A DNA stretch of 64,000 bases from Capillimicrobium parvum (GTDB lineage Bacteria; Actinomycetota; Thermoleophilia; Solirubrobacterales; Solirubrobacteraceae). The stretch is taken from positions 4,402,001 through 4,466,000 of the forward strand of contig NZ_CP087164.1 of NCBI RefSeq assembly GCF_021172045.1. The letters run 5' to 3'. The translations under genes were made by a program, and so were the position numbers. The notes below the pieces were generated by a model. The model saw only the letters and a list, made by a program, of their open reading frames with translations, searched no databases and was not told where the DNA came from. Positions 1-64,000 of this stretch are shown one piece after another. Each line of letters opens with the position of its first letter. Within the stretch, counting starts at the first letter, position 1.

Positions 1-1116
1 CGCCGTGTGGGCGAGCGCCACGCGCCGGCGCAGCGCGAACGGCACGCCGAAGTCGGTGAGCACCCGCTCGAGCAGCGCGCCCATCTCGTCGAGCGAGCGC
101 GCGACGACCGCGATCTCCTCGGCCCGGACGCCGCGGCGCAGGAGGTCGAGCACCTCCGCCGCGACGAGCTCGGCCTCGGCGCGCTCGCCGCCGGCCTGCA
201 GGAGAACGACCGGGGCGGCCGCGGGGTCGGCGGCGGTGGGGTCCGCTCCGGGGACGCCCGGATCGGACGCGGTCGCGGCGGGCTCCTCGAACAGCCGCCG
301 CTCGAGCGCATGCAGCGCCGACCGCGCCGCCGGCGCGTAGTAGCGGTCCTCCGGCTCCATCTCGAGGCGGCGGTCGGCGAGCGGCTCGAGCTCGGCGACG
401 GTCCGCGCGCGCCCGGCGAACGCCGCGCGGCCCCGCTCGAACGTCAGCGACACCCAGACGTCGGCGCCGGCCCGCTTTCCGAGCGCGTCGACGGCGTCGA
501 GCTCGAGCGGCGTCAGGTCGTCGAAGCCGTAGAAGAACACCGGCGTGGCCCCCCAGCGCGCCGGCCCGAGCCGGAGGGCGTCCAGCGCGCCGAGCGCCCA
601 CAGCTCGCGGTCGGGCCGGCCGAGCCGGTCGAGCATCGCGCGGTAAGCGCCGTACAGCCGGGCGATCTCCTCGCCGTAGGCGGCGCGGCCGCCGTCGCCG
701 CCCGCCCAGGCCCGCAGCGCCCCCGCGAGCCGCGCCGGGTCCACCCGCGCCACCTCGAGCTCGGCGAAGAACCGCTGGGCGGCGTGGGCGAACCCGGGCG
801 TCGCCGCCGACGCCGCCATGACCCGCAGATCGGCCCGCGCCACCACGGACGCCACGACGCGCTCGCGCGACACGTCTCCGAGCGGCCGCCCCGCGACCGC
901 CACGCGCCGCGCGATCTCCCCGAGCAGACCGTCGAAGGTCAGGACCCGCGCGCCGATCACGAGCCCGTCCGCGGCGAGCTCGCGCCGGTAGCGCTCGACG
1001 TCCGCGGCCGTCGGCACGACGAGCAGGGAGTCGCGCTCCAGCGAGGCGCGCACGCCGCCGAGGACGGCACGGGCCTTGGCCGAGTTGGCGGGTCCGGTGA
1101 GGAGGGTCAGGGGCAT
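1..1116 (-). CDS. AddB/RexB-like PD-(D/E)XK nuclease-helicase family protein, 3' part off the left edge
   Basis: Partial gene. It starts with ATG at 1114-1116 and stays open for 372 codons to the window edge. The N-terminus MPLTLLTGPANSAKA sits where AddB-type proteins carry a Walker A loop, but the usual second glycine is alanine (GPANSAKA). Further on, VFFYGFDDLTPLELDAVDAL and the EEIAVVARSLDEMGALLERV region match the UvrD-like inactive helicase core of AddB/RexB-type subunits, where DNA-end processing for recombination repair takes place. The C-terminal nuclease and Fe-S cysteines expected in this family would lie outside the window. A shadow reading frame on the plus strand runs through the same bases and was set aside because its protein has no recognisable order. 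Confident about the superfamily; not about whether it is the true AddB orthologue. Confidence 0.75.
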   Translation of the reverse strand, partial: MPLTLLTGPANSAKARAVLGGVRASLERDSLLVVPTAADVERYRRELAADGLVIGARVLTFDGLLGEIARRVAVAGRPLGDVSRERVVASVVARADLRVMAASAATPGFAHAAQRFFAELEVARVDPARLAGALRAWAGGDGGRAAYGEEIARLYGAYRAMLDRLGRPDRELWALGALDALRLGPARWGATPVFFYGFDDLTPLELDAVDALGKRAGADVWVSLTFERGRAAFAGRARTVAELEPLADRRLEMEPEDRYYAPAARSALHALERRLFEEPAATASDPGVPGADPTAADPAAAPVVLLQAGGERAEAELVAAEVLDLLRRGVRAEEIAVVARSLDEMGALLERVLTDFGVPFALRRRVALAHTA

Positions 1117-1251
1117 CGGGGTCCCACACTGTGGCGCACGCACCCGACGCCATCGCACCCTCCGGACGTGCGGGCGCTGAGACCCGCTCCGCGGGCATGG
1201 ACACCCACACGTCCACGGCCAGCGGGCGTCGTGCAGAGAGGGATCTCCCCG

Positions 1252-1764
1252 ATGCGCGCGCCCCCGCCCCGGCGCGACGCTGCGCCGATGCGTCGCCTCC
1301 TCCCCGCCCTCGCGGCACTGACCATCGTCCCCGCGGCGGCGCCCGCCGCGGCCGCGCCCACCTCGCCCGCGCCCGCCAGGGCCTTCGCCGGCAAGACCGC
1401 CGCCGGGACGCCGATCACGCTCGACGTCACCGGCAAGCGCGCCGCGGTCAGGAGCTCGGTCGCCATGGCCTGCATCAAGACCGGCGGCTCCAGCGGCACG
1501 AAGGCCGGCATCGAGCTGTTCCAGCCCACCGGCGCCTTCGCGCTCACCGGCACCGACCAGAAGCTCAGCCAGCAGAACCCGAGCGCCGTCCTCGGCGGGC
1601 GCACCGTCACGATCAACTACCACGTCGAAGCCGTCCGCAAGGACCGCGCCATCTCCGGCAGGCTCTCGATGAACTACTCGACCTCGGACTACGACGTGTT
1701 CACGATGAGCAACACGATCACGGTCTGCGACGGCTCCGCCGCGTTCACGGCGCGCCGCCGCTAG
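1252..1764 (+). CDS. Small secreted protein of unknown function
   Basis: A 170-residue protein with a typical Sec signal: MRRLLPALAALTIVP followed by an Ala-rich cleavage region. ATG 1252 is chosen because GAGAGGG lies about 10 bases upstream; an in-frame ATG at 1288 would begin directly at MRRLLP and is also possible. The mature part is rich in Thr, Ser and Gly, has a beta-strand-like alternation, and keeps two cysteines (in AMACIK and ITVCDG) that could form one disulfide after export. No catalytic motif is visible. It stands alone between the divergent AddB-like gene and the convergent topoisomerase gene. I do not recognise the family beyond a likely extracellular beta-sandwich. Confidence 0.6.
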   Translation: MRAPPPRRDAAPMRRLLPALAALTIVPAAAPAAAAPTSPAPARAFAGKTAAGTPITLDVTGKRAAVRSSVAMACIKTGGSSGTKAGIELFQPTGAFALTGTDQKLSQQNPSAVLGGRTVTINYHVEAVRKDRAISGRLSMNYSTSDYDVFTMSNTITVCDGSAAFTARRR

Positions 1765-1841
1765 TCATGCTCGAGGCCAAGGCCAAGGATCTCGCGCTCA
1801 TCCGGCTGCGCGAGCAGGTGCCCCTGCGCGGCTGAGGCGGC

Positions 1842-4070
<2,229 letters not shown>

Positions 4071-4101
4071 GGACGGGGCACCATAGCGGCCCTCCGGCAG
4101 A

Positions 4102-5253
4102 TCATCGCGTGCAGGGGCCGGTCGACACGGTTGCGCCGGCATTGCGCAACACGTCGCGCACCACCTGATTGGGGATCGCGTAGCCGCCGGGCCGGTCGGC
4201 GCCGACCGTGGACGCGAACACCGTCCCGATCACCCGGCCCTTCGCGTCCACCAGCGGCCCACCGGAGTTGCCGTGACGCACGCGCCCGCGCAGCGGCACG
4301 ATCGAGCGGCGCACCGGCCCGCGCCCGTAGGCATCGTCGGCCAGCGTCTCGCGCGTCTCCCCCACGCGGACCGGCCGCACGTCGTACGGGCCGTTCTGCG
4401 GGAAGCCGAGCAGCGCGCCCCCGGTCCCGGCCGGCACGCTCGAGCGCAGGCGCAGCCGCGGTGCGGCCAGGCCCGGCACCCGCAGGATCGCGACGTCGTC
4501 ATCGGTGTCGAAGGCGACCGCGCGCGCGTCGAGATGCGCTCCGGTGCCGCGCACCTGGACGGTCGTGTCGTCCTGGCCGGCGACCACGTGCGCGTTCGTC
4601 ACCACGAGCCCGTCCGCCACCACCCACCCCGAGCCCTCGACGCCGAGCCCGCACGCGGTGCCGAGGATCCGCACAACCGACCCCGCGGCGCCGCGCACCT
4701 CCGGCACCCGCGCGATCGCCGCCCGGGGCGGCGGCACGTTGGCCTCGGGGCCGCGCAGCGCCGGCAGCGGGTCGATGCGGGCGAGCGCGTTGAGGATCGG
4801 CCCGGACGGCGGGAGCACGCTGTTGAGCGTGCGCAGCACGCTGGAGCGCTGGACCTCGCGGCGCAGCTTCGACTGGCCGGGCGTCTGCAACGCGACCGCG
4901 CCCGCGATCCAGGCCAGCGCGAGCGCGATCGCCGCGGTCAGCAGCGCGCCGAGCGCCCCGTCGACCGTCGTGAACCCGGGGATGCGCTGCGCCCCGCCGC
5001 GCACGCGGTAGGCGATGCCCGAGAAGCCGGCGGCGAACAGCACGCCGAGCGCCAGCGCGCCGACCAGCCCGAAGAGCGGCGCGTAGGGCGAGGAGGACCC
5101 GCCGCTCATCAGCAGCGGGGCGATGCGCGTGCCGACCACGGCGCCCAGCGCGAAGCCGGCGAGCGACAGCGCGCCGACGACGAAGCCGCGGCCGTAGCCG
5201 GCGATCGCTCCGAGGATGGCGATCACGACGATGATCCAGTCGAGGCGGGTCAT
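4102..5253 (-). CDS. MarP-like serine protease: CvpA membrane domain plus trypsin-like domain
   Basis: A 383-residue protein built like the mycobacterial acid-resistance protease MarP. Residues 1-125 hold four hydrophobic segments of the CvpA/colicin V production type, and residues 180-383 hold a chymotrypsin-fold protease. The triad is visible: His222 in VTNAHVVAG, Asp252/253 in DTDDDVAILRV and Ser330 in RHGNSGGPLVD. Cys201 and Cys381 could form the disulfide known to restrain MarP-type proteases. The active domain should face the periplasmic side. It lies 31 bases upstream of topB on the same strand, and its start is 14 bases from the divergent penicillin-binding protein gene. Role in acid or oxidative envelope stress is inferred from the family. 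Confidence 0.88.
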   Translation of the reverse strand: MTRLDWIIVVIAILGAIAGYGRGFVVGALSLAGFALGAVVGTRIAPLLMSGGSSSPYAPLFGLVGALALGVLFAAGFSGIAYRVRGGAQRIPGFTTVDGALGALLTAAIALALAWIAGAVALQTPGQSKLRREVQRSSVLRTLNSVLPPSGPILNALARIDPLPALRGPEANVPPPRAAIARVPEVRGAAGSVVRILGTACGLGVEGSGWVVADGLVVTNAHVVAGQDDTTVQVRGTGAHLDARAVAFDTDDDVAILRVPGLAAPRLRLRSSVPAGTGGALLGFPQNGPYDVRPVRVGETRETLADDAYGRGPVRRSIVPLRGRVRHGNSGGPLVDAKGRVIGTVFASTVGADRPGGYAIPNQVVRDVLRNAGATVSTGPCTR

Positions 5254-5267
5254 GCGGTGTCGGTCTC

Positions 5268-7007
5268 ATGATCTACCGTTCGTCATCTGTGAGCGGGCAC
5301 AGGGAGCGGCAGGGAGGGCTGCGATGGCGACGGGTCGCACCGATCGTGGCGGCAGCCGTGCTCGCGTTCGCGGCCGGCGCCGTGCTCGGCGGCCGTCACG
5401 TGCCGTCCTCGGAGCGCCTCGCCGAGCGCTTCGCGGCGGCCTGGCAGCGCGGAGACCTCGCCGCCATGTACGCGCTCACCGACGCCCGGGCGGCCGGTCG
5501 CACGCTGCGGTCGTTCGCGCGGGCATATCGCGATGCCGAGGTCACGGCGACCGGCATCCAGGTCCGCTTCGGCGACGCGCAGGACGGCGGCGGCAACGTC
5601 TTCACCTTGCCCGCCGCCGTCGCCACGCGCGCCTTCGGCACCGTGCGCACCGAGCTGCGCGTCCCGGTCACGGAGATCGAGGGCGAGCCGCGCGTGGCCT
5701 GGAGCACCACGCTCGTGTTCCCCGGGCTGCACGAGGGCGAGCGGCTGCACCGACGCACCGGCCTGCCCGCCCGGGCCCCGCTCCTGGCCCGCGACCGCAC
5801 CCCGATGGCCCGTGGCGCCGACGACGACGCCCAGGCCGTCTCGACGGCGGCGGCGTCGATCGTCGGCCAGCTCGGGCCGATTCCCGCCGACCGCGCCGAG
5901 GCGCTGCGCGCCGAGGGCGTGCCCGCCGACGCGCAGGTCGGCATCTCCGGCCTCGAGCGCATCCTCGACGACGAGCTGCGCGGCGAGCCCGGCGGCGTCC
6001 TGCTCGCGGGGTCGCGCACGCTGGCCAGCCGGCCGCCGAAGGCCGCGGCCGCGGTGCGCTCGACGATCTCGCTGAAGGTCCAGCAGGCGGCCCTCGACGC
6101 GCTGGCCGGGCGGCTCGGCGGCGTCGTCGCGATGCGGCCGCACGGCGGCGAGGTGCTGGCCGCCGCCGGCATCCCGCTCTCGGGCCTGCAGCCCCCGGGT
6201 TCGACGTTCAAGATCATCACGGTCACCGCCGGGCTCGAGGCGAAGGTAACGAGCCCCCGGAAGGCCTATCCCGTCCAGACCGAGGCAACGCTCGAGGGCG
6301 TGCCGCTCGAGAACGCCAACGGCGAGTCGTGCGGCGGGACCCTCGTGCAGTCCTTCGCGCACTCCTGCAACTCGGTCTTCGCGCCGCTCGGCGCCGAGCT
6401 GGGCGCGGAGCGGCTCGTCGACGCGGCGAAGCGCTTCGGCTTCGACGAGGCGGTCGGCATCCCCGGCGCAGCGACGCCGACCATCCCCCCGGCCGACGAG
6501 ATCGGCGACGACCTCGCCGTCGGCTCGTCGGCGATCGGCCAGGGCAGGGTCCAGGCGACCGCGCTCGCGATGGCCGGCGTGGCGGCGACGATCGCGCTCG
6601 ACGGCCGGCGGCCCCGGCCGACGTTCCTCTACGGCGAGCGCCGCGGGACGGTGCGCGCCACGAGCCCGCGGGTCGCCCACCAGGTGCAGCGCATGATGGA
6701 GGCGGTCGTCGTCTACGGCACCGGCGTCTCCGCGGCGATCCCGGGCGTGAAGGTGGCGGGCAAGACCGGCACAGCGGAGCTCGAGGACACGCGCAAGGCC
6801 CCGGCGGAGGAGACCGCTCCGTCGCCGGCGACGCCCACCACCACCGTGCCCGAGCCGCCGAACACGGACGCCTGGTTCGTCGGCTACGCGCCCGCCGGCA
6901 AGGCCAGGCGGCCGCGGGTGGCGGTCGGCGTCCTGCTCGTGCGGGCCGGCGCGGGCGGCGGCGTCGCGGCGCCCGTCGCCCGGCAGGTCATCTCCGCGGC
7001 GCTGTAG
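5268..7007 (+). CDS. Penicillin-binding transpeptidase with NTF2-like N-terminal domain
   Basis: Peptidoglycan D,D-transpeptidase of up to 579 residues. One N-terminal membrane anchor (about residues 23-40) is followed by an MecA_N/NTF2-like domain and the transpeptidase. All three penicillin-binding motifs are present: SxxK as STFK with Ser312, SxN as SCN at 366-368, and KTG at 499-501. It resembles the class B PBPs common in actinobacteria and lacks a glycosyltransferase domain. The start is uncertain: ATG 5268 and GTG 5289 have weak ribosome sites, while AGGGAGG at 5310-5317 sits just before an in-frame CTG at 5319. Any of these leaves the anchor intact. It is divergent from the MarP-like gene and convergent with the lipoprotein gene 10 bases downstream. 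Confidence 0.9.
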   Translation: MIYRSSSVSGHRERQGGLRWRRVAPIVAAAVLAFAAGAVLGGRHVPSSERLAERFAAAWQRGDLAAMYALTDARAAGRTLRSFARAYRDAEVTATGIQVRFGDAQDGGGNVFTLPAAVATRAFGTVRTELRVPVTEIEGEPRVAWSTTLVFPGLHEGERLHRRTGLPARAPLLARDRTPMARGADDDAQAVSTAAASIVGQLGPIPADRAEALRAEGVPADAQVGISGLERILDDELRGEPGGVLLAGSRTLASRPPKAAAAVRSTISLKVQQAALDALAGRLGGVVAMRPHGGEVLAAAGIPLSGLQPPGSTFKIITVTAGLEAKVTSPRKAYPVQTEATLEGVPLENANGESCGGTLVQSFAHSCNSVFAPLGAELGAERLVDAAKRFGFDEAVGIPGAATPTIPPADEIGDDLAVGSSAIGQGRVQATALAMAGVAATIALDGRRPRPTFLYGERRGTVRATSPRVAHQVQRMMEAVVVYGTGVSAAIPGVKVAGKTGTAELEDTRKAPAEETAPSPATPTTTVPEPPNTDAWFVGYAPAGKARRPRVAVGVLLVRAGAGGGVAAPVARQVISAAL

Positions 7008-7017
7008 CCGCCGGGCG

Positions 7018-7587
7018 CTAGACGTCGAGGTTGACCGACGCCACCGCGGGCTCCTGGCCCCTGGGCGCGCGGATCACGAGATCGAGCGGACGGTTGTTGA
7101 ACGTGTCGTACTTGACCTTGAACAGCACCATCGAGCCCTGGACCGACGGGTTGTTCGATGCGGCGGTGTCGAGCTCGGGCAGCTGCTCGCCGCTCGGCAC
7201 GTCGCCGGCCCGGTAGGCGAAGACGTTGTCCGGGCCGATCGGGACCGGGTGGTAGACGGTGCCCTGCGAGTCGACGATCGAGAAGTTGTTCGCGGCCGGG
7301 GCGACCTGCTCGCCCTCGTTCCAGGCCTTGACGAAGACCGCGAACCACGCCTCGTCCGGAGCGAGCTGGTCCTGCCCGAAGGGCAGGTCGATCAGGTAGC
7401 CGTGGTCCTCGGGGTCGTTCGGGTTGAGCTGGCGCGAGATCTGGACCTGGTAGACGAGCTGGCCGACGTCGACGTAGGTGCCCTCGGTGTCGCCATGGGT
7501 CGTGATCTTCTCCTTGTTGCCGCACGCGGCGAGGGGCAGCGCGAAGAGCGCGAGGGCGGCGAGGAGGATTGCGCGTCGAAGCTTCAT
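7018..7587 (-). CDS. Lipoprotein of unknown function
   Basis: A 189-residue lipoprotein: basic start MKLRR, hydrophobic core, and lipobox LAAC with the lipidated cysteine at residue 22. The mature part contains YVDVGQLVYQVQISRQLNP and a C-terminal region of alternating hydrophobic residues ending in VASVNLDV, giving the look of a DUF4352-like beta-sandwich. No enzyme motif is seen. ATG 7585-7587 gives exactly the signal peptide; the longer open frame upstream overlaps the next gene. It lies 31 bases downstream of the SRPBCC gene on the same strand, so the two may be co-transcribed. Attachment should depend on Lgt, encoded at about 17 kb. Confidence 0.75.
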   Translation of the reverse strand: MKLRRAILLAALALFALPLAACGNKEKITTHGDTEGTYVDVGQLVYQVQISRQLNPNDPEDHGYLIDLPFGQDQLAPDEAWFAVFVKAWNEGEQVAPAANNFSIVDSQGTVYHPVPIGPDNVFAYRAGDVPSGEQLPELDTAASNNPSVQGSMVLFKVKYDTFNNRPLDLVIRAPRGQEPAVASVNLDV

Positions 7588-7618
7588 GCGGCCGGGAACA
7601 TTAGTTGACGGACCGGCC

Positions 7619-8113
7619 TCAGCGTCCTGCGATGGTGGCCCGCGCGCCGCGGCCCTCGTCGTCTTCGAGGATCGAGCGCAGCCGCCGCAGCGCACGGCTG
7701 GACTTGCGCTTGATCCACCCGCGGAAGCCGACCTTCTCCATGAGCGCGTCGGAGAGCTTGCCCGGCTTGGTCTCGAGCATGTAGGTGACCCTCGTCGTGC
7801 CGCCGGAGCCCTGCTCGAGCTCATAGACGGCGCGCAGGCGGGTGCGGTTGTACTTGCCGCCGCGGCCCGCCTCGACGATCCGGCGGGGCGCCTCGACCTC
7901 GATCAGCGTGATGTCGGCCCAGTTGAAGCGGTTCAGCGGCGCCTTGAAGCGGAACCGCGCGCCGGCGCCGCGCCCGACGGTCTGCTCCCGGGTCAGCCGC
8001 CAGTCGACCAGGTAGTGGTCGGTGTACTCCGGGCGGTTGGCGACGTCGAGGAGGTACGCGAAGACCTCCTCGCGCGGCCGGTCGATCGTCGTGGTGACGG
8101 TGACGGGATCCAT
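7619..8113 (-). CDS. SRPBCC (START/Bet v1-like) family protein
   Basis: A 164-residue protein of the polyketide cyclase/SRPBCC hydrophobic-pocket superfamily. The N-terminus has the typical strand and helix VTVTTTIDRPREEVFAYLLDV, the centre has WADITLIEVEAPRRIVEAGRG, and the C-terminus has the long helix that closes the pocket. A basic tail (KRKSSRALRRLRSIL) extends the helix. It probably binds a small hydrophobic ligand; no ligand or reaction can be read from the sequence. Same strand as, and 31 bases upstream of, the lipoprotein gene. Confidence 0.75.
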   Translation of the reverse strand: MDPVTVTTTIDRPREEVFAYLLDVANRPEYTDHYLVDWRLTREQTVGRGAGARFRFKAPLNRFNWADITLIEVEAPRRIVEAGRGGKYNRTRLRAVYELEQGSGGTTRVTYMLETKPGKLSDALMEKVGFRGWIKRKSSRALRRLRSILEDDEGRGARATIAGR

Positions 8114-8176
8114 TCGGCGGCGCAGTTTACGCCGCGAGGCGGCGAGCCGGCCGCGAGGCGCGTCCGGGGCGCCGGG

Positions 8177-8416
8177 TCACACCACGCGCACGGCGTGGCC
8201 GTGCTCGGAGTGGCGCACGATCTCCTCACGTGCGTCCTCGACGCGCCGCAGCGGCCGGCACAGCTCGCAGACGAGCCGGCCGTCGGCGAGCCGGTGCACG
8301 CGCTCGCCGACCAGCGGGGTGCGCTTGCAGTGCCGGCATGTGTCCCGCTCGTCGCTGAGCGCCCCGACGCTCTTGCGGATGTAGTGCTCGCCGAGCTCCG
8401 TCCGTGACCGCCGCAT
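8177..8416 (-). CDS. Small protein with a CxxC...CxxC putative zinc knuckle
   Basis: A 79-residue hypothetical protein. Two pairs of cysteines, CRHC and CELC, about 25 residues apart would fit a treble-clef or ribbon zinc site; charged helices flank the module (EDAREEIVRHSEHGHAVRVV at the end). ATG 8414-8416 is preferred because the longer frame upstream enters the divergent promoter region shared with the FHA gene. No signal or membrane segment, so cytoplasmic. Function unknown. Confidence 0.55.
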   Translation of the reverse strand: MRRSRTELGEHYIRKSVGALSDERDTCRHCKRTPLVGERVHRLADGRLVCELCRPLRRVEDAREEIVRHSEHGHAVRVV

Positions 8417-8585
8417 GGGTCCGGGGTTCGGCGCTCGGACGGTGCCTCCTGCCCCGCCGTTTCCTCGTCCAATGTGGCGGGTACCGCGACGATGTCTTCG
8501 CCATTGCGTCCATCGGATCGGAGCACTTGCCTTCCGGCCAGACTGCGTTACGATCGTGACCATCACCCCGAGGAGAGGCGGGAAG

Positions 8586-9167
8586 ATGATCGACTCGATG
8601 ATGACCGGCACGCTCGCCGGCACAGGATCCTTTCGCTGTGACGGCTGTGGCTACGTCGTCACCCTGACGGGCGACGACGCGCTGCCCGACTGCCCCGGCT
8701 GCGGCGGACGGCGCTTCCAGCGCGCATCGCTGTTCGGGATCGCGGGGCCGGGGCGGTTCACCCGCGAGCATGCGGCTCAGGACGAGCCGGAGGACCGCGC
8801 CGAGTGGCTGGCGCGGGCGCGTGAGTGCGCTGGCAGCCCCGGCCAGTACCTGGCCGTGCAGGACGGCGAGGACATCCGGATCGTCGCGCTCACGCGCGAA
8901 TGGACGCGGATCGGCAGGTCGCTCGCGGCCGACGTGCGCTTCGACGACCCCACGGTCAGCCGCCGCCACGCCCTGCTCGTGCGCCAGCCCGACGGCGTGC
9001 GCGTCCTCGACGACCGCAGCCTCAACGGCGTGTTCGTCAACGGCGAGCGCGTCGACTGGCACATGATCCGCGACGGCGACGAGATCGTGGTCGGGCGCTA
9101 CCGCCTGAGCTACCTGCAGATCGCGCCGGCGCCGGCGGCGACCGCCGCGGCGGAGGCCGAGGCCTGA
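8586..9167 (+). CDS. Zinc-ribbon plus FHA domain protein
   Basis: A 193-residue protein. The N-terminal zinc ribbon uses Cys18/Cys21 (RCDGC) and Cys36/Cys39 (CPGC). The C-terminal forkhead-associated domain has the phosphothreonine-binding core GRSLAADVRFDD...VSRRHALL and the LNGVFVNG turn. ATG 8586 is fixed by the strong AGGAGAGG a few bases upstream; the longer open frame from 8415 has no ribosome site. FHA proteins read Ser/Thr kinase signals, so a kinase partner elsewhere is expected. The ParA-like gene follows after 68 bases on the same strand, which may mean a shared transcript. Confidence 0.82.
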   Translation: MIDSMMTGTLAGTGSFRCDGCGYVVTLTGDDALPDCPGCGGRRFQRASLFGIAGPGRFTREHAAQDEPEDRAEWLARARECAGSPGQYLAVQDGEDIRIVALTREWTRIGRSLAADVRFDDPTVSRRHALLVRQPDGVRVLDDRSLNGVFVNGERVDWHMIRDGDEIVVGRYRLSYLQIAPAPAATAAAEAEA

Positions 9168-9235
9168 GGTCCGGCCCGGCGGGCCGTGCCGGGCCGCCGC
9201 CCGGAGCGCGCGGGCGGTAACCTCCGCGCGCTCCG

Positions 9236-10015
9236 ATGGCCGAGACGATCGCTGTTCTCTCACAGAAGGGTGGGACCGGCAAGACGACGTCGGTCCGCAC
9301 CCTCACCGACATCCTGCGGCGCTGCGGCCTGCAGGTCCTCGCCATCGACCTGGACCCCCAGGGCAACCTGTCGGACTACTTCGACGTCGACCCCGAGGCG
9401 GACCCCACGATCGCCGACGTGCTGGCCGGGCGCGCCGCCCTGGCCGACGCGATCCACGACGACGTCGTCCCCGCGAACCTGCCGCTCGCCGAGGCCGAGC
9501 TGGCGCTCGCCGGCAAGATGGGCCGCGAGCTGACCCTCAAGCGGGCGCTCAAGGACGTCAAGCGCCGCTACGACGTGATCTTCATCGACTGCCCGCCCGC
9601 GCTCGGCCTGCTCACGGTCAACGGGCTCGTCGCCGCCGATCACACGCTGATCAGCGCCGAGGCCCAGCACTTCGCGCTGCAGGGCGTCGTCCAGGTGCTC
9701 GACATGGTCGAGGTGGCGCGCGACCTGCACAACGAGAGCCTCAACTGGCTCGGCGTCGTGCTGAACATCGCCGACATGCGGACCGTCCACTCGCGCGAGA
9801 CCTACGCCGCGCTCAAGCAGGAGTACGGCGACAAGGTGCTCGACACGACCATCCGTCCGTCGATCGCCTACGCGGAGTCCGCCGAGCGCGGCGTCTCGAT
9901 CCTCGACTACCGGCCGGACCTGGGCGCGGACTATCTCGCGCTCGCCGACGAGCTGCTCGAGCGGCTGGGGATGGACGAGCCGCGACGCAAGCTCAAGGGG
10001 CTGCGCGCGGCGTAG
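9236..10015 (+). CDS. ParA/Soj-family ATPase
   Basis: A 259-residue deviant-Walker ATPase. The P-loop is KGGTGKTTS at 11-19 with the signature lysine Lys11, followed by Walker A' LAIDLDPQGNLS and Walker B DVIFIDCPPALG. Members move plasmids, chromosome origins or protein clusters by ATP-dependent patterning on the nucleoid. No ParB or parS-like repeat lies next to it, so this is unlikely to be the oriC-linked parA. The upstream gene encodes an FHA protein. The exact cargo is unknown. Confidence 0.85.
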   Translation: MAETIAVLSQKGGTGKTTSVRTLTDILRRCGLQVLAIDLDPQGNLSDYFDVDPEADPTIADVLAGRAALADAIHDDVVPANLPLAEAELALAGKMGRELTLKRALKDVKRRYDVIFIDCPPALGLLTVNGLVAADHTLISAEAQHFALQGVVQVLDMVEVARDLHNESLNWLGVVLNIADMRTVHSRETYAALKQEYGDKVLDTTIRPSIAYAESAERGVSILDYRPDLGADYLALADELLERLGMDEPRRKLKGLRAA

Positions 10016-10272
10016 GGGCGGAGCCGGCCGCCGGGGCGCTGCTCGGCTCCTGCGCTGGCCGCGGGTCGGGCCGTCGCGGACGGCTCGACGACGGGGAACG
10101 GGTGGGCTGCGCAGCGTGCGGGCGGGTTCGGCCGGAGTGGCTCCTGCGTGCGAGTGCGGGCCGGCCCTCGGTCGATCCTGTCGCGTTCACGGCGCGGGAC
10201 GCCGTCGATGCGACGCGACCGGACCGCGCTGCGCGGGGCGGCGCTGCGCTACGCGGCGCGGCGCGGCGCGGC

Positions 10273-11124
10273 CTACAGCTCGCGCACGTCCGCGCCCGCC
10301 GGCTCGAACGCCGCCCGCTGCACCGTCGCCCAGCCGGCCGACCACTCCCGCAGAGCCCCGAACACCGCACCGGTCTGCTCCACGTGCGTCCAGACGAGCA
10401 CGGTCGGCCCCGCTCCCGAGATCGACGCACCGACGGCGCCGAGCGAGCGCGCGGCGGCCACGAGCTCCATCGAGCGCGGGTACAGGTGCGCCCGCCGCGG
10501 CTGGTGCAGCCGGTCCGCGAGACCCCGCCCGACCAGCTCGAGGTCGCCCTGAACGAGGCCGAGCACCAGCAGCGCCCCGTGGGCCACGTTGAAGACGGCG
10601 TCGGCCATCGGCACCGCCTCGGGCAGCGCCGCCCGCGCCTCCTCGGTCCGCACCGGGTCGCCGGGCACGACGATGATCGCCTCCAGCGCCGGCGGCGGAT
10701 CGAAGCGCACGGCCGCGCCGTCGGCGCAAATCACGAACCCGCCGTGCAGCGCCGCGGCGACGTTGTCCGGATGGCCCTCGATCTCGCTCGCCAGCGCCAG
10801 CACGTCCGCGTCGAGCTCGTAGAGATGGTCGGCGGCCAGCAGCCCCGCCACCACGGCGGCCGCGCTGGACCCCATGCCGCCCGACATCGGGATCGTCGAG
10901 CGCACGCGGAACGTCAGCCCGTCGGCGGGATGCAGCCACTCGAACGCCCGCACGAGCAGGTTGGACCGGTCGCGCGGCACGTCCAGCTCGGTCTCGACCG
11001 CGAACGTCCCCGTCTCCTCCACCTCGAGCTCGAGATGGAACCCCAGCGCGGCGGCGAACGCGTCGAAGCCCGGCCCGAGGTTGGCGCTCGAGGCGGGGAC
11101 GCGGATGACCCGGCGGCGATGCAC
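10273..11124 (-). CDS. thrB: Homoserine kinase
   Basis: GHMP-family kinase of 283 residues that phosphorylates homoserine to O-phosphohomoserine, the substrate of the threonine synthase encoded just upstream. Motifs: VPASSANLGPGFDAFAAALG near the N-terminus, the ATP-binding glycine-rich PMSGGMGSSAAAV in the middle, and the third GHMP motif SISGAGPTVLV near the C-terminus. Start ATG 11124 is 10 bases after the thrC stop, so it is the last gene of the lysA-hom-thrC-thrB operon. Length is usual for the family. Confidence 0.95.
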   Translation of the reverse strand: MHRRRVIRVPASSANLGPGFDAFAAALGFHLELEVEETGTFAVETELDVPRDRSNLLVRAFEWLHPADGLTFRVRSTIPMSGGMGSSAAAVVAGLLAADHLYELDADVLALASEIEGHPDNVAAALHGGFVICADGAAVRFDPPPALEAIIVVPGDPVRTEEARAALPEAVPMADAVFNVAHGALLVLGLVQGDLELVGRGLADRLHQPRRAHLYPRSMELVAAARSLGAVGASISGAGPTVLVWTHVEQTGAVFGALREWSAGWATVQRAAFEPAGADVREL

Positions 11125-11134
11125 GCGCGACCCC

Positions 11135-12157
11135 TCAGCCGAGCACGGCGCGCTCGAGCGCCGGCAGCTCCGCCGCGCACGGCACGACCCCGCCCGCCCG
11201 GTCCAGGGCCGTCTGCGGGTCCTTCAGCCCGTGGCCGGTGAGTACGCACGCGACGCGCTCGCACCCGTCGGCGCCGTACTTCAGCAGCCCCGCCACCGAG
11301 GCCGCGGAGGCCGGCTCGCAGAAGACGCCTTCGTGGCGGGCCAGCATCGCGTAGGCTTCGAGGATCTCGGCGTCGGACACCGCCCGCACCTGTCCGCGCG
11401 AGGCGGTGAAGGCCGCCATCGCCTCCTCCCAGCGCGCGGGGTTGCCGATCCGGATGGCGCTGGCGACGGTCTCGGGCTTCGCGACCGGATGCCCCAGCAC
11501 GAGCGGCGCCGCGCCCTCGGCCTGGAAGCCGAACAGCCGCGGGGAGTGGCCGAGCTCCTCAAAGCCCTTCCAGTACGCCGTCACGTTGCCGGCGTTGCCG
11601 ACCGGGATGAACAGCGCGTCGAGGTCCCCGCCGAGATCCTCGACGAGCTCGAACGCCGCCGTCTTCTGGCCCTCGAGCCGGAACGCGTTGACCGAGTTGA
11701 CGAGCGAGATCGGATGGCGCGCCACGAGCTCGCGCACGAGCCGCAGCGCGTCGTCGAAGTTGCCCTGCAGCGCGACGACCCGCGCGCCGTGCACGAGCGC
11801 CTGGGCGAGCTTGCCCGTCGCGATCTTGCCCTCGGGCACGATCACCGCGCCGCGCAGCCCCGCCCGGGCCGCGTACGCCGCCGCGCTCGCCGCCGTGTTG
11901 CCGGTCGACGCGCAGATCACCGCCTCGGAGCCCTCACGCACCGCGGCCGAGACCGCGCACGTCATCCCGCGATCCTTGAAGGACCCGGTCGGGTTGAGCC
12001 CCTCGAGCTTCAGCCACACGTACGCACCCACGCGCTCGGACACGTACGGCGCGGCGACGAGCGGGGTCGAGCCCTCGCCCATCGACACCACCGGATCGGC
12101 CTCGGCGAACGGCAGCCGCTCGCGGAAGCGCTCGATCAGCCCGACGCGTGCCGTCAT
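11135..12157 (-). CDS. thrC: Threonine synthase
   Basis: PLP-dependent enzyme of 340 residues converting O-phosphohomoserine to threonine. The Schiff-base lysine is Lys61 in NPTGSFKDRG; STGNTAASAAAYAARAGL and PVGNAGNVTAYWKGF form the substrate loop and the PLP phosphate pocket. This short form matches the bacterial fold-type II synthase. Its ATG (12155-12157) shares one base with the stop codon of hom, which implies translational coupling. The longer upstream frame is a shadow of hom. Confidence 0.95.
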   Translation of the reverse strand: MTARVGLIERFRERLPFAEADPVVSMGEGSTPLVAAPYVSERVGAYVWLKLEGLNPTGSFKDRGMTCAVSAAVREGSEAVICASTGNTAASAAAYAARAGLRGAVIVPEGKIATGKLAQALVHGARVVALQGNFDDALRLVRELVARHPISLVNSVNAFRLEGQKTAAFELVEDLGGDLDALFIPVGNAGNVTAYWKGFEELGHSPRLFGFQAEGAAPLVLGHPVAKPETVASAIRIGNPARWEEAMAAFTASRGQVRAVSDAEILEAYAMLARHEGVFCEPASAASVAGLLKYGADGCERVACVLTGHGLKDPQTALDRAGGVVPCAAELPALERAVLG

Positions 12158-13404
12158 CAGACCCCGAACTCCTCTTCGATCACGCGGATGAACCGCGGCC
12201 GCGAGCGCATGAAGCCGAGGTCGGCGATCTCGTCGAGCGCGGCCATGAACTGCCGCTCGGGCACGCGGTGCAGCACCATCACGAGGCGCGCCTGGTCGCC
12301 GAGCCCCTTCTGCACGACCGACTTCACGGACACGCCGTGGGCGCCGAGCGCCGCCGCGACCTGGGCGAGCACCCCCGGCTCGTCGTCGACGTCCAGGTGC
12401 AGGTAGAACGCGGACGCCACGTCGGTCACGACCGGCAGCCGCTGCGAGGTCTCCGGCGTCGACGCCGGCGGGATCATCGCGCTGATGACGTCGCCGAGCA
12501 CGGCGCTCGCCGTCTGCGGCCCGCCCGCGCCCGGCCCGCTGATTGTGATCTCGGTGATCGCCGGCGACTCGATCGTCACCGCGTTGAACGGCCCGGCGAC
12601 GCTCGCCAGCGGATGCCCGGGATACAGGAACGCCGGGTGCACGCGAACGCTGATCCCACTCCGGCCCTCGTTCGTTGGGTGCCCGATGCGCTCCGCCGTC
12701 CCGATGAGCTTCAGGCCCAGCCCGAACTCCCGCGCGTACTCGAGGTCGTCGGGCGTGATCTGCTCGATGCCCTCGTAGCTGACCTGGTCGAGGTGCACCG
12801 GCGTGTCGAACGCCAGCCGGGCCAGGATCGCCATCTTCGCCGCGGCGTCCGCGCCGTTGACGTCGTCGGTCGGGTCCGCCTCGGCGTAACCGAGCCGCTG
12901 GGCCTCCGCGAGCGCCGACGAGAACGCCTCCCCGGTGCGCGCCATCTCCGACAGGATGAAGTTCGTCGTGCCGTTGACGATGCCGGTCACGCGGTCGATG
13001 TGCGCCGCGGCGAGCGTCTCCTGCAGCACGCGGATGACCGGCACCACCCCGCCGACGGACGCCTCGAAGCGCAGCTGCACCCCGTGCTCGCGCGCGGCGG
13101 CCCACAGCTCCTCGCCATGGCGCGACAGGAGCTGCTTGTTCGCGGTGACGACGTGCTTGCCCGCCCGCAGCGCGCGCAGCACGTACTCGCGGGCCGGGTC
13201 GACGCCGCCCATGACCTCGACGATGAGGTCCGACGCCGCGAGGATCTCGTCGAAGTCCCCGCGCGAGCGCGTCAGCACGCCCGACAGCCGCGGCCGCAGC
13301 CCGGTGGTGGTCTCGATCTGCTCGGTGCGGGCGTCGAGCAGCTCGGCGAACGCCGAGCCGACCGTGCCGTGCCCCAGCAGGCCGACGTCAAACGTCTCGG
13401 GCAA
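12157..13404 (-). CDS. hom: Homoserine dehydrogenase with C-terminal ACT domain
   Basis: NAD(P)H-dependent enzyme reducing aspartate semialdehyde to homoserine. Order: Rossmann domain with VGLLGHGTVG, catalytic domain with GIVNGTTNFIL and GYAEADPTDDVNG, and an ACT domain (FYLHLDVDDEPGVLAQVAAAL) that usually mediates threonine feedback. The start is debatable. TTG 13404 has GAGGA at good spacing and begins MPETFDVGLLG, the family's usual short lead, giving 415 residues. GTG 13425 would add seven residues but has no ribosome site. Either start overlaps the 3' end of lysA, so the two are coupled. Confidence 0.93.
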   Translation of the reverse strand: MPETFDVGLLGHGTVGSAFAELLDARTEQIETTTGLRPRLSGVLTRSRGDFDEILAASDLIVEVMGGVDPAREYVLRALRAGKHVVTANKQLLSRHGEELWAAAREHGVQLRFEASVGGVVPVIRVLQETLAAAHIDRVTGIVNGTTNFILSEMARTGEAFSSALAEAQRLGYAEADPTDDVNGADAAAKMAILARLAFDTPVHLDQVSYEGIEQITPDDLEYAREFGLGLKLIGTAERIGHPTNEGRSGISVRVHPAFLYPGHPLASVAGPFNAVTIESPAITEITISGPGAGGPQTASAVLGDVISAMIPPASTPETSQRLPVVTDVASAFYLHLDVDDEPGVLAQVAAALGAHGVSVKSVVQKGLGDQARLVMVLHRVPERQFMAALDEIADLGFMRSRPRFIRVIEEEFGV

Positions 13405-14641
13405 GCAGGTCCTCGCTGGTCTCACGGCGCACCACGAGCCGCGCGTCGCCGTCCTTGACGAACACGACGGGCGGGCGCGGGACGCCGTTGTAGTTGTTGG
13501 CCAGCGCGTGGCCGTAGGCGCCGGTGGCCGGCGTGACGAGCACGTCGCCCGGCCGCGGATCGTCGAGCATCACGTCGCGCGCGATGACGTCGCCCGACTC
13601 GCAGTGCTTGCCCGCCACGTGGCACAGCACGTCGCCGCCGAAGCGGTCGGCGACCTGCACCTCGTAGCGGGCGCCGTAGAGCATGGGCCGCAGGTTGTCG
13701 GACATGCCGCCGTCGACGCCGACCCAGGTCGACACGTTGCGCTTGACCGACTGCACCGTGTAGAGCGTCACGGTCGAGTTGGCGACCAGCGCGCGGCCGG
13801 GCTCGTCGACGATGACGCGGTCGAGGCCGAGGTGCGCCTGGACGGCGTCCACCTTCGCCGCCACGTACTCCTCGATGCTCGGCGGGCGCTCGTCGGTGTA
13901 CGCGGCGCCCAGGCCGCCGCCGACGTTGACGATCGGGAAGTCGCCGAGCTCGGCCACCGCGGCGACGGCGCGCAGGTACGGCACGACGTCGAGCAGCTGC
14001 GAGCCGATGTGGAAGTGCAGGCCGGCCAGGTCGAGCCCCGGAGCGGCCTGCAGCCGCGCGATCGCCGCCGGCGCGTCGGCCATGGAGACGCCGAACTTCG
14101 AGTCGGCCTGGCCGGTGGAGATCGCGGCATGCGTCTCGCCGCGGACGTCCGGCGTGACGCGCAGCAGCACGCGCTGGGTCCGGCCGCCGAGCAGCGCCTC
14201 GAGCCGGGCGATCTCGTCGCCGTTGTCGACGACGATCGTCCCGACGCGGGCGTCGAGCGCCGCACGCAGCTCGCCCACGGACTTCGCGTTGCCGTGGAAG
14301 TAGATGCGGGCCGGGTCGAACCCGGCGGCCAGGGCCATCGCCAGCTCGCCGCCAGAGGCCACGTCGCAGCCGAGGCCCTCCTCGGCGAACACCCGGTAGA
14401 CCGCGGTGCACGGGAACGCCTTCGAGGCGAAGACCACCTCGAAGCGCTCGGCCCGCGCACCGTAGGCCGCCAGCATCGCGCGCGCCCGGCCGCGCAGGTC
14501 GTCCTCGGAGACGACGTAGGCGGGCGTGCCGAACTCCCGCGCGAGCTCGAGCGCATCGCAGCCGCCGATCTCCAGCACGCCGCGCTCGTCGAGGCGGCTG
14601 GGCTGGGGATAGGCAGGCGAGAGCTGTTGGGTGACGGCCAT
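13388..14641 (-). CDS. lysA: Diaminopimelate decarboxylase
   Basis: PLP enzyme of 417 residues catalysing the last step of lysine synthesis, meso-diaminopimelate to L-lysine. The PLP lysine is Lys74 in VFASKAFPC; HIGSQLL and the glycine-rich NVGGGLG stretch bind the phosphate, and Cys in HCESGDV is the active-site residue from the partner subunit. ATG 14641 has a weak AGG ahead. It is the first gene of the lysA-hom-thrC-thrB operon; only 24 bases separate its start from the divergent hydrolase gene, so the promoter must lie in that gap or inside the hydrolase gene. Enzyme balance between lysine and threonine branches is thus set on one transcript. Confidence 0.95.
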   Translation of the reverse strand: MAVTQQLSPAYPQPSRLDERGVLEIGGCDALELAREFGTPAYVVSEDDLRGRARAMLAAYGARAERFEVVFASKAFPCTAVYRVFAEEGLGCDVASGGELAMALAAGFDPARIYFHGNAKSVGELRAALDARVGTIVVDNGDEIARLEALLGGRTQRVLLRVTPDVRGETHAAISTGQADSKFGVSMADAPAAIARLQAAPGLDLAGLHFHIGSQLLDVVPYLRAVAAVAELGDFPIVNVGGGLGAAYTDERPPSIEEYVAAKVDAVQAHLGLDRVIVDEPGRALVANSTVTLYTVQSVKRNVSTWVGVDGGMSDNLRPMLYGARYEVQVADRFGGDVLCHVAGKHCESGDVIARDVMLDDPRPGDVLVTPATGAYGHALANNYNGVPRPPVVFVKDGDARLVVRRETSEDLLARDV

Positions 14642-14665
14642 GTCGACCTGGCAGGATCGCAGTTC

Positions 14666-15367
14666 ATGGCTCCGCGCAGCCGCACCGTCTCCATGGAGCC
14701 TCCCGAGCTGGGGCGGACCGCCGGCCTGGCCTGGGCGCGCTTCGCCCCGGACGGCGCGCCGTGGGGCTCGCTGCTCGTCCTGCACGGCGCCGGATCGCGC
14801 AAGGAGTCGCACTACGACTTCGGCCGCGCGGCCCGCGCCGCCGGCCTGTGCGCGCTGTGCTTCGACGCGCGCGGCCACGGCGAGAGCGACGGCCCGATGG
14901 GCGCGGGCGTGCTCGACGACCTCGCGGCGGTGGCGGGCGAGTTGCCGCGCGACGTGCCGCTCGCGCTGCGCGGCTCCTCGATGGGCGGCTACCTGGCGAT
15001 CGTCGCCGCGGCGGCGCTCGGCGCCAGGGCGGTCGTGGCGATCTGCCCGGCGCCGGCCGACGGCCTGATCGTCGCCCTGCGCGCCGGGCGCTTCGACTTC
15101 CGCGCCGACCGCCCGGCGCTCGAGGCGTTCCTCGCCGAGCACGACGACCTGCAGGCCGCGGGCGCCTACGAGGGCGGCCTGCTGCTCCTGCACGCGGAGG
15201 GCGACGAGTCGGTGCCCTACCAGCACTCGGTCGCGCTCGACGCGGCCGCCGCCGGAGCCCGCCCGCGCCGCCTGCTGGTCATCCCGGGCGGCCACCACCG
15301 CTCCATCCAGCACGACGCCGAGCTCCAGGGCGAGGCGCTGCGCTGGCTCGAGCGCGCCCTGCGCTGA
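14666..15367 (+). CDS. Alpha/beta hydrolase
   Basis: A 233-residue serine hydrolase without signal peptide. The nucleophile elbow is RGSSMGGYLAI, the oxyanion region is VLHGAGSRKESH, a strand-turn DARGHGESDGP follows, and the C-terminal GGHHRS supplies the histidine. An acid is likely in the LLLHAEGDESVPY segment. ATG 14666 follows AGGA at a fair spacing; ATG 14693 is an alternative start. Substrate unknown; the short lid suggests a small ester or lipid-like substrate. Confidence 0.8.
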   Translation: MAPRSRTVSMEPPELGRTAGLAWARFAPDGAPWGSLLVLHGAGSRKESHYDFGRAARAAGLCALCFDARGHGESDGPMGAGVLDDLAAVAGELPRDVPLALRGSSMGGYLAIVAAAALGARAVVAICPAPADGLIVALRAGRFDFRADRPALEAFLAEHDDLQAAGAYEGGLLLLHAEGDESVPYQHSVALDAAAAGARPRRLLVIPGGHHRSIQHDAELQGEALRWLERALR

Positions 15368-15372
15368 CCGCC

Positions 15373-16563
15373 TCACCGCGACGACAGCCGGCGCACGCCC
15401 CGGAACGCGAGCAGCGGCAGCGTCGTAGCCGCCGCGACCACCGCCCCGGCGATCAGCACCGCCTCCGGCCCGAACGCATCGGTGGCCGGCCCGGCGAGCG
15501 CGAGCCCGATCGGCATGAACGCGTAGCTGCCGAGGTAGTCGAGCGAGATCACCCGGGCCAGGAGCTGCGCCGGGACGTCGCGCTGGACCGCCGTGACCCA
15601 GAGCACCTCGAAGATCTCCTCGCCCACGCCGGCCAGGAACGCGAGCACGCAGATGAGCGCGATCGGCGACGGCCCGACGAGCGCGAGGAAGAACGGCGGC
15701 CAGGTCATCAGGGCCAGCAGCGCGACCACCCCCGGGACACGCGTGCGGATCCGGCCGGCGCCGAGCGCGCCGACCACCGCCCCGGCCGCGTAGACCGAGA
15801 GGATGACCGCGAACGCCCCGTTGCCGCCGAGGTCCTCACGGGCGATCACCGGCAGCAGGACCTCCCACGGGCCGATGACGAACAGCAGCTGGATCATCGC
15901 CATGCCGATGACCGCGGCGATCCACGGTCGTGCGCGCACCGCCGCGAAGCCCTCGGCGACGTCGCGGCGTACGGACGGCGTGCCGGTGCGCTCGGCCAGC
16001 GGCGGCTCGCGCACCGCGATCAGCGTCGCCGAGCTCACCGCGAACGTCGCCGCGTCGACGACGAGCGCGAGACGGACCCCGGCGAGCGCGACGAGGGCGC
16101 CGCCGATGGCGGGCCCGAGCACCGACGCGCCCTGGCGGGCGACCGCGGTCAGGCTGTTGGCCGACACCAGGTCCTTCGCCGGCACGATCCCCGGCATGAG
16201 CGCCCCGTACGCGGGCTGGAAGAACGACTGGCCGGCGCCGACGAGGAACGCCAGTCCGGCGACCAGGGCCAGCGGCGTTGATGCCGGGACGAGCGCGAGG
16301 GCGATGATCGCGCCGGCGCGCACGCCGTCGGAGGCGATCATCAGCCCGCGCCGGGACATCCGGTCGCCGACGATCCCGCCCAGCGGCAGGAACAGGATCA
16401 TCGCCACGGTCCGCGCGGCGAGCATCGCGCCGAGGCCGGACGGCCCGTAGCCCCGCTCGAGCGCGAACACGGCGAGGGCGACGATGTTCAGCGCATCGCC
16501 GACGGTGCTGACGGCCTGGCCGGCCCAGAGGAGCCGGAAGTCCCGATGGCGGAGCGCGCCCAC
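15373..16563 (-). CDS. MFS efflux transporter
   Basis: Membrane protein of 396 residues with about 12 hydrophobic segments. The A-loop motif between the second and third helices appears as GGIVGDRMSRRGLM, typical of the major facilitator superfamily and close in style to EntS/enterobactin-exporter-like permeases. Begins MGALRHRDFRLLWAGQAVS, a start common in this subgroup. It probably exports a small hydrophobic compound by proton antiport; the substrate cannot be read. It follows lgt by 13 bases on the same strand, so the two may share a transcript. Confidence 0.85.
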   Translation of the reverse strand: MGALRHRDFRLLWAGQAVSTVGDALNIVALAVFALERGYGPSGLGAMLAARTVAMILFLPLGGIVGDRMSRRGLMIASDGVRAGAIIALALVPASTPLALVAGLAFLVGAGQSFFQPAYGALMPGIVPAKDLVSANSLTAVARQGASVLGPAIGGALVALAGVRLALVVDAATFAVSSATLIAVREPPLAERTGTPSVRRDVAEGFAAVRARPWIAAVIGMAMIQLLFVIGPWEVLLPVIAREDLGGNGAFAVILSVYAAGAVVGALGAGRIRTRVPGVVALLALMTWPPFFLALVGPSPIALICVLAFLAGVGEEIFEVLWVTAVQRDVPAQLLARVISLDYLGSYAFMPIGLALAGPATDAFGPEAVLIAGAVVAAATTLPLLAFRGVRRLSSR

Positions 16564-16576
16564 GCGGGCGACCCTC

Positions 16577-17344
16577 TCAGCTTGCGGTCTGCGCTGCTCC
16601 GGGCCGTGTGTCGCCGCGCATCACGCCGCCGTGCCGCCGCCCGATGATGGCGAGGATGATGCCGCCGAGCAGGAAGAACGCGATCGACTCGAACTGCGCC
16701 GCGGTGAGGCCGAGCGCCGCGTCGGAGTTGCGGCGGATGAACTCGACCAGGAAGCGTTCGATGCCGGCGAAGATCAGGTAGAGGGCGAAGACGGTGCCGG
16801 GCTGGAAGCGGTCGCGCCAGCGCCACAGCAGCCAGGCGACGAGGCCCATCGCGAGCGTCTCGTAGACGGGCGTGGGATGGACCTCCTGCGTCGTCGGCAC
16901 CGTCCCGTCGGGGTAGGCCATCGCCCACGGCAGCGAGGACGCGGTCCCGTAGTCGCCGTCCCCGGACAGCTGGCAGCCGATCCGGCCGATCGAGTAGCCG
17001 ATCGCCAGCCCGATCCCGCCCATGTCGAGCAGGTAGCCGTTGAGCATGCCGCGCCACCAGGCCCAGATGAGCACGCCGGCGGCGCCGCCGACCGCGCCGC
17101 CGTAGAACACCAGCCCGGAGCCGCCGAAGATCCCGGAGAATCCGAGCTCGCTCGGATGCTGGATGAGGTAGTACGCGCGGGCGCCGACCAGGCCGCCGAT
17201 GAGCGCGGCGAAGACGACCTCGTAAGCCCAGTCCGTGGGCTTGCCGAGCTCCTTGAAGCGTCGCCAGGCCATGAGCCCGCAGGCCACGAAGGCCAGTGCG
17301 AACATGACGCCGAAGGTCTTGACGGGGCCGATCTCGGGAAGCAC
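16577..17344 (-). CDS. lgt: Prolipoprotein diacylglyceryl transferase
   Basis: Integral membrane enzyme of 255 residues that transfers diacylglycerol from phosphatidylglycerol to the lipobox cysteine of preprolipoproteins. The Lgt signature is present as GRIGCQLSGDGDYG from about residue 120, with the essential arginine and the glycine-rich loop; HPTPVYET and the C-terminal ERFLVEFIRRN helix are also characteristic. About seven membrane segments. The window encodes several of its likely substrates (lipoproteins at 7.0, 26.7, 41 and 55.3 kb). Downstream gene is the MFS exporter. Confidence 0.93.
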   Translation of the reverse strand: MLPEIGPVKTFGVMFALAFVACGLMAWRRFKELGKPTDWAYEVVFAALIGGLVGARAYYLIQHPSELGFSGIFGGSGLVFYGGAVGGAAGVLIWAWWRGMLNGYLLDMGGIGLAIGYSIGRIGCQLSGDGDYGTASSLPWAMAYPDGTVPTTQEVHPTPVYETLAMGLVAWLLWRWRDRFQPGTVFALYLIFAGIERFLVEFIRRNSDAALGLTAAQFESIAFFLLGGIILAIIGRRHGGVMRGDTRPGAAQTAS

Positions 17345-17436
17345 GGCCCGTCAGCCTACGGGGTGCCGACGCCGGTCCGCGCCTGCCGGGTGGGCTTCCG
17401 GCGTCTCCGGCGAGAGGCGGGCCCCGGTGAACGTAC

Positions 17437-18663
17437 CTACAGGTAGTTCAGCGGGTTCACCACGGACCCGTTGATGCGCACCTCGAAGTGCAGGTGATCG
17501 CCGTAACAGCGGCCGGTGCACCCGACGTAGCCGATGACCTGCCCCTGCGTGACGCTCGCGCCCATCGAGGTGCCGAAGCGCGACTGGTGCGCGTAGCACG
17601 TCGACATCGACGACGTGTGCTGGACGCAGGTGAAGTTGCCGTAGCCGCCGGAGGCCGACTCGGGCTGCATCAGCACGACCTTGCCGGACGCGGCCGCGCG
17701 GATCGGCGTGCCGGACGGCACCCCGATGTCGATGCCCGGATGGCACGACTCCCAGGCCCGCGTCTCGCAGAACGGCGAGGTGATCGGGCCGTTGACCGGC
17801 CAGATCATGCCGCCGCTGCCGGGCTTGATCGGCCCGGCGGGCAGCGTGCCGGCGCTGCCGCCCGACGCGATGTCCGCCAGCCGGGCCTGGATCTTGGCCT
17901 GCTGGTCCTGCAGCTCGCCGAGGTCGTCCTCGAGCGCGTGGCGCTGCCCGCGCACGCTCGACAGGAGGTTCTGCCGGCCGGCGCGCGTGCGCTCGTAGCC
18001 GCTGCGCGCGCTGACGAGGTCGTTCTTGACGCCGGCGACCTCGTCGCGGCGCGTGAGGATCGTGGCCGCGACCTTCTGCTGGCGCGCCTCGAGCCCGGCG
18101 AGCCGCGTCGTCGTCGCCTGGGCATCCGCCTTCGCCGTCTTGACCGCGGCAACGATCCGGCGGTCGTTGTCGGAGATGCGCCGCAGGAACTCGCCGCGCT
18201 CGAGGAGGTCGGCGAAGCTGTTGGAGTCCAGGACGACGGTGATGAGGTCCGGGCGGTCGGCCTTGTAGAGCTCGACGAGCCGGGTTGCGAGGGCCCGCCG
18301 CGACACGACGAGCCGGCCCTTGAGGCGGGTGAGCCGCGCGCGCTCGTCGCGCAGCTGGTCCTGGACGCGCACGAGCTCGGAGCGCTTGGCATCGAGGTCG
18401 GTCTGGATCGCCTGCTGGCGGCGCTGGAGGCCCGTGATGCGGCCCTGGAGGTCGCGGATCCGGCTCGTGTAGCGCGAGATGTCGGTCGTCAGGACCCGCT
18501 CGGTGCCCTTCTTGGCGCCGATCTGGCGCTCCTTCTGGCGGATCTTCGACTGCACCTCGTTGAGCGACGGTCCGGAGGCGCCGCTGGAGACCAGCGGCGA
18601 CAGCGCCCACAGGCCGAACGGCAGGACGGCGAAGGCGCACAGGATCAGGAGGCGAAGTCTCAA
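17437..18663 (-). CDS. EnvC-like coiled-coil M23 (LytM) domain protein
   Basis: Secreted or anchored protein of 408 residues. An N-terminal hydrophobic signal segment is followed by a long heptad coiled coil (about residues 35-255) and a C-terminal M23 domain with HPGIDIGVPSGTP and HLHFEVR. His in HPGID, the Asp, and HLH supply a complete zinc set, so it may be an active endopeptidase rather than only an amidase activator. The architecture matches EnvC/NlpD-type division proteins that control peptidoglycan splitting. It lies 92 bases upstream of lgt on the same strand and is divergent from htpX. Likely acts at the septum or during cell-wall turnover. Confidence 0.88.
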   Translation of the reverse strand: MRLRLLILCAFAVLPFGLWALSPLVSSGASGPSLNEVQSKIRQKERQIGAKKGTERVLTTDISRYTSRIRDLQGRITGLQRRQQAIQTDLDAKRSELVRVQDQLRDERARLTRLKGRLVVSRRALATRLVELYKADRPDLITVVLDSNSFADLLERGEFLRRISDNDRRIVAAVKTAKADAQATTTRLAGLEARQQKVAATILTRRDEVAGVKNDLVSARSGYERTRAGRQNLLSSVRGQRHALEDDLGELQDQQAKIQARLADIASGGSAGTLPAGPIKPGSGGMIWPVNGPITSPFCETRAWESCHPGIDIGVPSGTPIRAAASGKVVLMQPESASGGYGNFTCVQHTSSMSTCYAHQSRFGTSMGASVTQGQVIGYVGCTGRCYGDHLHFEVRINGSVVNPLNYL

Positions 18664-18807
18664 GCGATGATGGAGGGTCGGGCGGACGCGCGGACGAACC
18701 GCGGAATCCCTGCTTGTAGCAAGGGCTCAACCCTCGCTCAAAGGTTGCAAGGCGCCGCCCACAGCGGCTTCAGGCTGTCTTAACAGAGTTAGGGCATCCT
18801 CTTGGCC

Positions 18808-19710
18808 ATGGCTGCACGCACCTCGTTCGGCAAGGACACCGGACTCCAGGCCCGGATGCTCTTCACCATGTTCCTGCTGGGCCTGGTGTACATCGCCCTG
18901 CTGGGCGTCCTCTTCGCCGCCGGCGCCGGCTTCGGCCTGCTGGTGGTCGTGGGCATCGGGCTGTTCCTCCTGCAGGTCTTCGCGTCGGACAAGATCGCCC
19001 TGGCGTCCATGGGCGCCAAGACCGTCACGGCGCAGCAGGCGCCGGAGTTCCACGCGCTCGTCGAGCGCCTCTGCGTCCAGGCGGACCTCCCCAAGCCGAA
19101 GATCGCCGTCATCGACACGCCGATGCCCAACGCGTTCGCCATGGGCCGCTCGCAGAAGGCCGCCACGGTCTGCGCGACGACCGGCATCATGGAGCTGCTC
19201 TCCCCCGCCGAGTTCGAGGGCGTCATCGCCCACGAGCTCTCCCACGTGGCCAACCGCGACGTCATGGTCATGACGATCGCCTCGTTCGGCGCGGCGCTGT
19301 CGTCGATGATCCTGCAGTTCGGCTTCCTCTTCGGCGGCGGCGGAGGCGACGACGACGACGGCCCGAGCGCGCTGGTCGTGTTCCTCGTCTCGATGATCGT
19401 GTACGTCGTCTCGTTCTTCCTCATGCAGGCGCTGTCGCGCTACCGGGAGTTCGCGGCCGACCGCGGCGCGGCGGTGCTCACCGGCCGGCCGAGCGCGCTG
19501 GCGTCGGCGCTGCTGAAGATCTCCGGCCAGATGCAGCGCGTCCCGCAGCGCGACCTGCGCGCCGCCTCCGAGATGAACGCCTTCTTCATCATCCCGGCGT
19601 CGGCGAAGGGCGCGATCGGCTCGCTGTTCGCGACGCACCCGCCGGTCGAGAAGCGGATCGAGCGCCTTCAGCGCCTGGAGCAGCAGCTGCAGGGTACGCT
19701 GGCCGCCTGA
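18808..19710 (+). CDS. htpX: HtpX zinc metalloprotease
   Basis: Membrane-bound M48B protease of 300 residues. Two membrane segments lie in the first 60 residues; the zinc motif is HELSH at 142-146, with the third ligand in the YREFAADRGA region. A GGGGGDDDDG loop precedes the third hydrophobic segment. HtpX degrades damaged membrane proteins. ATG 18808 is used; a TTG two codons upstream is also open. The stop codon overlaps the pspAB start by one base (TGATG), so the two are coupled. In actinobacteria HtpX is a known companion of the PspA system, which is encoded nearby. Confidence 0.93.
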   Translation: MAARTSFGKDTGLQARMLFTMFLLGLVYIALLGVLFAAGAGFGLLVVVGIGLFLLQVFASDKIALASMGAKTVTAQQAPEFHALVERLCVQADLPKPKIAVIDTPMPNAFAMGRSQKAATVCATTGIMELLSPAEFEGVIAHELSHVANRDVMVMTIASFGAALSSMILQFGFLFGGGGGDDDDGPSALVVFLVSMIVYVVSFFLMQALSRYREFAADRGAAVLTGRPSALASALLKISGQMQRVPQRDLRAASEMNAFFIIPASAKGAIGSLFATHPPVEKRIERLQRLEQQLQGTLAA

Positions 19711-20285
19711 TGGGGTTCCTCGACGCGCTGCTCGGGCGCCGCAAGGTCGCCGCGCCCGCCAAGCGCGATCGGCTCTTCGCCATGTCCACGGCGTACGTGA
19801 CGCTGGAGACGTCGCAGGACGTCCACACGCGCGGCATGGCGGCGATCGTCTTCCAGCCGCTCGCCACCGCCGACTTCAACGAGATCGTCAAGGAGATGGT
19901 CGAGGTCGTCAAGTCGACCGGCGAGGAGACCGGCACGACGGTCGACACGAGCGACGACTCGTTCGGCTACCGCTGGATGATCCTGCGCGACGCCGACGTC
20001 GAGGATCTCGTCGTCGGCATCAACGCCGTCTACGAGGCGCTGCAGATCGGCGGCTACGGCGACCGGGTGCTGGCGGCGGTGTTCGCCTTCGAGGACGGCC
20101 AGAAGCGGCCGCTGTACTTCATCTACAACGTCAAGCGCGGGTCCTGGTACCCGTTCGTCCCCGCCCCGGGGGACCAGCAGCGCTCGGTCGAGCGCGAGCT
20201 GCAGCTCAAGGCCCAGATCGGCAGCGAGCTGCCGATCGAGCCCGAGCTCGAGCGCTGGTTCCCGCTGTGGGGCGTCCCCATCTGA
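19710..20285 (+). CDS. pspAB: PspA-associated protein PspAB
   Basis: A 191-residue soluble protein matching the PspAB family found beside PspA/PspAA and HtpX in actinobacteria. The start MGFLDALLGRRKVAAPAKRD is typical; the body has TLETSQDVHTRGMAAIVFQP and ends in ERWFPLWGVPI, a conserved tail. No catalytic motif and no membrane segment. Its exact biochemical role is not known; association with the phage-shock membrane-stress response is established from gene neighbourhoods. Translationally coupled to htpX. Confidence 0.85.
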   Translation: MGFLDALLGRRKVAAPAKRDRLFAMSTAYVTLETSQDVHTRGMAAIVFQPLATADFNEIVKEMVEVVKSTGEETGTTVDTSDDSFGYRWMILRDADVEDLVVGINAVYEALQIGGYGDRVLAAVFAFEDGQKRPLYFIYNVKRGSWYPFVPAPGDQQRSVERELQLKAQIGSELPIEPELERWFPLWGVPI

Positions 20286-20299
20286 TCCGCGGCCGGCGG

Positions 20300-22276
20300 T
20301 CAGCCCGCCAGCGGGCCGCGGTAGTCCGTCGGGCGCCGCGTCGGGCAGTAGAGCCGCTCGGCGTACTCGAGCTGCGGCACGGCGCCGCCATGCACGAGGA
20401 ACAGCCCGTCGTCGCCATTGCGCAGGCACGCCGGCGGATAGTTCGGCAGCAGCCGGCGCTGGAAGAGGAGCACGCCGTCGGCCGGGTCGAGGCCGTCGAC
20501 GCGGTTGCCGGACGGCGCCCGCAGGCCCGCCCGCCGCGCGGCCGCCGCGATGGCGGCGCCGCCGCCGTAGGCCGGGTCGATCGCCAGCGACTCCTCGAAG
20601 GCGGCCTCCCGCACGCCCTGACGCCGAGCCACGGCCAGCACGCGCTCGAGCCGCGTGAGCCGGGCGCGTGTCGCCGCCGGGAGCGGATCGTCGGCGTGCG
20701 GCGCCTCGTACACACGGGGCGAGCGCGTCGGGCAGTACAGGTTCGTCGCCCGCTCGACCGGCGCGAGGTCCGGACCGCGCGTGACGAACACCCCGGTGCC
20801 GTCGGGCAGCACCGCGCACGGCCGCGCGCCGCCGGCGACGATCGGCTCACGGCGCACGTAGACGTCCTTCGGGCCCAGCGCGGCGGGGTCGTTGGCCGGG
20901 GCGACGTCGAGGCCGGCGATCGCGCCCAGCGCGGTCAGGCCCGGGGCGTTCCAGAAGCCCTCGGTGGCCGACAGCCGGCCGATCGCCAGCTGGCGGGCGC
21001 CCCGGGCGTGCGCGGCCTCCAGGATGGCCGGCACGTCGCCCCCGTCCTCGGGCTCGTCGACGAGGAACCCGCGGTCGGAGAACACCGTCAAGCGGCCGGT
21101 GAGGATGCGGTCGTCGCGCGCGCCGGGCAGCGACGCCCGCGCGACCCCGCCCACCCCGAACGATGTCGTGACGACGTTGATCACGGCGATCGCCACGACG
21201 ACCGTCGCGCCCACCGCCCGCCAGGTCGCCGACCGCACCGTCGCGATCCATCCGGTCCCCAGCACGGCCGCGTAGACGGTCGCCGGCAGCAGGTACCGGT
21301 TGTCGTTGTGGGCCAGCATCATGATCACGACGTAGGAGACGAGCAGGCCGCCGACGAGCTCGGGACCCAGGTCGTCGGACCGGCGGTCGCGGGCGTAGCG
21401 CACGACGGCGATCACGATCCCGACGACGACCAGCACCGTGAACGGCAGCAGCAGCTGGACGTTGATCGCGTTCCACAGATACCAGCCGAGGTCGCCGACC
21501 GTGAAGCGCCCCGGGTCGGCGCCGTAGTCGCCCAGGGACGTGCCGGCCACGTTGGAGCCGGCCGCGTAGCGCAGGACGTCCGAGGCGTGTCGCAGGTAGT
21601 ACGGCGCGCCGATCACGACCGCCGGTGCGGCGAACGCGATGAGCCCCCGCCAGTGGCGCCATCCGCCGCGCAGCAGCATCACCGCGATCAGGCCCGCCGG
21701 GAAGACGGCGAACGTCAGCTTCGTCAGCAGGCCGAAGCCGAACGCCACCCCCGCGCCCGCTGCCCAGCCCGTGCGCTCGAAGCGGCGGGAGGCGAGCAGC
21801 AGCCAGACCGCAAGCGCGACGAGCGCGGTCTGCGGCGGGTCGAGCATGTAGATGTGCAGCAGGCTCGTCAGCATCGGCGTGCCGAGCGCGAAGACCGCGG
21901 CGAGCGCGCCGGCCAGGCGGCTGCGGAACGCGATCGTCCCCGCCCCGTAGCAGCCGAGGGCGAGCATCGGCACGAACACGACGTTCTGCGACAGGACGAG
22001 CGTCATGACGCTGCGCCCGCCGATCACCGTCGCCGCCGCCCCGATGAGCTGGACGAGCGGCGCGTAGCCGAACGAGTTGTAGTAGTTGAACGGGAACAGG
22101 ACGTCCCCGCCCGCGATCTCGTTGCGGAACCAGAGCGCGGTGAACATGTGGCCGCCGGCGTCGAACGTCGGCACCCGGTGGTCCCGCGAGACCCACCACA
22201 CCGTCAGCGCCACGAACCCGACGACGGCCGCGACGACGAGGGCCTCGGGGCGCCCCAGGCGATCACGCAACGGCAT
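20300..22276 (-). CDS. Polytopic GT39/ArnT-like glycosyltransferase
   Basis: Membrane protein of 658 residues. Ten or more hydrophobic segments occupy residues 1-420, with the first extracytoplasmic loop carrying the acidic motif VPTFDAGGHMFTALWF expected of PMT/ArnT-like enzymes that use polyprenyl-phosphate sugars. A soluble C-terminal part (about 420-658) follows and contains two similar blocks ending in LYCPTR. ATG 22276 starts MPLRDRLGRP just before the first membrane helix; a longer frame extends into the divergent gene and is a shadow. Only 29 bases separate it from the divergent GT2 gene. It probably transfers a sugar to a surface acceptor. Confidence 0.78.
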   Translation of the reverse strand: MPLRDRLGRPEALVVAAVVGFVALTVWWVSRDHRVPTFDAGGHMFTALWFRNEIAGGDVLFPFNYYNSFGYAPLVQLIGAAATVIGGRSVMTLVLSQNVVFVPMLALGCYGAGTIAFRSRLAGALAAVFALGTPMLTSLLHIYMLDPPQTALVALAVWLLLASRRFERTGWAAGAGVAFGFGLLTKLTFAVFPAGLIAVMLLRGGWRHWRGLIAFAAPAVVIGAPYYLRHASDVLRYAAGSNVAGTSLGDYGADPGRFTVGDLGWYLWNAINVQLLLPFTVLVVVGIVIAVVRYARDRRSDDLGPELVGGLLVSYVVIMMLAHNDNRYLLPATVYAAVLGTGWIATVRSATWRAVGATVVVAIAVINVVTTSFGVGGVARASLPGARDDRILTGRLTVFSDRGFLVDEPEDGGDVPAILEAAHARGARQLAIGRLSATEGFWNAPGLTALGAIAGLDVAPANDPAALGPKDVYVRREPIVAGGARPCAVLPDGTGVFVTRGPDLAPVERATNLYCPTRSPRVYEAPHADDPLPAATRARLTRLERVLAVARRQGVREAAFEESLAIDPAYGGGAAIAAAARRAGLRAPSGNRVDGLDPADGVLLFQRRLLPNYPPACLRNGDDGLFLVHGGAVPQLEYAERLYCPTRRPTDYRGPLAG

Positions 22277-22305
22277 CCGGCCGCAGACTAGTCTCCTCGG
22301 CCCAG

Positions 22306-23070
22306 ATGCCGCCCGCCCTGTCCGTCGTGCTGCCCGCCTACAACGAGGAGGCGAACATCGAGCCCGTGGTCCGCCGCGCGCTCGAGGTGCTGCCCGACCT
22401 CGTCGACGACTTCGAGGTCCTCGTCGTCGACGACGGCAGCCGCGACGCGACCGTCGAACGCGCGCTGGCCGCGGCGCGCGGCGCACGGGACGGCCGCGTG
22501 CGCGTGCTGCGCCACGAGGTCAACCAGGGCTACGGCGCCGCCATCCGCTCCGGCTTCCGCCACGCGCGCGGCGCGCTCGTCTTCTACACCGACGCCGACA
22601 ACCAGTTCGACCTCGCCGAGCTCGAGTGGTTCCTGCCGATGATGGCCGACCACGACATGGTCATCGGCTTCCGCGTGTACCGCTACGACACGGTGCTGCG
22701 CTCGATCGTCTCGTGGTGCTACAACCGCCTCGTCGGCGTCCTGTTCCGCGTCCACGTGCGCGACGTCGACTGCGCCTACAAGCTGCTGCGCCGCGAGGTG
22801 CTCGAGAAGATCACGATCGAGTCCGACGACTTCTTCGTCGACACGGAGCTCGTCGCCAAGGCCCGGCGGTGGAACTTCCGCGTCGCCGAGAAGGGCGTGC
22901 GCCACTACCCGCGGACGGCGGGCGAGACGACCGTCCAGGCCAGCGACGTGCCGCGGACGCTGCGGACGATCGCGACGATGTGGCGGCGCATCCACGTGCC
23001 CTCCCGCGCCGACCGCGAGCTGATGGAGGCCGCCCGGAACCGCGACACCGCGGTCGAGCTGCAGCCCTAG
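22306..23070 (+). CDS. GT2 polyprenyl-phosphate glycosyltransferase (DPM1-like)
   Basis: A 254-residue GT-A fold enzyme. Motifs: SVVLPAYNEEANIEPVV at the N-terminus, VLVVDDGSRDAT, and the metal-binding YTDADNQFD. These are typical of enzymes that charge undecaprenyl (or dolichyl) phosphate with a sugar from a nucleotide donor. No membrane helices, so cytoplasmic face. It is the logical partner of the divergent polytopic GT39-like enzyme, which would use the lipid-linked sugar outside. The methyltransferase gene follows after 7 bases. Confidence 0.88.
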   Translation: MPPALSVVLPAYNEEANIEPVVRRALEVLPDLVDDFEVLVVDDGSRDATVERALAAARGARDGRVRVLRHEVNQGYGAAIRSGFRHARGALVFYTDADNQFDLAELEWFLPMMADHDMVIGFRVYRYDTVLRSIVSWCYNRLVGVLFRVHVRDVDCAYKLLRREVLEKITIESDDFFVDTELVAKARRWNFRVAEKGVRHYPRTAGETTVQASDVPRTLRTIATMWRRIHVPSRADRELMEAARNRDTAVELQP

Positions 23071-23077
23071 CGCTTCG

Positions 23078-23833
23078 ATGGAGGAGCGCTTCTACGCGGA
23101 GTACTTCGAGATCGAGGATCGGCACTGGTGGTTCCTGGGGCGTCGCCGGATCATCCTGTCGGAGCTCGCCCGGGCCCTGGCGCCGGCACCCGGCGGCACC
23201 CGGCGACTCCTCGACGTGGGGTGCGGCACCGGGACGATGGTCCGCGAGCTGGGCCGCTTCGGCCGGGCGGAGGGGCTCGACGCCGACCCGCAGGCCGTGG
23301 CGTTCTGCGCGAAGCGGGGGTTGACCTCGGTCGCGCGGCTCGAGGGCGGCCGGCTGCCGCACGAGGACGCGAGCCTCGACGTGGTCAGCGCGTTCGACGT
23401 GCTCGAGCACCTCGACGACGATGCGGGCATGGCGGCGGAGATGCGCCGCGTGCTGCGGCCCGGCGGCACCGCGATCGTCACGGTGCCGGCGTACCGCTGG
23501 ATGTGGGGGCCGCAGGACGAGATCAGCCACCACCGCCGCCGCTACGTGCGCCGCGAGCTCGTCGCGCTGCTGCGGGGTGCCGGCCTCGACGTGCGCCGCG
23601 CGACCTACTTCAACACGCTGCTGTTCGGCCCGATCGCCGCCGTCCGCGTGCTGCGCCGCGACCGGGGCGGCGGCGAGCTGCGCTCGGACTTCGAGCTCGG
23701 CTCGCCGCGCATGAACCGCCTGCTCGCGGGCGCGTTCGGCTCCGAGGAGGCACTCCTGCGCCGCGGGGTCAGCTTCCCGTTCGGTGTCTCGATCCTGGCG
23801 ATCGGCCAGGCCGGGGCGGATCAGGTGCGGTAG
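23078..23833 (+). CDS. Class I SAM-dependent methyltransferase
   Basis: A 251-residue Rossmann methyltransferase. Motif I is LLDVGCGTGTMVREL, motif II GLDAD, and VVSAFDVLEHLDDD is the UbiE/Methyltransf_11-type post-II region. The ISHHRRRYVRREL segment is common in methyltransferases of polysaccharide clusters. It follows the GT2 gene by 7 bases in the same direction and most likely methylates a sugar or lipid of that pathway. Its 3' end overlaps the convergent secreted-protein gene by 13 bases. Confidence 0.85.
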   Translation: MEERFYAEYFEIEDRHWWFLGRRRIILSELARALAPAPGGTRRLLDVGCGTGTMVRELGRFGRAEGLDADPQAVAFCAKRGLTSVARLEGGRLPHEDASLDVVSAFDVLEHLDDDAGMAAEMRRVLRPGGTAIVTVPAYRWMWGPQDEISHHRRRYVRRELVALLRGAGLDVRRATYFNTLLFGPIAAVRVLRRDRGGGELRSDFELGSPRMNRLLAGAFGSEEALLRRGVSFPFGVSILAIGQAGADQVR

Positions 23834-24714
23834 CCGGTCTTCGTCAGGAACGTGAGGAGCGAGCGGATGTATGCGCGCCCGTACTTCTCGGCGATGTCGC
23901 CGGGCCGCTTCTTCAGCTCGCCGCGGCGCAGCGCCGCGTTGAGCTCCCGGCGACACGCCGAGCCGCGATCGAGGAGGTACAGGTCGGCGCAGATCGCCGG
24001 CAGGATCCCCTTGATCGAGAAGCCCTCGTCGCGGTGCCGGCGCGCCTGGCGCAGGCTGCCGCGCAGCGCGCGCAGGTCGGCGCGGATGCGGTCGGGATAC
24101 TCGCGCGTGACGTTGACGAGCCCGAAGTCCTGGTAGCGCCAGATCTGCTCGGGCATCGCGGAGCACACGTAGGCGCAGAACGCGTAGGCGAACCGGTCGT
24201 CGAAGGTGACGAGCTCCTGCGCCGGCCCGCCGGGGAGGTCGGCGAGCGAGTAGCCGGGGTCGCCCCACAGCTGGTCGAGGCGCCGGTAGGCGTTCGTCGC
24301 GGCGTCCCAGCCGTAGATGACCGACACCGAGCAGCAGTGCGCGCCGCCGGTGAACAGGTCGACGATGACCTCCGGGTCGCCGTCGCCGGTGAGGTCCGCG
24401 ATCGTCAGCGACGAGACGGGCTCGCCACCGCCCTCGCTCAGGCCGCCGATCGGCGCGGCGCCCTTGCAGAACCGGCAGCCCGCGGCGACGTCGCCGCCGC
24501 TCGGCAGCGTGGCGGGTGCGCCGCCGCGCGTGACGGCAAGGCGCACGTTCGTCGCCTGGATGAAGCGCTTCAGCCGGTAGGTGAGGGTCGCGGTCACCGC
24601 ACCGGATGTCTTCGTCTCGGTGTGCGGGCCGGGTGTGCCCTGAGCCCCGGCGGTGGGAGCGCTCAGGGCCAGCAGCGCCGCGACGAGCGCGGCGGCGGCG
24701 ATGATTCGGGGCAT
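23821..24714 (-). CDS. Secreted protein coupled to the psp operon, FG-GAP-like repeat
   Basis: A 297-residue protein of unknown function with a clear Sec signal (MPRIIAAAALVAALLALSAP, cleavage after Ala-Gln region). A segment IADLTGDGDPEVIVDLFTGG has the DxDxDG calcium-loop pattern of FG-GAP/VCBS repeats. Seven or more cysteines (CRFC, CCS, CAYVCS, CAD, CRRE) suggest disulfides, consistent with export. The C-terminus is helical and basic. Its ATG lies only 4 bases after the pspAA stop, so it should be made from the pspA-pspAA mRNA. I do not recognise a named family. Confidence 0.7.
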   Translation of the reverse strand: MPRIIAAAALVAALLALSAPTAGAQGTPGPHTETKTSGAVTATLTYRLKRFIQATNVRLAVTRGGAPATLPSGGDVAAGCRFCKGAAPIGGLSEGGGEPVSSLTIADLTGDGDPEVIVDLFTGGAHCCSVSVIYGWDAATNAYRRLDQLWGDPGYSLADLPGGPAQELVTFDDRFAYAFCAYVCSAMPEQIWRYQDFGLVNVTREYPDRIRADLRALRGSLRQARRHRDEGFSIKGILPAICADLYLLDRGSACRRELNAALRRGELKKRPGDIAEKYGRAYIRSLLTFLTKTGYRT

Positions 24715-24718
24715 GGCC

Positions 24719-24997
24719 TCAGTCCGGCAGGAGGCCTTCGCCGGTGAAGTCTCGCTCGGCCTCGGCCAGCGTGAGATCCGGCGGCGGGATGATGAGGTCG
24801 GATTCGCGCAGGTCGTCGCCGTCGACGGCGTTCCCCTGCGAGCGCACGAACTCCAGGAGGGCCTGGAACGCGTGGTTGTAGTCGGCCTCGTCCTCGGCCT
24901 CGACCGCCGCGACGACGCGATTGTCGAGCTCGTTGAGCTCGTCGTTCGCGCCTTCGGGCAGCTCGTACTGGCCCTCCGTGGCGATGCGGACGATCAC
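24719..24997 (-). CDS. pspAA: PspA-associated protein PspAA
   Basis: A 92-residue acidic protein matching the PspAA family of actinobacterial psp loci. It starts MIVRIATEGQYELPEGA and ends with a short region LIIPPPDLTLAEAERDFTGE that is conserved in the family. No membrane segment. The start codon overlaps the pspA stop by four bases (ATGA), giving tight coupling. The function is thought to be support of PspA in membrane stress, based on conserved neighbourhoods. Confidence 0.85.
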   Translation of the reverse strand: MIVRIATEGQYELPEGANDELNELDNRVVAAVEAEDEADYNHAFQALLEFVRSQGNAVDGDDLRESDLIIPPPDLTLAEAERDFTGEGLLPD

Positions 24998-25746
24998 GCC
25001 GCGCCCCCCTCGATCTGCGGCTGCGAGCCGCCGCTGCCCTGGCCGAGCTCGGCCTTCATCTTCGCGAGGTCGTCGTCGACCGCGGACTGGCTGGTGAGCT
25101 CGTGCAGCTGCCGATCGATGTCGTCCTGGCCCTCGCCGAGCAGCGAGACGTCGCTGAACGTGCCGGCCGCCTCGAGCTCCTCGACCGCGGAGGCGCGCGC
25201 CTTCATGTCCTCGGTCTTGTCGAGCGCCCGCTGCATCGCGAGGCCGACGTCCGCCATCTCCTCGCCGACACCGGTGGCCGCGGACGAGATCTGCACCTGG
25301 GCCTCGGCCGCCGAGTACTGCGCCTTGACGACCTCCTTCTTGGTGCGGAACGCCTCGATCTTCGCGCGGAGCTTCGCCTCGGAGTCGATCAGCTTCTGCT
25401 GCTGGCCTTCGAGCTCGGCGACCTGCGTGTCGAGGTTCTGCAGCTCGGTCTGGGCGAGCTGCTTGCGCTCGAGCGCCGTGCGGGCGAGCTCCTCGTTGCC
25501 GGCGGACAGCGCCTGCCGGGCCTGCGTGTCGAGCTTGACCACGTTCTGCTGCAGGCGATCGGCTTGCATCTGCAGCCGCTTCTTGGAGGTGACGACCTCC
25601 GCGATGCCCTTCTTGACGTTCTGGAGGAGCTCGAGCTGCTTCTGATAGCTGTAGTCGAGCGTCTCGCCAGGATCCTCAGCTCTGTCGAGGAGCTTCGAGA
25701 TCTTCGCCTTGATGATGGTCGTGAAGCGGCCACTGGTGCCGGCCAT
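24994..25746 (-). CDS. pspA: PspA/IM30 (ESCRT-III-like) membrane-stress protein
   Basis: A 250-residue, almost wholly helical coiled-coil protein of the PspA/Vipp1 superfamily. It oligomerises on stressed membranes and limits proton leakage. The amphipathic N-terminal helix (residues 1-25) precedes AEDPGETLDYSYQKQLELL, a family hallmark, then long coiled coils to about residue 200. ATG 25746 is chosen because AGGAGG lies six bases upstream; the in-frame GTG one codon earlier is too close. First gene of the operon with pspAA and the secreted protein. The companion htpX-pspAB pair lies 4.4 kb away on the other strand. Confidence 0.93.
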   Translation of the reverse strand: MAGTSGRFTTIIKAKISKLLDRAEDPGETLDYSYQKQLELLQNVKKGIAEVVTSKKRLQMQADRLQQNVVKLDTQARQALSAGNEELARTALERKQLAQTELQNLDTQVAELEGQQQKLIDSEAKLRAKIEAFRTKKEVVKAQYSAAEAQVQISSAATGVGEEMADVGLAMQRALDKTEDMKARASAVEELEAAGTFSDVSLLGEGQDDIDRQLHELTSQSAVDDDLAKMKAELGQGSGGSQPQIEGGAA

Positions 25747-25825
25747 CACTTGCCTCCTGTCCGCCAGTCGGGATGTCTGGCGCCCAGCCTACCGACGCCG
25801 GCGCGACATGCGACTCAGGTGCGGC

Positions 25826-26425
25826 TCAGAAGCCGACGGGATGGCGGGCGACGAAGCCCTTGGTGCTGCGCAGGACGGGGCGCCAGCGCGGGCCCTTGGC
25901 GCCGGACGGATCGCCCGCGGCGCTCGTGTCGAGTCGCATGCCGGCGATCACGACGAACGCATGGCCCGGGTTCGTGTAGACGGTGACCCAGGACCCCGCG
26001 CCCGACTCGCCCCACTTCATGAAGCTGCCGGAGTCCAGCGGCGTGCCGTCCATCAGGTCGCCGCCGAGCAGCGCGTAGGAGACCGTGCCCGAGCAGTCGT
26101 AGCCGGTGTCCACGACACGGGCGTGGCCGCCACCGTACTTGTAGGGCTTGCCGACGATCTCGTTCGCGGACCAGATCGCCTGCTGGACCTCGGCCGGCGC
26201 GTCCGCGGGCGGGTAGGCCTTGCCGTCGATGATCCGGCCGCTGGGCATGACCGGGGTCGGCGCGGTCGCCTGATCGTACGAGGCCCCGCCGGCGGTGTCG
26301 CCGGCGACGGGCGCCGGAGCCGGCGCCGGAGTCGTGGCCTGGCGGGTAGCGGCCGAGGCGGGCACGGCGAACGCGGCCAAACACAGAACGGAAACGATCG
26401 ACGTCGTCAGGGCACGTGCCCGCAC
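25826..26425 (-). CDS. Secreted NlpC/P60-like peptidoglycan endopeptidase
   Basis: A 199-residue exported cysteine-peptidase-like protein. The signal peptide runs to about residue 26 (AVPASAA), then a Pro/Ala linker. The NlpC/P60 catalytic cysteine is in GYDCSGTVSYAL and the histidine in NPGHAFVVIAG; GKPYKYGGGH before the cysteine is the usual strand. It should cleave stem-peptide bonds in the wall. GTG 26425 has GAGG a few bases upstream. The 5' leader carries a ydaO-type riboswitch, so expression depends on c-di-AMP. It lies 79 bases upstream of pspA but has its own leader. Confidence 0.88.
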   Translation of the reverse strand: MRARALTTSIVSVLCLAAFAVPASAATRQATTPAPAPAPVAGDTAGGASYDQATAPTPVMPSGRIIDGKAYPPADAPAEVQQAIWSANEIVGKPYKYGGGHARVVDTGYDCSGTVSYALLGGDLMDGTPLDSGSFMKWGESGAGSWVTVYTNPGHAFVVIAGMRLDTSAAGDPSGAKGPRWRPVLRSTKGFVARHPVGF

Positions 26426-26436
26426 AGCTACCTCTT

Positions 26437-26577
26437 TCGTGGGCCTCCGGGGTTAGCTGACGGGCTAGCGCGGAAAGAGCCTGCGCTTCTCGTGGATGAA
26501 CCACGAAATTCGCCCCACACAACATTTGGGTCCCCCGGTCCCCGGCTTTCCTGCCAGGGATTCGGCGTGATCGCGGC
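26437..26577 (-). ncRNA. ydaO/yuaA-type c-di-AMP riboswitch
   Basis: In the transcript direction the leader holds the conserved ydaO elements in the right order: a CGCCGAATCC segment near 26565, CCGGGGGACCCA at about 26527-26538, GGGGCGAAT near 26508-26516, a variable stem, and CCCGTCAGCTAACCCCGGAG ending near 26445. This family binds c-di-AMP and usually turns off wall-hydrolase, ion-transport or rpf genes when the ligand is high. The 3' edge lies about 18 bases before the GTG of the NlpC/P60 gene, with the ribosome site in between, so control of translation start or of an overlapping terminator is possible. Boundaries are approximate. Confidence 0.9.
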
Positions 26578-26671
26578 AACCTAGCACGTCACCAGGATTG
26601 GTGTCCCGCGGTTATGGGTACCGCCCGCCCGGCGTATGGGCGACCGGCCTTTCAATACCGTCATCGGCCGG

Positions 26672-27871
26672 ATGCGACCTCACTTGAGTGCCCTGCTGCT
26701 CGCCGGTGCCCTCGCCGCGGTCGCCTCCGGGTGCGGCAAGGAGACGACCGGGCCGCTGCCGCCGCCGGCGACGACGACGGTGACCGCGCCGGTCTCCGGC
26801 GTCGCGGGCGACGAGCCGCAGGCGGCGAGCGACCTGGGCTTCCCGACGTTCGCCACGAAGAACACGACGCGGGTGGGCGGCGCCGACGCCACGGCCGACG
26901 CCGCGGGCGTCGCGCAGGCCGTGTTCCCGTCGACCGGGCCGACTAGCCGGCCCGCCGCGGTGGTGCTTGCCGACTCCGAGAACTGGCAGGCCGCGCTGGC
27001 CGCCTCCGTGTTCATGGCGCGCCCGATCCGAGCGCCGCTGCTGCTCGCCCACGGCAGCGAGCTGCCGGACGCCACGCAGGCCGCGCTGACGCGCCTGGCC
27101 CCGGGCGGGTCCGGGGTCCTCGGCCGTGCGCAGGTGATCCGGGTGGGCGATGTCCCGGCGCCCTCGGGGCTGCGGGCGACGGCCGTCGCCGGCGACGACG
27201 CGTTCGATCTCGCCGCGGCGATCGACCGCGTGGCGACGAGCGCGCGGGGCGAGCCCGCGCCGGCCGTGATGATCGCGGGCGTCGACGACCCGGCGTACGC
27301 GATGCCGGCCGCGGCCTGGGCGGCGAAGGCGGGCGACCCGCTGCTGTTCGTCGAACGCGACCGGGTCCCGCAGGCGACGCTCAAGGCGCTGCGCCGCCAC
27401 GACCGGCCGGCGATCTACGTGGTCGGGCCGAGGTCGCAGGTCTCGGACGGCGTGCTGGGCGCGCTGCGCAAGGCGGGGTCCTCGGTGACGAGGATCGCGG
27501 GCGCGGACCCGGCGAAGAACGCGGTGGCCTTCGCGCGATTCTCGTCGGACGCGTTCGGTTGGGGGATCGTCGATCCCGGGCACGGCCTGGTCGTCGCCGA
27601 TCCGCGGCAGCCGCTGGCCGCCGCGGCCGCCTCGCCGCTTTCCTCCAGCGGGACCTACGGGCCGCTGCTGCTGACCGACGACGCGGGCGGCCTGCCCGAG
27701 CCGCTCGTCCAGCTCCTGCTCGACATCCAGCCCGGCTACGAGGCCGACCCGGTCCGCGGCGTCTACAATCACGCCTGGCTGATCGGGGACGAGCAGGCCG
27801 TCACACTTGACGCCCAGTCCCGCATCGACGCCCTTCTCGAGATCTCCCCCGTCCGCGACGAAAGCCCATGA
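26672..27871 (+). CDS. Lipoprotein with cell-wall-binding repeat 2 (CWB2) domains
   Basis: A 399-residue exported protein. The lipobox is ASGC after a hydrophobic signal (SALLLAGALAAVASGC). Two or three CWB2-like modules follow: TTRVGGADATADAAGVAQAVFP with SENWQAALAASVFM, then PAIYVVGPRSQVSDGVL and the SVTRIAGADPAKNAVAFA segment. CWB2 repeats bind secondary wall polymers in clostridia and actinobacteria. ATG 26672 begins directly at the signal peptide; the in-frame ATG 26636 adds 12 residues without a better ribosome site. It is divergent from the NlpC/P60 gene, and both would act in the wall. Stop overlaps the next gene's start. Confidence 0.82.
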   Translation: MRPHLSALLLAGALAAVASGCGKETTGPLPPPATTTVTAPVSGVAGDEPQAASDLGFPTFATKNTTRVGGADATADAAGVAQAVFPSTGPTSRPAAVVLADSENWQAALAASVFMARPIRAPLLLAHGSELPDATQAALTRLAPGGSGVLGRAQVIRVGDVPAPSGLRATAVAGDDAFDLAAAIDRVATSARGEPAPAVMIAGVDDPAYAMPAAAWAAKAGDPLLFVERDRVPQATLKALRRHDRPAIYVVGPRSQVSDGVLGALRKAGSSVTRIAGADPAKNAVAFARFSSDAFGWGIVDPGHGLVVADPRQPLAAAAASPLSSSGTYGPLLLTDDAGGLPEPLVQLLLDIQPGYEADPVRGVYNHAWLIGDEQAVTLDAQSRIDALLEISPVRDESP

Positions 27872-28158
27872 GCGAGTTCGAGCATCCCGCGCGCAGCGCC
27901 CCCGGCCATGAGGTGACCGTCGAGGACGTGCGCCAGCTGATGGGCGCCTCCACCCCACACTTCGCGCTGCAGCTGCGCAACCGGATCGCGAAGCTGATCG
28001 AGGGGCTGCCGGCCGACCACCCGGCCCGGGTCGAGGGCGAGCGCGAGATCGCGCGGCTCGTGCGCCTCGGGTACTCGGGCGAGGTGCGCGGCATGCACGC
28101 CCAGGCCGGCCAGAGGCCGCTGAAGTCCAACGCCGAGGGGCTCGCCGAGGCGGGCTGA
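27868..28158 (+). CDS. Small helical hypothetical protein
   Basis: A 96-residue cytoplasmic protein with no recognised motif. It looks alpha-helical: VEDVRQLMGASTPHFALQLRNRIAKLIEGL followed by a charged helix EGEREIARLVRLGYSGEVRG. The ATG overlaps the stop of the CWB2 lipoprotein gene by four bases, so it is translated with it; xseA follows 51 bases later. Function unknown. Confidence 0.65.
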   Translation: MSEFEHPARSAPGHEVTVEDVRQLMGASTPHFALQLRNRIAKLIEGLPADHPARVEGEREIARLVRLGYSGEVRGMHAQAGQRPLKSNAEGLAEAG

Positions 28159-28209
28159 GCGGGGGCGCGGCGGGGGTCCGCCCGGCCGCGGCGGTACCGT
28201 CGCTCGCAC

Positions 28210-29508
28210 GTGACCCGCCCCGCAGGCATCCCGGGCAGCACGCTGCTCGGCCCGTTCCCGGTCGGCGCGTACGCGGCCAAGCTGCGCGACGAGCTGCGCA
28301 AGCGCGCGCGGGTTCAGCTGTTCGGCGAGGTCTGGGGCTTCAAGGCGAGCAAGGCCCGCGTGTACTTCGAGCTGCGCGACGGCGAGGGCGCGCTGCCGTG
28401 CGCGATGTGGCGCAACGAGTTCGACGCGCTCGGCGCCGGCGCGCTCGCGGACGGGGCGCGTGTCGTCGTGGCCGGCGGGCCCGACTACTACCCGGGGTCG
28501 CGCTCGTCGTCGCCGCACTTCTCCTTCGACGTCACCGCCCTGCGGCTCGCCGGCGAGGGCGACCTGCTCGCCCAGCTCGACCTGCTGCGCAAGCGGCTGG
28601 ACGCCGAGGGGCTCTTCGCGCCGCAGAAGCGGCTGGCGCGGGTGCCGCTGCCGCGCACGATCGGCGTCGTGACCGGCGAGTCGGGCAAGGCGCGCGACGA
28701 CGTGCTCGCCGGGCTGCGGCGCCGCGGCTGGGCCGGACGGCTGGTCTGGGCGTTCGCGCCGGTCCAGGACCGGCACGCCGCCCCGGCGATCGCCCGCGCG
28801 CTGCAGGACCTCTCCGCCTGCCGGGTCGACGTGATCGTCGTCGCCCGCGGCGGCGGCTCGCTGGCCGACCTCTTCTGCTTCTGCGACGAGACGCTGTGCC
28901 GGACCGTCGCACTGCTGCAGGTGCCGGTGATCGCATCGGTCGGCCACCACACCGACCGCACGCTGCTCGACGACGTGGCGGCGGAGAGCTGCTCGACCCC
29001 GACCCATGCCGCCGAGGCCGCCGTGCCGCGCCACTGCGACGACGCGCGCACCCAGCTGGCGGCGTTCGCCCGGCGCCTGGAGGGGCACGGCCGGCGGGCG
29101 GTGCTCGACCGCGCGCGCCTGCTGGCCCGGATGTCGCGCGCGCCCGCCCAGCACGTCGCCCGCCAGCGCCTCGCGCTGCACCAGTCGCTGCGCGAGCTGC
29201 GCGCGGCGGGCCGGCGCGGGCTGGCTGAGCGGTCGCGCCGCGCGGAGCGCCACGCGCTGGTGCTGTCGCGCAAGGGCGCGGCCACGGCGGCCGAGGCGGC
29301 GCGCGGCGCCACGCTCGAGCGGCTGCGGATCGCGCTCGACGCCCACGACCCCGCGCGGACGCTCGACCGCGGCTACGCGCTCGTCACCGACGGCGCCGGC
29401 GAGGTCGTCACGAGCGCCCGGGCGGCCCGCCACGCGGCCACGGTCCGCCTCCGGTTCGCCGACGCCGCCGTGGATGCCACCATCTCAGACCGGGATCCGA
29501 CGCCATGA
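28210..29508 (+). CDS. xseA: Exodeoxyribonuclease VII large subunit
   Basis: Large subunit (432 residues) of the bidirectional single-strand exonuclease. An N-terminal OB fold (VQLFGEVWGFKASKARVYFEL) binds DNA; the catalytic core contains VVARGGGSLADLFCF and SVGHHTDRTLLDD, both family signatures; a long helical region precedes a short C-terminal barrel segment. GTG 28210 is the start, without a clear ribosome site. The stop overlaps xseB by four bases. Both subunits are needed for activity, so the coupling fits. Confidence 0.95.
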   Translation: MTRPAGIPGSTLLGPFPVGAYAAKLRDELRKRARVQLFGEVWGFKASKARVYFELRDGEGALPCAMWRNEFDALGAGALADGARVVVAGGPDYYPGSRSSSPHFSFDVTALRLAGEGDLLAQLDLLRKRLDAEGLFAPQKRLARVPLPRTIGVVTGESGKARDDVLAGLRRRGWAGRLVWAFAPVQDRHAAPAIARALQDLSACRVDVIVVARGGGSLADLFCFCDETLCRTVALLQVPVIASVGHHTDRTLLDDVAAESCSTPTHAAEAAVPRHCDDARTQLAAFARRLEGHGRRAVLDRARLLARMSRAPAQHVARQRLALHQSLRELRAAGRRGLAERSRRAERHALVLSRKGAATAAEAARGATLERLRIALDAHDPARTLDRGYALVTDGAGEVVTSARAARHAATVRLRFADAAVDATISDRDPTP

Positions 29509-29741
29509 CCGACCAGCAGGCCACCACCCACACCTACGAGACCGCGACCGCCCGCATCGAGGAGATCATCCGGCGGCTTGACTCCGGCGACGCCGGATTG
29601 CGCGAGACGCTCGAGCTCCTGCGCGAGGGCCGCGGGCTGGTCGAGTGGTGCGCGGGCGAGCTCGAGGCCGTCGGCCAGGGGCTCGAGGAGCTGCGCCTCG
29701 ACGAGCTGGTCGCGCGGCTCGAGAGCGGGGCGCCGCGATGA
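29505..29741 (+). CDS. xseB: Exodeoxyribonuclease VII small subunit
   Basis: A 78-residue helical protein with the typical small-subunit pattern: YETATARIEEIIRRLDSGD, a central helix LRETLELLREGRGLVEWC, and a final helix. It binds the large subunit in several copies. ATG overlaps the end of xseA (ATGA), and its own stop overlaps the next start in the same way, so three genes are linked in one frame-shifted chain. Confidence 0.93.
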   Translation: MTDQQATTHTYETATARIEEIIRRLDSGDAGLRETLELLREGRGLVEWCAGELEAVGQGLEELRLDELVARLESGAPR

Positions 29742-30799
29742 CCAGCACCTGGGAGCGCGTCGCCGGCCTGCCGGTGCGCATCGAGCGCTACGAGCTGCAC
29801 GGCCACAGCTGGCAGCCGCGGCCCGAGTTCCTGCGGCGCACGACCGACATCCACCTGATCGGGGGCGGCGAGCAGGGCATCGGCGAGGACGTGGTCTACA
29901 CGCCGGAGGACCACGAGAAGGTGCAGGCCGCCGGGCCGGTCCTGCCGCTGGCGGGCGACTGGACGCTGCAGTCGTTCTCCAACCACCTCGCGGCGCTCGA
30001 CCTGTTCGACGCCCCGCCCGAGTACCCCGCGTCGCTGGCCTACCGGATCTGGGCCTACGAGTCGGCCGCGCTCGACCTCGCCCTGCGGCAGGCCGGCACG
30101 ACGCTGCCCGAGGTCCTCGGGCGCGAGCTGCGGCCGCTGACCTTCGTCAACTCGCTGCGCCTCGGCGAGCCGCCGAGCTTCGAGCCGGTTCGCTCCCGAC
30201 TCGAGCGCTACCCCACGCTGCGGATGAAGCTCGACGCGACCTCCTCGTGGGACGACGAGCTCTTCGCGCGGCTCGCGGCCACGGGCGCGGTCGACTCGAT
30301 CGACCTCAAGGGCCAGTACGTCGGCACGATCGTCGACCAGACCGCCGATCCCGAGCTCTACCGGCGGGTCATCGAGACGTTCCCCGACGCATGGATCGAG
30401 GACCCCAGGCTCACCGAGGAGACCGAGCCGGTCCTCGCGCCGGTGATGGACCGCGTGACCTGGGACGCCCCGATCCACACGGTCGCCGACGTCGAGGCGC
30501 TGGCGGTCCGGCCGAAGATGGTCAACGTCAAGCCGTCGCGCTCCGGCCCGCTGCGCGAGCTGTTCGCCCTGTACGACTTCTGCGACGTCAACGGGATCGG
30601 CGCCTACGGCGGCGGCCAGTCCGAGCTGTCGGTCGGGCGCGGGCACATCCAGCTGCTCGCCGCGCTCTTTCATCCGGACACGCCGAACGACGTTGCCCCG
30701 GGCGCGTACAACGAGCCCGACCCGCCGCCCGGCCTGCCGTCGAGCCCGCTGACCTGCATCCCGGACCCGGTGGGCTTCCGGCTCGCCGGCTACGCGTAG
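29738..30799 (+). CDS. Enolase-superfamily protein (mandelate racemase/OSBS-like)
   Basis: A 353-residue protein with an enolase-type N-terminal cap and TIM barrel. Candidate active-site residues: Lys164 in MKLDATSSW (beta-2 KxK position), acidic ligands in SIDLKGQY and Glu221-Asp222 in WIEDPRL, and Lys265 in VNVKPSRSG (beta-6). The usual third acidic pair (DE before beta-6) is not clear; WDAPIH stands in its place. The reaction is thus uncertain: it may be an o-succinylbenzoate-synthase- or epimerase-like enzyme, or one with altered metal binding. ATG overlaps the xseB stop by four bases, an unusual coupling of a metabolic enzyme to a DNA-repair pair. Confidence 0.75.
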   Translation: MTSTWERVAGLPVRIERYELHGHSWQPRPEFLRRTTDIHLIGGGEQGIGEDVVYTPEDHEKVQAAGPVLPLAGDWTLQSFSNHLAALDLFDAPPEYPASLAYRIWAYESAALDLALRQAGTTLPEVLGRELRPLTFVNSLRLGEPPSFEPVRSRLERYPTLRMKLDATSSWDDELFARLAATGAVDSIDLKGQYVGTIVDQTADPELYRRVIETFPDAWIEDPRLTEETEPVLAPVMDRVTWDAPIHTVADVEALAVRPKMVNVKPSRSGPLRELFALYDFCDVNGIGAYGGGQSELSVGRGHIQLLAALFHPDTPNDVAPGAYNEPDPPPGLPSSPLTCIPDPVGFRLAGYA

Positions 30800-30804
30800 C
30801 CCCC

Positions 30805-30935
30805 GCCCCGTCCGGCGCCCTGCCCCGTGTGGCGCCCCGCCCCGTGCGGCGCCCCGCCCCGTGCGGCGCCCCGCCCCGTGCGGCCCCGCGCCCCGTGCGG
30901 CGCCCCCGCCCCGTGCGGCGCCCCCGCCCCGCGGG
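30805..30935. repeat. Seven-copy 17-18 bp GC-rich tandem repeat
   Basis: Direct repeats of a unit close to GCCCCGTGCGGCGCCCC begin six bases after the stop of the enolase-like gene. I count seven full units (five of 17 bases, two of 18) and a truncated eighth ending GCCCCGCGGG. The inner units are nearly identical and the first two differ at one or two bases, as expected for a tandem array that grows from the inside. No reading frame with a start covers it. It lies between two convergent genes. Confidence 0.9.
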
Positions 30936-30937
30936 AT

Positions 30938-30982
30938 CGAGCGTCGAGTTTCTCAGCGCCAGGCTGAGGAACTCGACGCTCG
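30938..30982. terminator. Long perfect hairpin between convergent genes
   Basis: The 13-base arm at 30938-30950 (CGAGCGTCGAGTT) is the exact inverse of 30970-30982; after one T-G wobble, CTCAG and CTGAG add five more pairs around a seven-base loop, giving a stem of about 19 pairs. It lies just after the tandem repeat and 18 bases before the stop of the M36 protease gene read from the other side, so it can end transcription from both. No T-run follows, as is common in GC-rich actinobacteria. It could also be a dispersed palindromic element. Confidence 0.65.
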
Positions 30983-30999
30983 CTGCGCCGCAGCGGCGG

Positions 31000-34344
<3,345 letters not shown>

Positions 34345-34502
34345 TGCCGGGTACCCCCCAGGTTCGTGGCGCGGGCATGCTACTGCCGCCGCGGGAGCGC
34401 GGGAAGCGCTCGCGTCAGGTCACCGACGCACGCCGCCGTTCGTGGAATCGCGCCGCTCGGGGTAACCCATCCAGCGACACACCCGCGACAGGAGCGACAA
34501 CG

Positions 34503-35303
34503 ATGCAGATTCCGCGCACGCGGGGGGCGGTCAGCGGACTGCTCCTCATGGTTCTGGGCGCCTGGGGCGCCCTCATCCCCTTCATCGGGCCCTACTTCGG
34601 CCTCACCATCGGCAGCGATCAGACGTGGGACTGGAGCTCCGGGCGGCTGTGGCTGTCCGTCGTGCCCGGCGTCGCCGCGTTCGTGGGCGGCTTCCTGCTG
34701 CTGACGTCGGCGCACCGCGCCCGCGCCGCCCTCGGCGCGTGGCTGGCGGTCGCCGCCGGCGCCTGGTTCGTCGTCGGCCCGACGGTGAGCCGGCTGTGGA
34801 ACGACGGCACGAGCGCCGCGGGCGCGCCCGCCGGCGACACGAACCGCCAGGTGCTCGAGCTGCTGACGATGTTCGAGGGCCTCGGCGTGCTGATCGCCGT
34901 ACTTGGCGCGTTCGCGCTCGGCCGGCTGTCGGTGCGCGGCGTGCGTGACGCCGAGCTGGCTCGGGAGGCGGAGCTGGAGCGCGAGCGCGAGCGCGAGCTG
35001 GAGGTCGAGCACGACCGCGCGGCCGCCGACGACGACGACCGCTTCCAGCGCGACCCCGTCCCTCGCCGCCGGCCCGTGGCCGAACGCTCCGCGGTGACCG
35101 GCAGCGGGCCCGCGGGCCCGAGGGCGAGCGTCCCGGCCGGCGAGGAGCCGACGCGCATCTCCCCCACCTCGCCCGCGCCCGCCGGCTCCACCGCCCCGAC
35201 CGAGCGCTCCGGCGCCGTCCGCACCGACACGATGCCGGCCGACGGCGCCTCGGCCGAGACGCGCCGCAGCGGCGGCCTGCTCGGCCGCCTGCGCCGCTCC
35301 TGA
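34503..35303 (+). CDS. Four-helix membrane protein with disordered tail
   Basis: A 266-residue protein. Residues 1-145 hold four hydrophobic segments (GLLLMVLGAWGALIPFIG, LSVVPGVAAFVGGFLLL, LGAWLAVAAGAWFVVG, GLGVLIAVLGAFALG). Residues 155-266 form a charged tail: an ELERERERELEVEHD helix, then a Ser/Pro/Thr-rich disordered region ending GGLLGRLRRS. The start is fixed by AGGAG before ATG 34503. It resembles DUF308/HdeD-like small membrane proteins in its first half, but I do not claim the family. Confidence 0.65.
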   Translation: MQIPRTRGAVSGLLLMVLGAWGALIPFIGPYFGLTIGSDQTWDWSSGRLWLSVVPGVAAFVGGFLLLTSAHRARAALGAWLAVAAGAWFVVGPTVSRLWNDGTSAAGAPAGDTNRQVLELLTMFEGLGVLIAVLGAFALGRLSVRGVRDAELAREAELERERERELEVEHDRAAADDDDRFQRDPVPRRRPVAERSAVTGSGPAGPRASVPAGEEPTRISPTSPAPAGSTAPTERSGAVRTDTMPADGASAETRRSGGLLGRLRRS

Positions 35304-35353
35304 CCGCCACCAACGGTCCGCGTCACGCCGCCGGGACCCGTACCCTGCCCGGC

Positions 35354-35776
35354 GTGACGCGCGACGGCTGGCCGTACTCCTACGTAGACCGGGTCCGCTT
35401 CGGCGACCTGGACGCCATGCGCCACCTCAACAACGTGGCGTTCCTGCAGTTCTTCGAGTCGGCGCGGATCGCGTACCTCTCGACCCTGATCCCCGGCCAC
35501 AGCCCCATCGCCCCCGAGGGCGACTTCGGGCTGATCTTCGCCGAATGCCACATCAACTACCGGGCGCCCGCCTTCTACGAGGAGGACATCCGGACCTGGG
35601 TCCGGCCCGGCGACGTGGCCCGCTCGTCGTTCCGGATCCACTTCGAGATGAACGCCGAGGGCGACGGCCGGCTGCTCGCCGAGGGCTACGGCGTCCTGGT
35701 GGGCTACGACTACGGCGCCGGACGCGCGACGGCGCTCACCGACGACTTGCGCGCCGTGCTCAGTAGCGCCCGCTGA
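35354..35776 (+). CDS. Acyl-CoA thioesterase, 4HBT hotdog family
   Basis: A 140-residue hotdog-fold protein. The active-site helix is RFGDLDAMRHLNNVAFLQFFESAR, with Asp before the His-x-Asn-Asn turn as in YbgC/4-hydroxybenzoyl-CoA thioesterases. It hydrolyses an acyl-CoA thioester; chain preference is not readable. GTG start with no strong ribosome site. The 3' end overlaps the convergent PRC-barrel gene by 17 bases. Confidence 0.85.
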   Translation: MTRDGWPYSYVDRVRFGDLDAMRHLNNVAFLQFFESARIAYLSTLIPGHSPIAPEGDFGLIFAECHINYRAPAFYEEDIRTWVRPGDVARSSFRIHFEMNAEGDGRLLAEGYGVLVGYDYGAGRATALTDDLRAVLSSAR

Positions 35777-36116
35777 TCCAGTCCCACGCGCGCCGGAGCT
35801 TGCCGGTCAGCGCGCTCTCGTCGACGTCGTCGGGATCGGCCTTCATCACCGCCGGGTTGTCGGCGGGCACGTGCAGGGCGTCGCGGCCGACCTTGAGCAC
35901 CACGCCGCTCTCGTAGATCTCGTCGACCTGCTCGGCGTCGGCGAACCGGTGGCCGCCGAGGAGCGGCCGGGTGTCGACGACGAGCCCGTCGAAGATGTCG
36001 ACCCCGGGGTCGGCCAGCACGTGCTCGACGGTGCCGATCTCCTCGCCGCCCGCGTCATAGACCGACGTGCCGGGCTCCAGGGCGAGGTACGAGGTGGGCG
36101 CTCCGAGATCTCTCAC
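35760..36116 (-). CDS. PRC-barrel domain protein
   Basis: A 118-residue soluble protein. Residues 8-80 resemble a PRC barrel: LEPGTSVYDAGGEEIGTVEHVLADPG then IFDGLVVDTRPLLGG. The last part is a short charged helix ending RAWDWISGRY. PRC barrels act in RNA metabolism (RimM) or as small adaptors; nothing here picks between them. GTG 36116 is used; a TATATT box lies seven bases upstream, so the message may be leaderless. Divergent from the small membrane-protein gene. Confidence 0.65.
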   Translation of the reverse strand: MRDLGAPTSYLALEPGTSVYDAGGEEIGTVEHVLADPGVDIFDGLVVDTRPLLGGHRFADAEQVDEIYESGVVLKVGRDALHVPADNPAVMKADPDDVDESALTGKLRRAWDWISGRY

Positions 36117-36150
36117 GGGCCCGAATATACGTAGGAACCACTGAGGGACG
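36117..36150 (-). promoter_or_regulatory. Possible leaderless promoter of the PRC-barrel gene
   Basis: Read on the minus strand, TATATT at 36129-36124 is seven bases before the GTG at 36116, the spacing expected when transcription begins at the start codon. Leaderless messages are frequent in actinobacteria and no ribosome site is present. A convincing -35 is not visible. This is a sequence-based suggestion only. Confidence 0.3.
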
Positions 36151-36233
36151 TTCCGCACCCGCTCCCGATGGCGAGGCGGCCGGTGCGCGCCAGGCTGGAG
36201 CGCAGCATCACCCGAGTAGACAGAGGAGCCGTC

Positions 36234-36461
36234 ATGAGCACGTCCGTCCAGCACCGTCCCGACCAAGAGCACCCCGAGCCCGGCGCCCAGAGCCTGATGA
36301 TCTGGCTCGGCGCCGCGATGCTCGCCGTGACCGTGGCGATCATCATCGGCATCACGCAGTTCGGCGCGACCGCCGGCGTGGGCGTGGCGTTCGGGGCGCT
36401 CGTGATCGCGGTCGTCGGCATCTTCGCCTACATCGTGCGCTTCATCGGCCCCGAGGACTGA
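36234..36461 (+). CDS. Small two-helix membrane protein
   Basis: A 75-residue protein. A polar N-terminus (MSTSVQHRPDQEHPEPGAQ) is followed by two membrane helices (LMIWLGAAMLAVTVAIIIGI and GVAFGALVIAVVGIFAYIVRFI). AGAGGAG seven bases before ATG 36234 fixes the start; the longer open frame lacks one. No family recognised. Confidence 0.65.
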   Translation: MSTSVQHRPDQEHPEPGAQSLMIWLGAAMLAVTVAIIIGITQFGATAGVGVAFGALVIAVVGIFAYIVRFIGPED

Positions 36462-36522
36462 GCGAACCCACCACCCGCCGGGCCCGCCGCCAGGCGCCGT
36501 CGCGCGCCATCTCGTAGGCTGA

Positions 36523-36544
36523 TCGTTGACTCGCCAGTCAACGA
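36523..36544. promoter_or_regulatory. Perfect 9-bp palindrome, TetR-type operator
   Basis: TCGTTGACT (36523-36531) and AGTCAACGA (36536-36544) are exact inverses around a CGCC spacer. The form TTGACT-N4-AGTCAA is typical of operators of TetR-family regulators of acyl-CoA metabolism, and the left arm also looks like a -35 hexamer. It ends 14 bases before the GTG of the 3-hydroxyacyl-CoA dehydrogenase gene, where a bound repressor would block transcription. No tetR gene is in the window, so the regulator would act in trans. Confidence 0.65.
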
Positions 36545-36557
36545 ACGAGGGGACAAG

Positions 36558-37355
36558 GTGGACGAACGGGTGGCCATCGTCGGGTCCGGCGCGATCGCGT
36601 GCGGGCTCGCCGCGGCGGCATCGGCGCAAGGAGAGGTTCTGCTCTGGGCGCGGTCGCAAAGCTCGGCGGACCGTGCGCGCGCCTCGGTGGACAAGGTGTG
36701 CAGCAAGATCAGCGAGGGCGTCGACGCCCGGCGGGTAGCCGTAGCCACCGATCTCGACGCGATCGCCGGCGCCACCATCGTCGTCGAGGCCGTCGTGGAG
36801 GACCTCCCCACGAAGTCGGCGCTGCTCAAGGACGTCGCGTCGCGGGTCAACGGCACGACGCTGCTCGCGTCGACCACCTCGTCGCTCTCGGTCGAGGCGC
36901 TCGCGCAGGCCAGCGGCCGGCCCGAGCGCTTCGCCGGCCTGCACGTGTTCAACCCGGTGCCGAAGATGAAGCTCGTCGAGCTCGTCTTCCCGGCCGCGGC
37001 GACCGACGACACCCGCCGGCGGGCGCGCGAGCTGTGCGTCGCGCTCGGCAAGGAGCCGGTCGAGGTGCCCGACGTCCCGGGGTTCGTCGTCAATCGGCTC
37101 CTGTTCCCGTACCTGTTCAGCGCCGTGAGGATGATGGAGGAGACGGGCCTCGAACCGCAGGCGATCGACACCTGCATGACGCTCGGCGCCGGCCACCCGA
37201 TGGGCCCGCTCGCCCTGCTCGACTACGTCGGGCTGGACGTCTCGCAGGCGATCGGGGAGTCGATCGGCACCGAGATCCCGGCCACGGTGCGCCGGCTCGT
37301 GGACGACGGCGCGCTCGGCAAGAAGGCCGGGCGCGGCTTCTACGAGTACGAGTAG
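36558..37355 (+). CDS. 3-Hydroxyacyl-CoA (3-hydroxybutyryl-CoA) dehydrogenase
   Basis: A 265-residue NAD-dependent enzyme. The Rossmann start is VAIVGSGAIACGLAAAA; VVEAVVEDLPTKSALL and STTSSLSVEAL follow, and the catalytic histidine is in GLHVFNPVPKMKLVEL with the NRLLFPYLFSA helix of the C-terminal domain. It oxidises a 3-hydroxyacyl-CoA or reduces acetoacetyl-CoA. Slightly shorter than the usual 280 residues, with a shortened segment near residue 45. GTG start preceded by GAGGGGA. A palindromic operator lies directly upstream. Confidence 0.88.
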   Translation: MDERVAIVGSGAIACGLAAAASAQGEVLLWARSQSSADRARASVDKVCSKISEGVDARRVAVATDLDAIAGATIVVEAVVEDLPTKSALLKDVASRVNGTTLLASTTSSLSVEALAQASGRPERFAGLHVFNPVPKMKLVELVFPAAATDDTRRRARELCVALGKEPVEVPDVPGFVVNRLLFPYLFSAVRMMEETGLEPQAIDTCMTLGAGHPMGPLALLDYVGLDVSQAIGESIGTEIPATVRRLVDDGALGKKAGRGFYEYE

Positions 37356-38087
37356 TCAGTTGACGTCGCGGGAGCGGTCGGCCAGGACGGCGGCCGTTCC
37401 CACGACGAGCGCCCACGCCGCGAGGACGAGACCGGCGGGCAGCGGGTCGAGCGAGTCGGAGAAGTCGATGCCGGCGACCGCGCTCATCGTCGAGCCGACC
37501 GTGTACGAGCTGACGTCGCCGGAGACCGCTGAGACGATCGGCTCGAGGATGAACAGGTAGGCGAGCGTGCCGACGACCGCGGCGACCTGGTGGCTGATGA
37601 GCGCCCCCACCGCGACGCCGAGCGCGGCGGCCAGCCCGCACGAGGCGGCGCCGCCGAGGAAGAGCGCCAAGATGTCCGAGCCGCCGAGGTCCGGTCCCGG
37701 GTCGCCGGCGATGAGCGGCAGGCCGATGGCCAGCGCGATCGCCTGCACGAGGACCGCCACGATCACGCCCGTGGCGAAGTAGGCCAGCAGCTTGGCCGCG
37801 GTCGCGCGCACGCGGTCCGGGGCGATGAGGAACGTCGAGGTGATCGTGCCGTGGCGGTGCTCGCCGGTGGCGCCGACCACGCCGAAGATGATGAGAACCG
37901 CGGGGATGGTGCCGCCGAGCCCCGCCACCGTGACGACCTGGCGCTTGTCGTCGAGCGTGGCCGGGTCCCCGAGCAGCGCCTGCAGCAGGACGCTGGCAAG
38001 CACGAGCAGCAGCACGAGCGCGGCGAAGCCGAGCGCGGTGCGCGTCGTCCGCAGCTTGATCATCTCGCCGTGCAGGAGGCCGATCAC
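37356..38087 (-). CDS. ABC-2 type transporter permease
   Basis: A 243-residue membrane protein with six hydrophobic segments; starts MIGLLHGEMIKLRTTRTA, the usual cytoplasmic lead of ABC-2 permeases, and contains GEHRHGTITSTFLIAPDR, a motif frequent in two-gene ABC-2 exporters. GTG 38087 overlaps the stop of the ATP-binding gene by four bases (GTGA). Together they form an exporter, perhaps for a lipid, drug or peptide. It ends exactly next to the stop of the convergent dehydrogenase gene. Confidence 0.85.
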   Translation of the reverse strand: MIGLLHGEMIKLRTTRTALGFAALVLLLVLASVLLQALLGDPATLDDKRQVVTVAGLGGTIPAVLIIFGVVGATGEHRHGTITSTFLIAPDRVRATAAKLLAYFATGVIVAVLVQAIALAIGLPLIAGDPGPDLGGSDILALFLGGAASCGLAAALGVAVGALISHQVAAVVGTLAYLFILEPIVSAVSGDVSSYTVGSTMSAVAGIDFSDSLDPLPAGLVLAAWALVVGTAAVLADRSRDVN

Positions 38088-38983
38088 CGCTGCCCCGCCT
38101 CCGAGGTGAGCTTCAGGAACACGTCCTCGAGCGACTGGCGCTCCTCGTAGAGCGCGTGCAGCGCGACGCCCGTCGCGAGGGCCAGCTCGCCGACCTTCGG
38201 CGCGTCGGCCTCGCGCACGCGCAGCCAGCCGTCGTTGCGCTCGACGACCGCGCCGACGGACTCGAGCGCGGCGGCGAGGCCGGTCAGCTCGGCGGCACGC
38301 ACTATGACCGCCTGCGCCGGGCCCGCCGCGAGCTTCGCCACCGGGCCCTGGTCCACGAGCCGCCCGCGGGCGATGACCACGACGTCGTCGGCGGTCTGCG
38401 CCACCTCCGAGAGCACGTGGCTGGAGACGAGCACGGTGCGCCCCTCGGAGGCCAGGCGCCGCAGCGTCTCGCGCAGCCAGCGGATGCCCTGCGGGTCCAG
38501 GCCGTTGGCCGGCTCGTCGAGGACGAGCACCGACGGGTCGCCGAGCAGCGCCGCCGCGAGGTGAAGGCGCTGGCGCATGCCGAGCGAGTAGCCGCCGACC
38601 CGCCGCCGCGCCGCCCTGTCGTCGAGGTCGACGGCACGCAGCACCTCGTCGGCGCGGGACGCGGGGATCCGCGCCATCGCGCACAGGGCGCGCAGATGGT
38701 CGCGCCCGGAGCGCCCGGGATGGAAGCCGGCGCGCTCGAGCGAGGCGCCGACCGTCCCGGCGGGATCGTCGAGGTCGACGTAGCGCCGGCCGTGGACCCG
38801 CGCGGTGCCGCTCGTCGCCCGGGCCAGGCCGAGCACGACGCGCAACGTCGTCGTCTTACCGGCGCCGTTGGGACCGAGGAAGCCGGTGACCGTGCCTTCG
38901 CGGACGGAGAAGCTCAGGTCGTCGATCGCCGTGACGACGCCGAAGCGCTTGGTCAGGCCCTCGACCTCGATCGCGTCGGGCAC
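38084..38983 (-). CDS. ABC transporter ATP-binding protein
   Basis: A 299-residue ATPase of the DRA/CcmA-type family. Walker A is GPNGAGKT at about 37-44, the signature is YSLGMRQRLHLAAALL, Walker B is VLVLDEPANGLDPQG, and the switch histidine is in VLVSSHVLSE. The C-terminal 80 residues form the extra domain of this subgroup. It powers the ABC-2 permease encoded next; the pair resembles bacitracin/antibiotic resistance exporters but the substrate is unknown. Confidence 0.92.
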   Translation of the reverse strand: MPDAIEVEGLTKRFGVVTAIDDLSFSVREGTVTGFLGPNGAGKTTTLRVVLGLARATSGTARVHGRRYVDLDDPAGTVGASLERAGFHPGRSGRDHLRALCAMARIPASRADEVLRAVDLDDRAARRRVGGYSLGMRQRLHLAAALLGDPSVLVLDEPANGLDPQGIRWLRETLRRLASEGRTVLVSSHVLSEVAQTADDVVVIARGRLVDQGPVAKLAAGPAQAVIVRAAELTGLAAALESVGAVVERNDGWLRVREADAPKVGELALATGVALHALYEERQSLEDVFLKLTSEAGQR

Positions 38984-39009
38984 CGCCTGGAACCTACCCG
39001 GATGGCAGG

Positions 39010-39044
39010 ACGGCCGGCCCTCTGCGGGAGAGAGGGCCGGCCGT
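39010..39044 (-). terminator. 14-bp perfect stem terminator
   Basis: ACGGCCGGCCCTCT at 39010-39023 pairs exactly with 39031-39044 around the seven-base loop GCGGGAG. It lies between the stop of the CNNM gene (39211) and the start of the ABC ATPase gene (38983), both on the minus strand, so it should end the CNNM transcript. A weaker hairpin (TTGCGGG...CCCGCAA) at about 39126-39142 lies before it. No T-run follows. Confidence 0.75.
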
Positions 39045-39180
39045 CACGTCCGGCGGCGAGTCCACCCCTGAGCTCGCCTCCGGCTCGTGTCCTACCCCCA
39101 TCCCAACGGGATCTGTCGCAGAATCTTGCGGGAACCCCGCAACCGGGACGCCGCGCGTGAGTCGAGACGCGGCGCTCAGC

Positions 39181-40536
<1,356 letters not shown>

Positions 40537-40604
40537 GCGCGGGCCGCCGACGCGGCGCGCCTACTTCGGTAGGGGTCGTCGTTCATTGATGGCGACTAGC
40601 GCGA

Positions 40605-40633
40605 GGGTAGCAACGCCGGCGCAGGCGCTACCC
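40605..40633 (-). terminator. Hairpin overlapping the stop of the polysaccharide operon
   Basis: On the minus strand GGGTAGC (40633-40627) pairs with GCTACCC (40611-40605); the loop is 15 bases and itself partly self-complementary. The first arm contains the TAG stop of the GH8 gene. It would end the six-gene operon before the CNNM promoter. The stem is only seven pairs, so this is a moderate call. Confidence 0.45.
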
Positions 40634-41668
40634 GCAACGCCGAGCGAGCAAGGTCCGGGCGAGCGCGATCCAGGCCGCCCCGTAGTACGTCGGGTGCCGG
40701 TCGTCGAGGGCCTCGGCCTCGTCGAGGAGGCGGTCGCGGGCGGCGGCGTCGCCCGCGGCGTGGGCCGCCGCGGCCGCGCCCGCGAGGGCGACCGGGGTGC
40801 GGACCGCACCCACGACGCCGCGGCCGTCGAGCTCGCGGGGCAGGATCGCCGGGTCGCCCGCGCGCAGGCGCGGCCAGAGCGCCGCGGCCACCCGGCGGGC
40901 GGCGGGGTCGCAGGACTCGGCGAAGCGGACCGGCAGCCGGACGGCGTCGAAGCCGTAGCGCGGCACGCCGCCCGGATCGCCGGGCGGCGCCGCCGATCTG
41001 GCGGGCGCGCCACGCGGTCCGGCCCGCGCCCAGTCCGGCGGCAGGCGCGCGCCGCCGGCGACCAGCGCCCGCGCGGTCGCGATGCCGTGGCGGCGCACCC
41101 GCGCCCAGCGGCGGTGGTGGCCGAGGGTCACCAGCGCCCGCTCGGCCACGGGCGACGAGTAGCTGGGGTTGAGCACGCGCCCGCGCCGCGCCCACGGCCC
41201 GGCGACGAGCCGGCCGGCGGCGGTCTCGCGGCGCAGCACCGCGACCGCCATGCGCCCGGCCGCGCGGCGCAGCGCCGGGCGGCCGAACCGGCGCGCGGCC
41301 AGCTGCAGCGCCCGCGCCGCGTCGAGGTCGGCGTCGGCCGCGGGCTGGCGGTCGGCCACCCGCCCGTCGCGCCAGTGCCAGGCCAGCAGGCCGTCGCGGC
41401 GCTGCAGGTGCGCGCGCGTCCAGCGCCAGACGCGGCCGAAGCGCCGTTCGTCACCCGTCGCCGCGGCCAGCAGCAGTGCGTACGCCTGCCCCTCGCTCAC
41501 CGTGTCGCCGCCCTGGTCGCGGCGTACCACCCGGCCGTCGGGATCGACGTAGCGGTCCAGGAACCGCGCCGCCGCGCCGGGCCCCGGCCGGGGCGGCGCC
41601 GACGACGACTCGCCGCACCCGGCCGCCGTCGCGGCGAGCAGCAGTACCACCGCGATCGCCCGCCTCAC
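40628..41668 (-). CDS. GH8 family endoglucanase-like lipoprotein (BcsZ-like)
   Basis: A 346-residue exported hydrolase. The lipobox is AAGC with Cys18. The GH8 acid is Glu59 in DTVSEGQAYALLLA and the base lies in ADADLDAARAL (Asp114 or Asp116), both at the usual spacing; the helical (alpha/alpha)6 pattern continues to the end. Such enzymes trim the glucan made by a neighbouring cellulose synthase. GTG 41668 overlaps the stop of the synthase-like gene by four bases. Last gene of the operon; a hairpin overlaps its stop. Confidence 0.85.
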   Translation of the reverse strand: MRRAIAVVLLLAATAAGCGESSSAPPRPGPGAAARFLDRYVDPDGRVVRRDQGGDTVSEGQAYALLLAAATGDERRFGRVWRWTRAHLQRRDGLLAWHWRDGRVADRQPAADADLDAARALQLAARRFGRPALRRAAGRMAVAVLRRETAAGRLVAGPWARRGRVLNPSYSSPVAERALVTLGHHRRWARVRRHGIATARALVAGGARLPPDWARAGPRGAPARSAAPPGDPGGVPRYGFDAVRLPVRFAESCDPAARRVAAALWPRLRAGDPAILPRELDGRGVVGAVRTPVALAGAAAAAHAAGDAAARDRLLDEAEALDDRHPTYYGAAWIALARTLLARRCG

Positions 41669-43224
41669 GCCGCGGCCCTCCCCTCCTCGGCTCGCTCGGG
41701 GCCGGCCGCCGCGACCGGCGCCGCGGTCGGCCGCCGGGCCGGGAACAGCGCCGGCCAGATCCCGGCCGACAGCACGGTCACATGCAGCGCGGCGAACGCG
41801 ACGTTGTTGACCGTCGCGGGGTCGAGCCCGCGCGCCATCCCGACCACGCCGGTGCCCACGAGGATCGCAATGGCGGCCAGCGTCGGCGCCACGGCGCGCG
41901 GCTGCGGCCGGCGCTCGCCCTCCTTCGGCGTCACGACGAACCGGCCCCGCCGGCGCAGCAGCGTGAGGATCGTCGCCTGGACGTGGATCCACCAGCTCGC
42001 GGCCGACAGCGCGAAGCCGCCGAACGTGTACGCCCCGCGCCCGGCGACCGCCACCGCGTACAGCGCGAGGCCGAAGTACGGCGCGAAGTGCACGAGGAAC
42101 TGGTCGGCGCTCGCCGCGCCCAGCGGCTGCGCTCCGGTGAGGATGCGCAGGACCGGCATCGACATGTACACGAGCACGGTCCAGCCCGACAGGAAGTACA
42201 TCGCCGACAGCACGTACTGGGCCTTCTGGCGCCACGGCACCCGGGCGCGCAGCGCGGTCGGCAGCGCGCTCAGGCAGCCGCGCGCCCAGCGCTGCTGCTG
42301 CGAGACGTAGGACGCCATGTCCTCCGGGCCGAGCCCGCGGGCCAGCACCTCCGGCACGTACACGGTGCGCCAGCCGAGCTCGTGCAGGTGGATGGAGAGC
42401 TGGAAGTCCTCGGTCAGCGAGCCCTCCGGGAAGCCGCCGGCCGCATCGAGTGCGGCGCGCCGGAACACGACGTTCGTGCCGCAGCAGAACGTCGCCCCGA
42501 GGCCGTCCTTGCCGCGCGCGATCGCGCCGAAGAACAGCGCCTGCTGCGCCCAGGCGTGACCGGCGACGCCGCCGGACGGCGCGTTGGCGTAGTACTGCGG
42601 CGTCTGCACGAACGCGACGCGCTCGTCGGCGAGATGCCCGAGCGTCGCCTCCAGCAGGCGCTCGTCGGGCACGTGGTCGCAATCGAGCACGAGCGCGTAG
42701 GGCGCGCTCGCCAGCGCCAGCGCGTGGTTGACGTTGCCGGCCTTCGCCCCCTGACGGCGGGCGCGCGCGACGTAGCGTGCGCCGTGGCGGTCGGCCACCC
42801 GGCGCATCGCGGTCGAGGCGCCGTCGTCGAGCAGCCACACGTTGACCGCGGCGCCCCGCAGCCGCGCCGCGGCCGCGACGGTCGGCTCGACGATCGCGAC
42901 CGGCTCGTCGTAGACCGGGATGAGCACGTCGACCTCGGGCGGCGGGCCGCCGTCCGCCAGGGCGAGCGGAGCGCGCGTGCGCTGGCGCCAGCACGTCCAC
43001 CAGAAGCCGGCCGCCTGCGTGAAGTTGAACAGCTCGGCCGCGATCAGCAGCGCGAACAGCACGGGCTGGCCGACGCGCTCGGGGCGCAGCAGCCACGTGA
43101 GGTACACGAGCGCCAGCGGCAGCGCGACGAGCGCGACCAGGCGCACCGCGGTCGTGGCGCGCCGGTCGCCGCGCGCGTCCCAGTGCGGCGCCGCAAGGCG
43201 CGGATCGGTCGTCGTCGTCGTCAT
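41665..43224 (-). CDS. Cellulose-synthase-like processive GT2
   Basis: A 519-residue membrane glycosyltransferase. Two helices precede the GT-A domain: LIPVYDEP, DDG at 133-135, DCD at 181-183, QTPQ at 207-210, the catalytic TED at 271-273 and QQQRW at 309-313. About five helices follow. All hallmark residues of a processive beta-glucan synthase (BcsA-type) are present, but the protein ends at 519 residues without a PilZ domain, so no direct c-di-GMP activation is expected. The start codons (MTTTTTD) overlap the preceding gene's stop (ATGA). The product is a beta-linked polysaccharide; the sugar is not certain. Confidence 0.9.
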   Translation of the reverse strand: MTTTTTDPRLAAPHWDARGDRRATTAVRLVALVALPLALVYLTWLLRPERVGQPVLFALLIAAELFNFTQAAGFWWTCWRQRTRAPLALADGGPPPEVDVLIPVYDEPVAIVEPTVAAAARLRGAAVNVWLLDDGASTAMRRVADRHGARYVARARRQGAKAGNVNHALALASAPYALVLDCDHVPDERLLEATLGHLADERVAFVQTPQYYANAPSGGVAGHAWAQQALFFGAIARGKDGLGATFCCGTNVVFRRAALDAAGGFPEGSLTEDFQLSIHLHELGWRTVYVPEVLARGLGPEDMASYVSQQQRWARGCLSALPTALRARVPWRQKAQYVLSAMYFLSGWTVLVYMSMPVLRILTGAQPLGAASADQFLVHFAPYFGLALYAVAVAGRGAYTFGGFALSAASWWIHVQATILTLLRRRGRFVVTPKEGERRPQPRAVAPTLAAIAILVGTGVVGMARGLDPATVNNVAFAALHVTVLSAGIWPALFPARRPTAAPVAAAGPERAEEGRAAA

Positions 43225-45878
43225 CGGTACACCCACACCTTCACCTGGGGTCGCTTGAAGCGCTCCTGCAGATCGCGCGTGCGTGCGAGCTCGCGCAGGC
43301 CAGCACGGACCGCGTCGCGCTCGCCGCGCTGGTCCTGGAACGAGCCGAGCACGAAGACGCGCCCTGCCGGCGCGACCGGCCCGTCGAGCGCGCCCTGAAG
43401 CGGGCGCGCGTGCAGGTCGGGTGCGTAGTACGTGACGACGTCGCGCAGGTACTTCGGCTGGTAGAGCACGAGGTCCCCGGGCCGCGCCTCGCGCTCGATC
43501 CGCGCCAGCGCTCCCTCGAAGTCGTACACCCGCGGGTTCGCTCGGTTGACCTCCTCGTCGGCCGAGGCGACCGCAAGGCTGCCGACGAGCGCCGCCGTGA
43601 CCGCGACCGTCGCCACGCGGCCGCCGGTCCAGCCGGTCGCCGCCCGGGCGAGCAGGAGGATCGTCAGCGGCGCGAGCGCCGCGAAGTAGCGGATCTCGAA
43701 GAGGAACGGCTTGAGCTCGCCGACGAAGAACAGCGCGATCGCCGGCAGCAGCGCGCACGCGGCGACGAGCAGGGTGCGCGGCGACCGGCCCCGGCCGAGC
43801 AGCAGCAGGGCGAGCAGCAGCCCCAGCGGCCACAGCGCCGTGATCGCCGCCATCGTGCCGTTGGAGTGGTAGCCCCAGATCGCCCACACGACGTTCGTCA
43901 GGGCGATGTAGACACCAGGCTGCGTGCGGGTGGAGCTGACGTCGGAGCCGGCCTGCGACGGTTGGTCGAACCCGCGCCCCGCGGCCTCGTTGGCCTGGAA
44001 CTGGTCGTGGGCGAACGCGGCGAGCGGGGCCAGCGCGAGCGCGAGCGCGGCGACCGACAGCAGCCAGGGCCGCAGCAGCCGCCGGTCGCGCATCGCGGCC
44101 AGCGCGAACGCCGCCTGCTGCACGCCGACGACGAGCACGCCGAAGTACTGCGTCCACACGAGCGCCGCCGACGCGGCCACGTAGAGCGCCCAGTCGGCCG
44201 GCCGCCCGCGGCGCAGCGCTCGCAGCTGGCCGAGCAGCGCGAGCGTCGCGAACAGCATGAAGAGCCCGTACATGCGGGCCTCCTGCGAGTACCAGACGAG
44301 AAACGGCGCGACCGCGCCCATCGCGGCGGCGGCCAGGCCGGCGCGGCGGTCCCACACCTCGGCCGCGGTGGCGTACAGGGCCGGGACGAGCGCGGTGCCC
44401 GCGACGACCGAGGGAGCCCGCATGACGAACTCCGACGTGCCGGCGGTGTGCGCCAGCGCCCAGAGCATCAGGTGGTGCAGCGGCGGGTGGACGTCGGTCG
44501 TGCGCAGGCTGTCGAGCAGGCCGCCGAGCGACATCTGCGCCTGGGTGATCGAGGTCGCCTCGTCGAGCCAGATGCCGCGGTTGGACAGCAGCCGCACGAC
44601 GAGGGCCGCGACCGTGATGCCGGCGACGGCGAGCCCGACGCGCGCCGGGGTGCCGCCGGCGCGGCGCGCGAGGGCGCCGCGCAGCGGGAACGGCACGACG
44701 ACGCCGGGCGCGGTAGCGGCGACGAGCGTGGCCATGGCGGCGAGCGTGATCACCGCGACCCGCCCCGGGTCGGTTCCCCAGGCGACGATCGCCAGCGCCT
44801 GCGCGGCCGCGATGGCGGCCGGCACGGCGACGGCGACGACGCGGGCGCGACGCCCGTCGGCGGTGGCGATCCGGTGCGCGAGCAGCACCCGCGCGACGCC
44901 GAACAGCCCCATCGCGGCGACGTACGGCACCGCGAGCGCTCCGGTCTCCGCGTAGCGCTCGCCGAACGCCGCGCCGATGAGGTCGCGCGGCATCATCGCG
45001 ACCGCCAGCACGGCGGCGAGCCCGAGCACCGCGGCCGCGCCGACCGCGGCCCCCAGCGCCCCGCGATCACCGGCGCGGGCCCGCGGCAGCAGCACGAGCG
45101 GCACGGTGGTCGAGGCGAACGCGGCCAGCCCGCCGAGCGTGGAGAGCACGGCGAAGCGGCCCGCCTCGCCGCCGTCGAGCAGCGCGTTGGCCAAGACGAC
45201 GTCCTGGTTCTGCAGGACCGCGAGCACGAGGAACGCGGCGGTCGCCGCGCCCGCGAAGCGCAGCAGGCCGTGCTCCCGGGACGAGATCCCGCCGGCCGCT
45301 GCGAACCGTGGACGGGTCGCGGCGAGCGCCAGCCAGCCGCCCGCGACGACCGCCGCCGCGCCTCCGGCGACCCCGAACGCCGCGACGAGGGGCAGGCCAA
45401 GCGCCAGGCGGGCGACCGGCTCGGCGACCAGGCTGAGCGCCGCGCGGCCGTGCTCGCGCTCGCCGTAGAGGCGCCCGCGCTCCAGCGCGAGCCACGGGGC
45501 CAGCGGCACGCCGGCGGCGAGCACGACCAGCAGCCCGGCCGGCACGCCGAGCACGGCGCCCAGCGGCACGGCGGCCACGACGAGCGCGAGCCCGGCGGCG
45601 ACGCCGAGGCCCAGCGCGCCGCGCCGGGCGCCCGGCACGGCCGCCGGCGTGAGCGCCGCGCCCGCGCTCAGGCTCGACGCGGGCACGTGGACGAGGAGGT
45701 ACAGCGCGAGGAACGCGACGAGGTCGGCGAACGCGCCGGGGGCCAGCAGATGGGCCGCGACGAGCGAGAAGGCGAGGTTGCCGACGCCGGAGGCGACCTG
45801 CGCCCCGGCGACGAACGCCTGCTCGCGCACGACGCCCCCGCGGCGCAGGGGCCGGGTCAGGAGTGCCGGCGTGCTCAC
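43221..45878 (-). CDS. Flippase-glycosyltransferase fusion (MATE/Wzx-like plus GT39-like)
   Basis: An 885-residue protein in one open frame. Residues 1-420 look like an oligosaccharide flippase of the MOP superfamily: about 12-14 helices, starting LLTRPLRRGGVVREQAFVAG. Residues 430-885 look like a GT39/PMT-type enzyme: the acidic NRGIWLDEATSITQAQMS loop after its first helix, a VHPPLHHLML motif, about nine helices and a soluble tail. These are normally two genes. Codon use and frame are continuous, with no frameshift. GTG 45878 overlaps the pyruvyl-transferase stop, and its own stop overlaps the synthase-like gene. It probably moves a lipid-linked unit across the membrane and glycosylates it. 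Confidence 0.8.
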   Translation of the reverse strand: MSTPALLTRPLRRGGVVREQAFVAGAQVASGVGNLAFSLVAAHLLAPGAFADLVAFLALYLLVHVPASSLSAGAALTPAAVPGARRGALGLGVAAGLALVVAAVPLGAVLGVPAGLLVVLAAGVPLAPWLALERGRLYGEREHGRAALSLVAEPVARLALGLPLVAAFGVAGGAAAVVAGGWLALAATRPRFAAAGGISSREHGLLRFAGAATAAFLVLAVLQNQDVVLANALLDGGEAGRFAVLSTLGGLAAFASTTVPLVLLPRARAGDRGALGAAVGAAAVLGLAAVLAVAMMPRDLIGAAFGERYAETGALAVPYVAAMGLFGVARVLLAHRIATADGRRARVVAVAVPAAIAAAQALAIVAWGTDPGRVAVITLAAMATLVAATAPGVVVPFPLRGALARRAGGTPARVGLAVAGITVAALVVRLLSNRGIWLDEATSITQAQMSLGGLLDSLRTTDVHPPLHHLMLWALAHTAGTSEFVMRAPSVVAGTALVPALYATAAEVWDRRAGLAAAAMGAVAPFLVWYSQEARMYGLFMLFATLALLGQLRALRRGRPADWALYVAASAALVWTQYFGVLVVGVQQAAFALAAMRDRRLLRPWLLSVAALALALAPLAAFAHDQFQANEAAGRGFDQPSQAGSDVSSTRTQPGVYIALTNVVWAIWGYHSNGTMAAITALWPLGLLLALLLLGRGRSPRTLLVAACALLPAIALFFVGELKPFLFEIRYFAALAPLTILLLARAATGWTGGRVATVAVTAALVGSLAVASADEEVNRANPRVYDFEGALARIEREARPGDLVLYQPKYLRDVVTYYAPDLHARPLQGALDGPVAPAGRVFVLGSFQDQRGERDAVRAGLRELARTRDLQERFKRPQVKVWVYR

Positions 45879-47014
45879 TCGGCCACCGCCCACTCGGCCG
45901 GCTTGAGCGGCAGGCTCCCCATGGCGTCCGCCTCGTCGCCGCGCCCGCCGTCGAGGACGAGCCGCAGGAGCCGGAAGCCCTCCTCGGCGGCCGCGACCTC
46001 GGCGCGCACGGCGGCCGCGCTCGGCGCCACGGCCGCCTCGGCGGCGGCCACGAGCCGGGCGCCGAGCTGCGCCGGGTCGGTCCCCGGCGCGAGCACCGGC
46101 TGCCCGAGGCGGCGCGCGGCGCCGGCGAGCTTCGGCTCGTGCGCGTAGGCGACCGACGGCACGCCCGCCCCGGCGGCGGTCAGCATCGCGTGGAAGCGCA
46201 GCGCCACGACGAGCCGCGCGTCCGCGAACGACCCGCGCGCCTCGGCGAGGTCGGCGGGCGGCACGCCGATCCGCGCCACGCCGCCGAGGCGCGCGTCGAT
46301 CTCGCGGGCCAGGTCGAGGTCGTCGCGCCGGCCGATCCGGCCGATCTGCCAGGGCTGCAGGATCACGTCGAAGCCGTGGGCGAGCACGGGCACGAGGGCG
46401 ACGGCGAGATCGTCGGCCAGGCCGGCGCCGCCGGCGTCGTGCGACAGCGCCACGACGACGGTGCCCCGGCGCATGCGCTCGGTGTCCGACGCGGGTGGGG
46501 CGCCCTCGACGTCGAGGATCGTCCAGGCAGGGTCGGCGCCGATGCGGAACGGCGCGGGCGCGCCCGCCTCGGCCAGCACGTCCGCGGACTCCTCGTCGCG
46601 CAGGACCAGCAGGTCGGCCTGATGGACGAGCCGGCGCGCGAGCAGCCGGGCGCGGCGGCCCGGCAGCGGTGCCGCACCGACCCCGACGAGCGCCAGCGGC
46701 TTGCCGAGCGCCCGGGTGCCGAGCCCCATGGCGAGCGCCCGGCCGAGCAGGTCGAGCGGTCCGCGGCCGCTCGCGCCGCGCAGGGTCTTGAACACGGTGC
46801 CGCCGGCGAACACCACCGCGTCGGCGGAGCGCACCTGGCGCATCACCGCCGGCGGGTCGGAGGGCGCGACGCGCTCGCATCCCGGCAGGACCGGGCCGGG
46901 CCGGCTGGTGGCGATCAGCTCGCGGCCGGGCAGCGCGCGGCGAAACGCCTCGAGCAGGGCGTCGTCGCCAGGATTGCGCTGTCCGAACGCGCCGGCGAGG
47001 ACGACTCGGCTCAC
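45875..47014 (-). CDS. Polysaccharide pyruvyl transferase family protein (CsaB-like)
   Basis: A 379-residue GT-B-like protein. The start RVVLAGAFGQRNPGDDALLEAF carries the NxGDxA/LL motif of the family; FAGGTVFKTLRG, GVGAAPLP and RDEESADVLAEAG follow, and VALRFHAMLTAAGAGVPSV near the C-terminus is the donor-site H-x-H-like signature. It would add pyruvate from phosphoenolpyruvate to a sugar, giving an acidic ketal on the surface polymer, as for S-layer anchoring. GTG overlaps with the preceding gene (GTGA). Confidence 0.85.
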   Translation of the reverse strand: MSRVVLAGAFGQRNPGDDALLEAFRRALPGRELIATSRPGPVLPGCERVAPSDPPAVMRQVRSADAVVFAGGTVFKTLRGASGRGPLDLLGRALAMGLGTRALGKPLALVGVGAAPLPGRRARLLARRLVHQADLLVLRDEESADVLAEAGAPAPFRIGADPAWTILDVEGAPPASDTERMRRGTVVVALSHDAGGAGLADDLAVALVPVLAHGFDVILQPWQIGRIGRRDDLDLAREIDARLGGVARIGVPPADLAEARGSFADARLVVALRFHAMLTAAGAGVPSVAYAHEPKLAGAARRLGQPVLAPGTDPAQLGARLVAAAEAAVAPSAAAVRAEVAAAEEGFRLLRLVLDGGRGDEADAMGSLPLKPAEWAVAE

Positions 47015-48255
47015 TCGACCACCCCCGGGACGTCACGACGGCCCGGTGCGTCAGCCAGGGTGGTGCCGGCCGCCCCCGGAACGTCGCGAGCGTCAGCCCG
47101 GGTGGTGCCCGCCGCCGCGTACACCTCGAGGTGGCGACGCGCGACCGCGGGCCAGCCCCGGTCGCCCGCCATCGCCGCGGCCGCGGCGCCCAGCGCGCCG
47201 AGACGGGACCGGTCGGCCGCCAGGCCGCGCAGCACCGCCGCGAGCGCCGGGGCCTCGCGCGGGGCGACGAGCGGCGCCGGCGCACCGGCGCACGTCGCCA
47301 GCTCGGGCGACATCAGCACGGGCGTTCCGTGGGCGAGCGCAAGCGCGAGCGCGCCGCTGCTCGACACCGGCCGCGGGTAGGCGAAGAGCGCGACGTCCGC
47401 GGCGGCGAACCACGCCGCCACGTCGCCGTCGGGGACGTGGCCGGTGAAGCGGGCGTGGTCGCCGTGCGCGCCGCGCAGGACCTCCGCGTAGGCGTCGCCG
47501 ACGCGCGGGTGCGTCCCGCCCGCGACCACGACCTCGACCCCGCTCCCCGCCAGCCGCCCCGCCTCCAGCGCCGGCTCGAGGCCCTTGTACGGCGCGACGA
47601 AGCCGAAGCACAGGACGGTCAGGCGGTCGTCGCGGACGCCGAGCCGGGACCGCGCCGCCGCTCGCTCGGCGGCCGCGGCCGACTCGATGCCGTGCGGCAC
47701 GACGGTCGCGCCCGGGACGGCCTCGGCGAATGCTGGCTCGTGGACGACGACGGCATCGGCGTGGCGGCGGACGCTCTCGCGGACCACGGCCAGCCCCGCG
47801 CGCGCGACGGCGGCGGGCACGCGCACGCGATGCAGGCGGGTGAACTGCGCGTCGACGGCGCCCGCCGCGACGACGTGGTGCATCGTCACGACCGACGACG
47901 GCCGCCCTCGGCGCAGGCGGCGCAGCGCCGCCACGAGCGCTGGCACCGCGGCCGGCCCGCCGTACAGGAAGGTCTCGTGCTGCAGGTGCACGGTGGGCGC
48001 GCCCGTCGCGCACGCGGCCCGGGCGGCGCGGACCAGCCAGGGCGGCCCGGCCTCGAACCGGCGCAGGACCCGCACCCGGCCGTCGCGGTGCTCGGCCGGC
48101 AGGCCCGGCTCGACGGGCGCGACGACGGTCACGCCGGCGCCAGCGCCGGTCAGCGCCTCGGCGAGGTTCGCGGTGTAGGAGGCCACGCCGCTCGAGCCGC
48201 CGTGGCGGATCCCGGGACGTGGGTAGGGGGAGATGAGCGCCACGTCAGGCCGCAC
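47011..48255 (-). CDS. GT4 family glycosyltransferase
   Basis: A 414-residue GT-B enzyme. The N-terminal glycine-rich loop is RHGGSSGVASYTANLAEAL, a mid-protein VLCFGFVAPYKGLEPALEA marks the donor domain, and the E-x7-E-like region is SSGALALALAHGTPVLMS. It transfers a sugar from a nucleotide donor with retention. Its GTG overlaps the end of the GT2 gene by 11 bases. The third-from-start reactions of the polymer unit are probably its task; specificity is unknown. Confidence 0.88.
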   Translation of the reverse strand: MRPDVALISPYPRPGIRHGGSSGVASYTANLAEALTGAGAGVTVVAPVEPGLPAEHRDGRVRVLRRFEAGPPWLVRAARAACATGAPTVHLQHETFLYGGPAAVPALVAALRRLRRGRPSSVVTMHHVVAAGAVDAQFTRLHRVRVPAAVARAGLAVVRESVRRHADAVVVHEPAFAEAVPGATVVPHGIESAAAAERAAARSRLGVRDDRLTVLCFGFVAPYKGLEPALEAGRLAGSGVEVVVAGGTHPRVGDAYAEVLRGAHGDHARFTGHVPDGDVAAWFAAADVALFAYPRPVSSSGALALALAHGTPVLMSPELATCAGAPAPLVAPREAPALAAVLRGLAADRSRLGALGAAAAAMAGDRGWPAVARRHLEVYAAAGTTRADARDVPGAAGTTLADAPGRRDVPGVVE

Positions 48256-48970
48256 CGGCCACCTCCCGCACCCGGCGGCGCAGCGACGCGGCCCACAGCC
48301 GCAGCAGCGACGCCCCCATCCTCCGCGTGTCCGCGACGGGGTCGACGCGCGAGCCCTCCTGGTCGACCCACACCGTCGGCACCTCGACGACGCGGTGGCC
48401 GAGATCGCGGGCGGTGACGAGCAGGTCGACGTCGAAGAGCAGGTCCTGCGACGTGGTGTGCGCGACGATGTCGCGGGCCACGTCGCCGCGCAGGACCTTC
48501 GCCCCGCACTGCGTGTCGCGGTAGGGCAGGCCGAGCAGCCGGCGCACGCCGAACGCGAACCCGGCGCTGGTCAGCCGGCGCGACAGCGGCCGCGACGCGG
48601 GCAGGACGGACGCCGGATGGTGGCGCGAGGCGATCGCCCCGTCGGCGCGGCCGGCCACGTCGGCGAGCCGGAGCAGCTCCGCCGGCGGTGTCGCGCCGTC
48701 GGCGTCGACGAACCCGACGAGGTCGGCGTCGCTGCGGCGGAACGTCTCCGCGATCACGCCGCCCTTGCCGAGCTTCGGGTACTCGTGCAGCTCGATGCGC
48801 CGATCGGCGCGCTGGTGGCCGCGGACGATCTCGGCGGTCCCGTCGGTGCAGTGGTCCAGCGCGACGTGGAACCGCGTGCCCGGATGCGGGCAGCCGGCGC
48901 GGTAGGCCGTGAGCATGCGGTCGATCCGATGCTCTTCGTTGTGGGCGGGAATGACGATGTCGAGACGCAC
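48245..48970 (-). CDS. GT2 glycosyltransferase (DPG/DPM-like), first gene of the polysaccharide operon
   Basis: A 241-residue GT-A enzyme: LDIVIPAHNEEHRIDRML at the start, YPKLGKGGVIAETFRRS, and the DxD motif GFVDADGATPP. GTG 48970 is chosen because GGAGG lies five to six bases upstream; a longer frame (to 49018) lacks a site. The type suggests a polyprenyl-phosphate sugar transferase, feeding the GT39-like half of the fusion protein. First gene of six that overlap by 4-11 bases, and preceded by a CRP-type palindrome. Confidence 0.88.
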   Translation of the reverse strand: MRLDIVIPAHNEEHRIDRMLTAYRAGCPHPGTRFHVALDHCTDGTAEIVRGHQRADRRIELHEYPKLGKGGVIAETFRRSDADLVGFVDADGATPPAELLRLADVAGRADGAIASRHHPASVLPASRPLSRRLTSAGFAFGVRRLLGLPYRDTQCGAKVLRGDVARDIVAHTTSQDLLFDVDLLVTARDLGHRVVEVPTVWVDQEGSRVDPVADTRRMGASLLRLWAASLRRRVREVAGAA

Positions 48971-49151
48971 GGGGTCCTCCGCGGCAGGCGTTGCGGTTTG
49001 CGGGTCTCCTGCGACCACGGCGCTGTCGCCCGCCGGCCCACAGAGGGCACACCGGTGGCGGGTTGCGGTTCAGCGCCGCCCGGGCGCGGCCATACGGCCG
49101 GCACGCGGCGGGGTCATCCACCTAAGCACAGCGCATGGCCGAACGTCTCGC

Positions 49152-49173
49152 TCGTGTGACCGGGATCACACGA
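49152..49173. promoter_or_regulatory. CRP/FNR-family palindrome TGTGA-N6-TCACA
   Basis: TCGTGTGA at 49152-49159 and TCACACGA at 49166-49173 are exact inverses with a six-base spacer; the core TGTGA-N6-TCACA is the classic CRP/GlxR consensus. It is located between the stop of the pterin dehydratase gene (49213) and the start of the polysaccharide operon (48970), about 180 bases upstream of the first GTG. This places it in the operon's promoter region. Activation or repression cannot be decided without the transcription start. Confidence 0.7.
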
Positions 49174-49212
49174 CGGTTCGACGGCGGCTCGCCGGGCGAC
49201 GAGCCGCCGCGA

Positions 49213-49443
49213 TCAGAGATCGTCGATGTCGGCGGCGAGCCCGCGGTCGAGGTCCGTCACGGTGCCGGACGTGTGCGTGCTGAGCGTCAGGCGCACCTTG
49301 TTCCAGCCGTGGATGAGGATGTCCGGGTGGTGGCCCTTGGCCTCGGCCAGCCGGGCGACCTCGTTGACGAACCGGATCGCGCCCGCGAAGTCCCCGAACT
49401 CGTAGTCCTGGACCAGTGCGCTGCCTTCCTCGTGCCACGCCAT
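49213..49443 (-). CDS. phhB: 4a-Hydroxytetrahydrobiopterin dehydratase (PCD/DCoH)
   Basis: A 76-residue protein with the family core: the FVNEVARLAEAKGHHPDI helix with its paired histidines, then NKVRLTLSTH. This fold dehydrates 4a-hydroxytetrahydropterin, or a related pterin. It is shorter at the N-terminus than most (about 95 residues). GAGGGG six bases before ATG 49443 supports the start; a long frame upstream is a shadow. Only 12 bases separate it from the divergent BtuF-like gene. Confidence 0.85.
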   Translation of the reverse strand: MAWHEEGSALVQDYEFGDFAGAIRFVNEVARLAEAKGHHPDILIHGWNKVRLTLSTHTSGTVTDLDRGLAADIDDL

Positions 49444-49455
49444 ACGCTTCCCCTC

Positions 49456-50367
49456 GTGCGAATCGTGTCCCTCGTCCCCCACGCCACGGAGCTGCTGTTC
49501 GCGCTGGGCCTGGGCGACCAGGTCGTGGGCGTCACCCACGAGTGCGACCATCCTACGGAGGCGCTCGAGCGGCCACACGTGACGACCGACCGGCTGCCCC
49601 CGGGGCTGTCGGCGGCCGAGATCGACGCCGCGGTGCGGGAGCGCACGGAGCGCGGCGAGGCGATCTACGACCTCGACGCCGAGCTGCTGGCCGAGCTCGA
49701 GCCCGATCTCATCGTCACCCAGGCACTGTGCCCGGTGTGCGCGGTCTCCTATGACGACGTGCAGGCCATCGCGGCGCGGATGGATCCCGCGCCCAAGGTC
49801 ATCGCGCTGGACCCCAAGACGTTCGGCGAGACGATCAACGACATCCGCACGGTCTCCGACGCCACGGGCGCCAAGGAGGCCGCGTTCGTCCTGATCGCCA
49901 CGATCGCGCGGCGCGTCGAGGCGGTGAAGTCCGCGGTCGCCGATGCCGAGCCGGTGCCCGTCGCGGCGCTCGAGTGGCTCGACCCCCCGTTCGCGGCGGG
50001 CCACTGGACGCCGCAGCTCATCGAGATGGCCGGCGGCTTCGACGTGCTCGGGCTGCCGGGCGAGAGCTCCGAGCAGGTCACCTGGGAGATGGTCAGGGCG
50101 GCCGAGCCGGAGGTCGTGGTCTGCATGCCGTGCGGCTACGACCTCGGCCGCGCCCACGAGGAGGCCGAGGCCTACGCGGCGCAGCTCGGGGCGCTCGGGG
50201 CGCGGCGGGTCGTCGCGATCGACGCGTCGGGCACGTTCTCGCGGCCGGGGCCGCGGCTGGTCGAGGCGCTCGAGCTCATGGCGCACGTCCTGCACCCGGA
50301 TCGGGTGCCCGAGGCGCCGTCCGCGGCGCTCGACGTCGAGGGCGCCGCCCCCGCCGAGCGGACCTGA
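49456..50367 (+). CDS. BtuF/FepB-type cobalamin- or metal-chelate-binding protein, no signal peptide
   Basis: A 303-residue protein of the helical-backbone substrate-binding fold (PF01497 type): VRIVSLVPHATELLFALGL at the start, VVGVTHECDHP, LIVTQALCPVCAVSYDDV, and the EWLDPPFAAGHWTPQLIEMAGG signature. GTG 49456 is the start that fits the family; no signal peptide or lipobox precedes it, so it is probably cytosolic, as are many cobalamin-binding proteins of this form in actinobacteria. No ribosome site is visible and its upstream DNA is the start of the divergent gene. Confidence 0.82.
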   Translation: MRIVSLVPHATELLFALGLGDQVVGVTHECDHPTEALERPHVTTDRLPPGLSAAEIDAAVRERTERGEAIYDLDAELLAELEPDLIVTQALCPVCAVSYDDVQAIAARMDPAPKVIALDPKTFGETINDIRTVSDATGAKEAAFVLIATIARRVEAVKSAVADAEPVPVAALEWLDPPFAAGHWTPQLIEMAGGFDVLGLPGESSEQVTWEMVRAAEPEVVVCMPCGYDLGRAHEEAEAYAAQLGALGARRVVAIDASGTFSRPGPRLVEALELMAHVLHPDRVPEAPSAALDVEGAAPAERT

Positions 50368-50372
50368 CCGCG

Positions 50373-51230
50373 TCAGATGTGGGGGCTGCCGAGCCCCGCG
50401 CCGCCCGCGACGGCGATCGCCGCCGCGATGGAGCCCACCGCGATGACCGCGCAGCCCGCGTAGCCGAGTGACGACTGGCGCCGGCGGTCCGCGTACTGGA
50501 ACGCGAAGCCGGCGAGGGCGCCGCCGATCAGCCCGCCCACGTGGCCGCCGATCGAGACGTTGTTCAGCACGAACCCGAGGACCAGGTTGATGATGATCAG
50601 CCAGCCGATGAACGTCTGGAACGGGTCGATCCCGCGCGATCGCATCTCGACGAACGCAAAGCCCATCAACCCGAAGATCGCGCCCGAGGCGCCGACGGTC
50701 AGCGCTTCGGGTTCGAGCAGCAGCGCGCCGAACGAGCCCGCCAGCAGCGACGTGAAGTAGACGATGCCGAAGCGCACCGACCCGATCGCGGGCTCGAGCA
50801 TCTGCCCGAGGATCCACAGCAGGTACATGTTGAACAGGATGTGGAAGATCGAGGCGTGCAGGAAGCCGCCGGTGATCAGCCGCCAGTAGTCGCCGTGCGC
50901 GACGCCGATGTCCGTGAACCGGAAGTGCCCGATGAGGGCACCGTTCTCGGTGATCGTCCCGTTGCCCACGCCGTTCAGGCCGCCCGTGCCGCTGGCGATC
51001 TCCGCCAGGTAGACCAGCACGCAGACCGCGATGAGCGCCTTCGTGACCGGCGCGTGCTGTCCCGCCGCGCGGACGTTCGCCGCCGTGCGCACCTTCGTCT
51101 TCTGGCTTGCGCACTCGGGGCAGCGCATACCGACCGGCGTCGGCGTCATGCAGTCCGGACAGATGGGCCGCCCGCAGGACGAGCAGGAGACGCCCGTCTC
51201 GCGATCTGGGTGGCGGTAGCAGGTGGCCAT
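50373..51230 (-). CDS. Rhomboid intramembrane serine protease with zinc-binding N-terminus
   Basis: A 285-residue membrane protease. The first 45 residues hold B-box-like zinc ligands (CYRH, CSSC, CPDC, CPEC). Six or seven helices follow with the catalytic serine in TVGASGAIFGLMG and the histidine in SIGGHVGGLIGG; HILFNMYLLWILGQMLE is the usual second-helix motif. It cuts single-span proteins within the membrane. Stop is six bases from the convergent BtuF-like gene. Confidence 0.9.
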   Translation of the reverse strand: MATCYRHPDRETGVSCSSCGRPICPDCMTPTPVGMRCPECASQKTKVRTAANVRAAGQHAPVTKALIAVCVLVYLAEIASGTGGLNGVGNGTITENGALIGHFRFTDIGVAHGDYWRLITGGFLHASIFHILFNMYLLWILGQMLEPAIGSVRFGIVYFTSLLAGSFGALLLEPEALTVGASGAIFGLMGFAFVEMRSRGIDPFQTFIGWLIIINLVLGFVLNNVSIGGHVGGLIGGALAGFAFQYADRRRQSSLGYAGCAVIAVGSIAAAIAVAGGAGLGSPHI

Positions 51231-51297
51231 TCCTTGAACCGATCAAGATAGCGGCGCCCTCGGCGCCGCCCCGTCACTCCGGCCCGCGCGCGTGCGG

Positions 51298-52017
51298 CTA
51301 CGCCGGCGTGACCGACACGTACGGCTCCACGGACGGCGTCATGCTGCCGCCGGCCGGCTCGTCGGTGATGAGCACCGCCTTGGCGCCGCTCGGGTCCCCG
51401 CGCAGCATCACCGAGCCGCGCCCGGCGCGGTCGACGGTGAACACGGCGTCGGGCCGTGGCTTGTTCCCGCGCAGGATCCACACCTGGTACACCCGGCCCG
51501 GCGGCGGCGCCGGCATGTTCGTGAAGCGCAGCTCGGCCCGGTCGCCGCGCTGGACGAGCTCGCCGCTCGCGCCCTGCGCGCGGGCGATCGCCGTGACCGG
51601 CCGAGTGCTCTGCGACGGACCGGAGTCCGACACGAGCACCCCGGTCACCACACCGACCGCCAGCAGCGCCGCCGCGCCGGTCGCGAGGATCCACGGCCGC
51701 GCGAGGAGCCGGCTCCACCAGCCTCTGCGCTCCCTGCGCTCGGGCCGGTCGGCCTCGGGGCCCGCGGCGGCCAGCAGCTGCGCCTCGCGCTCGACGACGT
51801 CCATGAGCCGCGCCTTCAGCGCGGGGGACGGCTCGGCGGGGGGCGCGGCGAGCGCCAGCACGTCGGCGACGCCCTGCAGGCGGGCGACCTCGGCCCGGCA
51901 CGCGTCGCAGCCGCGCAGGTGGTCGGCGAACCGCGCCGCCTCCTCGTCGGGCAGCGCGCCGAGCACCCAGACGGCGGCGTCCGACAGCAGCTCGTCGTGG
52001 TCGAAGGAAGTGCTCAC
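51298..52017 (-). CDS. RskA-like anti-sigma factor
   Basis: A 239-residue one-span protein. The N-terminal zinc-binding anti-sigma domain has HLRGCDACRAEVARL (H-x3-C-x2-C); a membrane helix lies near residues 110-130 (WILATGAAALLAVGVVTGVLV); the outer domain is an RskA-type beta fold (FTNMPAPPPGRVYQVWIL). It would hold the preceding sigma factor at the membrane until outer-domain cleavage. GTG overlaps the sigma gene's stop by four bases. Confidence 0.9.
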   Translation of the reverse strand: MSTSFDHDELLSDAAVWVLGALPDEEAARFADHLRGCDACRAEVARLQGVADVLALAAPPAEPSPALKARLMDVVEREAQLLAAAGPEADRPERRERRGWWSRLLARPWILATGAAALLAVGVVTGVLVSDSGPSQSTRPVTAIARAQGASGELVQRGDRAELRFTNMPAPPPGRVYQVWILRGNKPRPDAVFTVDRAGRGSVMLRGDPSGAKAVLITDEPAGGSMTPSVEPYVSVTPA

Positions 52018-52610
52018 GATGCGGTCCCCTGCTGCGCCAGCAGGTCGGCCATCTTCGCCAGTCCGAGGCGCATCCGGCCCTTGATGGTGCCCAGCGGCGC
52101 GCCGAGCATGTCGGCGATCTCGATGTGGGTGAAGCCGCCGAAGTACGCGAGCTCGATCACCCGCAGCTGGTCGGGCGGCAGCGACTGCAGCGCGCTGCGG
52201 ACCTCGCCGGCCTCCTCGCGGCGGGCGACCTCGACCTCGGTGCGCTCGGCCGCCTCGAAGCGCTCCTCGATGCCCTCGTCGCTCGCCCGCCGGCGATCGT
52301 GCACGGTGCCGCGGCGCAGCGCGTCGATGGCCCGGTTGTGCACGATGCCGAGGATCCAGGTGCGCACGGAGCCGCGAGCGCGGTCGTAGCGCGTGTTGGA
52401 GCGCCAGAGCGACAGCAGCGCCTCCTGCACGACGTCCTCGGCCGTGGCGCGCGTGCCGCTCATCCGGTAGGCGAGACCGAACGCCGCGCTCTGGTGACGT
52501 TCGACGATCACCTCGAAGGCGCGAGCCTCGCCGCGCCGCACGAGGTGCATGAGGTCCTCGTCGGCAAGCTGACGCAGAGCGTCTGGCGGCGTTCGGCCCA
52601 CGTCAGGCAT
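52014..52610 (-). CDS. ECF sigma factor (SigK-like)
   Basis: A 198-residue sigma-70-type factor. Region 2: FEVIVERHQSAAFGLAYRMSG with TAEDVVQEALLSLW. Region 4: SLPPDQLRVIELAYFGGFTHIEIADML with GTIKGRMRLGL as the recognition helix. Partner of the RskA-like protein encoded next with overlapping start. ATG 52610 starts MPDVGRTPPD; the longer frame is a shadow of the upstream gene. Probable envelope-stress regulon. Confidence 0.92.
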   Translation of the reverse strand: MPDVGRTPPDALRQLADEDLMHLVRRGEARAFEVIVERHQSAAFGLAYRMSGTRATAEDVVQEALLSLWRSNTRYDRARGSVRTWILGIVHNRAIDALRRGTVHDRRRASDEGIEERFEAAERTEVEVARREEAGEVRSALQSLPPDQLRVIELAYFGGFTHIEIADMLGAPLGTIKGRMRLGLAKMADLLAQQGTAS

Positions 52611-52632
52611 ACGCCCCGGGCCGCCGCCCGGA

Positions 52633-52980
52633 TCAGCGCCAGAGGCGCCGAGCTTCGTGCATGGCGTCGTGGACCGTGCGCTCGGCCAGCTCGAGCACGT
52701 TGTTGGACGCCCTTCGGCGCTGCTTGGAGCGCTGCTTCGTGCGCAGCGCGACGAGCGCCACGCCGGCTGTCGTGCCCGCCAGCACCGCCGCGGCGGGGCG
52801 CACCCAGTTGCGCGGGTCGCGCATCGCGCCGATCTCCCACGCCTCGAGCTCGTCCGCGGCCATCTCGGTGATCGACGTGAGCGTCTCCTCGACGCGGCCC
52901 GCCAGCTCATCCGGCGGGTCGACCGGAGCCAGTGCACGGCGCAGGAGCGCCTCGAAGTCGGTGGCCGCCGCCTCGCTCAC
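52633..52980 (-). CDS. Small membrane protein following an ECF sigma gene
   Basis: A 115-residue protein. A soluble acidic N-terminal part (about 1-58) with helices, one membrane helix (WVRPAAAVLAGTTAGVALVAL), and a basic C-terminal part (RTKQRSKQRRR plus a helix). Its ATG overlaps the stop of the upstream sigma gene by four bases. Position and topology suggest an anti-sigma factor, but no H-x3-C-x2-C motif is present. Family not recognised. Confidence 0.7.
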   Translation of the reverse strand: MSEAAATDFEALLRRALAPVDPPDELAGRVEETLTSITEMAADELEAWEIGAMRDPRNWVRPAAAVLAGTTAGVALVALRTKQRSKQRRRASNNVLELAERTVHDAMHEARRLWR

Positions 52981-53531
52981 CTACCGCCTCCCTTCGACGT
53001 CGAGCCGACGATTCCCTCGAGCTGCCGGATGGCGCGGTGGATGAGCACCTTCGTGGCGCCGTCGCTGCGGCCGAGCGCCCGCGCGATCTCGCGGTTGTCC
53101 ATGCCGAGGGCAAAGCGCATGATCAGCGCCTCGCGGCGGTCGTCCGGCAGCTGCTGGATGCCGGCCAGGATGCGCGAGAGCTCGTCGCGGCCCTCGACGA
53201 GGTCCTCGGTCGTGTGCGGGGCCGTGATGACCGTCGTGTCGTCGATGTGCGTCTGCGGCTTGCGCGAGCGGTCGCGGTACAGGTTCGCGGCGAGGTTGTG
53301 GGCGATGCGGATGAGCCACGGCCGCAGCGGCCGCCCGTCCGACTCCGCCGTCGCGCGCTCGAAGTGGCGGTAGGCCTGCAGGAAGGTCTGCTCGGTGAGG
53401 TCCTCCGCGTCGTGGTGATCGCCCACCCGGTAGTACGCGTAGGAGTAGACGTCGCGCAGGTGTGCGCGGTACAGCGCCGCGAACTGCTCGTCGAGCTCGG
53501 CCTTCCTGGCAGCGGTGTCCGAAGTGGCCAC
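52977..53531 (-). CDS. ECF-type RNA polymerase sigma factor
   Basis: A 184-residue sigma factor. Region 2 has VYSYAYYRVGDHHDAEDLTEQTFL and LRPWLIRIAHNLAANLYRD; region 4 has QLPDDRREALIMRFALGMDNREIARAL and GATKVLIHRAIRQL. No fused extra domain. It lies 24 bases downstream of the plsC-like gene and overlaps the small membrane-protein gene. Likely controlled by that partner. Confidence 0.92.
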   Translation of the reverse strand: MATSDTAARKAELDEQFAALYRAHLRDVYSYAYYRVGDHHDAEDLTEQTFLQAYRHFERATAESDGRPLRPWLIRIAHNLAANLYRDRSRKPQTHIDDTTVITAPHTTEDLVEGRDELSRILAGIQQLPDDRREALIMRFALGMDNREIARALGRSDGATKVLIHRAIRQLEGIVGSTSKGGGR

Positions 53532-53555
53532 GCACCCGAGCCTACCTCGCCCGCC

Positions 53556-54599
53556 TCAGGCCACCGCGCGGACGGGCGCCGCAGTCGAGGAGGGCAGGAG
53601 CGCCGCGAGCTCGCGGTTGAGGCCGCGGTCGTCGGAGGCCACGACGAGCGCGTCGTCGACCGACGCGACCGCCCGTGCGCGGCACCGCTCGGCGATGTAC
53701 GCCGCCGGCAGCTGGCCGTCGACGAGCCCGCTCGCGCCCACCACCACGGCCGCGCGCTCGGAGATGTGCGGGGCGGCCGCGTCCAGCGCGGCCGGCAGCT
53801 CGTCCGCGCCCACGGCGAGCCAGACGAGATCCTGCGAGGAGAGGTCCCCGCCCGCCACCTCGATGTTCGCCGCCTGCAGCGTGGCGGCCGCGCGGGCGGC
53901 CTCGCGCCCGGTCCCCACGATCGCCGCGCGCCGGATCGGCGGGCGTCCGCCCAGCCACTCCCACTGCAGCGCGACGCAGGGCCAGATGCGCTCGGTGACG
54001 GCGCGCGCGAGGTCGGGCGACGGATGCTCGACGCGCGGGAAGCGCAGGGGCCGGCCGATGCGGATGCGCACCTTGTGCGGGCGGATGCGCCAGCCGCGGC
54101 GGATGGCCTCGGTCCCCATGACGGCGACCGGGAGGACCGGGGCGCCGCTCTCGAGCGCCAGACGGCCGACACCGCGCTTCGGACTGCCCAGCGCGCCCGG
54201 GCGCGTGCGCGTGCCCTCGGGGAAGATCACGACGACGTCGCCGCGATCGAGGATCTCGCGCGCCGCCGCCATCGCGTCGCCGTCGCCGTTGCCGCGGTCG
54301 ATCGGGAAGGCACCGAGCGAATTGAGGAACCAGGCCGTCAGCGGCTTGCGGAACAGCTCCTTCTTGGCGACGAAGTACACCGGCCGGCGCACGAGCGTGC
54401 CGATCACGAACGGATCCAGGAACGAGCGGTGGTTGGCGGCGATGATCATCGCGCCCTCCTGGGGCACGTGCTCACGGCCGATGCGGCTCATCCGGAAGTA
54501 GAGGTGGAAGAAGGGCTGGAACAGGCCGCGCACGATCCAGTACAGGAAGGGGTTGACCCCCCGGCGGCGGGCCCGCTCGAGATACGCGGCACGGTCCAT
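53556..54599 (-). CDS. PlsC-type acyltransferase fused to a partial GpsA-like Rossmann domain
   Basis: A 347-residue protein. Residues 1-215 are an AGPAT: ANHRSFLDPF (the HX4D catalytic motif), FPEGTRTRPG and VLPVAVMGTE motifs of 1-acylglycerol-3-phosphate acyltransferase. Residues 225-347 resemble the NAD-binding half of glycerol-3-phosphate dehydrogenase: RRAAIVGTGREAARA, then LVWLAVGADELPAALDAAAP and VVVGASGL. The catalytic half of GpsA is missing. ATG 54599 is used. The enzyme acylates lysophosphatidic acid; the added domain may sense nucleotide or guide substrate. First gene of the sigma cluster. Confidence 0.85.
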   Translation of the reverse strand: MDRAAYLERARRRGVNPFLYWIVRGLFQPFFHLYFRMSRIGREHVPQEGAMIIAANHRSFLDPFVIGTLVRRPVYFVAKKELFRKPLTAWFLNSLGAFPIDRGNGDGDAMAAAREILDRGDVVVIFPEGTRTRPGALGSPKRGVGRLALESGAPVLPVAVMGTEAIRRGWRIRPHKVRIRIGRPLRFPRVEHPSPDLARAVTERIWPCVALQWEWLGGRPPIRRAAIVGTGREAARAAATLQAANIEVAGGDLSSQDLVWLAVGADELPAALDAAAPHISERAAVVVGASGLVDGQLPAAYIAERCRARAVASVDDALVVASDDRGLNRELAALLPSSTAAPVRAVA

Positions 54600-54648
54600 G
54601 TGGGTGAGTACCCCGGGTGGCCGCGCGTCGTTACAGTGGAGCTGACCC

Positions 54649-55182
54649 ATGGCGATCGACACCGCACAGACCCTCCGAGGAGCGCTGGCCGGCGCCGTGG
54701 CCGCCGGCGTGTGGGCCGCCCAGCAGCCGCTCGACAAGCGCGTCTTCGGCATCGACTACGACGACACCGAGCTGCTCGGCAAGCTCGTCACCCGGCGCAC
54801 GGTCCCGGCCCGGCTCGTGGGCACGGCGATCCACCTGGCCAACGGCGCGCTGTTCGGCGCCGTCTACGCCAACGTGGCCCCGCGGCTGCCGCTGCCCTCG
54901 TGGGCGCGCGGGCCCGCCGCCGCGCTGGCCGAGAACTTCGGCACGTGGCCGCTCGCCGCGGTCAGCGACCGCGTGCACCCCGCGCGCGAGGACCTGCCCG
55001 CGCTCGCCGGCAACCGCGCCGCACTGGCGCAGGCCACGTGGCGCCACCTCATCTTCGGCGTCGTGCTCGGCGAGCTCGAGCGGCGGCTGAACACCCCGTC
55101 CGACGCCGAGGTGCCCAGCTACGAGCACGTCATCAGCTCCAACGGCCACGGGTCGCTCGAGCACGCCGTGCGCAGCCCCTGA
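54649..55182 (+). CDS. Membrane-associated hypothetical protein
   Basis: A 177-residue protein, with hydrophobic glycine/alanine segments at about 10-27 (ALAGAVAAGVWAAQQPL), 62-80 (AIHLANGALFGAVYANVAP) and near 125-145. It has the look of the YagU/DUF1440-type or related small membrane proteins, but I cannot name it. The last 30 residues are polar. ATG 54649 is divergent from the acyltransferase gene, with 49 bases between. Confidence 0.6.
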   Translation: MAIDTAQTLRGALAGAVAAGVWAAQQPLDKRVFGIDYDDTELLGKLVTRRTVPARLVGTAIHLANGALFGAVYANVAPRLPLPSWARGPAAALAENFGTWPLAAVSDRVHPAREDLPALAGNRAALAQATWRHLIFGVVLGELERRLNTPSDAEVPSYEHVISSNGHGSLEHAVRSP

Positions 55183-55206
55183 TCCGCGCCACGCCCAACC
55201 GGCCCC

Positions 55207-55279
55207 GCCCGCTTAGCTCAACTGGTCGAGCACGTCACTTGTAATGACGGGGATCTCGGTTCGAATCCGAGGGCGGGCG
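55207..55279 (+). tRNA. tRNA-Thr(TGT)
   Basis: Cloverleaf folds fully: acceptor GCCCGCT with GGCGGGC (one G-U), D stem GCTC/GAGC, anticodon stem CGTCA/TGACG with loop CTTGTAA (anticodon TGT, reads ACA), and T arm CTCGG-TTCGAAT-CCGAG. Seventy-three bases with discriminator G; CCA is not encoded. Threonine identity follows from the anticodon. It lies 33 bases before the FKBP gene. Confidence 0.95.
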
Positions 55280-55312
55280 CTCACGCAGGCCCAACCACTA
55301 CCCTGCCGCGCG

Positions 55313-55882
55313 ATGCGACGCCTCCTGCTCCCCAGCCTCGCCGTCCTCGCGCTCGCCGCCGCCGGATGCGGCAGCGACGACACCTCGTCGTCCACCTCGG
55401 GCACGTCCGCGGCCGGGGCGGCCACCGGAACCGGAACGGCCACGGTCGCGCCGGCGCCGACCGCGCCGTCGACGACACCTACCCAGGCGGCCACCGACCC
55501 TGCGCTGGATCAGAAGCCGGAGGTCAACGTGCCGGACCGGCCGGCGCCGAGGAAGCTGAAGATCCGCGACATCGTCGAGGGGACCGGGGCCGAGGCGAAG
55601 GCCGGCGACGTCGTCACGGCCGACTACGTCGGAGTCCTCTACAAGAGCGGCAAGCAGTTCGACGCGTCGTGGGACCGCGGGCAGCCGATCAACTTCCAGC
55701 TCGGCGTCGGGCAGGTCATCCCGGGGTGGGACCAGGGCCTGCAGGGCATGAAGGTCGGCGGCCGGCGCGAGCTGACCATCCCGCCGGACCTGGCGTACGG
55801 CACGGAGGGGTCGCCGCCCGTCATCCCCCCGAACGCGCCGCTGGTCTTCGTCGTCGACCTGCGGGCCGTCGAGCCGGGCTGA
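55313..55882 (+). CDS. FKBP-type peptidyl-prolyl isomerase lipoprotein
   Basis: A 189-residue lipoprotein: signal MRRLLLPSLAVLALAAAGC with lipidated Cys19, a Ser/Thr/Ala/Pro-rich linker to about residue 70, and an FKBP domain. Landmarks: VVTADYVGVLYKSGKQFDASW, GQVIPGWDQGLQGMKVGGRR and ELTIPPDLAYG. It speeds proline isomerisation of exported proteins. ATG 55313 gives the signal exactly. Next gene begins 5 bases after the stop. Confidence 0.92.
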   Translation: MRRLLLPSLAVLALAAAGCGSDDTSSSTSGTSAAGAATGTGTATVAPAPTAPSTTPTQAATDPALDQKPEVNVPDRPAPRKLKIRDIVEGTGAEAKAGDVVTADYVGVLYKSGKQFDASWDRGQPINFQLGVGQVIPGWDQGLQGMKVGGRRELTIPPDLAYGTEGSPPVIPPNAPLVFVVDLRAVEPG

Positions 55883-55887
55883 GCACG

Positions 55888-56952
55888 ATGGGCGCGGTGG
55901 ACGCGCTCGTCGCCGACGCGCTGCGGATCTGCGCGGTCGCGGCGCCCACGTTCGACGAGGGCGCCCGTGCCGCGCTGGTCGCGGACCTGCTGCGCGAGGC
56001 GGGCGCGCGCCCGGAGGTCGACGCCGTGGGCGACGTCGTCGCGCGCTTCGGCCCGGAACATGGGCCGGCGGCGATCGTCGCCGCCCATCTCGACACGGTC
56101 TTCGACGCGGCGACGCCGCTGCAACCGCGCCGCGACGGCGATCTCCTGCGCGGCCCCGGGATCGGCGACGACTCGCTCGCCGTCGCCGCGCTCGTGCATC
56201 TCGCCCGGCGGCTCGGGGCGGCACCGCCAGGCCACCCCGTGGTGCTCGCGGCGACGGTCGGCGAGGAGGGCCTCGGCGACCTGCGCGGCGCCCGGGCCCT
56301 GCTCGACGACGTCGAGTGCGACGCGTTCGTCGCGCTCGAGGGGCACGGACTCGAGTCGATCCAGATCGCCGGCATCGGCTCGGCGCGACTGATCGCCACC
56401 ACCCGCGGGCCCGGCGGGCACTCCTGGGGCGACCGCGGCACGCCGAGCGCCGTCCACGCCCTCGTCGGGGCACTGCACGCGGCGCTGCGCGCCGCCGGGC
56501 GCGGCCACGTGAACGTGGGGGTCGTCCGCGGCGGCACGACGATCAACACCATCGCCGCGGAGGCCGAGGCGGAGATCGACCTGCGCGACGAGGACGACGC
56601 GGTGCTGGACCGCCGGACGGCGGCGGTCACCGCCGCGCTGCAGACCGCGCGCGCGGAGGTGCGCCAGGTCGGCCGGCGCCCCGCGGGGCGTACGCCGGCG
56701 GACCATCCGCTCGTCGCGGCGGCCCAGGCCGCGCGCGCGGCCGCGGGTCTGGGGCCGGCCGAGGAGAGCGCCTCCTCGACCGACGCCAACGCCGCGATGG
56801 GACGGGGCATCCCGGCGGTCTGCGTGTCGCTGACGCACGGCGCGAACGCCCATCGCATCGACGAGCACGTCGAGCTCGCTCCGCTGCCCGCGGGCCTGGC
56901 CGCGGTCGAGCATCTGCTCGACGCGCTCGGCCGCGGGCTGGGCGATCGCTGA
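55888..56952 (+). CDS. M20-type zinc metallopeptidase
   Basis: A 354-residue cytosolic co-catalytic zinc peptidase. Ligand motifs in order: AAHLDTVFD (His, Asp), GPGIGDDSL (bridging Asp), GEEGLGD (catalytic Glu), and the dimerisation insert with GPGGHSWGDRG. The last histidine lies in SLTHGANAHRIDEH. Closest in style to tripeptide aminopeptidase/carboxypeptidase G2 members. Substrate unknown. Same direction and 5 bases after the FKBP gene. Confidence 0.88.
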   Translation: MGAVDALVADALRICAVAAPTFDEGARAALVADLLREAGARPEVDAVGDVVARFGPEHGPAAIVAAHLDTVFDAATPLQPRRDGDLLRGPGIGDDSLAVAALVHLARRLGAAPPGHPVVLAATVGEEGLGDLRGARALLDDVECDAFVALEGHGLESIQIAGIGSARLIATTRGPGGHSWGDRGTPSAVHALVGALHAALRAAGRGHVNVGVVRGGTTINTIAAEAEAEIDLRDEDDAVLDRRTAAVTAALQTARAEVRQVGRRPAGRTPADHPLVAAAQAARAAAGLGPAEESASSTDANAAMGRGIPAVCVSLTHGANAHRIDEHVELAPLPAGLAAVEHLLDALGRGLGDR

Positions 56953-57073
56953 GCGGCTGCCGAGCGCCAGACCGCTCCGCAAGCTCTGCTGCAGTGTTCC
57001 TGCGATCGCCGGGTGGTGGAGTAGTGTCGCCCGCGCGCGTCCTTTTCCCTGCTCGCACCGGAGGTTTCATCCC

Positions 57074-57712
57074 TTGCGCACACTTCGCAAGCGCCTGTCA
57101 TACGCCAACGTCGCGTCATCGCTGGCGCTGTTCCTGGCCATCTCCGGCGGCACCGCGATGGCCGCCGCGACGATCAGCTCCAGCGACATCAAGACCCACG
57201 CGGTCACCGGGTCGAAGATCGCCAAGAACGCGGTCACGAAGTCGAAGATCAAGGCCAATTCCGTCGGCGCCTCGGAGATCCAGGAGAACTCGATCACGAG
57301 CGCCCAGGTCCAGTCGGGCTCGCTGCAGGCGTCGGACTTCGCGAGCGGCCAGCTGCCCGCCGGCCCGCAGGGCCCGGCCGGCCCTCCCGGCTCCGGTGCC
57401 GGCATCAGCGGCGTCGTCAGCCCCGGCGGCACCCTCGTGTACGGCACGGGCGTCGCCGCGGTCTCCGTCGGCGGTGCCGGCGTGTACACCGTCTCGTTCA
57501 ACCAGAACGTGAGCCAGTGCCCCGCGGTCGCCTCGATCGGCGGCTACCAACTCGGCGGCAACACGGCGAGCGCGTCCAACGGCGGCACGGTCTCCCTGCA
57601 GCCCGGCGGCAACGTCAGCACGACCGCCGCCCAGCAGATCACGTTCATCACCCGGGACCTCAACGGCGTCAACGCGCCGCTGCCGTTCCACTTCGGCGTC
57701 TTCTGCTCCTGA
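57074..57712 (+). CDS. Secreted surface protein with short collagen-like stretch
   Basis: A 212-residue exported protein. TTG 57074 is the start, nine bases after GGAGG. The signal region RLSYANVASSLALFLAISGG is widespread in Thermoleophilia surface proteins. Repeats of the type TGSKIAKNAVTKSKIKANSVG follow, then GPQGPAGPPGSG (collagen-like triplets) and a C-terminal beta-rich domain with two cysteines (NVSQCPAVAS, FGVFCS). Probably displayed on the surface; ligand unknown. This gene is the best lineage marker in the window. Confidence 0.82.
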   Translation: MRTLRKRLSYANVASSLALFLAISGGTAMAAATISSSDIKTHAVTGSKIAKNAVTKSKIKANSVGASEIQENSITSAQVQSGSLQASDFASGQLPAGPQGPAGPPGSGAGISGVVSPGGTLVYGTGVAAVSVGGAGVYTVSFNQNVSQCPAVASIGGYQLGGNTASASNGGTVSLQPGGNVSTTAAQQITFITRDLNGVNAPLPFHFGVFCS

Positions 57713-57727
57713 GTCGTGGTCGGCGGT

Positions 57728-57754
57728 CCGGGGCGTCCCGTTGGGGCGCCCCGG
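57728..57754 (+). terminator. Strong hairpin after the collagen-like gene
   Basis: CCGGGGCG (57728-57735) pairs with CGCCCCGG (57747-57754); inner TCCC/GGGG pairs extend the stem to about 12 pairs around a GTT loop. It begins 16 bases after the stop at 57712 and precedes the next gene's ribosome site by about 40 bases. No T-run follows. Confidence 0.6.
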
Positions 57755-57810
57755 TCGCCGGGTAGGCCGTTCGGGGATGATGGGACCGAACGCAGAAGGA
57801 GCCGATCCGC

Positions 57811-58197
57811 ATGACCGACAGACCTGACCCGCTGGCCGACGAGGAGGCCGCGGCCGCCGCGGCCGAGGCCGGTCGCATCGGCGGCCGCCCCACCCGCGAG
57901 GAGGAGGCCGACCTCGACCACGATCCCGCGATGCAGGCCGTCTACGAGGGCGGCGGCGGGGAGGCCGAGGGCTTCGAGATGGCCGAGGAGGAGCTGCGCG
58001 AGCACGCCGAGCAGGGGCCGGCGACGCCCGGCGTGGAGGTGCGCGCCGTCCGCGCCGAGGTCGACCGCGGCACCGAGGAGGTCGATCACGCCGTCTACGG
58101 CGAGGCCGACGAGGAGGACGTCACCGAGGTCACGCGCGACCCGCAGGAGGGCCCGGACGACCCCGGCGCCGGACCCGGGCTCGCCGCGGACCGCTGA
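57811..58197 (+). CDS. Highly acidic small protein
   Basis: A 128-residue protein, about one third Asp/Glu. It starts MTDRPDPLADEEAAAAAAEAG, has GRIGGRPTREEE near residue 22, and is otherwise low-complexity and probably disordered. AGGAG before ATG 57811 fixes the start. Its TGA stop lies in the same frame as the ligD gene that begins 15 bases later. No family recognised. Confidence 0.65.
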   Translation: MTDRPDPLADEEAAAAAAEAGRIGGRPTREEEADLDHDPAMQAVYEGGGGEAEGFEMAEEELREHAEQGPATPGVEVRAVRAEVDRGTEEVDHAVYGEADEEDVTEVTRDPQEGPDDPGAGPGLAADR

Positions 58198-58212
58198 CCG
58201 GCGGAGACTGCG

Positions 58213-60570
58213 CTGCCCGCCCGCGACAAGCTCGCCGACTACCGCGCCAAGCGCGATCTCGAGAGCACGCCCGAGCCCGCGGGCGGGGACCGCGGGGACG
58301 GCCCGGGCGGCGCGCGCTTCGTCGTCCAGGAGCACCACGCGACCCGCCTGCACTGGGACCTGCGCCTCGAGCGCGACGGCGCCCTCGCGTCGTGGGCGGT
58401 GCCCAACGGCATCCCCGACGACCCGAAGCGCAACCGCAAGGCGATCCGCACCGAGGACCACCCACTCGAGTACCTCGAGTTCCACGGCGAGATCCCGCGC
58501 GGCCAGTACGGCGCGGGGACGATGACCATCTGGGACTCGGGCACGTACGAGGCGGAGAAGTGGCGCGACGACGAGGTGATCGCGACCTTCCACGGCGAGC
58601 GGCTGCGGGGCCGGTACGCGCTGATCCGGACCGGCGCCGACGGCAAGGACTGGCTCATGCACCGCATGGACCCGGCGGTCGACCCCGGGGCCGAGCCGAT
58701 GCCCGAGGCGATCGTCCCGATGCTCGCCAAGCCGGGCAGGCTGCCGGGTGGGCGGCCCGGGTCCGAGGGCGACCGGTGGTCCTACGAGATCAAGTGGGAC
58801 GGGGTGCGGGCGCTCGTGTACTCCGAGCCCGGGCGCCTGCGGCTCGAGTCGCGCAACGGCCGCGACATCACGGCGTCCTATCCGGAGCTGCGGCCGCTGA
58901 ACCGCGCGCTCAGCCACCACCGCGCGATCCTCGACGGCGAGATCGTCGCGTTCGACGCCGACGGGCGGCCGAGCTTCGCCCGCCTGCAGCAGCGGATGCA
59001 CCTGACGGGCGAGAGCCAGGTGCGCCGCAGGGCGCGCGACGTCCCGGTCGTCCTCGTGCTCTTCGACCTCCTGTGGCTCGACGGGCACTCGCTCATGGAC
59101 CGGCCCTACGACGACCGGCGCGGGGCGCTCGAGGCGCTGGACCTCAGCGGGCCGGCGTGGCAGACGCCGGCCGCGCACCTCGGCGACGGCGCGGCGCTGC
59201 TCCAGGCGACGGCCGCCCAGGGCCTCGAGGGGCTCATCGCCAAGCGGCGCGACGCGCCGTACGAGCCCGGGCGGCGCTCGTCATGCTGGATCAAGGTCAA
59301 GAACGTCAACCGCCAGGAGGTCGTGATCGCCGGCTGGCTGCCCGGCGAGGGGCGGCGCGAGAGCCGGATCGGCGCGCTCGTCGTCGGCGTGCACGACGAG
59401 GACGGCGGCCCGCTGCGCTACGCCGGGCGGGTGGGCACCGGGTTCACCGAGCAGGCGCTCGACGCCCTCGCCGAGACGCTCGGACCTCTGCGCACCGACG
59501 AGAACCCGTTCGGCCGCGGCGGGCCGAAGGGGGCGATCTGGGTGCGGCCGTGCCTGCTGGCGGAGGTCGAGTTCACCGAGTGGACGACCGAGGGCCTGCT
59601 GCGCCACCCCTCGTTCAAGGGCCTGCGCGAGGACAAGGATGCGCTCGAGGTCGTGCGCGAGCTCCCGGGCGACGCCCGCGAACTGCACCTCGAGGGCCAG
59701 GTGGTCAAGGTCTCGAACTGGTCGAAGGTGCTGTGGCCGCAGACGGGGTTCACCAAGGGGCGGCTCGTGGACTACTACCTGCGCATCGCACCGGCGATCC
59801 TGCCGCACCTCGAAGGCCGGCCGCTGACCCTCAAGCGCTACCCGAACGGCGTCGACGCGCAGCACTTCTACGAGAAGAACTCGCCGTCGCACCGGCCGGA
59901 GTGGGTGCACACGGCGCGCGTCTCGACCGGGCGCAAGGCGATCGACTTCACGCTCGTCGAGAACGTCGCGACGCTCGGATGGCTGGCCAACCTCGCCTCC
60001 ATCGAGCTGCACACGTCGCTGTCACGCGCGGACCCCATCGAGCGCCCGACGATGCTCGTGTTCGACCTCGACCCCGGCCCGCCGGCCGACATCGTGGCCT
60101 GCTGCGAGGTCGGCCTGATCCTGCGCGGGCTGTTCGACGGGCTCGGGCTCGTGTCGGCCGCCAAGACCTCCGGCTCCAAGGGGCTGCAGGTCTACGTCCC
60201 GCTCAACGAGCCGGACCTCACGTACGACGACACCAAGCCGTTCGCCAAGGCAGTCGCCGAGCTGCTCGAGGCGCAGGTGCCCGACCTGGTCGTCTCACGC
60301 CAGACGAAGACGCTGCGGCCGGGCAAGGTGCTCGTCGACTGGTCGCAGAACGACGAGCACAAGACGACCGTCTGCGTCTACTCCGTGCGGGCGAAGGAGC
60401 GCCCCACGGTGTCGACGCCGGTCGACTGGGACGAGGTGCAGGCCTGCCATGACGCGGGCGACCCGGAGCTGCTCGTCTTCGACACCGACGCGGTCCTCGA
60501 CAGGGTGGCCGAGCGCGGCGATCTCTTCGCCCCCACGCTGAGCGTCGTCCAGCGGCTGCCGAAGCTGTAG
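58213..60570 (+). CDS. ligD: ATP-dependent DNA ligase LigD (PE-ligase-polymerase order), probable CTG start
   Basis: Multidomain NHEJ ligase of about 785 residues. The phosphoesterase domain begins LADYRAKRDLESTPEPAG and has HHATRLHWDLRLE and GEIPRGQYGAGTM. The ligase domain has the AMP lysine in YEIKWDGVRAL, followed by an OB fold. The polymerase/primase domain has LWPQTGFTKGRLVDYY and YPNGVDAQHFYEKN. Mycobacterial LigD has POL-PE-LIG order, so this is a permuted form. The first ATG/GTG/TTG in frame is GTG 58399, which would delete 62 residues of the phosphoesterase domain. CTG 58213 has GGAG six bases upstream and restores the whole domain, so it is taken as the start. No ku gene is in the window. 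Confidence 0.9.
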   Translation: MPARDKLADYRAKRDLESTPEPAGGDRGDGPGGARFVVQEHHATRLHWDLRLERDGALASWAVPNGIPDDPKRNRKAIRTEDHPLEYLEFHGEIPRGQYGAGTMTIWDSGTYEAEKWRDDEVIATFHGERLRGRYALIRTGADGKDWLMHRMDPAVDPGAEPMPEAIVPMLAKPGRLPGGRPGSEGDRWSYEIKWDGVRALVYSEPGRLRLESRNGRDITASYPELRPLNRALSHHRAILDGEIVAFDADGRPSFARLQQRMHLTGESQVRRRARDVPVVLVLFDLLWLDGHSLMDRPYDDRRGALEALDLSGPAWQTPAAHLGDGAALLQATAAQGLEGLIAKRRDAPYEPGRRSSCWIKVKNVNRQEVVIAGWLPGEGRRESRIGALVVGVHDEDGGPLRYAGRVGTGFTEQALDALAETLGPLRTDENPFGRGGPKGAIWVRPCLLAEVEFTEWTTEGLLRHPSFKGLREDKDALEVVRELPGDARELHLEGQVVKVSNWSKVLWPQTGFTKGRLVDYYLRIAPAILPHLEGRPLTLKRYPNGVDAQHFYEKNSPSHRPEWVHTARVSTGRKAIDFTLVENVATLGWLANLASIELHTSLSRADPIERPTMLVFDLDPGPPADIVACCEVGLILRGLFDGLGLVSAAKTSGSKGLQVYVPLNEPDLTYDDTKPFAKAVAELLEAQVPDLVVSRQTKTLRPGKVLVDWSQNDEHKTTVCVYSVRAKERPTVSTPVDWDEVQACHDAGDPELLVFDTDAVLDRVAERGDLFAPTLSVVQRLPKL

Positions 60571-60629
60571 CCGCAGCCCGCATTTCGGGCCGATGGTTGC
60601 CAGACGGGCCACCAGCCCGCTTCGAGCCG

Positions 60630-61022
60630 TCAGCCGGTGCGCTCGACCCACGCGTCGCCGGCGCGGCCCAGGAGGACGTCGTGCACGCCGGCATCGTCGG
60701 TGATCCGCACCCGCGCCTCGTCGTGCTCGGTCCCCGGCCGGTCGACGACCTGGACGAGGTGCAGCGCCGTGATCTGCGCGGAGGGCCGCCGGGCGAGGTG
60801 CGCCGTACGGGCGGCGGCGTCGATCGTGTCGCGGTCCCAGCCCCGGTCCTCCGCCCGTGCGCGGGCCAGGGCCTCGTTCGCGCCGGCCAGCTCGCGGAGC
60901 AGCCGGCCGCCGCTCGCGGCGTTGCGGCGGCTGACGGCGATCGCGCCCCCGACGAGGAACAGGACGATCAGCGCGCCGACGACGATGATGAGGATGAGGA
61001 GCCAGGTGGGCATCCCGACCAT
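60630..61022 (-). CDS. Single-span membrane protein
   Basis: A 130-residue protein: N-terminal membrane helix (WLLILIIVVGALIVLFLVGGAI), then a charged soluble part. The C-terminal 50 residues (ITALHLVQVVDRPGTEHDEARVRI and the DVLLGRAGDAWVERTG end) look like a small beta domain of the TIM44-like/DUF4878 sort, without firm identity. ATG 61022 or the ATG three codons later may start it. Convergent with ligD. Confidence 0.6.
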   Translation of the reverse strand: MVGMPTWLLILIIVVGALIVLFLVGGAIAVSRRNAASGGRLLRELAGANEALARARAEDRGWDRDTIDAAARTAHLARRPSAQITALHLVQVVDRPGTEHDEARVRITDDAGVHDVLLGRAGDAWVERTG

Positions 61023-61123
61023 GGTATTCGGCCACCCTTATGCGAGCGGCGCCGGCCCGTCCGCGCCGAGGACCACGGCCACGCCTCGTCGACGGGCGGC
61101 GTGCTCACGCCGGGACGGCGCGC

Positions 61124-61771
61124 TCAGGCCGGGACGGCGCGCGAGCGCAGATGCGTGCCGACCTTGCGCTTCACGCGCTGCAGAGCGTTGTCGACGGTCT
61201 TCGTGTCGCAGCCGAGGCGCTCGCCGATCAGCTCGTATGAGTAGCCGTCGAGGTACCGCGACAGCACGCGCGCCTCGAGCTCCGACAGCGACGTCGAGAT
61301 GCAGTCGACCAGGGAGCGCAGCTCCTCCGAGGAGATGACCTGGTTGACGGGGTCGTGGACGCTCGGGCCGGGGATGACCTCGTCGAGCGTGGGCTCTCCG
61401 TCGGACGCCGCGGCGGGCGCCGCCGAGAAGGAGACGTAGCCGTTGAGCGGCGTGTGCTTGTTGCGCGTCGCCGTCTTGACCGCGGTGATGATCTGGCGCG
61501 TGATGCACAGCTCGGCGAAGTTGCGAAAGCTCGACTCGCGGTCGGTCCGGTAGTCGCGCACCGCCTTGTAGAGCCCGACCAGGCCCTCCTGGATCAGGTC
61601 GTCGGCGTCGCCGCCGGCCAGGAAGTACGACGAGGCCTTCAGCCGGACGAAGCCGTAGTAGCGGCGCACGATCCTGTCGTACGCATCGGCATTTCCTTGC
61701 TTCGCCAAGGCGATGAGGAAGCCATCATCGACCTGAAGTTGACCTTGAGATTGGATGGACAGACGCGCCAT
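61124..61771 (-). CDS. sigH: SigH-like RNA polymerase sigma factor
   Basis: A 215-residue sigma factor resembling Bacillus SigH (about 218 residues). Region 2: ADDLIQEGLVGLYKAVRDY and FRNFAELCITRQIITAVKTA. Linker with HTPLNGYVSF. Region 4: LSELEARVLSRYLDGYSYELIGERL and TKTVDNALQRVKRKV. ATG 61771 has AGGAGG nine bases upstream; the longer frame begins inside that site. It lies downstream of rlmB and cysS on the same strand, a gene order seen in Bacillus. In non-sporulating actinobacteria its regulon is unknown. Confidence 0.88.
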   Translation of the reverse strand: MARLSIQSQGQLQVDDGFLIALAKQGNADAYDRIVRRYYGFVRLKASSYFLAGGDADDLIQEGLVGLYKAVRDYRTDRESSFRNFAELCITRQIITAVKTATRNKHTPLNGYVSFSAAPAAASDGEPTLDEVIPGPSVHDPVNQVISSEELRSLVDCISTSLSELEARVLSRYLDGYSYELIGERLGCDTKTVDNALQRVKRKVGTHLRSRAVPA

Positions 61772-61827
61772 GGAGCAGATCCTCCTGGCCACTCCACAGT
61801 GGCCGAGTACCGATTTCGCCCCCTGAC

Positions 61828-61844
61828 GCGCCCTCCCAGGGCGC
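61828..61844 (-). other. Hairpin in the sigH leader
   Basis: GCGCCCT and AGGGCGC pair around a three-base loop in the 138-base gap between rlmB and sigH, about 57 bases before the ATG. It could be a weak terminator of the cysS-rlmB message or a leader structure of sigH. A CATATAT stretch upstream (about 61855) may be a -10 box. Structure is visible; role is not. Confidence 0.4.
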
Positions 61845-61909
61845 CAGAAGTGGATATATGACTACCTCAACCTCTACCTTACGGTCGAGTAGCGCAGATT
61901 TACCCAGAG

Positions 61910-62611
61910 TTATGACTCTCTGTCAAGGCGGCGCTGCAAGATCTCGTACAACAGCGCCGCAGCGGCCGCGCTGACGTTCAGCGAGCCGACCCGGCCCATC
62001 ATCGGCAGCGCGACGAGCACGTCGCACGACGCCGCGACCCGCCGGCGCAGCCCCTTGCCCTCCGCGCCCAGCACGAGGACGACGCCGCCCGCGTAGTCCT
62101 GGCGGTCGTAGGGCTCCGCGCCCTCCGCCGCCGCGCCGTAGCACCAGCACCCCGCGCGCTTCGCGTCGCCGAGGAAGTCCGCGAGGTTGCGCACCCGCGC
62201 GATGCGCAGGTGCTCGACCGCGCCCGCCGAGGCCTTGCAGACCGCCGGCGTCACCTCGGCCGACCGCCGCTCGGGCAGCACGACCCCGGTCGCCCCCACC
62301 GATTCCGCGGTCCGGCAGATCGCCCCGACGTTCTGCGGGTCCTCGAGCTCGTCGAGCGCGACGATCAGCGGATCGGCCGCCGCGAGCAGCTCGGCGGCGC
62401 CGGCGTACGGATAGGGCCCGACCTCGGCGCAGATGCCCTGGTGGGCCGCAGACCCGCAGCGGGCCTCGATCGCTTCCGGCCGCGCGTCGCTCACCGCGAC
62501 GTCTCGCAGCCACGGCTCACCGGCGGCGCGGCGCGTCGCCCACACGTGCGTCACCGGCCGCCGCCCGGCCCGCAGCGCCTCGCGCACCGGGTTGCGGCCG
62601 TAGACGATCAC
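61910..62611 (-). CDS. rlmB: 23S rRNA (guanosine 2'-O)-methyltransferase RlmB
   Basis: A 233-residue SPOUT methyltransferase. Motif 1 is DELEDPQNVGAICRTAES, motif 2 LVLGAEGKGLRRRV and motif 3 RVGSLNVSAAAAALLYE, together forming the trefoil knot that binds S-adenosylmethionine. A short N-terminal L30e-like domain (VYGRNPVREALRAGRR) recognises rRNA. GTG 62611 overlaps the cysS stop by four bases. Methylates a conserved guanosine in 23S rRNA. Confidence 0.93.
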   Translation of the reverse strand: MIVYGRNPVREALRAGRRPVTHVWATRRAAGEPWLRDVAVSDARPEAIEARCGSAAHQGICAEVGPYPYAGAAELLAAADPLIVALDELEDPQNVGAICRTAESVGATGVVLPERRSAEVTPAVCKASAGAVEHLRIARVRNLADFLGDAKRAGCWCYGAAAEGAEPYDRQDYAGGVVLVLGAEGKGLRRRVAASCDVLVALPMMGRVGSLNVSAAAAALLYEILQRRLDRES

Positions 62612-63951
62612 GCCGGCGTCAGCTCGAAGCCGCCCGGGCCGTCGCGCACCGTCCACCCGTTCTGCGCGATCTCGTCGCGCAGGACGTCCGCGAGCGTGAA
62701 GTCCCGGCTCTCCCTCGCCTGCTGGCGCCGGCGGGCGAGGTCCACCACGTGATCCGGCGCGCCGAGCTCCGGTCCGAGCAGGTTCTCCAGCCCCAGGACC
62801 TGCAGCATCTCCTCGAGATGACCGCGTCCGACCGGATCCCCGTGACGGTTGGCCTCCTTGATCCATCGCCAGAGCTCCGCCAGCGCCCCGGCGGTGTTGA
62901 AGTCCTGCGCGAGGGCGTCGAAGAACGCGTCGCGGATCGGGACGAAGTCCTCGGGCGACTCCCCCGGGACGACGACGCGTGAGACCTCGCGAAGGCGGGC
63001 CACGCCCGCCGTGGCCTGGCGCATGACCCCATCGCCGAACTGCATCGGCTGGCGATAGTGGGCCGCGCAGAACGCCAGGATCACCGCATCCCGGCCCCAG
63101 CGCTCGACCACGACGTGCAGCGGCGCGATGTTGCCGGTCGACTTCGCCATCTTCTCGCCGGCGAACTGCAGCATCCCGTTGTGCATCCAGATCCGCGCGA
63201 GCTCGGCGCCCCGGCCGGCCCGGGTCTGCGCCGCCTCGTTCTCGTGGTGGGGGAAGACGAGGTCCGAGCCGCCGCCGTGGATGGCGAAGTTGACCCCGAG
63301 GAGCTCCTCGGCCATCGCCGAGCACTCGATGTGCCAGCCCGGCCGCCCCGGCCCCCACGGCGAGGCCCACCAGGTGTCCTCGTCGGGCTTGCGCGCCTTC
63401 CACAACGCGAAGTCCAGCGGGTCGCGCTTGCGCTCGGCGCCCTCGACCCCCTCGCCCTGGTCCATCTCGTCGACCGAGCGGTGCGACAGCGAGCCGTAGT
63501 CCGGGTCGCTGCGCACGCTGAACAGGACGTCGCCGCCGGCCTCGTAGGCGTGGCCGCGCTCGACGAGCGAACCGATGAGTCCGATGATCCCGTCGAGCGT
63601 CTGCGAGGCCAGCGGCTCGTGGTCCGGCCGCCCGAGCCCCAGCAGATCCGTGTCGGCCACGTAGAAGGCGGCCATCTCCCGCGCGAGCTCGTCGCTGGGC
63701 CGACCCGCCGCGCGCGCCGCGACGTAGATCTTGTCGTTGATGTCGGTGACGTTGATGACCAGCTCCGGACGCAGGCCCTCGTGCTCGAGGAACCGGCGCA
63801 GGAGCGAGAAGACGACGAACGGCCGCGCGTTGCCGATGTGGATGCGCGCGTACACCGTCGGACCGCAGGCGTATATCCCCACGCGCCCGCCGGGCGCGTC
63901 GAGGGCCGTCAGCCGGCCTGTGCGGGTGTCGTGCAGGCGGATCTCGCGCAT
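62608..63951 (-). CDS. cysS: Cysteinyl-tRNA synthetase
   Basis: Class I synthetase of 447 residues. The HIGH motif appears as IHIGNARP, KMSKS as EKMAKS, and the zinc-binding residues are in YACGPTVY, HIECSAMA and the HHENEAAQ segment. The C-terminal DALR-type helices end with LADVLRDEIAQNGWTVRDG. ATG 63951 lies 49 bases from the window edge. It charges tRNA-Cys. In this lineage ispD/ispF often lie upstream; that part is outside the window. Confidence 0.96.
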   Translation of the reverse strand: MREIRLHDTRTGRLTALDAPGGRVGIYACGPTVYARIHIGNARPFVVFSLLRRFLEHEGLRPELVINVTDINDKIYVAARAAGRPSDELAREMAAFYVADTDLLGLGRPDHEPLASQTLDGIIGLIGSLVERGHAYEAGGDVLFSVRSDPDYGSLSHRSVDEMDQGEGVEGAERKRDPLDFALWKARKPDEDTWWASPWGPGRPGWHIECSAMAEELLGVNFAIHGGGSDLVFPHHENEAAQTRAGRGAELARIWMHNGMLQFAGEKMAKSTGNIAPLHVVVERWGRDAVILAFCAAHYRQPMQFGDGVMRQATAGVARLREVSRVVVPGESPEDFVPIRDAFFDALAQDFNTAGALAELWRWIKEANRHGDPVGRGHLEEMLQVLGLENLLGPELGAPDHVVDLARRRQQARESRDFTLADVLRDEIAQNGWTVRDGPGGFELTPA

Positions 63952-64000
63952 ATCGTCTGCAATTTACGGGGAAGCCAGTGCGACTCGGATCCGGCGATCC

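What the first reader, a model, noticed from the sequence alone, without database searches (positions are those of the whole stretch)
23821..25746. Secreted FG-GAP-like protein coupled to pspA-pspAA
A signal-peptide protein of unknown function starts 4 bases after pspAA, so one mRNA makes the cytoplasmic PspA and PspAA plus an exported, disulfide-rich protein with a DxDxDG calcium loop. PspA systems act on the inner membrane face; an outside component could be a sensor or wall-side partner not listed among known Psp associates.
Basis: inference. Interest (0 to 1): 0.62.

Follow-up and report, generated by a model that had tools for sequence, protein, structure and literature searches.

The report
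Secreted inhibitor-like protein in Psp operon
Behind two genes that protect the cell membrane, this bacterium carries a gene for an exported protein whose predicted shape resembles proteins that block cell-wall-cutting enzymes; the pairing is found only in one genus, so the link is a lead and not a rule.

Summary
A 297-aa signal-peptide protein (24714-23821, minus) starts 4 nt after pspAA, itself overlapping pspA. It recurs at this spot in 4 of 4 held genomes of the genus, gap 26 nt or less, but in none of the 29 other surveyed genomes holding both genes. Those neighbourhoods show why: pspAA and the known partners pspAB-M48 converge on a slot whose length varies from 10 nt to 7.7 kb, so this gene is one occupant of a variable slot. 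In two related genera its homologue sits behind topA.

The protein belongs to a family that Pfam, NCBIfam and PHROGs do not name, common in cyanobacteria, with a nearly invariant GGAHCC motif. Two confident models have the peptidoglycan-hydrolase inhibitors XAC2610 and PliI as first Foldseek hits; calcium loop and GGAHCC loop have the spacing of XAC2610's calcium and inhibitory loops. I propose a secreted wall-hydrolase inhibitor recruited to a Psp operon: fold moderately supported, function inferred, 'sensor' unsupported. A secreted NlpC/P60-like protein upstream of pspA is the commoner wall-side neighbour: 32 of 70.

The parts
23821..24714 (-). Secreted GGAHCC-family protein, 297 aa (the finding)
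   Evidence: homologues in 41 of 201 genomes of the order
24640..24714 (-). Sec-type signal peptide, residues 1-25 (by inspection)
   Evidence: Sequence; no signal-peptide program was run
24370..24396 (-). Predicted Ca2+ loop, residues 107-115, DLTGDGDPE
   Evidence: Sequence; same length as XAC2610 Ca loop 151-159
24331..24348 (-). GGAHCC motif, residues 123-128, at the hairpin between strands 115-123 and 128-137
   Evidence: HCC in 30 of 30 and GGAHCC in 27 of 30 homologues of the order read out; model
23824..24096 (-). C-terminal helical part, residues 207-297
   Evidence: Model
24719..24997 (-). pspAA
   Evidence: PF22743 E 2.1e-31
24994..25749 (-). pspA
   Evidence: PF04012 E 6.1e-30
25826..26425 (-). 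Secreted NlpC/P60-like protein upstream of pspA
   Evidence: NLPC_P60 E 0.005, below cut-off; Cys111 and His155 in 37 of 37 aligned relatives; upstream of pspA in 32 of 70 neighbourhoods with room
19710..20285 (+). pspAB, convergent known Psp partner
   Evidence: PF22742 E 5.7e-67
18802..19710 (+). M48 metallopeptidase, known partner of pspAB
   Evidence: PF01435 E 2.7e-34; mSystems 2024 PMC11237479
20286..24718 (.). Variable slot between pspAA and pspAB: this gene plus methyltransferase, GT2 and PMT_2-like membrane protein

Best explanation
The gene encodes an exported, probably calcium-stabilised protein of an unnamed family whose main domain has the incomplete beta-propeller fold of bacterial peptidoglycan-hydrolase inhibitors (PliI-Ah, XAC2610). 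SHOWN: gene order, its conservation in one genus, absence of the pairing elsewhere in the survey, the family and its motif. SUPPORTED BY MODELS: the fold. INFERRED: the GGAHCC hairpin tip, with His126 where XAC2610 has Tyr170, is pushed into the active site of a wall hydrolase and blocks it; C127 and C128 form a vicinal disulfide that stiffens the tip. In the ancestor of this genus the gene entered the variable slot behind pspAA and became the last gene of the nlpC/P60-like, pspA, pspAA unit, so that membrane stress would make PspA/PspAA inside and a wall-hydrolase brake outside. A target to test first is the NlpC/P60-like protein encoded just upstream of pspA.
For: Model of the window protein: pLDDT 91.4; Foldseek first hit 4qtq (XAC2610) prob 0.99, E 3.7e-3, PliI chains 3od9 prob 0.96/0.90; VIA-align first PliI-Ah Z 9.1, rmsd 3.5, 111 of 122 residues, 4qtq Z 7.8 over 167. 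Second model, a cyanobacterial member: PliI-Ah ranks 1-4, prob 1.00, best E 2.8e-3, about 120 of 122 residues. Published: XAC2610 Ca loop 151-159, inhibitory loop 165-173, Y170 needed for inhibition; loop between second and third strands of the shared sheet in XAC2610, PliI and Tsi1 (PMC10933484, passages and section 11). Here the Ca loop is 107-115 and the same spacing puts the second loop at 121-129 with His126 at the Y170 place, on the hairpin between two strands. Cys parity: 24 of 46 A3 members have CC as the only mature cysteines, 21 have an even surplus, 1 an odd one. Junctions of 26 nt or less in 4 of 4; the gene is constant while other slot genes differ among the four.
Against: No Foldseek hit reaches E 0.001; no sequence link to PliI or XAC2610; VIA-align gives partial matches of ordinary propellers the same Z, and 9.1 is little above the tool's stated usual best. 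His, not Tyr or Ser, at the loop. Residue equivalence rests on spacing and end points; no residue alignment to 4qtq was seen. Two alphaproteobacterial relatives are fused to a trypsin-like protease, which fits a binding role as well. The Psp link exists in one genus only. Co-directional ORFs within 100 nt of pspAA occur in 19 of 76 neighbourhoods and fall in 12 unrelated clusters. One of the four genus copies (G021) is broken by a frame change.
Confidence: 0.35

Rival explanations
1. Passenger in a hot slot: whatever the protein does, its place behind pspAA is an accident of insertion in a variable region and it has no role in the Psp response.
For: pspAA-pspAB gap runs from 10 to 7743 nt; 42 of 62 gaps exceed 300 nt. 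Occupants include a DDE transposase, glycosyltransferases, a sulfatase-like protein, an SDR-like reductase and others, mostly named by eye. The pairing is absent outside the genus. Synteny inside the genus is high for the whole block. Homologues behind topA in six g3/g7 genomes form another conserved home.
Against: Tight junction in all four genomes while other slot genes differ among them. Not all occupants are unrelated: in genus g15 the slot holds a histidine kinase, a response regulator and a Toastrack protein, a known kind of Psp-linked set.
Confidence: 0.4
2. Carbohydrate- or protein-binding (targeting) module: the domain anchors proteins to wall or matrix; the vicinal-disulfide hairpin is a ligand site, not a plug.
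For: Fused to Trypsin_2 in Sinorhizobium NGR234 and Methylosinus, with a P-domain or PPC domain in other relatives; six g3/g7 homologues lie 3' of topA, which overlaps a CvpA-Trypsin_2 protease gene in the window; propeller-like fold.
Against: Foldseek's best hits in both models are hydrolase inhibitors, not lectins.
Confidence: 0.2
3. External sensor or partner of PspA.
For: Gene order; extracellular parts are known in Lia-type systems (LiaX, recalled; a LiaX paper was seen only in the listing).
Against: No evident transmembrane segment after the signal peptide in the model, so no direct path to a cytoplasmic PspA; the family occurs in 8 of 41 genomes without a PspAA match and widely in cyanobacteria away from pspA.
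Confidence: 0.05

Closest known systems
XAC2610 (X-Tfi, PDB 4QTQ), immunity protein against the GH19 effector XAC2609
   Same: Foldseek first hit; exported; Ca loop followed at the same spacing by a conserved hairpin loop; aligned up to residue 252 of the model, so into the C-terminal helices
   Different: No detectable sequence similarity; His instead of Tyr170; no effector gene seen beside it; ours has no lipobox (by eye)
PliI-Ah, periplasmic i-type lysozyme inhibitor (PF16743, PDB 3OD9/4PJ2)
   Same: Fold over nearly all of PliI in two models
   Different: No match to PF16743 in the A3 scan or at this gene; ours has an added helical part
Tsi1 (immunity protein of Tse1)
   Same: Third inhibitor of the same topology in PMC10933484
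   Different: Not in the rows listed; not compared directly
PspA-PspAA-PspAB-M48 system (PMC11237479)
   Same: All four genes are in the window, pspAA and pspAB convergent
   Different: Fifth, exported member between pspAA and pspAB, only in this genus; FG-GAP and VCBS are not mentioned in that paper's main text

Membership tests
PspA-PspAA dyad / PspAB-M48 system | PspA, PspAA, PspAB and M48 domains encoded together | tested here: met
   convergent pspAB in 62 of 76 neighbourhoods, M48 behind it in 59
FG-GAP / VCBS repeat proteins | Match over Pfam cut-off, repeated blades | tested here: not met
   16.9 and 12.9 bits against cut-offs 26.9 and 22.1, one stretch each
PliI (PF16743) | Sequence match to PF16743 | tested here: not met
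   Not among the families matched by any of 46 A3 members at E<=0.01; own-genome search has no match over cut-off and none at this gene
PliI | PliI fold | tested here: met
   Two predicted models, (Z 9.1-9.3; tied with propellers)
PliI / XAC2610 / Tsi1 inhibitors | Inhibits a peptidoglycan hydrolase | not testable with these tools
   Needs protein
XAC2610 family | Ca loop plus conserved Tyr in the following loop | tested here: inconclusive
   Ca loop and loop spacing match, but His replaces Tyr, and no residue alignment was obtained
XAC2610 family | Sequence homology | tested here: inconclusive
   No PDB sequence hit for A3 or A5 up to E 10; absence at this sensitivity only

The most novel reading that the evidence does not exclude
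A stress operon that brackets PspA-PspAA with an exported NlpC/P60-like wall hydrolase and its exported inhibitor, the inhibitor being the first recognised member of a large unnamed family (GGAHCC) that uses a vicinal-disulfide hairpin to plug wall hydrolases, in actinobacteria and cyanobacteria alike.
Probability: 0.13. Interest if true: 0.75.

Novelty: new variant of a known kind. Interest (0 to 1): 0.45.

Why it matters
Psp systems are studied as membrane guardians; a wall-side brake made from the same mRNA would couple membrane stress to wall hydrolysis. Independently, the GGAHCC family is widespread in filamentous cyanobacteria, was matched by no Pfam, NCBIfam or PHROGs model that covers it in the scans run here, and now has a testable function: block of a peptidoglycan hydrolase through an HCC hairpin.

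Tried and rejected
FG-GAP beta-propeller membership: below cut-off. Search for recurrence beside pspAA in the order and the named relatives: no support outside the genus; in the phylum only 3 of 396 genomes had the gene at all. Sequence bridge to 4qtq or PliI by profiles A1, A3, A5 and by one cyanobacterial member: none. Promoter/terminator scan: one terminator-like site, inside pspA on the other strand. Conserved neighbours of the family in cyanobacteria: a recurrent cluster exists, but none of its genes is an evident wall hydrolase by eye; no family scan of them was made. Local move from topA to pspAA: PSP-linked and topA-linked homologues are each one clade, and a joint clade is not rejected (p-AU 0.143), nor shown. 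Tsi1 did not appear in the rows listed; that does not exclude it. The C-terminal helices were not predicted alone, so nothing is claimed about their fold. A paper search for the motif string found 0 papers; a search for phage shock with peptidoglycan hydrolase and inhibitor listed 8 papers, seen as listing only.

Bias to know: alignments A3-A5 come from a scan seeded partly with [YF]TGGAHCC, so motif invariance there is partly built in. The unseeded set gives HCC in 30 of 30 loci and GGAHCC in 27 of 30 (two AGAHCC, one GGVHCC); a further tandem copy in G123 reads GGADCC. A1 used 20 of those 30 loci plus the window protein. A3 used 45 of the 80 loci plus the window protein; A4 37 plus the window protein; A5 28 plus the window. 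The tree used 30 loci, the topA-linked copy of G139 and 15 named relatives. Neighbourhoods: 76 of 121 genomes with PspAA were read.

Full report
OBSERVATION. On the minus strand the window has pspA (25749-24994), pspAA (24997-24719) and, 4 nt later, an ATG-initiated 297-aa frame (24714-23821). PspA and PspAA are certain (PF04012 6e-30, PF22743 2e-31). The third protein begins with a Sec-type signal peptide (by eye). Its FG-GAP resemblance is one DxTxDGxxE loop and stays below Pfam's cut-offs; NCBIfam has no match.

Further along, convergent to pspAA, lie pspAB (19710-20285, PF22742 6e-67) and an M48 peptidase (18802-19710), the partner set described for PspAA in mSystems 2024 (PMC11237479; passages seen). 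Upstream of pspA on the same strand is a secreted NlpC/P60-like protein (25826-26425; weak Pfam match). The space between pspAA and pspAB in the window holds the finding plus a methyltransferase, a GT2 and a PMT_2-like protein.

RECURRENCE. In 201 genomes of the order, the protein has a homologue in 41 and PspAA a match in 121; comparing the two tables, 33 hold both and 8 (G066, G121, G151, G167, G171, G185, G008, G106) hold the protein without a PspAA match. The two genes are adjacent in G000, G021, G152 and G156, which are all 4 genomes held for the genus. In the other 29 they are on different contigs (25, many of them drafts) or 20-27 kb apart on one (G165, G113, G145, G139). In 20 of those 29 the DNA behind pspAA was read directly, in some only as far as the contig went, and no homologue was there; over all 76 neighbourhoods read the homologue is present in 4, the four of the genus. 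Of 80 named relatives (56 cyanobacteria by record title), only two, both of this genus, carry pspA/pspAA in the stretch fetched (flanks up to 10 kb, many shorter; tblastn with the window's proteins). In the phylum 3 of 396 genomes have the family.

THE SLOT. I read 76 of the 121 pspAA neighbourhoods. pspAB follows convergently in 62; the gap is 300 nt or less in 20 and up to 7743 nt in 42; an M48 gene stands behind pspAB in 59. Gap contents differ by genus: in genus g15 a histidine kinase, a response regulator and a Toastrack (DUF4097) protein (Pfam run on one genome's set), elsewhere glycosyltransferases, a DDE transposase, a sulfatase-like protein and others (most named by eye). A co-directional ORF begins within 100 nt of pspAA in 19 of 76, in 12 unrelated clusters (my ORF picker is crude, so a few of these may not be genes, and it missed the broken G021 copy). 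So tight adjacency behind pspAA is common and by itself weak evidence of function; but the slot also houses a known kind of Psp-linked set.

INSIDE THE GENUS. Junctions are 4 nt (G000), 16 nt (G021), 26 nt (G156) and a TGATG overlap (G152). The proteins are 54-62% identical to the window's and form one clade (100/99). The rest of the block is similarly syntenic in the genus, which lowers the weight of this. The other slot genes differ: three in G000, one in G152, none evident in G156, and in G021 only the broken copy. The G021 copy is interrupted by a frame change near codon 122; whether that is real or an assembly fault cannot be told here.

A SECOND HOME. In G165, G141, G113, G145, G139 and G151 (genera g3, g7) the homologue lies just 3' of topA; in the four of these whose longer stretch was read, topA follows a CvpA-Trypsin_2 protease gene, the same order as in the window. 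These six form their own clade (99/95); the data do not reject a joint clade with the pspAA-linked four (p-AU 0.143).

WHAT THE PROTEIN IS. Thirty homologues of the order were read out: HCC is present in 30 of 30, GGAHCC in 27 of 30. No Pfam or NCBIfam family covers it, nor PHROGs for the three members tried. A plasmid search adds Alphaproteobacteria (8 records); a five-way alignment with three of them keeps G124-C128 invariant, and two of these are fused to Trypsin_2. In 24 of 46 aligned members the CC pair is the only cysteine pair of the mature part, and surplus cysteines are even in number in 21 of the other 22, which argues for a C127-C128 vicinal disulfide (prediction; a metal site with H126 is an alternative).

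FOLD. Two AlphaFold2 models, of the window protein (pLDDT 91.4) and of a cyanobacterial member (91.6; 36% identical), were compared with the PDB. Foldseek: first hit 4qtq, XAC2610 (prob 0.99, E 3.7e-3) for the first; PliI-Ah at ranks 1-4 (prob 1.00, E 2.8e-3 to 2.9e-2) for the second. VIA-align: PliI-Ah first with Z 9.1 (111 residues, rmsd 3.5) for the first; for the second PliI-Ah Z 9.3 among propellers of Z up to 9.9. No hit passes E 0.001. The two models share most of their alignment and are not fully independent. [quoted passage not shown] XAC2610's Ca loop is 151-159 and its inhibitory loop 165-173 with Tyr170; the same spacing from our 107-115 gives 121-129, i.e. the GGAHCC hairpin, with His126 at the Tyr170 place. 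This is an argument from spacing and from the aligned end points, not from a seen superposition.

HOW IT MOST LIKELY WORKS. Exported, calcium-stabilised, plugging a wall hydrolase with the GGAHCC hairpin; in this genus made with PspA-PspAA. In the window the nearest candidate targets are the NlpC/P60-like protein (25826-26425), whose Cys111 and His155 are kept in 37 of 37 aligned relatives, and the M23 peptidase (17437-18663). That Tse1, the target of the related inhibitor Tsi1, is NlpC/P60-like is recalled. The hydrolase-inhibitor pairing is a hypothesis: the NlpC/P60-like gene is upstream of pspA in 32 of 70 neighbourhoods with room, mostly without our gene beside it.

VERDICT. The most useful outcome is a function hypothesis for an unnamed, widespread secreted family.

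Noticed in passing
window 25826-26425 (-): A secreted NlpC/P60-like protein stands directly upstream of pspA in 32 of 70 neighbourhoods of the order, with Cys111 and His155 in 37 of 37 aligned sequences. It is a better candidate for a wall-side Psp partner than the finding; PspA-NlpC/P60 fusions are mentioned in PMC11237479.
   Followed up: partly
window 20286-24718 and the same interval in 61 other genomes: The interval between convergent pspAA and pspAB is a variable slot, 10 to 7743 nt; in genus g15 it holds a histidine kinase, response regulator and Toastrack protein.
   Followed up: partly
L228 3108-4970 and L230 3129-5015: Sinorhizobium NGR234 and Methylosinus proteins fuse the GGAHCC domain to a C-terminal Trypsin_2 protease.
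   Followed up: partly
L118 2124-3182, L124 6216-7394: GGAHCC proteins with a proprotein-convertase P-domain and with a PPC domain.
   Followed up: no
L028 (G123:C22:10285-11778): Tandem duplication of the GGAHCC domain in one frame; the first copy reads GGADCC.
   Followed up: no
window 26636-27871 (+): CWB2 cell-wall-binding protein divergent from the nlpC-pspA unit and kept beside it in many neighbourhoods.
   Followed up: no
L085-L160, cyanobacterial loci: In Nostocales-like genomes the family has its own conserved neighbourhood (35 loci share a membrane protein upstream, 27 an MgtC-like protein downstream; names by eye).
   Followed up: no

What the first reader, a model, noticed from the sequence alone, without database searches (positions are those of the whole stretch)
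40628..49173. CRP-type palindrome ahead of a six-gene polysaccharide operon
TGTGA-N6-TCACA with 8-base perfect arms lies in the only promoter-sized gap before six genes that all overlap by 4-11 bases. The whole pathway would then answer to a CRP/GlxR-type regulator, that is, to cAMP or carbon supply. Chance of a perfect 16-base palindrome at this place is low.
Basis: partly seen in the sequence, partly recalled or inferred. Interest (0 to 1): 0.64.

Follow-up and report, generated by a model that had tools for sequence, protein, structure and literature searches.

The report
Conserved CRP-type switch before sugar-polymer operon
The DNA palindrome in front of six polysaccharide genes is a real, evolutionarily conserved binding site for a CRP-type (cyclic-nucleotide-responsive) regulator, so these soil bacteria probably tie production of a cellulose-like coat to a second messenger; it is a new instance of a well-known kind of switch.

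Summary
Observation confirmed: TCGTGTGA-N6-TCACACGA lies at 49152-49173, in the 242-bp gap before six overlapping minus-strand genes (GT2, GT4, pyruvyl transferase, membrane protein with GT39 domain, CesA-like, GH8). Its core is the only exact TGTGA-N6-TCACA in the 5.95-Mb genome, about what chance gives, so the palindrome alone proved little. Comparison settles it. Nine of 23 orthologous operons (nine of 12 in the Thermoleophilia group) carry a site with at most one mismatch 156-253 bp before the first gene, against 0.08 expected; in the leader alignment GTG-N8-CAC is the only contiguous conserved block. In a same-genus relative the upstream gene differs but the site stays 192 bp from the operon. 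Across 61 relatives the motif occurs 139 times against 5 for the reversed control. A conserved CRP orthologue with E. coli-type DNA-reading residues and a cyclic-nucleotide pocket is present in every site-bearing genome examined, and is the only clear CRP-family protein in one. Adenylate-cyclase domains are present. cAMP as ligand, activation versus repression, and the promoter are inferred, not shown. Unexpectedly, one relative lacks the site and has a c-di-AMP riboswitch leader instead. New member of a known kind.

The parts
49152..49173 (.). CRP-type operator TCGTGTGA-N6-TCACACGA (core TGTGA-N6-TCACA at 49155-49170), centre 192 bp before the start codon of the first gene
   Evidence: conserved in orthologous operons
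48971..49212 (-). upstream gap and leader region of the operon; promoter not located
   Evidence: no sigma-70 consensus, no Rfam match
48245..48970 (-). gene 1, GT2 glycosyltransferase, 241 aa, GTG start after a GGAGG ribosome site
   Evidence: Pfam PF00535 4e-15; start shared with orthologues
47011..48255 (-). gene 2, GT4-type glycosyltransferase, 414 aa
   Evidence: Pfam PF13692
45875..47014 (-). gene 3, polysaccharide pyruvyl transferase, 379 aa
   Evidence: Pfam PF04230 4e-23; CsaB model 113 of 213 bits
43221..45878 (-). gene 4, 885-aa protein with a C-terminal GT39-type (PMT_2) domain; N-terminal half looks like a flippase by eye only
   Evidence: Pfam PF13231; no family hit for the N-terminal half
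41665..43224 (-). gene 5, CesA/BcsA-like processive glycosyltransferase, 519 aa
   Evidence: Pfam PF13632; TIGR03030 245 of 699 bits
40628..41668 (-). gene 6, GH8 (BcsZ-like) hydrolase, 346 aa
   Evidence: Pfam PF01270; NF008305 90 of 299 bits
49183..49208 (-). separate 11-bp GC-rich hairpin just after the dehydratase gene, without a T run; candidate end of that transcript
   Evidence: not called as a terminator

Best explanation
The palindrome is an operator for the order's conserved CRP orthologue (here the protein encoded around G000:C1:5678305-5678877, outside the window). When the regulator binds its second messenger, most likely cAMP, its dimer reads the two TGTGA half-sites through an R-E-x3-R recognition helix and so controls one promoter downstream of the site, from which all six overlapping polysaccharide genes are transcribed. 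Shown here: the site, its conservation, the gene overlaps, the regulator with its predicted DNA- and nucleotide-contact residues, and cyclase domains. Inferred: that this protein is the binder, that cAMP is the ligand, that the genes form one transcript, and that the effect is activation (only weakly preferred, because the sites lie well upstream of the start codon).
For: Exact site in the only gap. Nine orthologous operons with a site of at most one mismatch, 0.08 expected, and no other such site in the loci of named genomes. Only GTG and CAC, eight bases apart, form contiguous invariant blocks in the leader alignment. In G001 the site is identical and again 192 bp upstream, although a different gene lies directly upstream and the dehydratase gene is about 2.7 kb away. 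Motif 139 against 5 in 61 relatives. CRP orthologue with R180/E181/R185 and GEL...RSAT pocket, the only strong CRP-type protein in G020. Class III cyclase domains in all seven operon-bearing genomes searched.
Against: Only one perfect site in the own genome, equal to the control. G017 and G025 have the operon but no site, as do all 11 loci outside the group. Adenine-contact residues T127/S128 of E. coli CRP are A/N in most orthologues. No recognisable promoter and no common spacing to a -10-like box. Nothing was measured.
Confidence: 0.8

Rival explanations
1. The site is a genuine CRP/FNR-family operator, but the binder is another family member (the proteins at L002, L003 or L008), or the ligand is not cAMP (for example c-di-GMP, as for Xanthomonas Clp, or a redox or other signal).
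For: Four CRP-family proteins in the genome; L003 and L008 also have R-E-x3-K/R helices. A CRP relative that binds c-di-GMP and regulates xanthan genes is known (PMC5449483).
Against: In G020, which has the site, the L060 orthologue is the only strong CRP-type protein. L002 has R-A-x3-R, lacking the glutamate. The pocket of L060 keeps the usual cyclic-nucleotide cassette.
Confidence: 0.15
2. The palindrome is an RNA hairpin, a terminator of the dehydratase gene or an attenuator, not a protein-binding site.
For: 8-bp arms and a 6-base loop fold well as RNA (z -2.06); the site lies 40 bp after the dehydratase stop.
Against: A separate GC hairpin already follows that gene. In G001 the neighbouring gene differs but the site persists. 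Relatives keep the GTG-N8-CAC contacts, not the outer stem pairs. No T run.
Confidence: 0.03
3. Chance palindrome.
For: One perfect core in 5.95 Mb equals the reversed control.
Against: Conservation at the same place in nine loci against 0.08 expected, and order-wide enrichment.
Confidence: 0.02

Closest known systems
E. coli CRP operator (TGTGA-N6-TCACA) and cAMP-CRP
   Same: Exact consensus core and 22-bp length; regulator keeps R180, E181, R185 and the phosphate-binding cassette.
   Different: Regulator is only about 28% identical to E. coli CRP; few perfect sites per genome (0-8); adenine contacts differ; ligand unproven.
Actinobacterial CRP/GlxR (M. tuberculosis CRP, C. glutamicum GlxR)
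   Same: Among the nearest solved full-length relatives by sequence; GlxR is reported to use a similar TGTGA-N6-TCACA consensus (PMC5449483).
   Different: Recognition helix ends in R, as in E. coli, rather than K; a different class; size of the regulon unknown.
Xanthomonas Clp and the gum (xanthan) operon
   Same: A CRP-family protein controlling an exopolysaccharide operon (PMC5449483).
   Different: Clp binds c-di-GMP and uses non-consensus sites at gum; here the site is consensus and the ligand probably cAMP.
bcs cellulose synthase operon
   Same: A CesA/BcsA-like synthase next to a GH8 BcsZ-like hydrolase.
   Different: Both score below the NCBIfam cut-offs; additional GT2, GT4, pyruvyl transferase and GT39/membrane protein; no other bcs component among the six genes.

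Membership tests
CRP/GlxR-type operator | TGTGA-N6-TCACA core | tested here: met
   exact match
CRP/GlxR-type operator | conserved upstream of orthologous genes | tested here: met
   nine loci against 0.08 expected; core columns invariant
CRP/GlxR-type operator | CRP-family regulator with R-E-x3-R/K recognition helix in the genome | tested here: met
CRP/GlxR-type operator | motif over-represented in genomes that encode the regulator | tested here: met
   139 against 5 in 61 genomes; own genome alone 1 against 1 exact, 17 against 5 with one mismatch
CRP/GlxR-type operator | binding by the regulator | not testable with these tools
   needs gel shift or footprint
cAMP-dependent CRP | cyclic-nucleotide pocket residues | tested here: inconclusive
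   GEL...RSAT kept; T127/S128 are A/N in most orthologues
cAMP-dependent CRP | adenylate cyclase in the genome | tested here: met
   PF00211 domains in all seven genomes searched, six in G000; product specificity (cAMP or cGMP) not tested
cAMP-dependent CRP | over the curated cut-off of the CRP equivalog model | tested here: not met
   NF008732 94 of 266 bits; that model is for the E. coli type
bcs cellulose synthase operon | CesA/BcsA and BcsZ over curated cut-offs | tested here: not met
   245 of 699 bits (CesA) and 90 of 299 bits (BcsZ)

The most novel reading that the evidence does not exclude
One conserved six-gene exopolysaccharide operon has been rewired among second messengers inside one bacterial family: most Thermoleophilia lineages put it under a CRP-type (probably cAMP) operator, while at least one sister lineage has lost that site and carries a c-di-AMP riboswitch in the leader instead.
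Probability: 0.5. Interest if true: 0.5.

Novelty: new member of a known kind. Interest (0 to 1): 0.42.

Why it matters
It gives a comparatively supported CRP operator and a candidate CRP regulator for Thermoleophilia; searches of the open-access library found no study of CRP or exopolysaccharide control in this class. It predicts that a cellulose-like, possibly pyruvylated surface polymer of common soil bacteria responds to a cyclic nucleotide. The c-di-AMP riboswitch on the orthologous operon of a relative makes a switch of messenger on one conserved operon directly testable.

Tried and rejected
Single-genome statistics: the perfect motif is not above chance in the own genome and would have left the question open. 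Terminator or hairpin reading: rejected because a separate hairpin follows the dehydratase gene and only the protein-contact core is conserved. Riboswitch in the window's leader: none at E up to 1, although one is found in G025. Locating the promoter by consensus: none found, and -10-like hexamers show no common spacing, so activation versus repression could not be decided. Autoregulation of the CRP gene: a one-mismatch site near the gene start only in G020, not general. The rough in-house gene caller put 18 of 26 perfect sites of relatives outside genes but mis-called the window's own site as inside a gene, so it is not used as evidence. Papers on CRP in this class: none relevant. In some searches the typed CRP query differs from the true sequence in its first residues (MTTTT for MGPTT), which should not affect the matches. 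A first attempt to submit this report was malformed.

Full report
What was checked. The palindrome is present exactly as described: TCGTGTGA-N6-TCACACGA at 49152-49173, core TGTGACCGGGATCACA at 49155-49170 on the plus strand, reading TGTGATCCCGGTCACA toward the operon. The 'perfect 16-base palindrome' is 2 x 8 paired bases around a 6-base spacer that is not itself palindromic. Downstream on the minus strand are six genes with overlaps of 11, 4, 4, 4 and 4 bases. The only gap is 242 bp, between the pterin-4a-carbinolamine dehydratase stop (49213) and the GTG of the first gene (48970), which has a GGAGG ribosome site. Pfam: GT2, GT4-type, polysaccharide pyruvyl transferase, an 885-aa protein with a GT39-type domain, a CesA-like synthase and a GH8 hydrolase. 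The CesA- and BcsZ-like proteins score far below the cut-offs for true cellulose synthase complexes, so 'cellulose-like' is as far as I go.

Chance. In the whole 5.95-Mb genome the exact core occurs once, and so does the control pattern read backwards; TGTG-N8-CACA gives 10 against 10. With one mismatch the counts are 17 against 5. Its position in the one promoter-sized gap is what makes it suggestive.

Comparison. Close orthologues of the first gene were found in six related genomes and in 21 loci of named genomes, giving 23 distinct loci with the window's own after removing duplicates. Gene order is the same across many of these, including loci labelled Frankiaceae, Nitriliruptorales and one Acidobacteria bin; some contigs end before the operon does, and in the Acidimicrobiales locus the GH8 gene lies at the other end. 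I scanned 450 bp upstream of each first gene. Nine loci carry TGTGA-N6-TCACA with at most one mismatch, 156-253 bp before the start codon; dinucleotide shuffles predict 0.08 such loci, and no other site of this quality occurs in the loci fetched from named genomes. The nine are nearly all labelled as Thermoleophilia (Solirubrobacter, Conexibacter, a Thermoleophilaceae bin and others), where nine of 12 loci have the site; one, L093, is labelled Actinomycetospora and its taxonomy was not verified. None of the 11 loci from other groups has it. In the alignment of the nine leaders the only contiguous invariant blocks are GTG and CAC, eight bases apart, which lie within the half-sites that CRP reads. 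In the same-genus genome G001 the site is identical and again 192 bp from the start, although a different gene lies directly upstream and the dehydratase gene is about 2.7 kb away. The site therefore belongs to the operon, not to the upstream gene. The loci are related by descent, so the shuffle expectation is a guide and not a strict probability.

The regulator. Across 61 related genomes the exact motif occurs 139 times against 5 reversed controls, so the order appears to use this operator. The window's genome has four proteins with both a cyclic-nucleotide-binding domain and a strong Crp-type HTH. One of them (L060, at G000:C1:5678305-5678877) has orthologues, mostly about 70-80% identical and 56-59% in G052, in the relatives examined. 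In G020, a 98% complete genome whose operon has the site, it is the only strong CRP-family hit. Its recognition helix SRESASR keeps R180, E181 and R185 of E. coli CRP, and its nucleotide pocket keeps GEL...RSAT; the adenine contacts T127/S128 are A/N in most orthologues (residue roles from general knowledge). By sequence its nearest full-length solved relatives include, as I recall these entries, M. tuberculosis CRP and corynebacterial GlxR. Class III cyclase domains occur in all seven operon-bearing genomes searched, only one of them in G020. A cAMP-CRP circuit is therefore complete on paper.

What is not shown. Binding, ligand, start site, direction of control and co-transcription are inferences. 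No sigma-70 consensus was found, and -10-like hexamers show no shared distance to the site. Two operons of the same family lack the site (G017, G025). G017 is only 64% complete, and the relative of this CRP found there has a degenerate recognition helix (PKDAATR), which fits loss of the site but proves nothing.

Unexpected. The G025 operon leader, which lacks the CRP site, holds a c-di-AMP riboswitch (RF00379, 56.2 bits against a cut-off of 38). No such element is found in the window's leader. G025 does encode an orthologue of the CRP (L059). If G025 is assembled correctly, the same operon has exchanged one nucleotide messenger for another within a family.

Rivals. A hairpin or terminator reading is unlikely: a separate GC hairpin follows the dehydratase gene at 49183-49208, and relatives keep the protein-contact bases, not the outer stem. 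Another CRP-family protein, or a ligand other than cAMP, remains possible; Xanthomonas Clp is the precedent for a CRP relative that binds c-di-GMP and controls xanthan genes (PMC5449483).

Verdict. It is a new instance of a well-known regulatory type, with moderate interest because CRP targets have apparently not been described in this class and because of the apparent switch to a c-di-AMP riboswitch.

Noticed in passing
L028 1318-1469 (G025, leader of the orthologous operon): c-di-AMP riboswitch (RF00379) directly before the first gene of the same operon, in a relative that lacks the CRP-type site.
   Followed up: partly
window 26427-26577, minus strand: c-di-AMP riboswitch (75 bits) ending two bases before a 199-aa ORF (26425-25826) with a DCSGTVSY motif that looks like a secreted NlpC/P60-type peptidase.
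   Followed up: partly
L019/L020, G000:C1:3821685-3821726: Two one-mismatch CRP-like palindromes 26 bp apart (GGTGACCGAAGTCACA and TGTGACCTGGGTCACC), apparently between divergent genes; possible second target of a CRP-family protein.
   Followed up: no
L016 around 1497-1521, G000:C1:2813983-2813998: CCAAGTGTG-N8-CACACTTGG, 9-base perfect arms with the CRP core spacing, in a short gap between two genes on one strand; operator or hairpin not decided.
   Followed up: no
L025 around 1301-1345 (G001): The right arm of the conserved palindrome runs into a long hairpin, CACGAGGGCGACC-TTCG-GGTCGCCCTCGTG, absent from the window's own leader.
   Followed up: no
G007:C10:74805-75828: Four identical copies of TGTGACAAAGATCACA within about 1 kb in a relative; possibly a repeat array rather than operators.
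   Followed up: no
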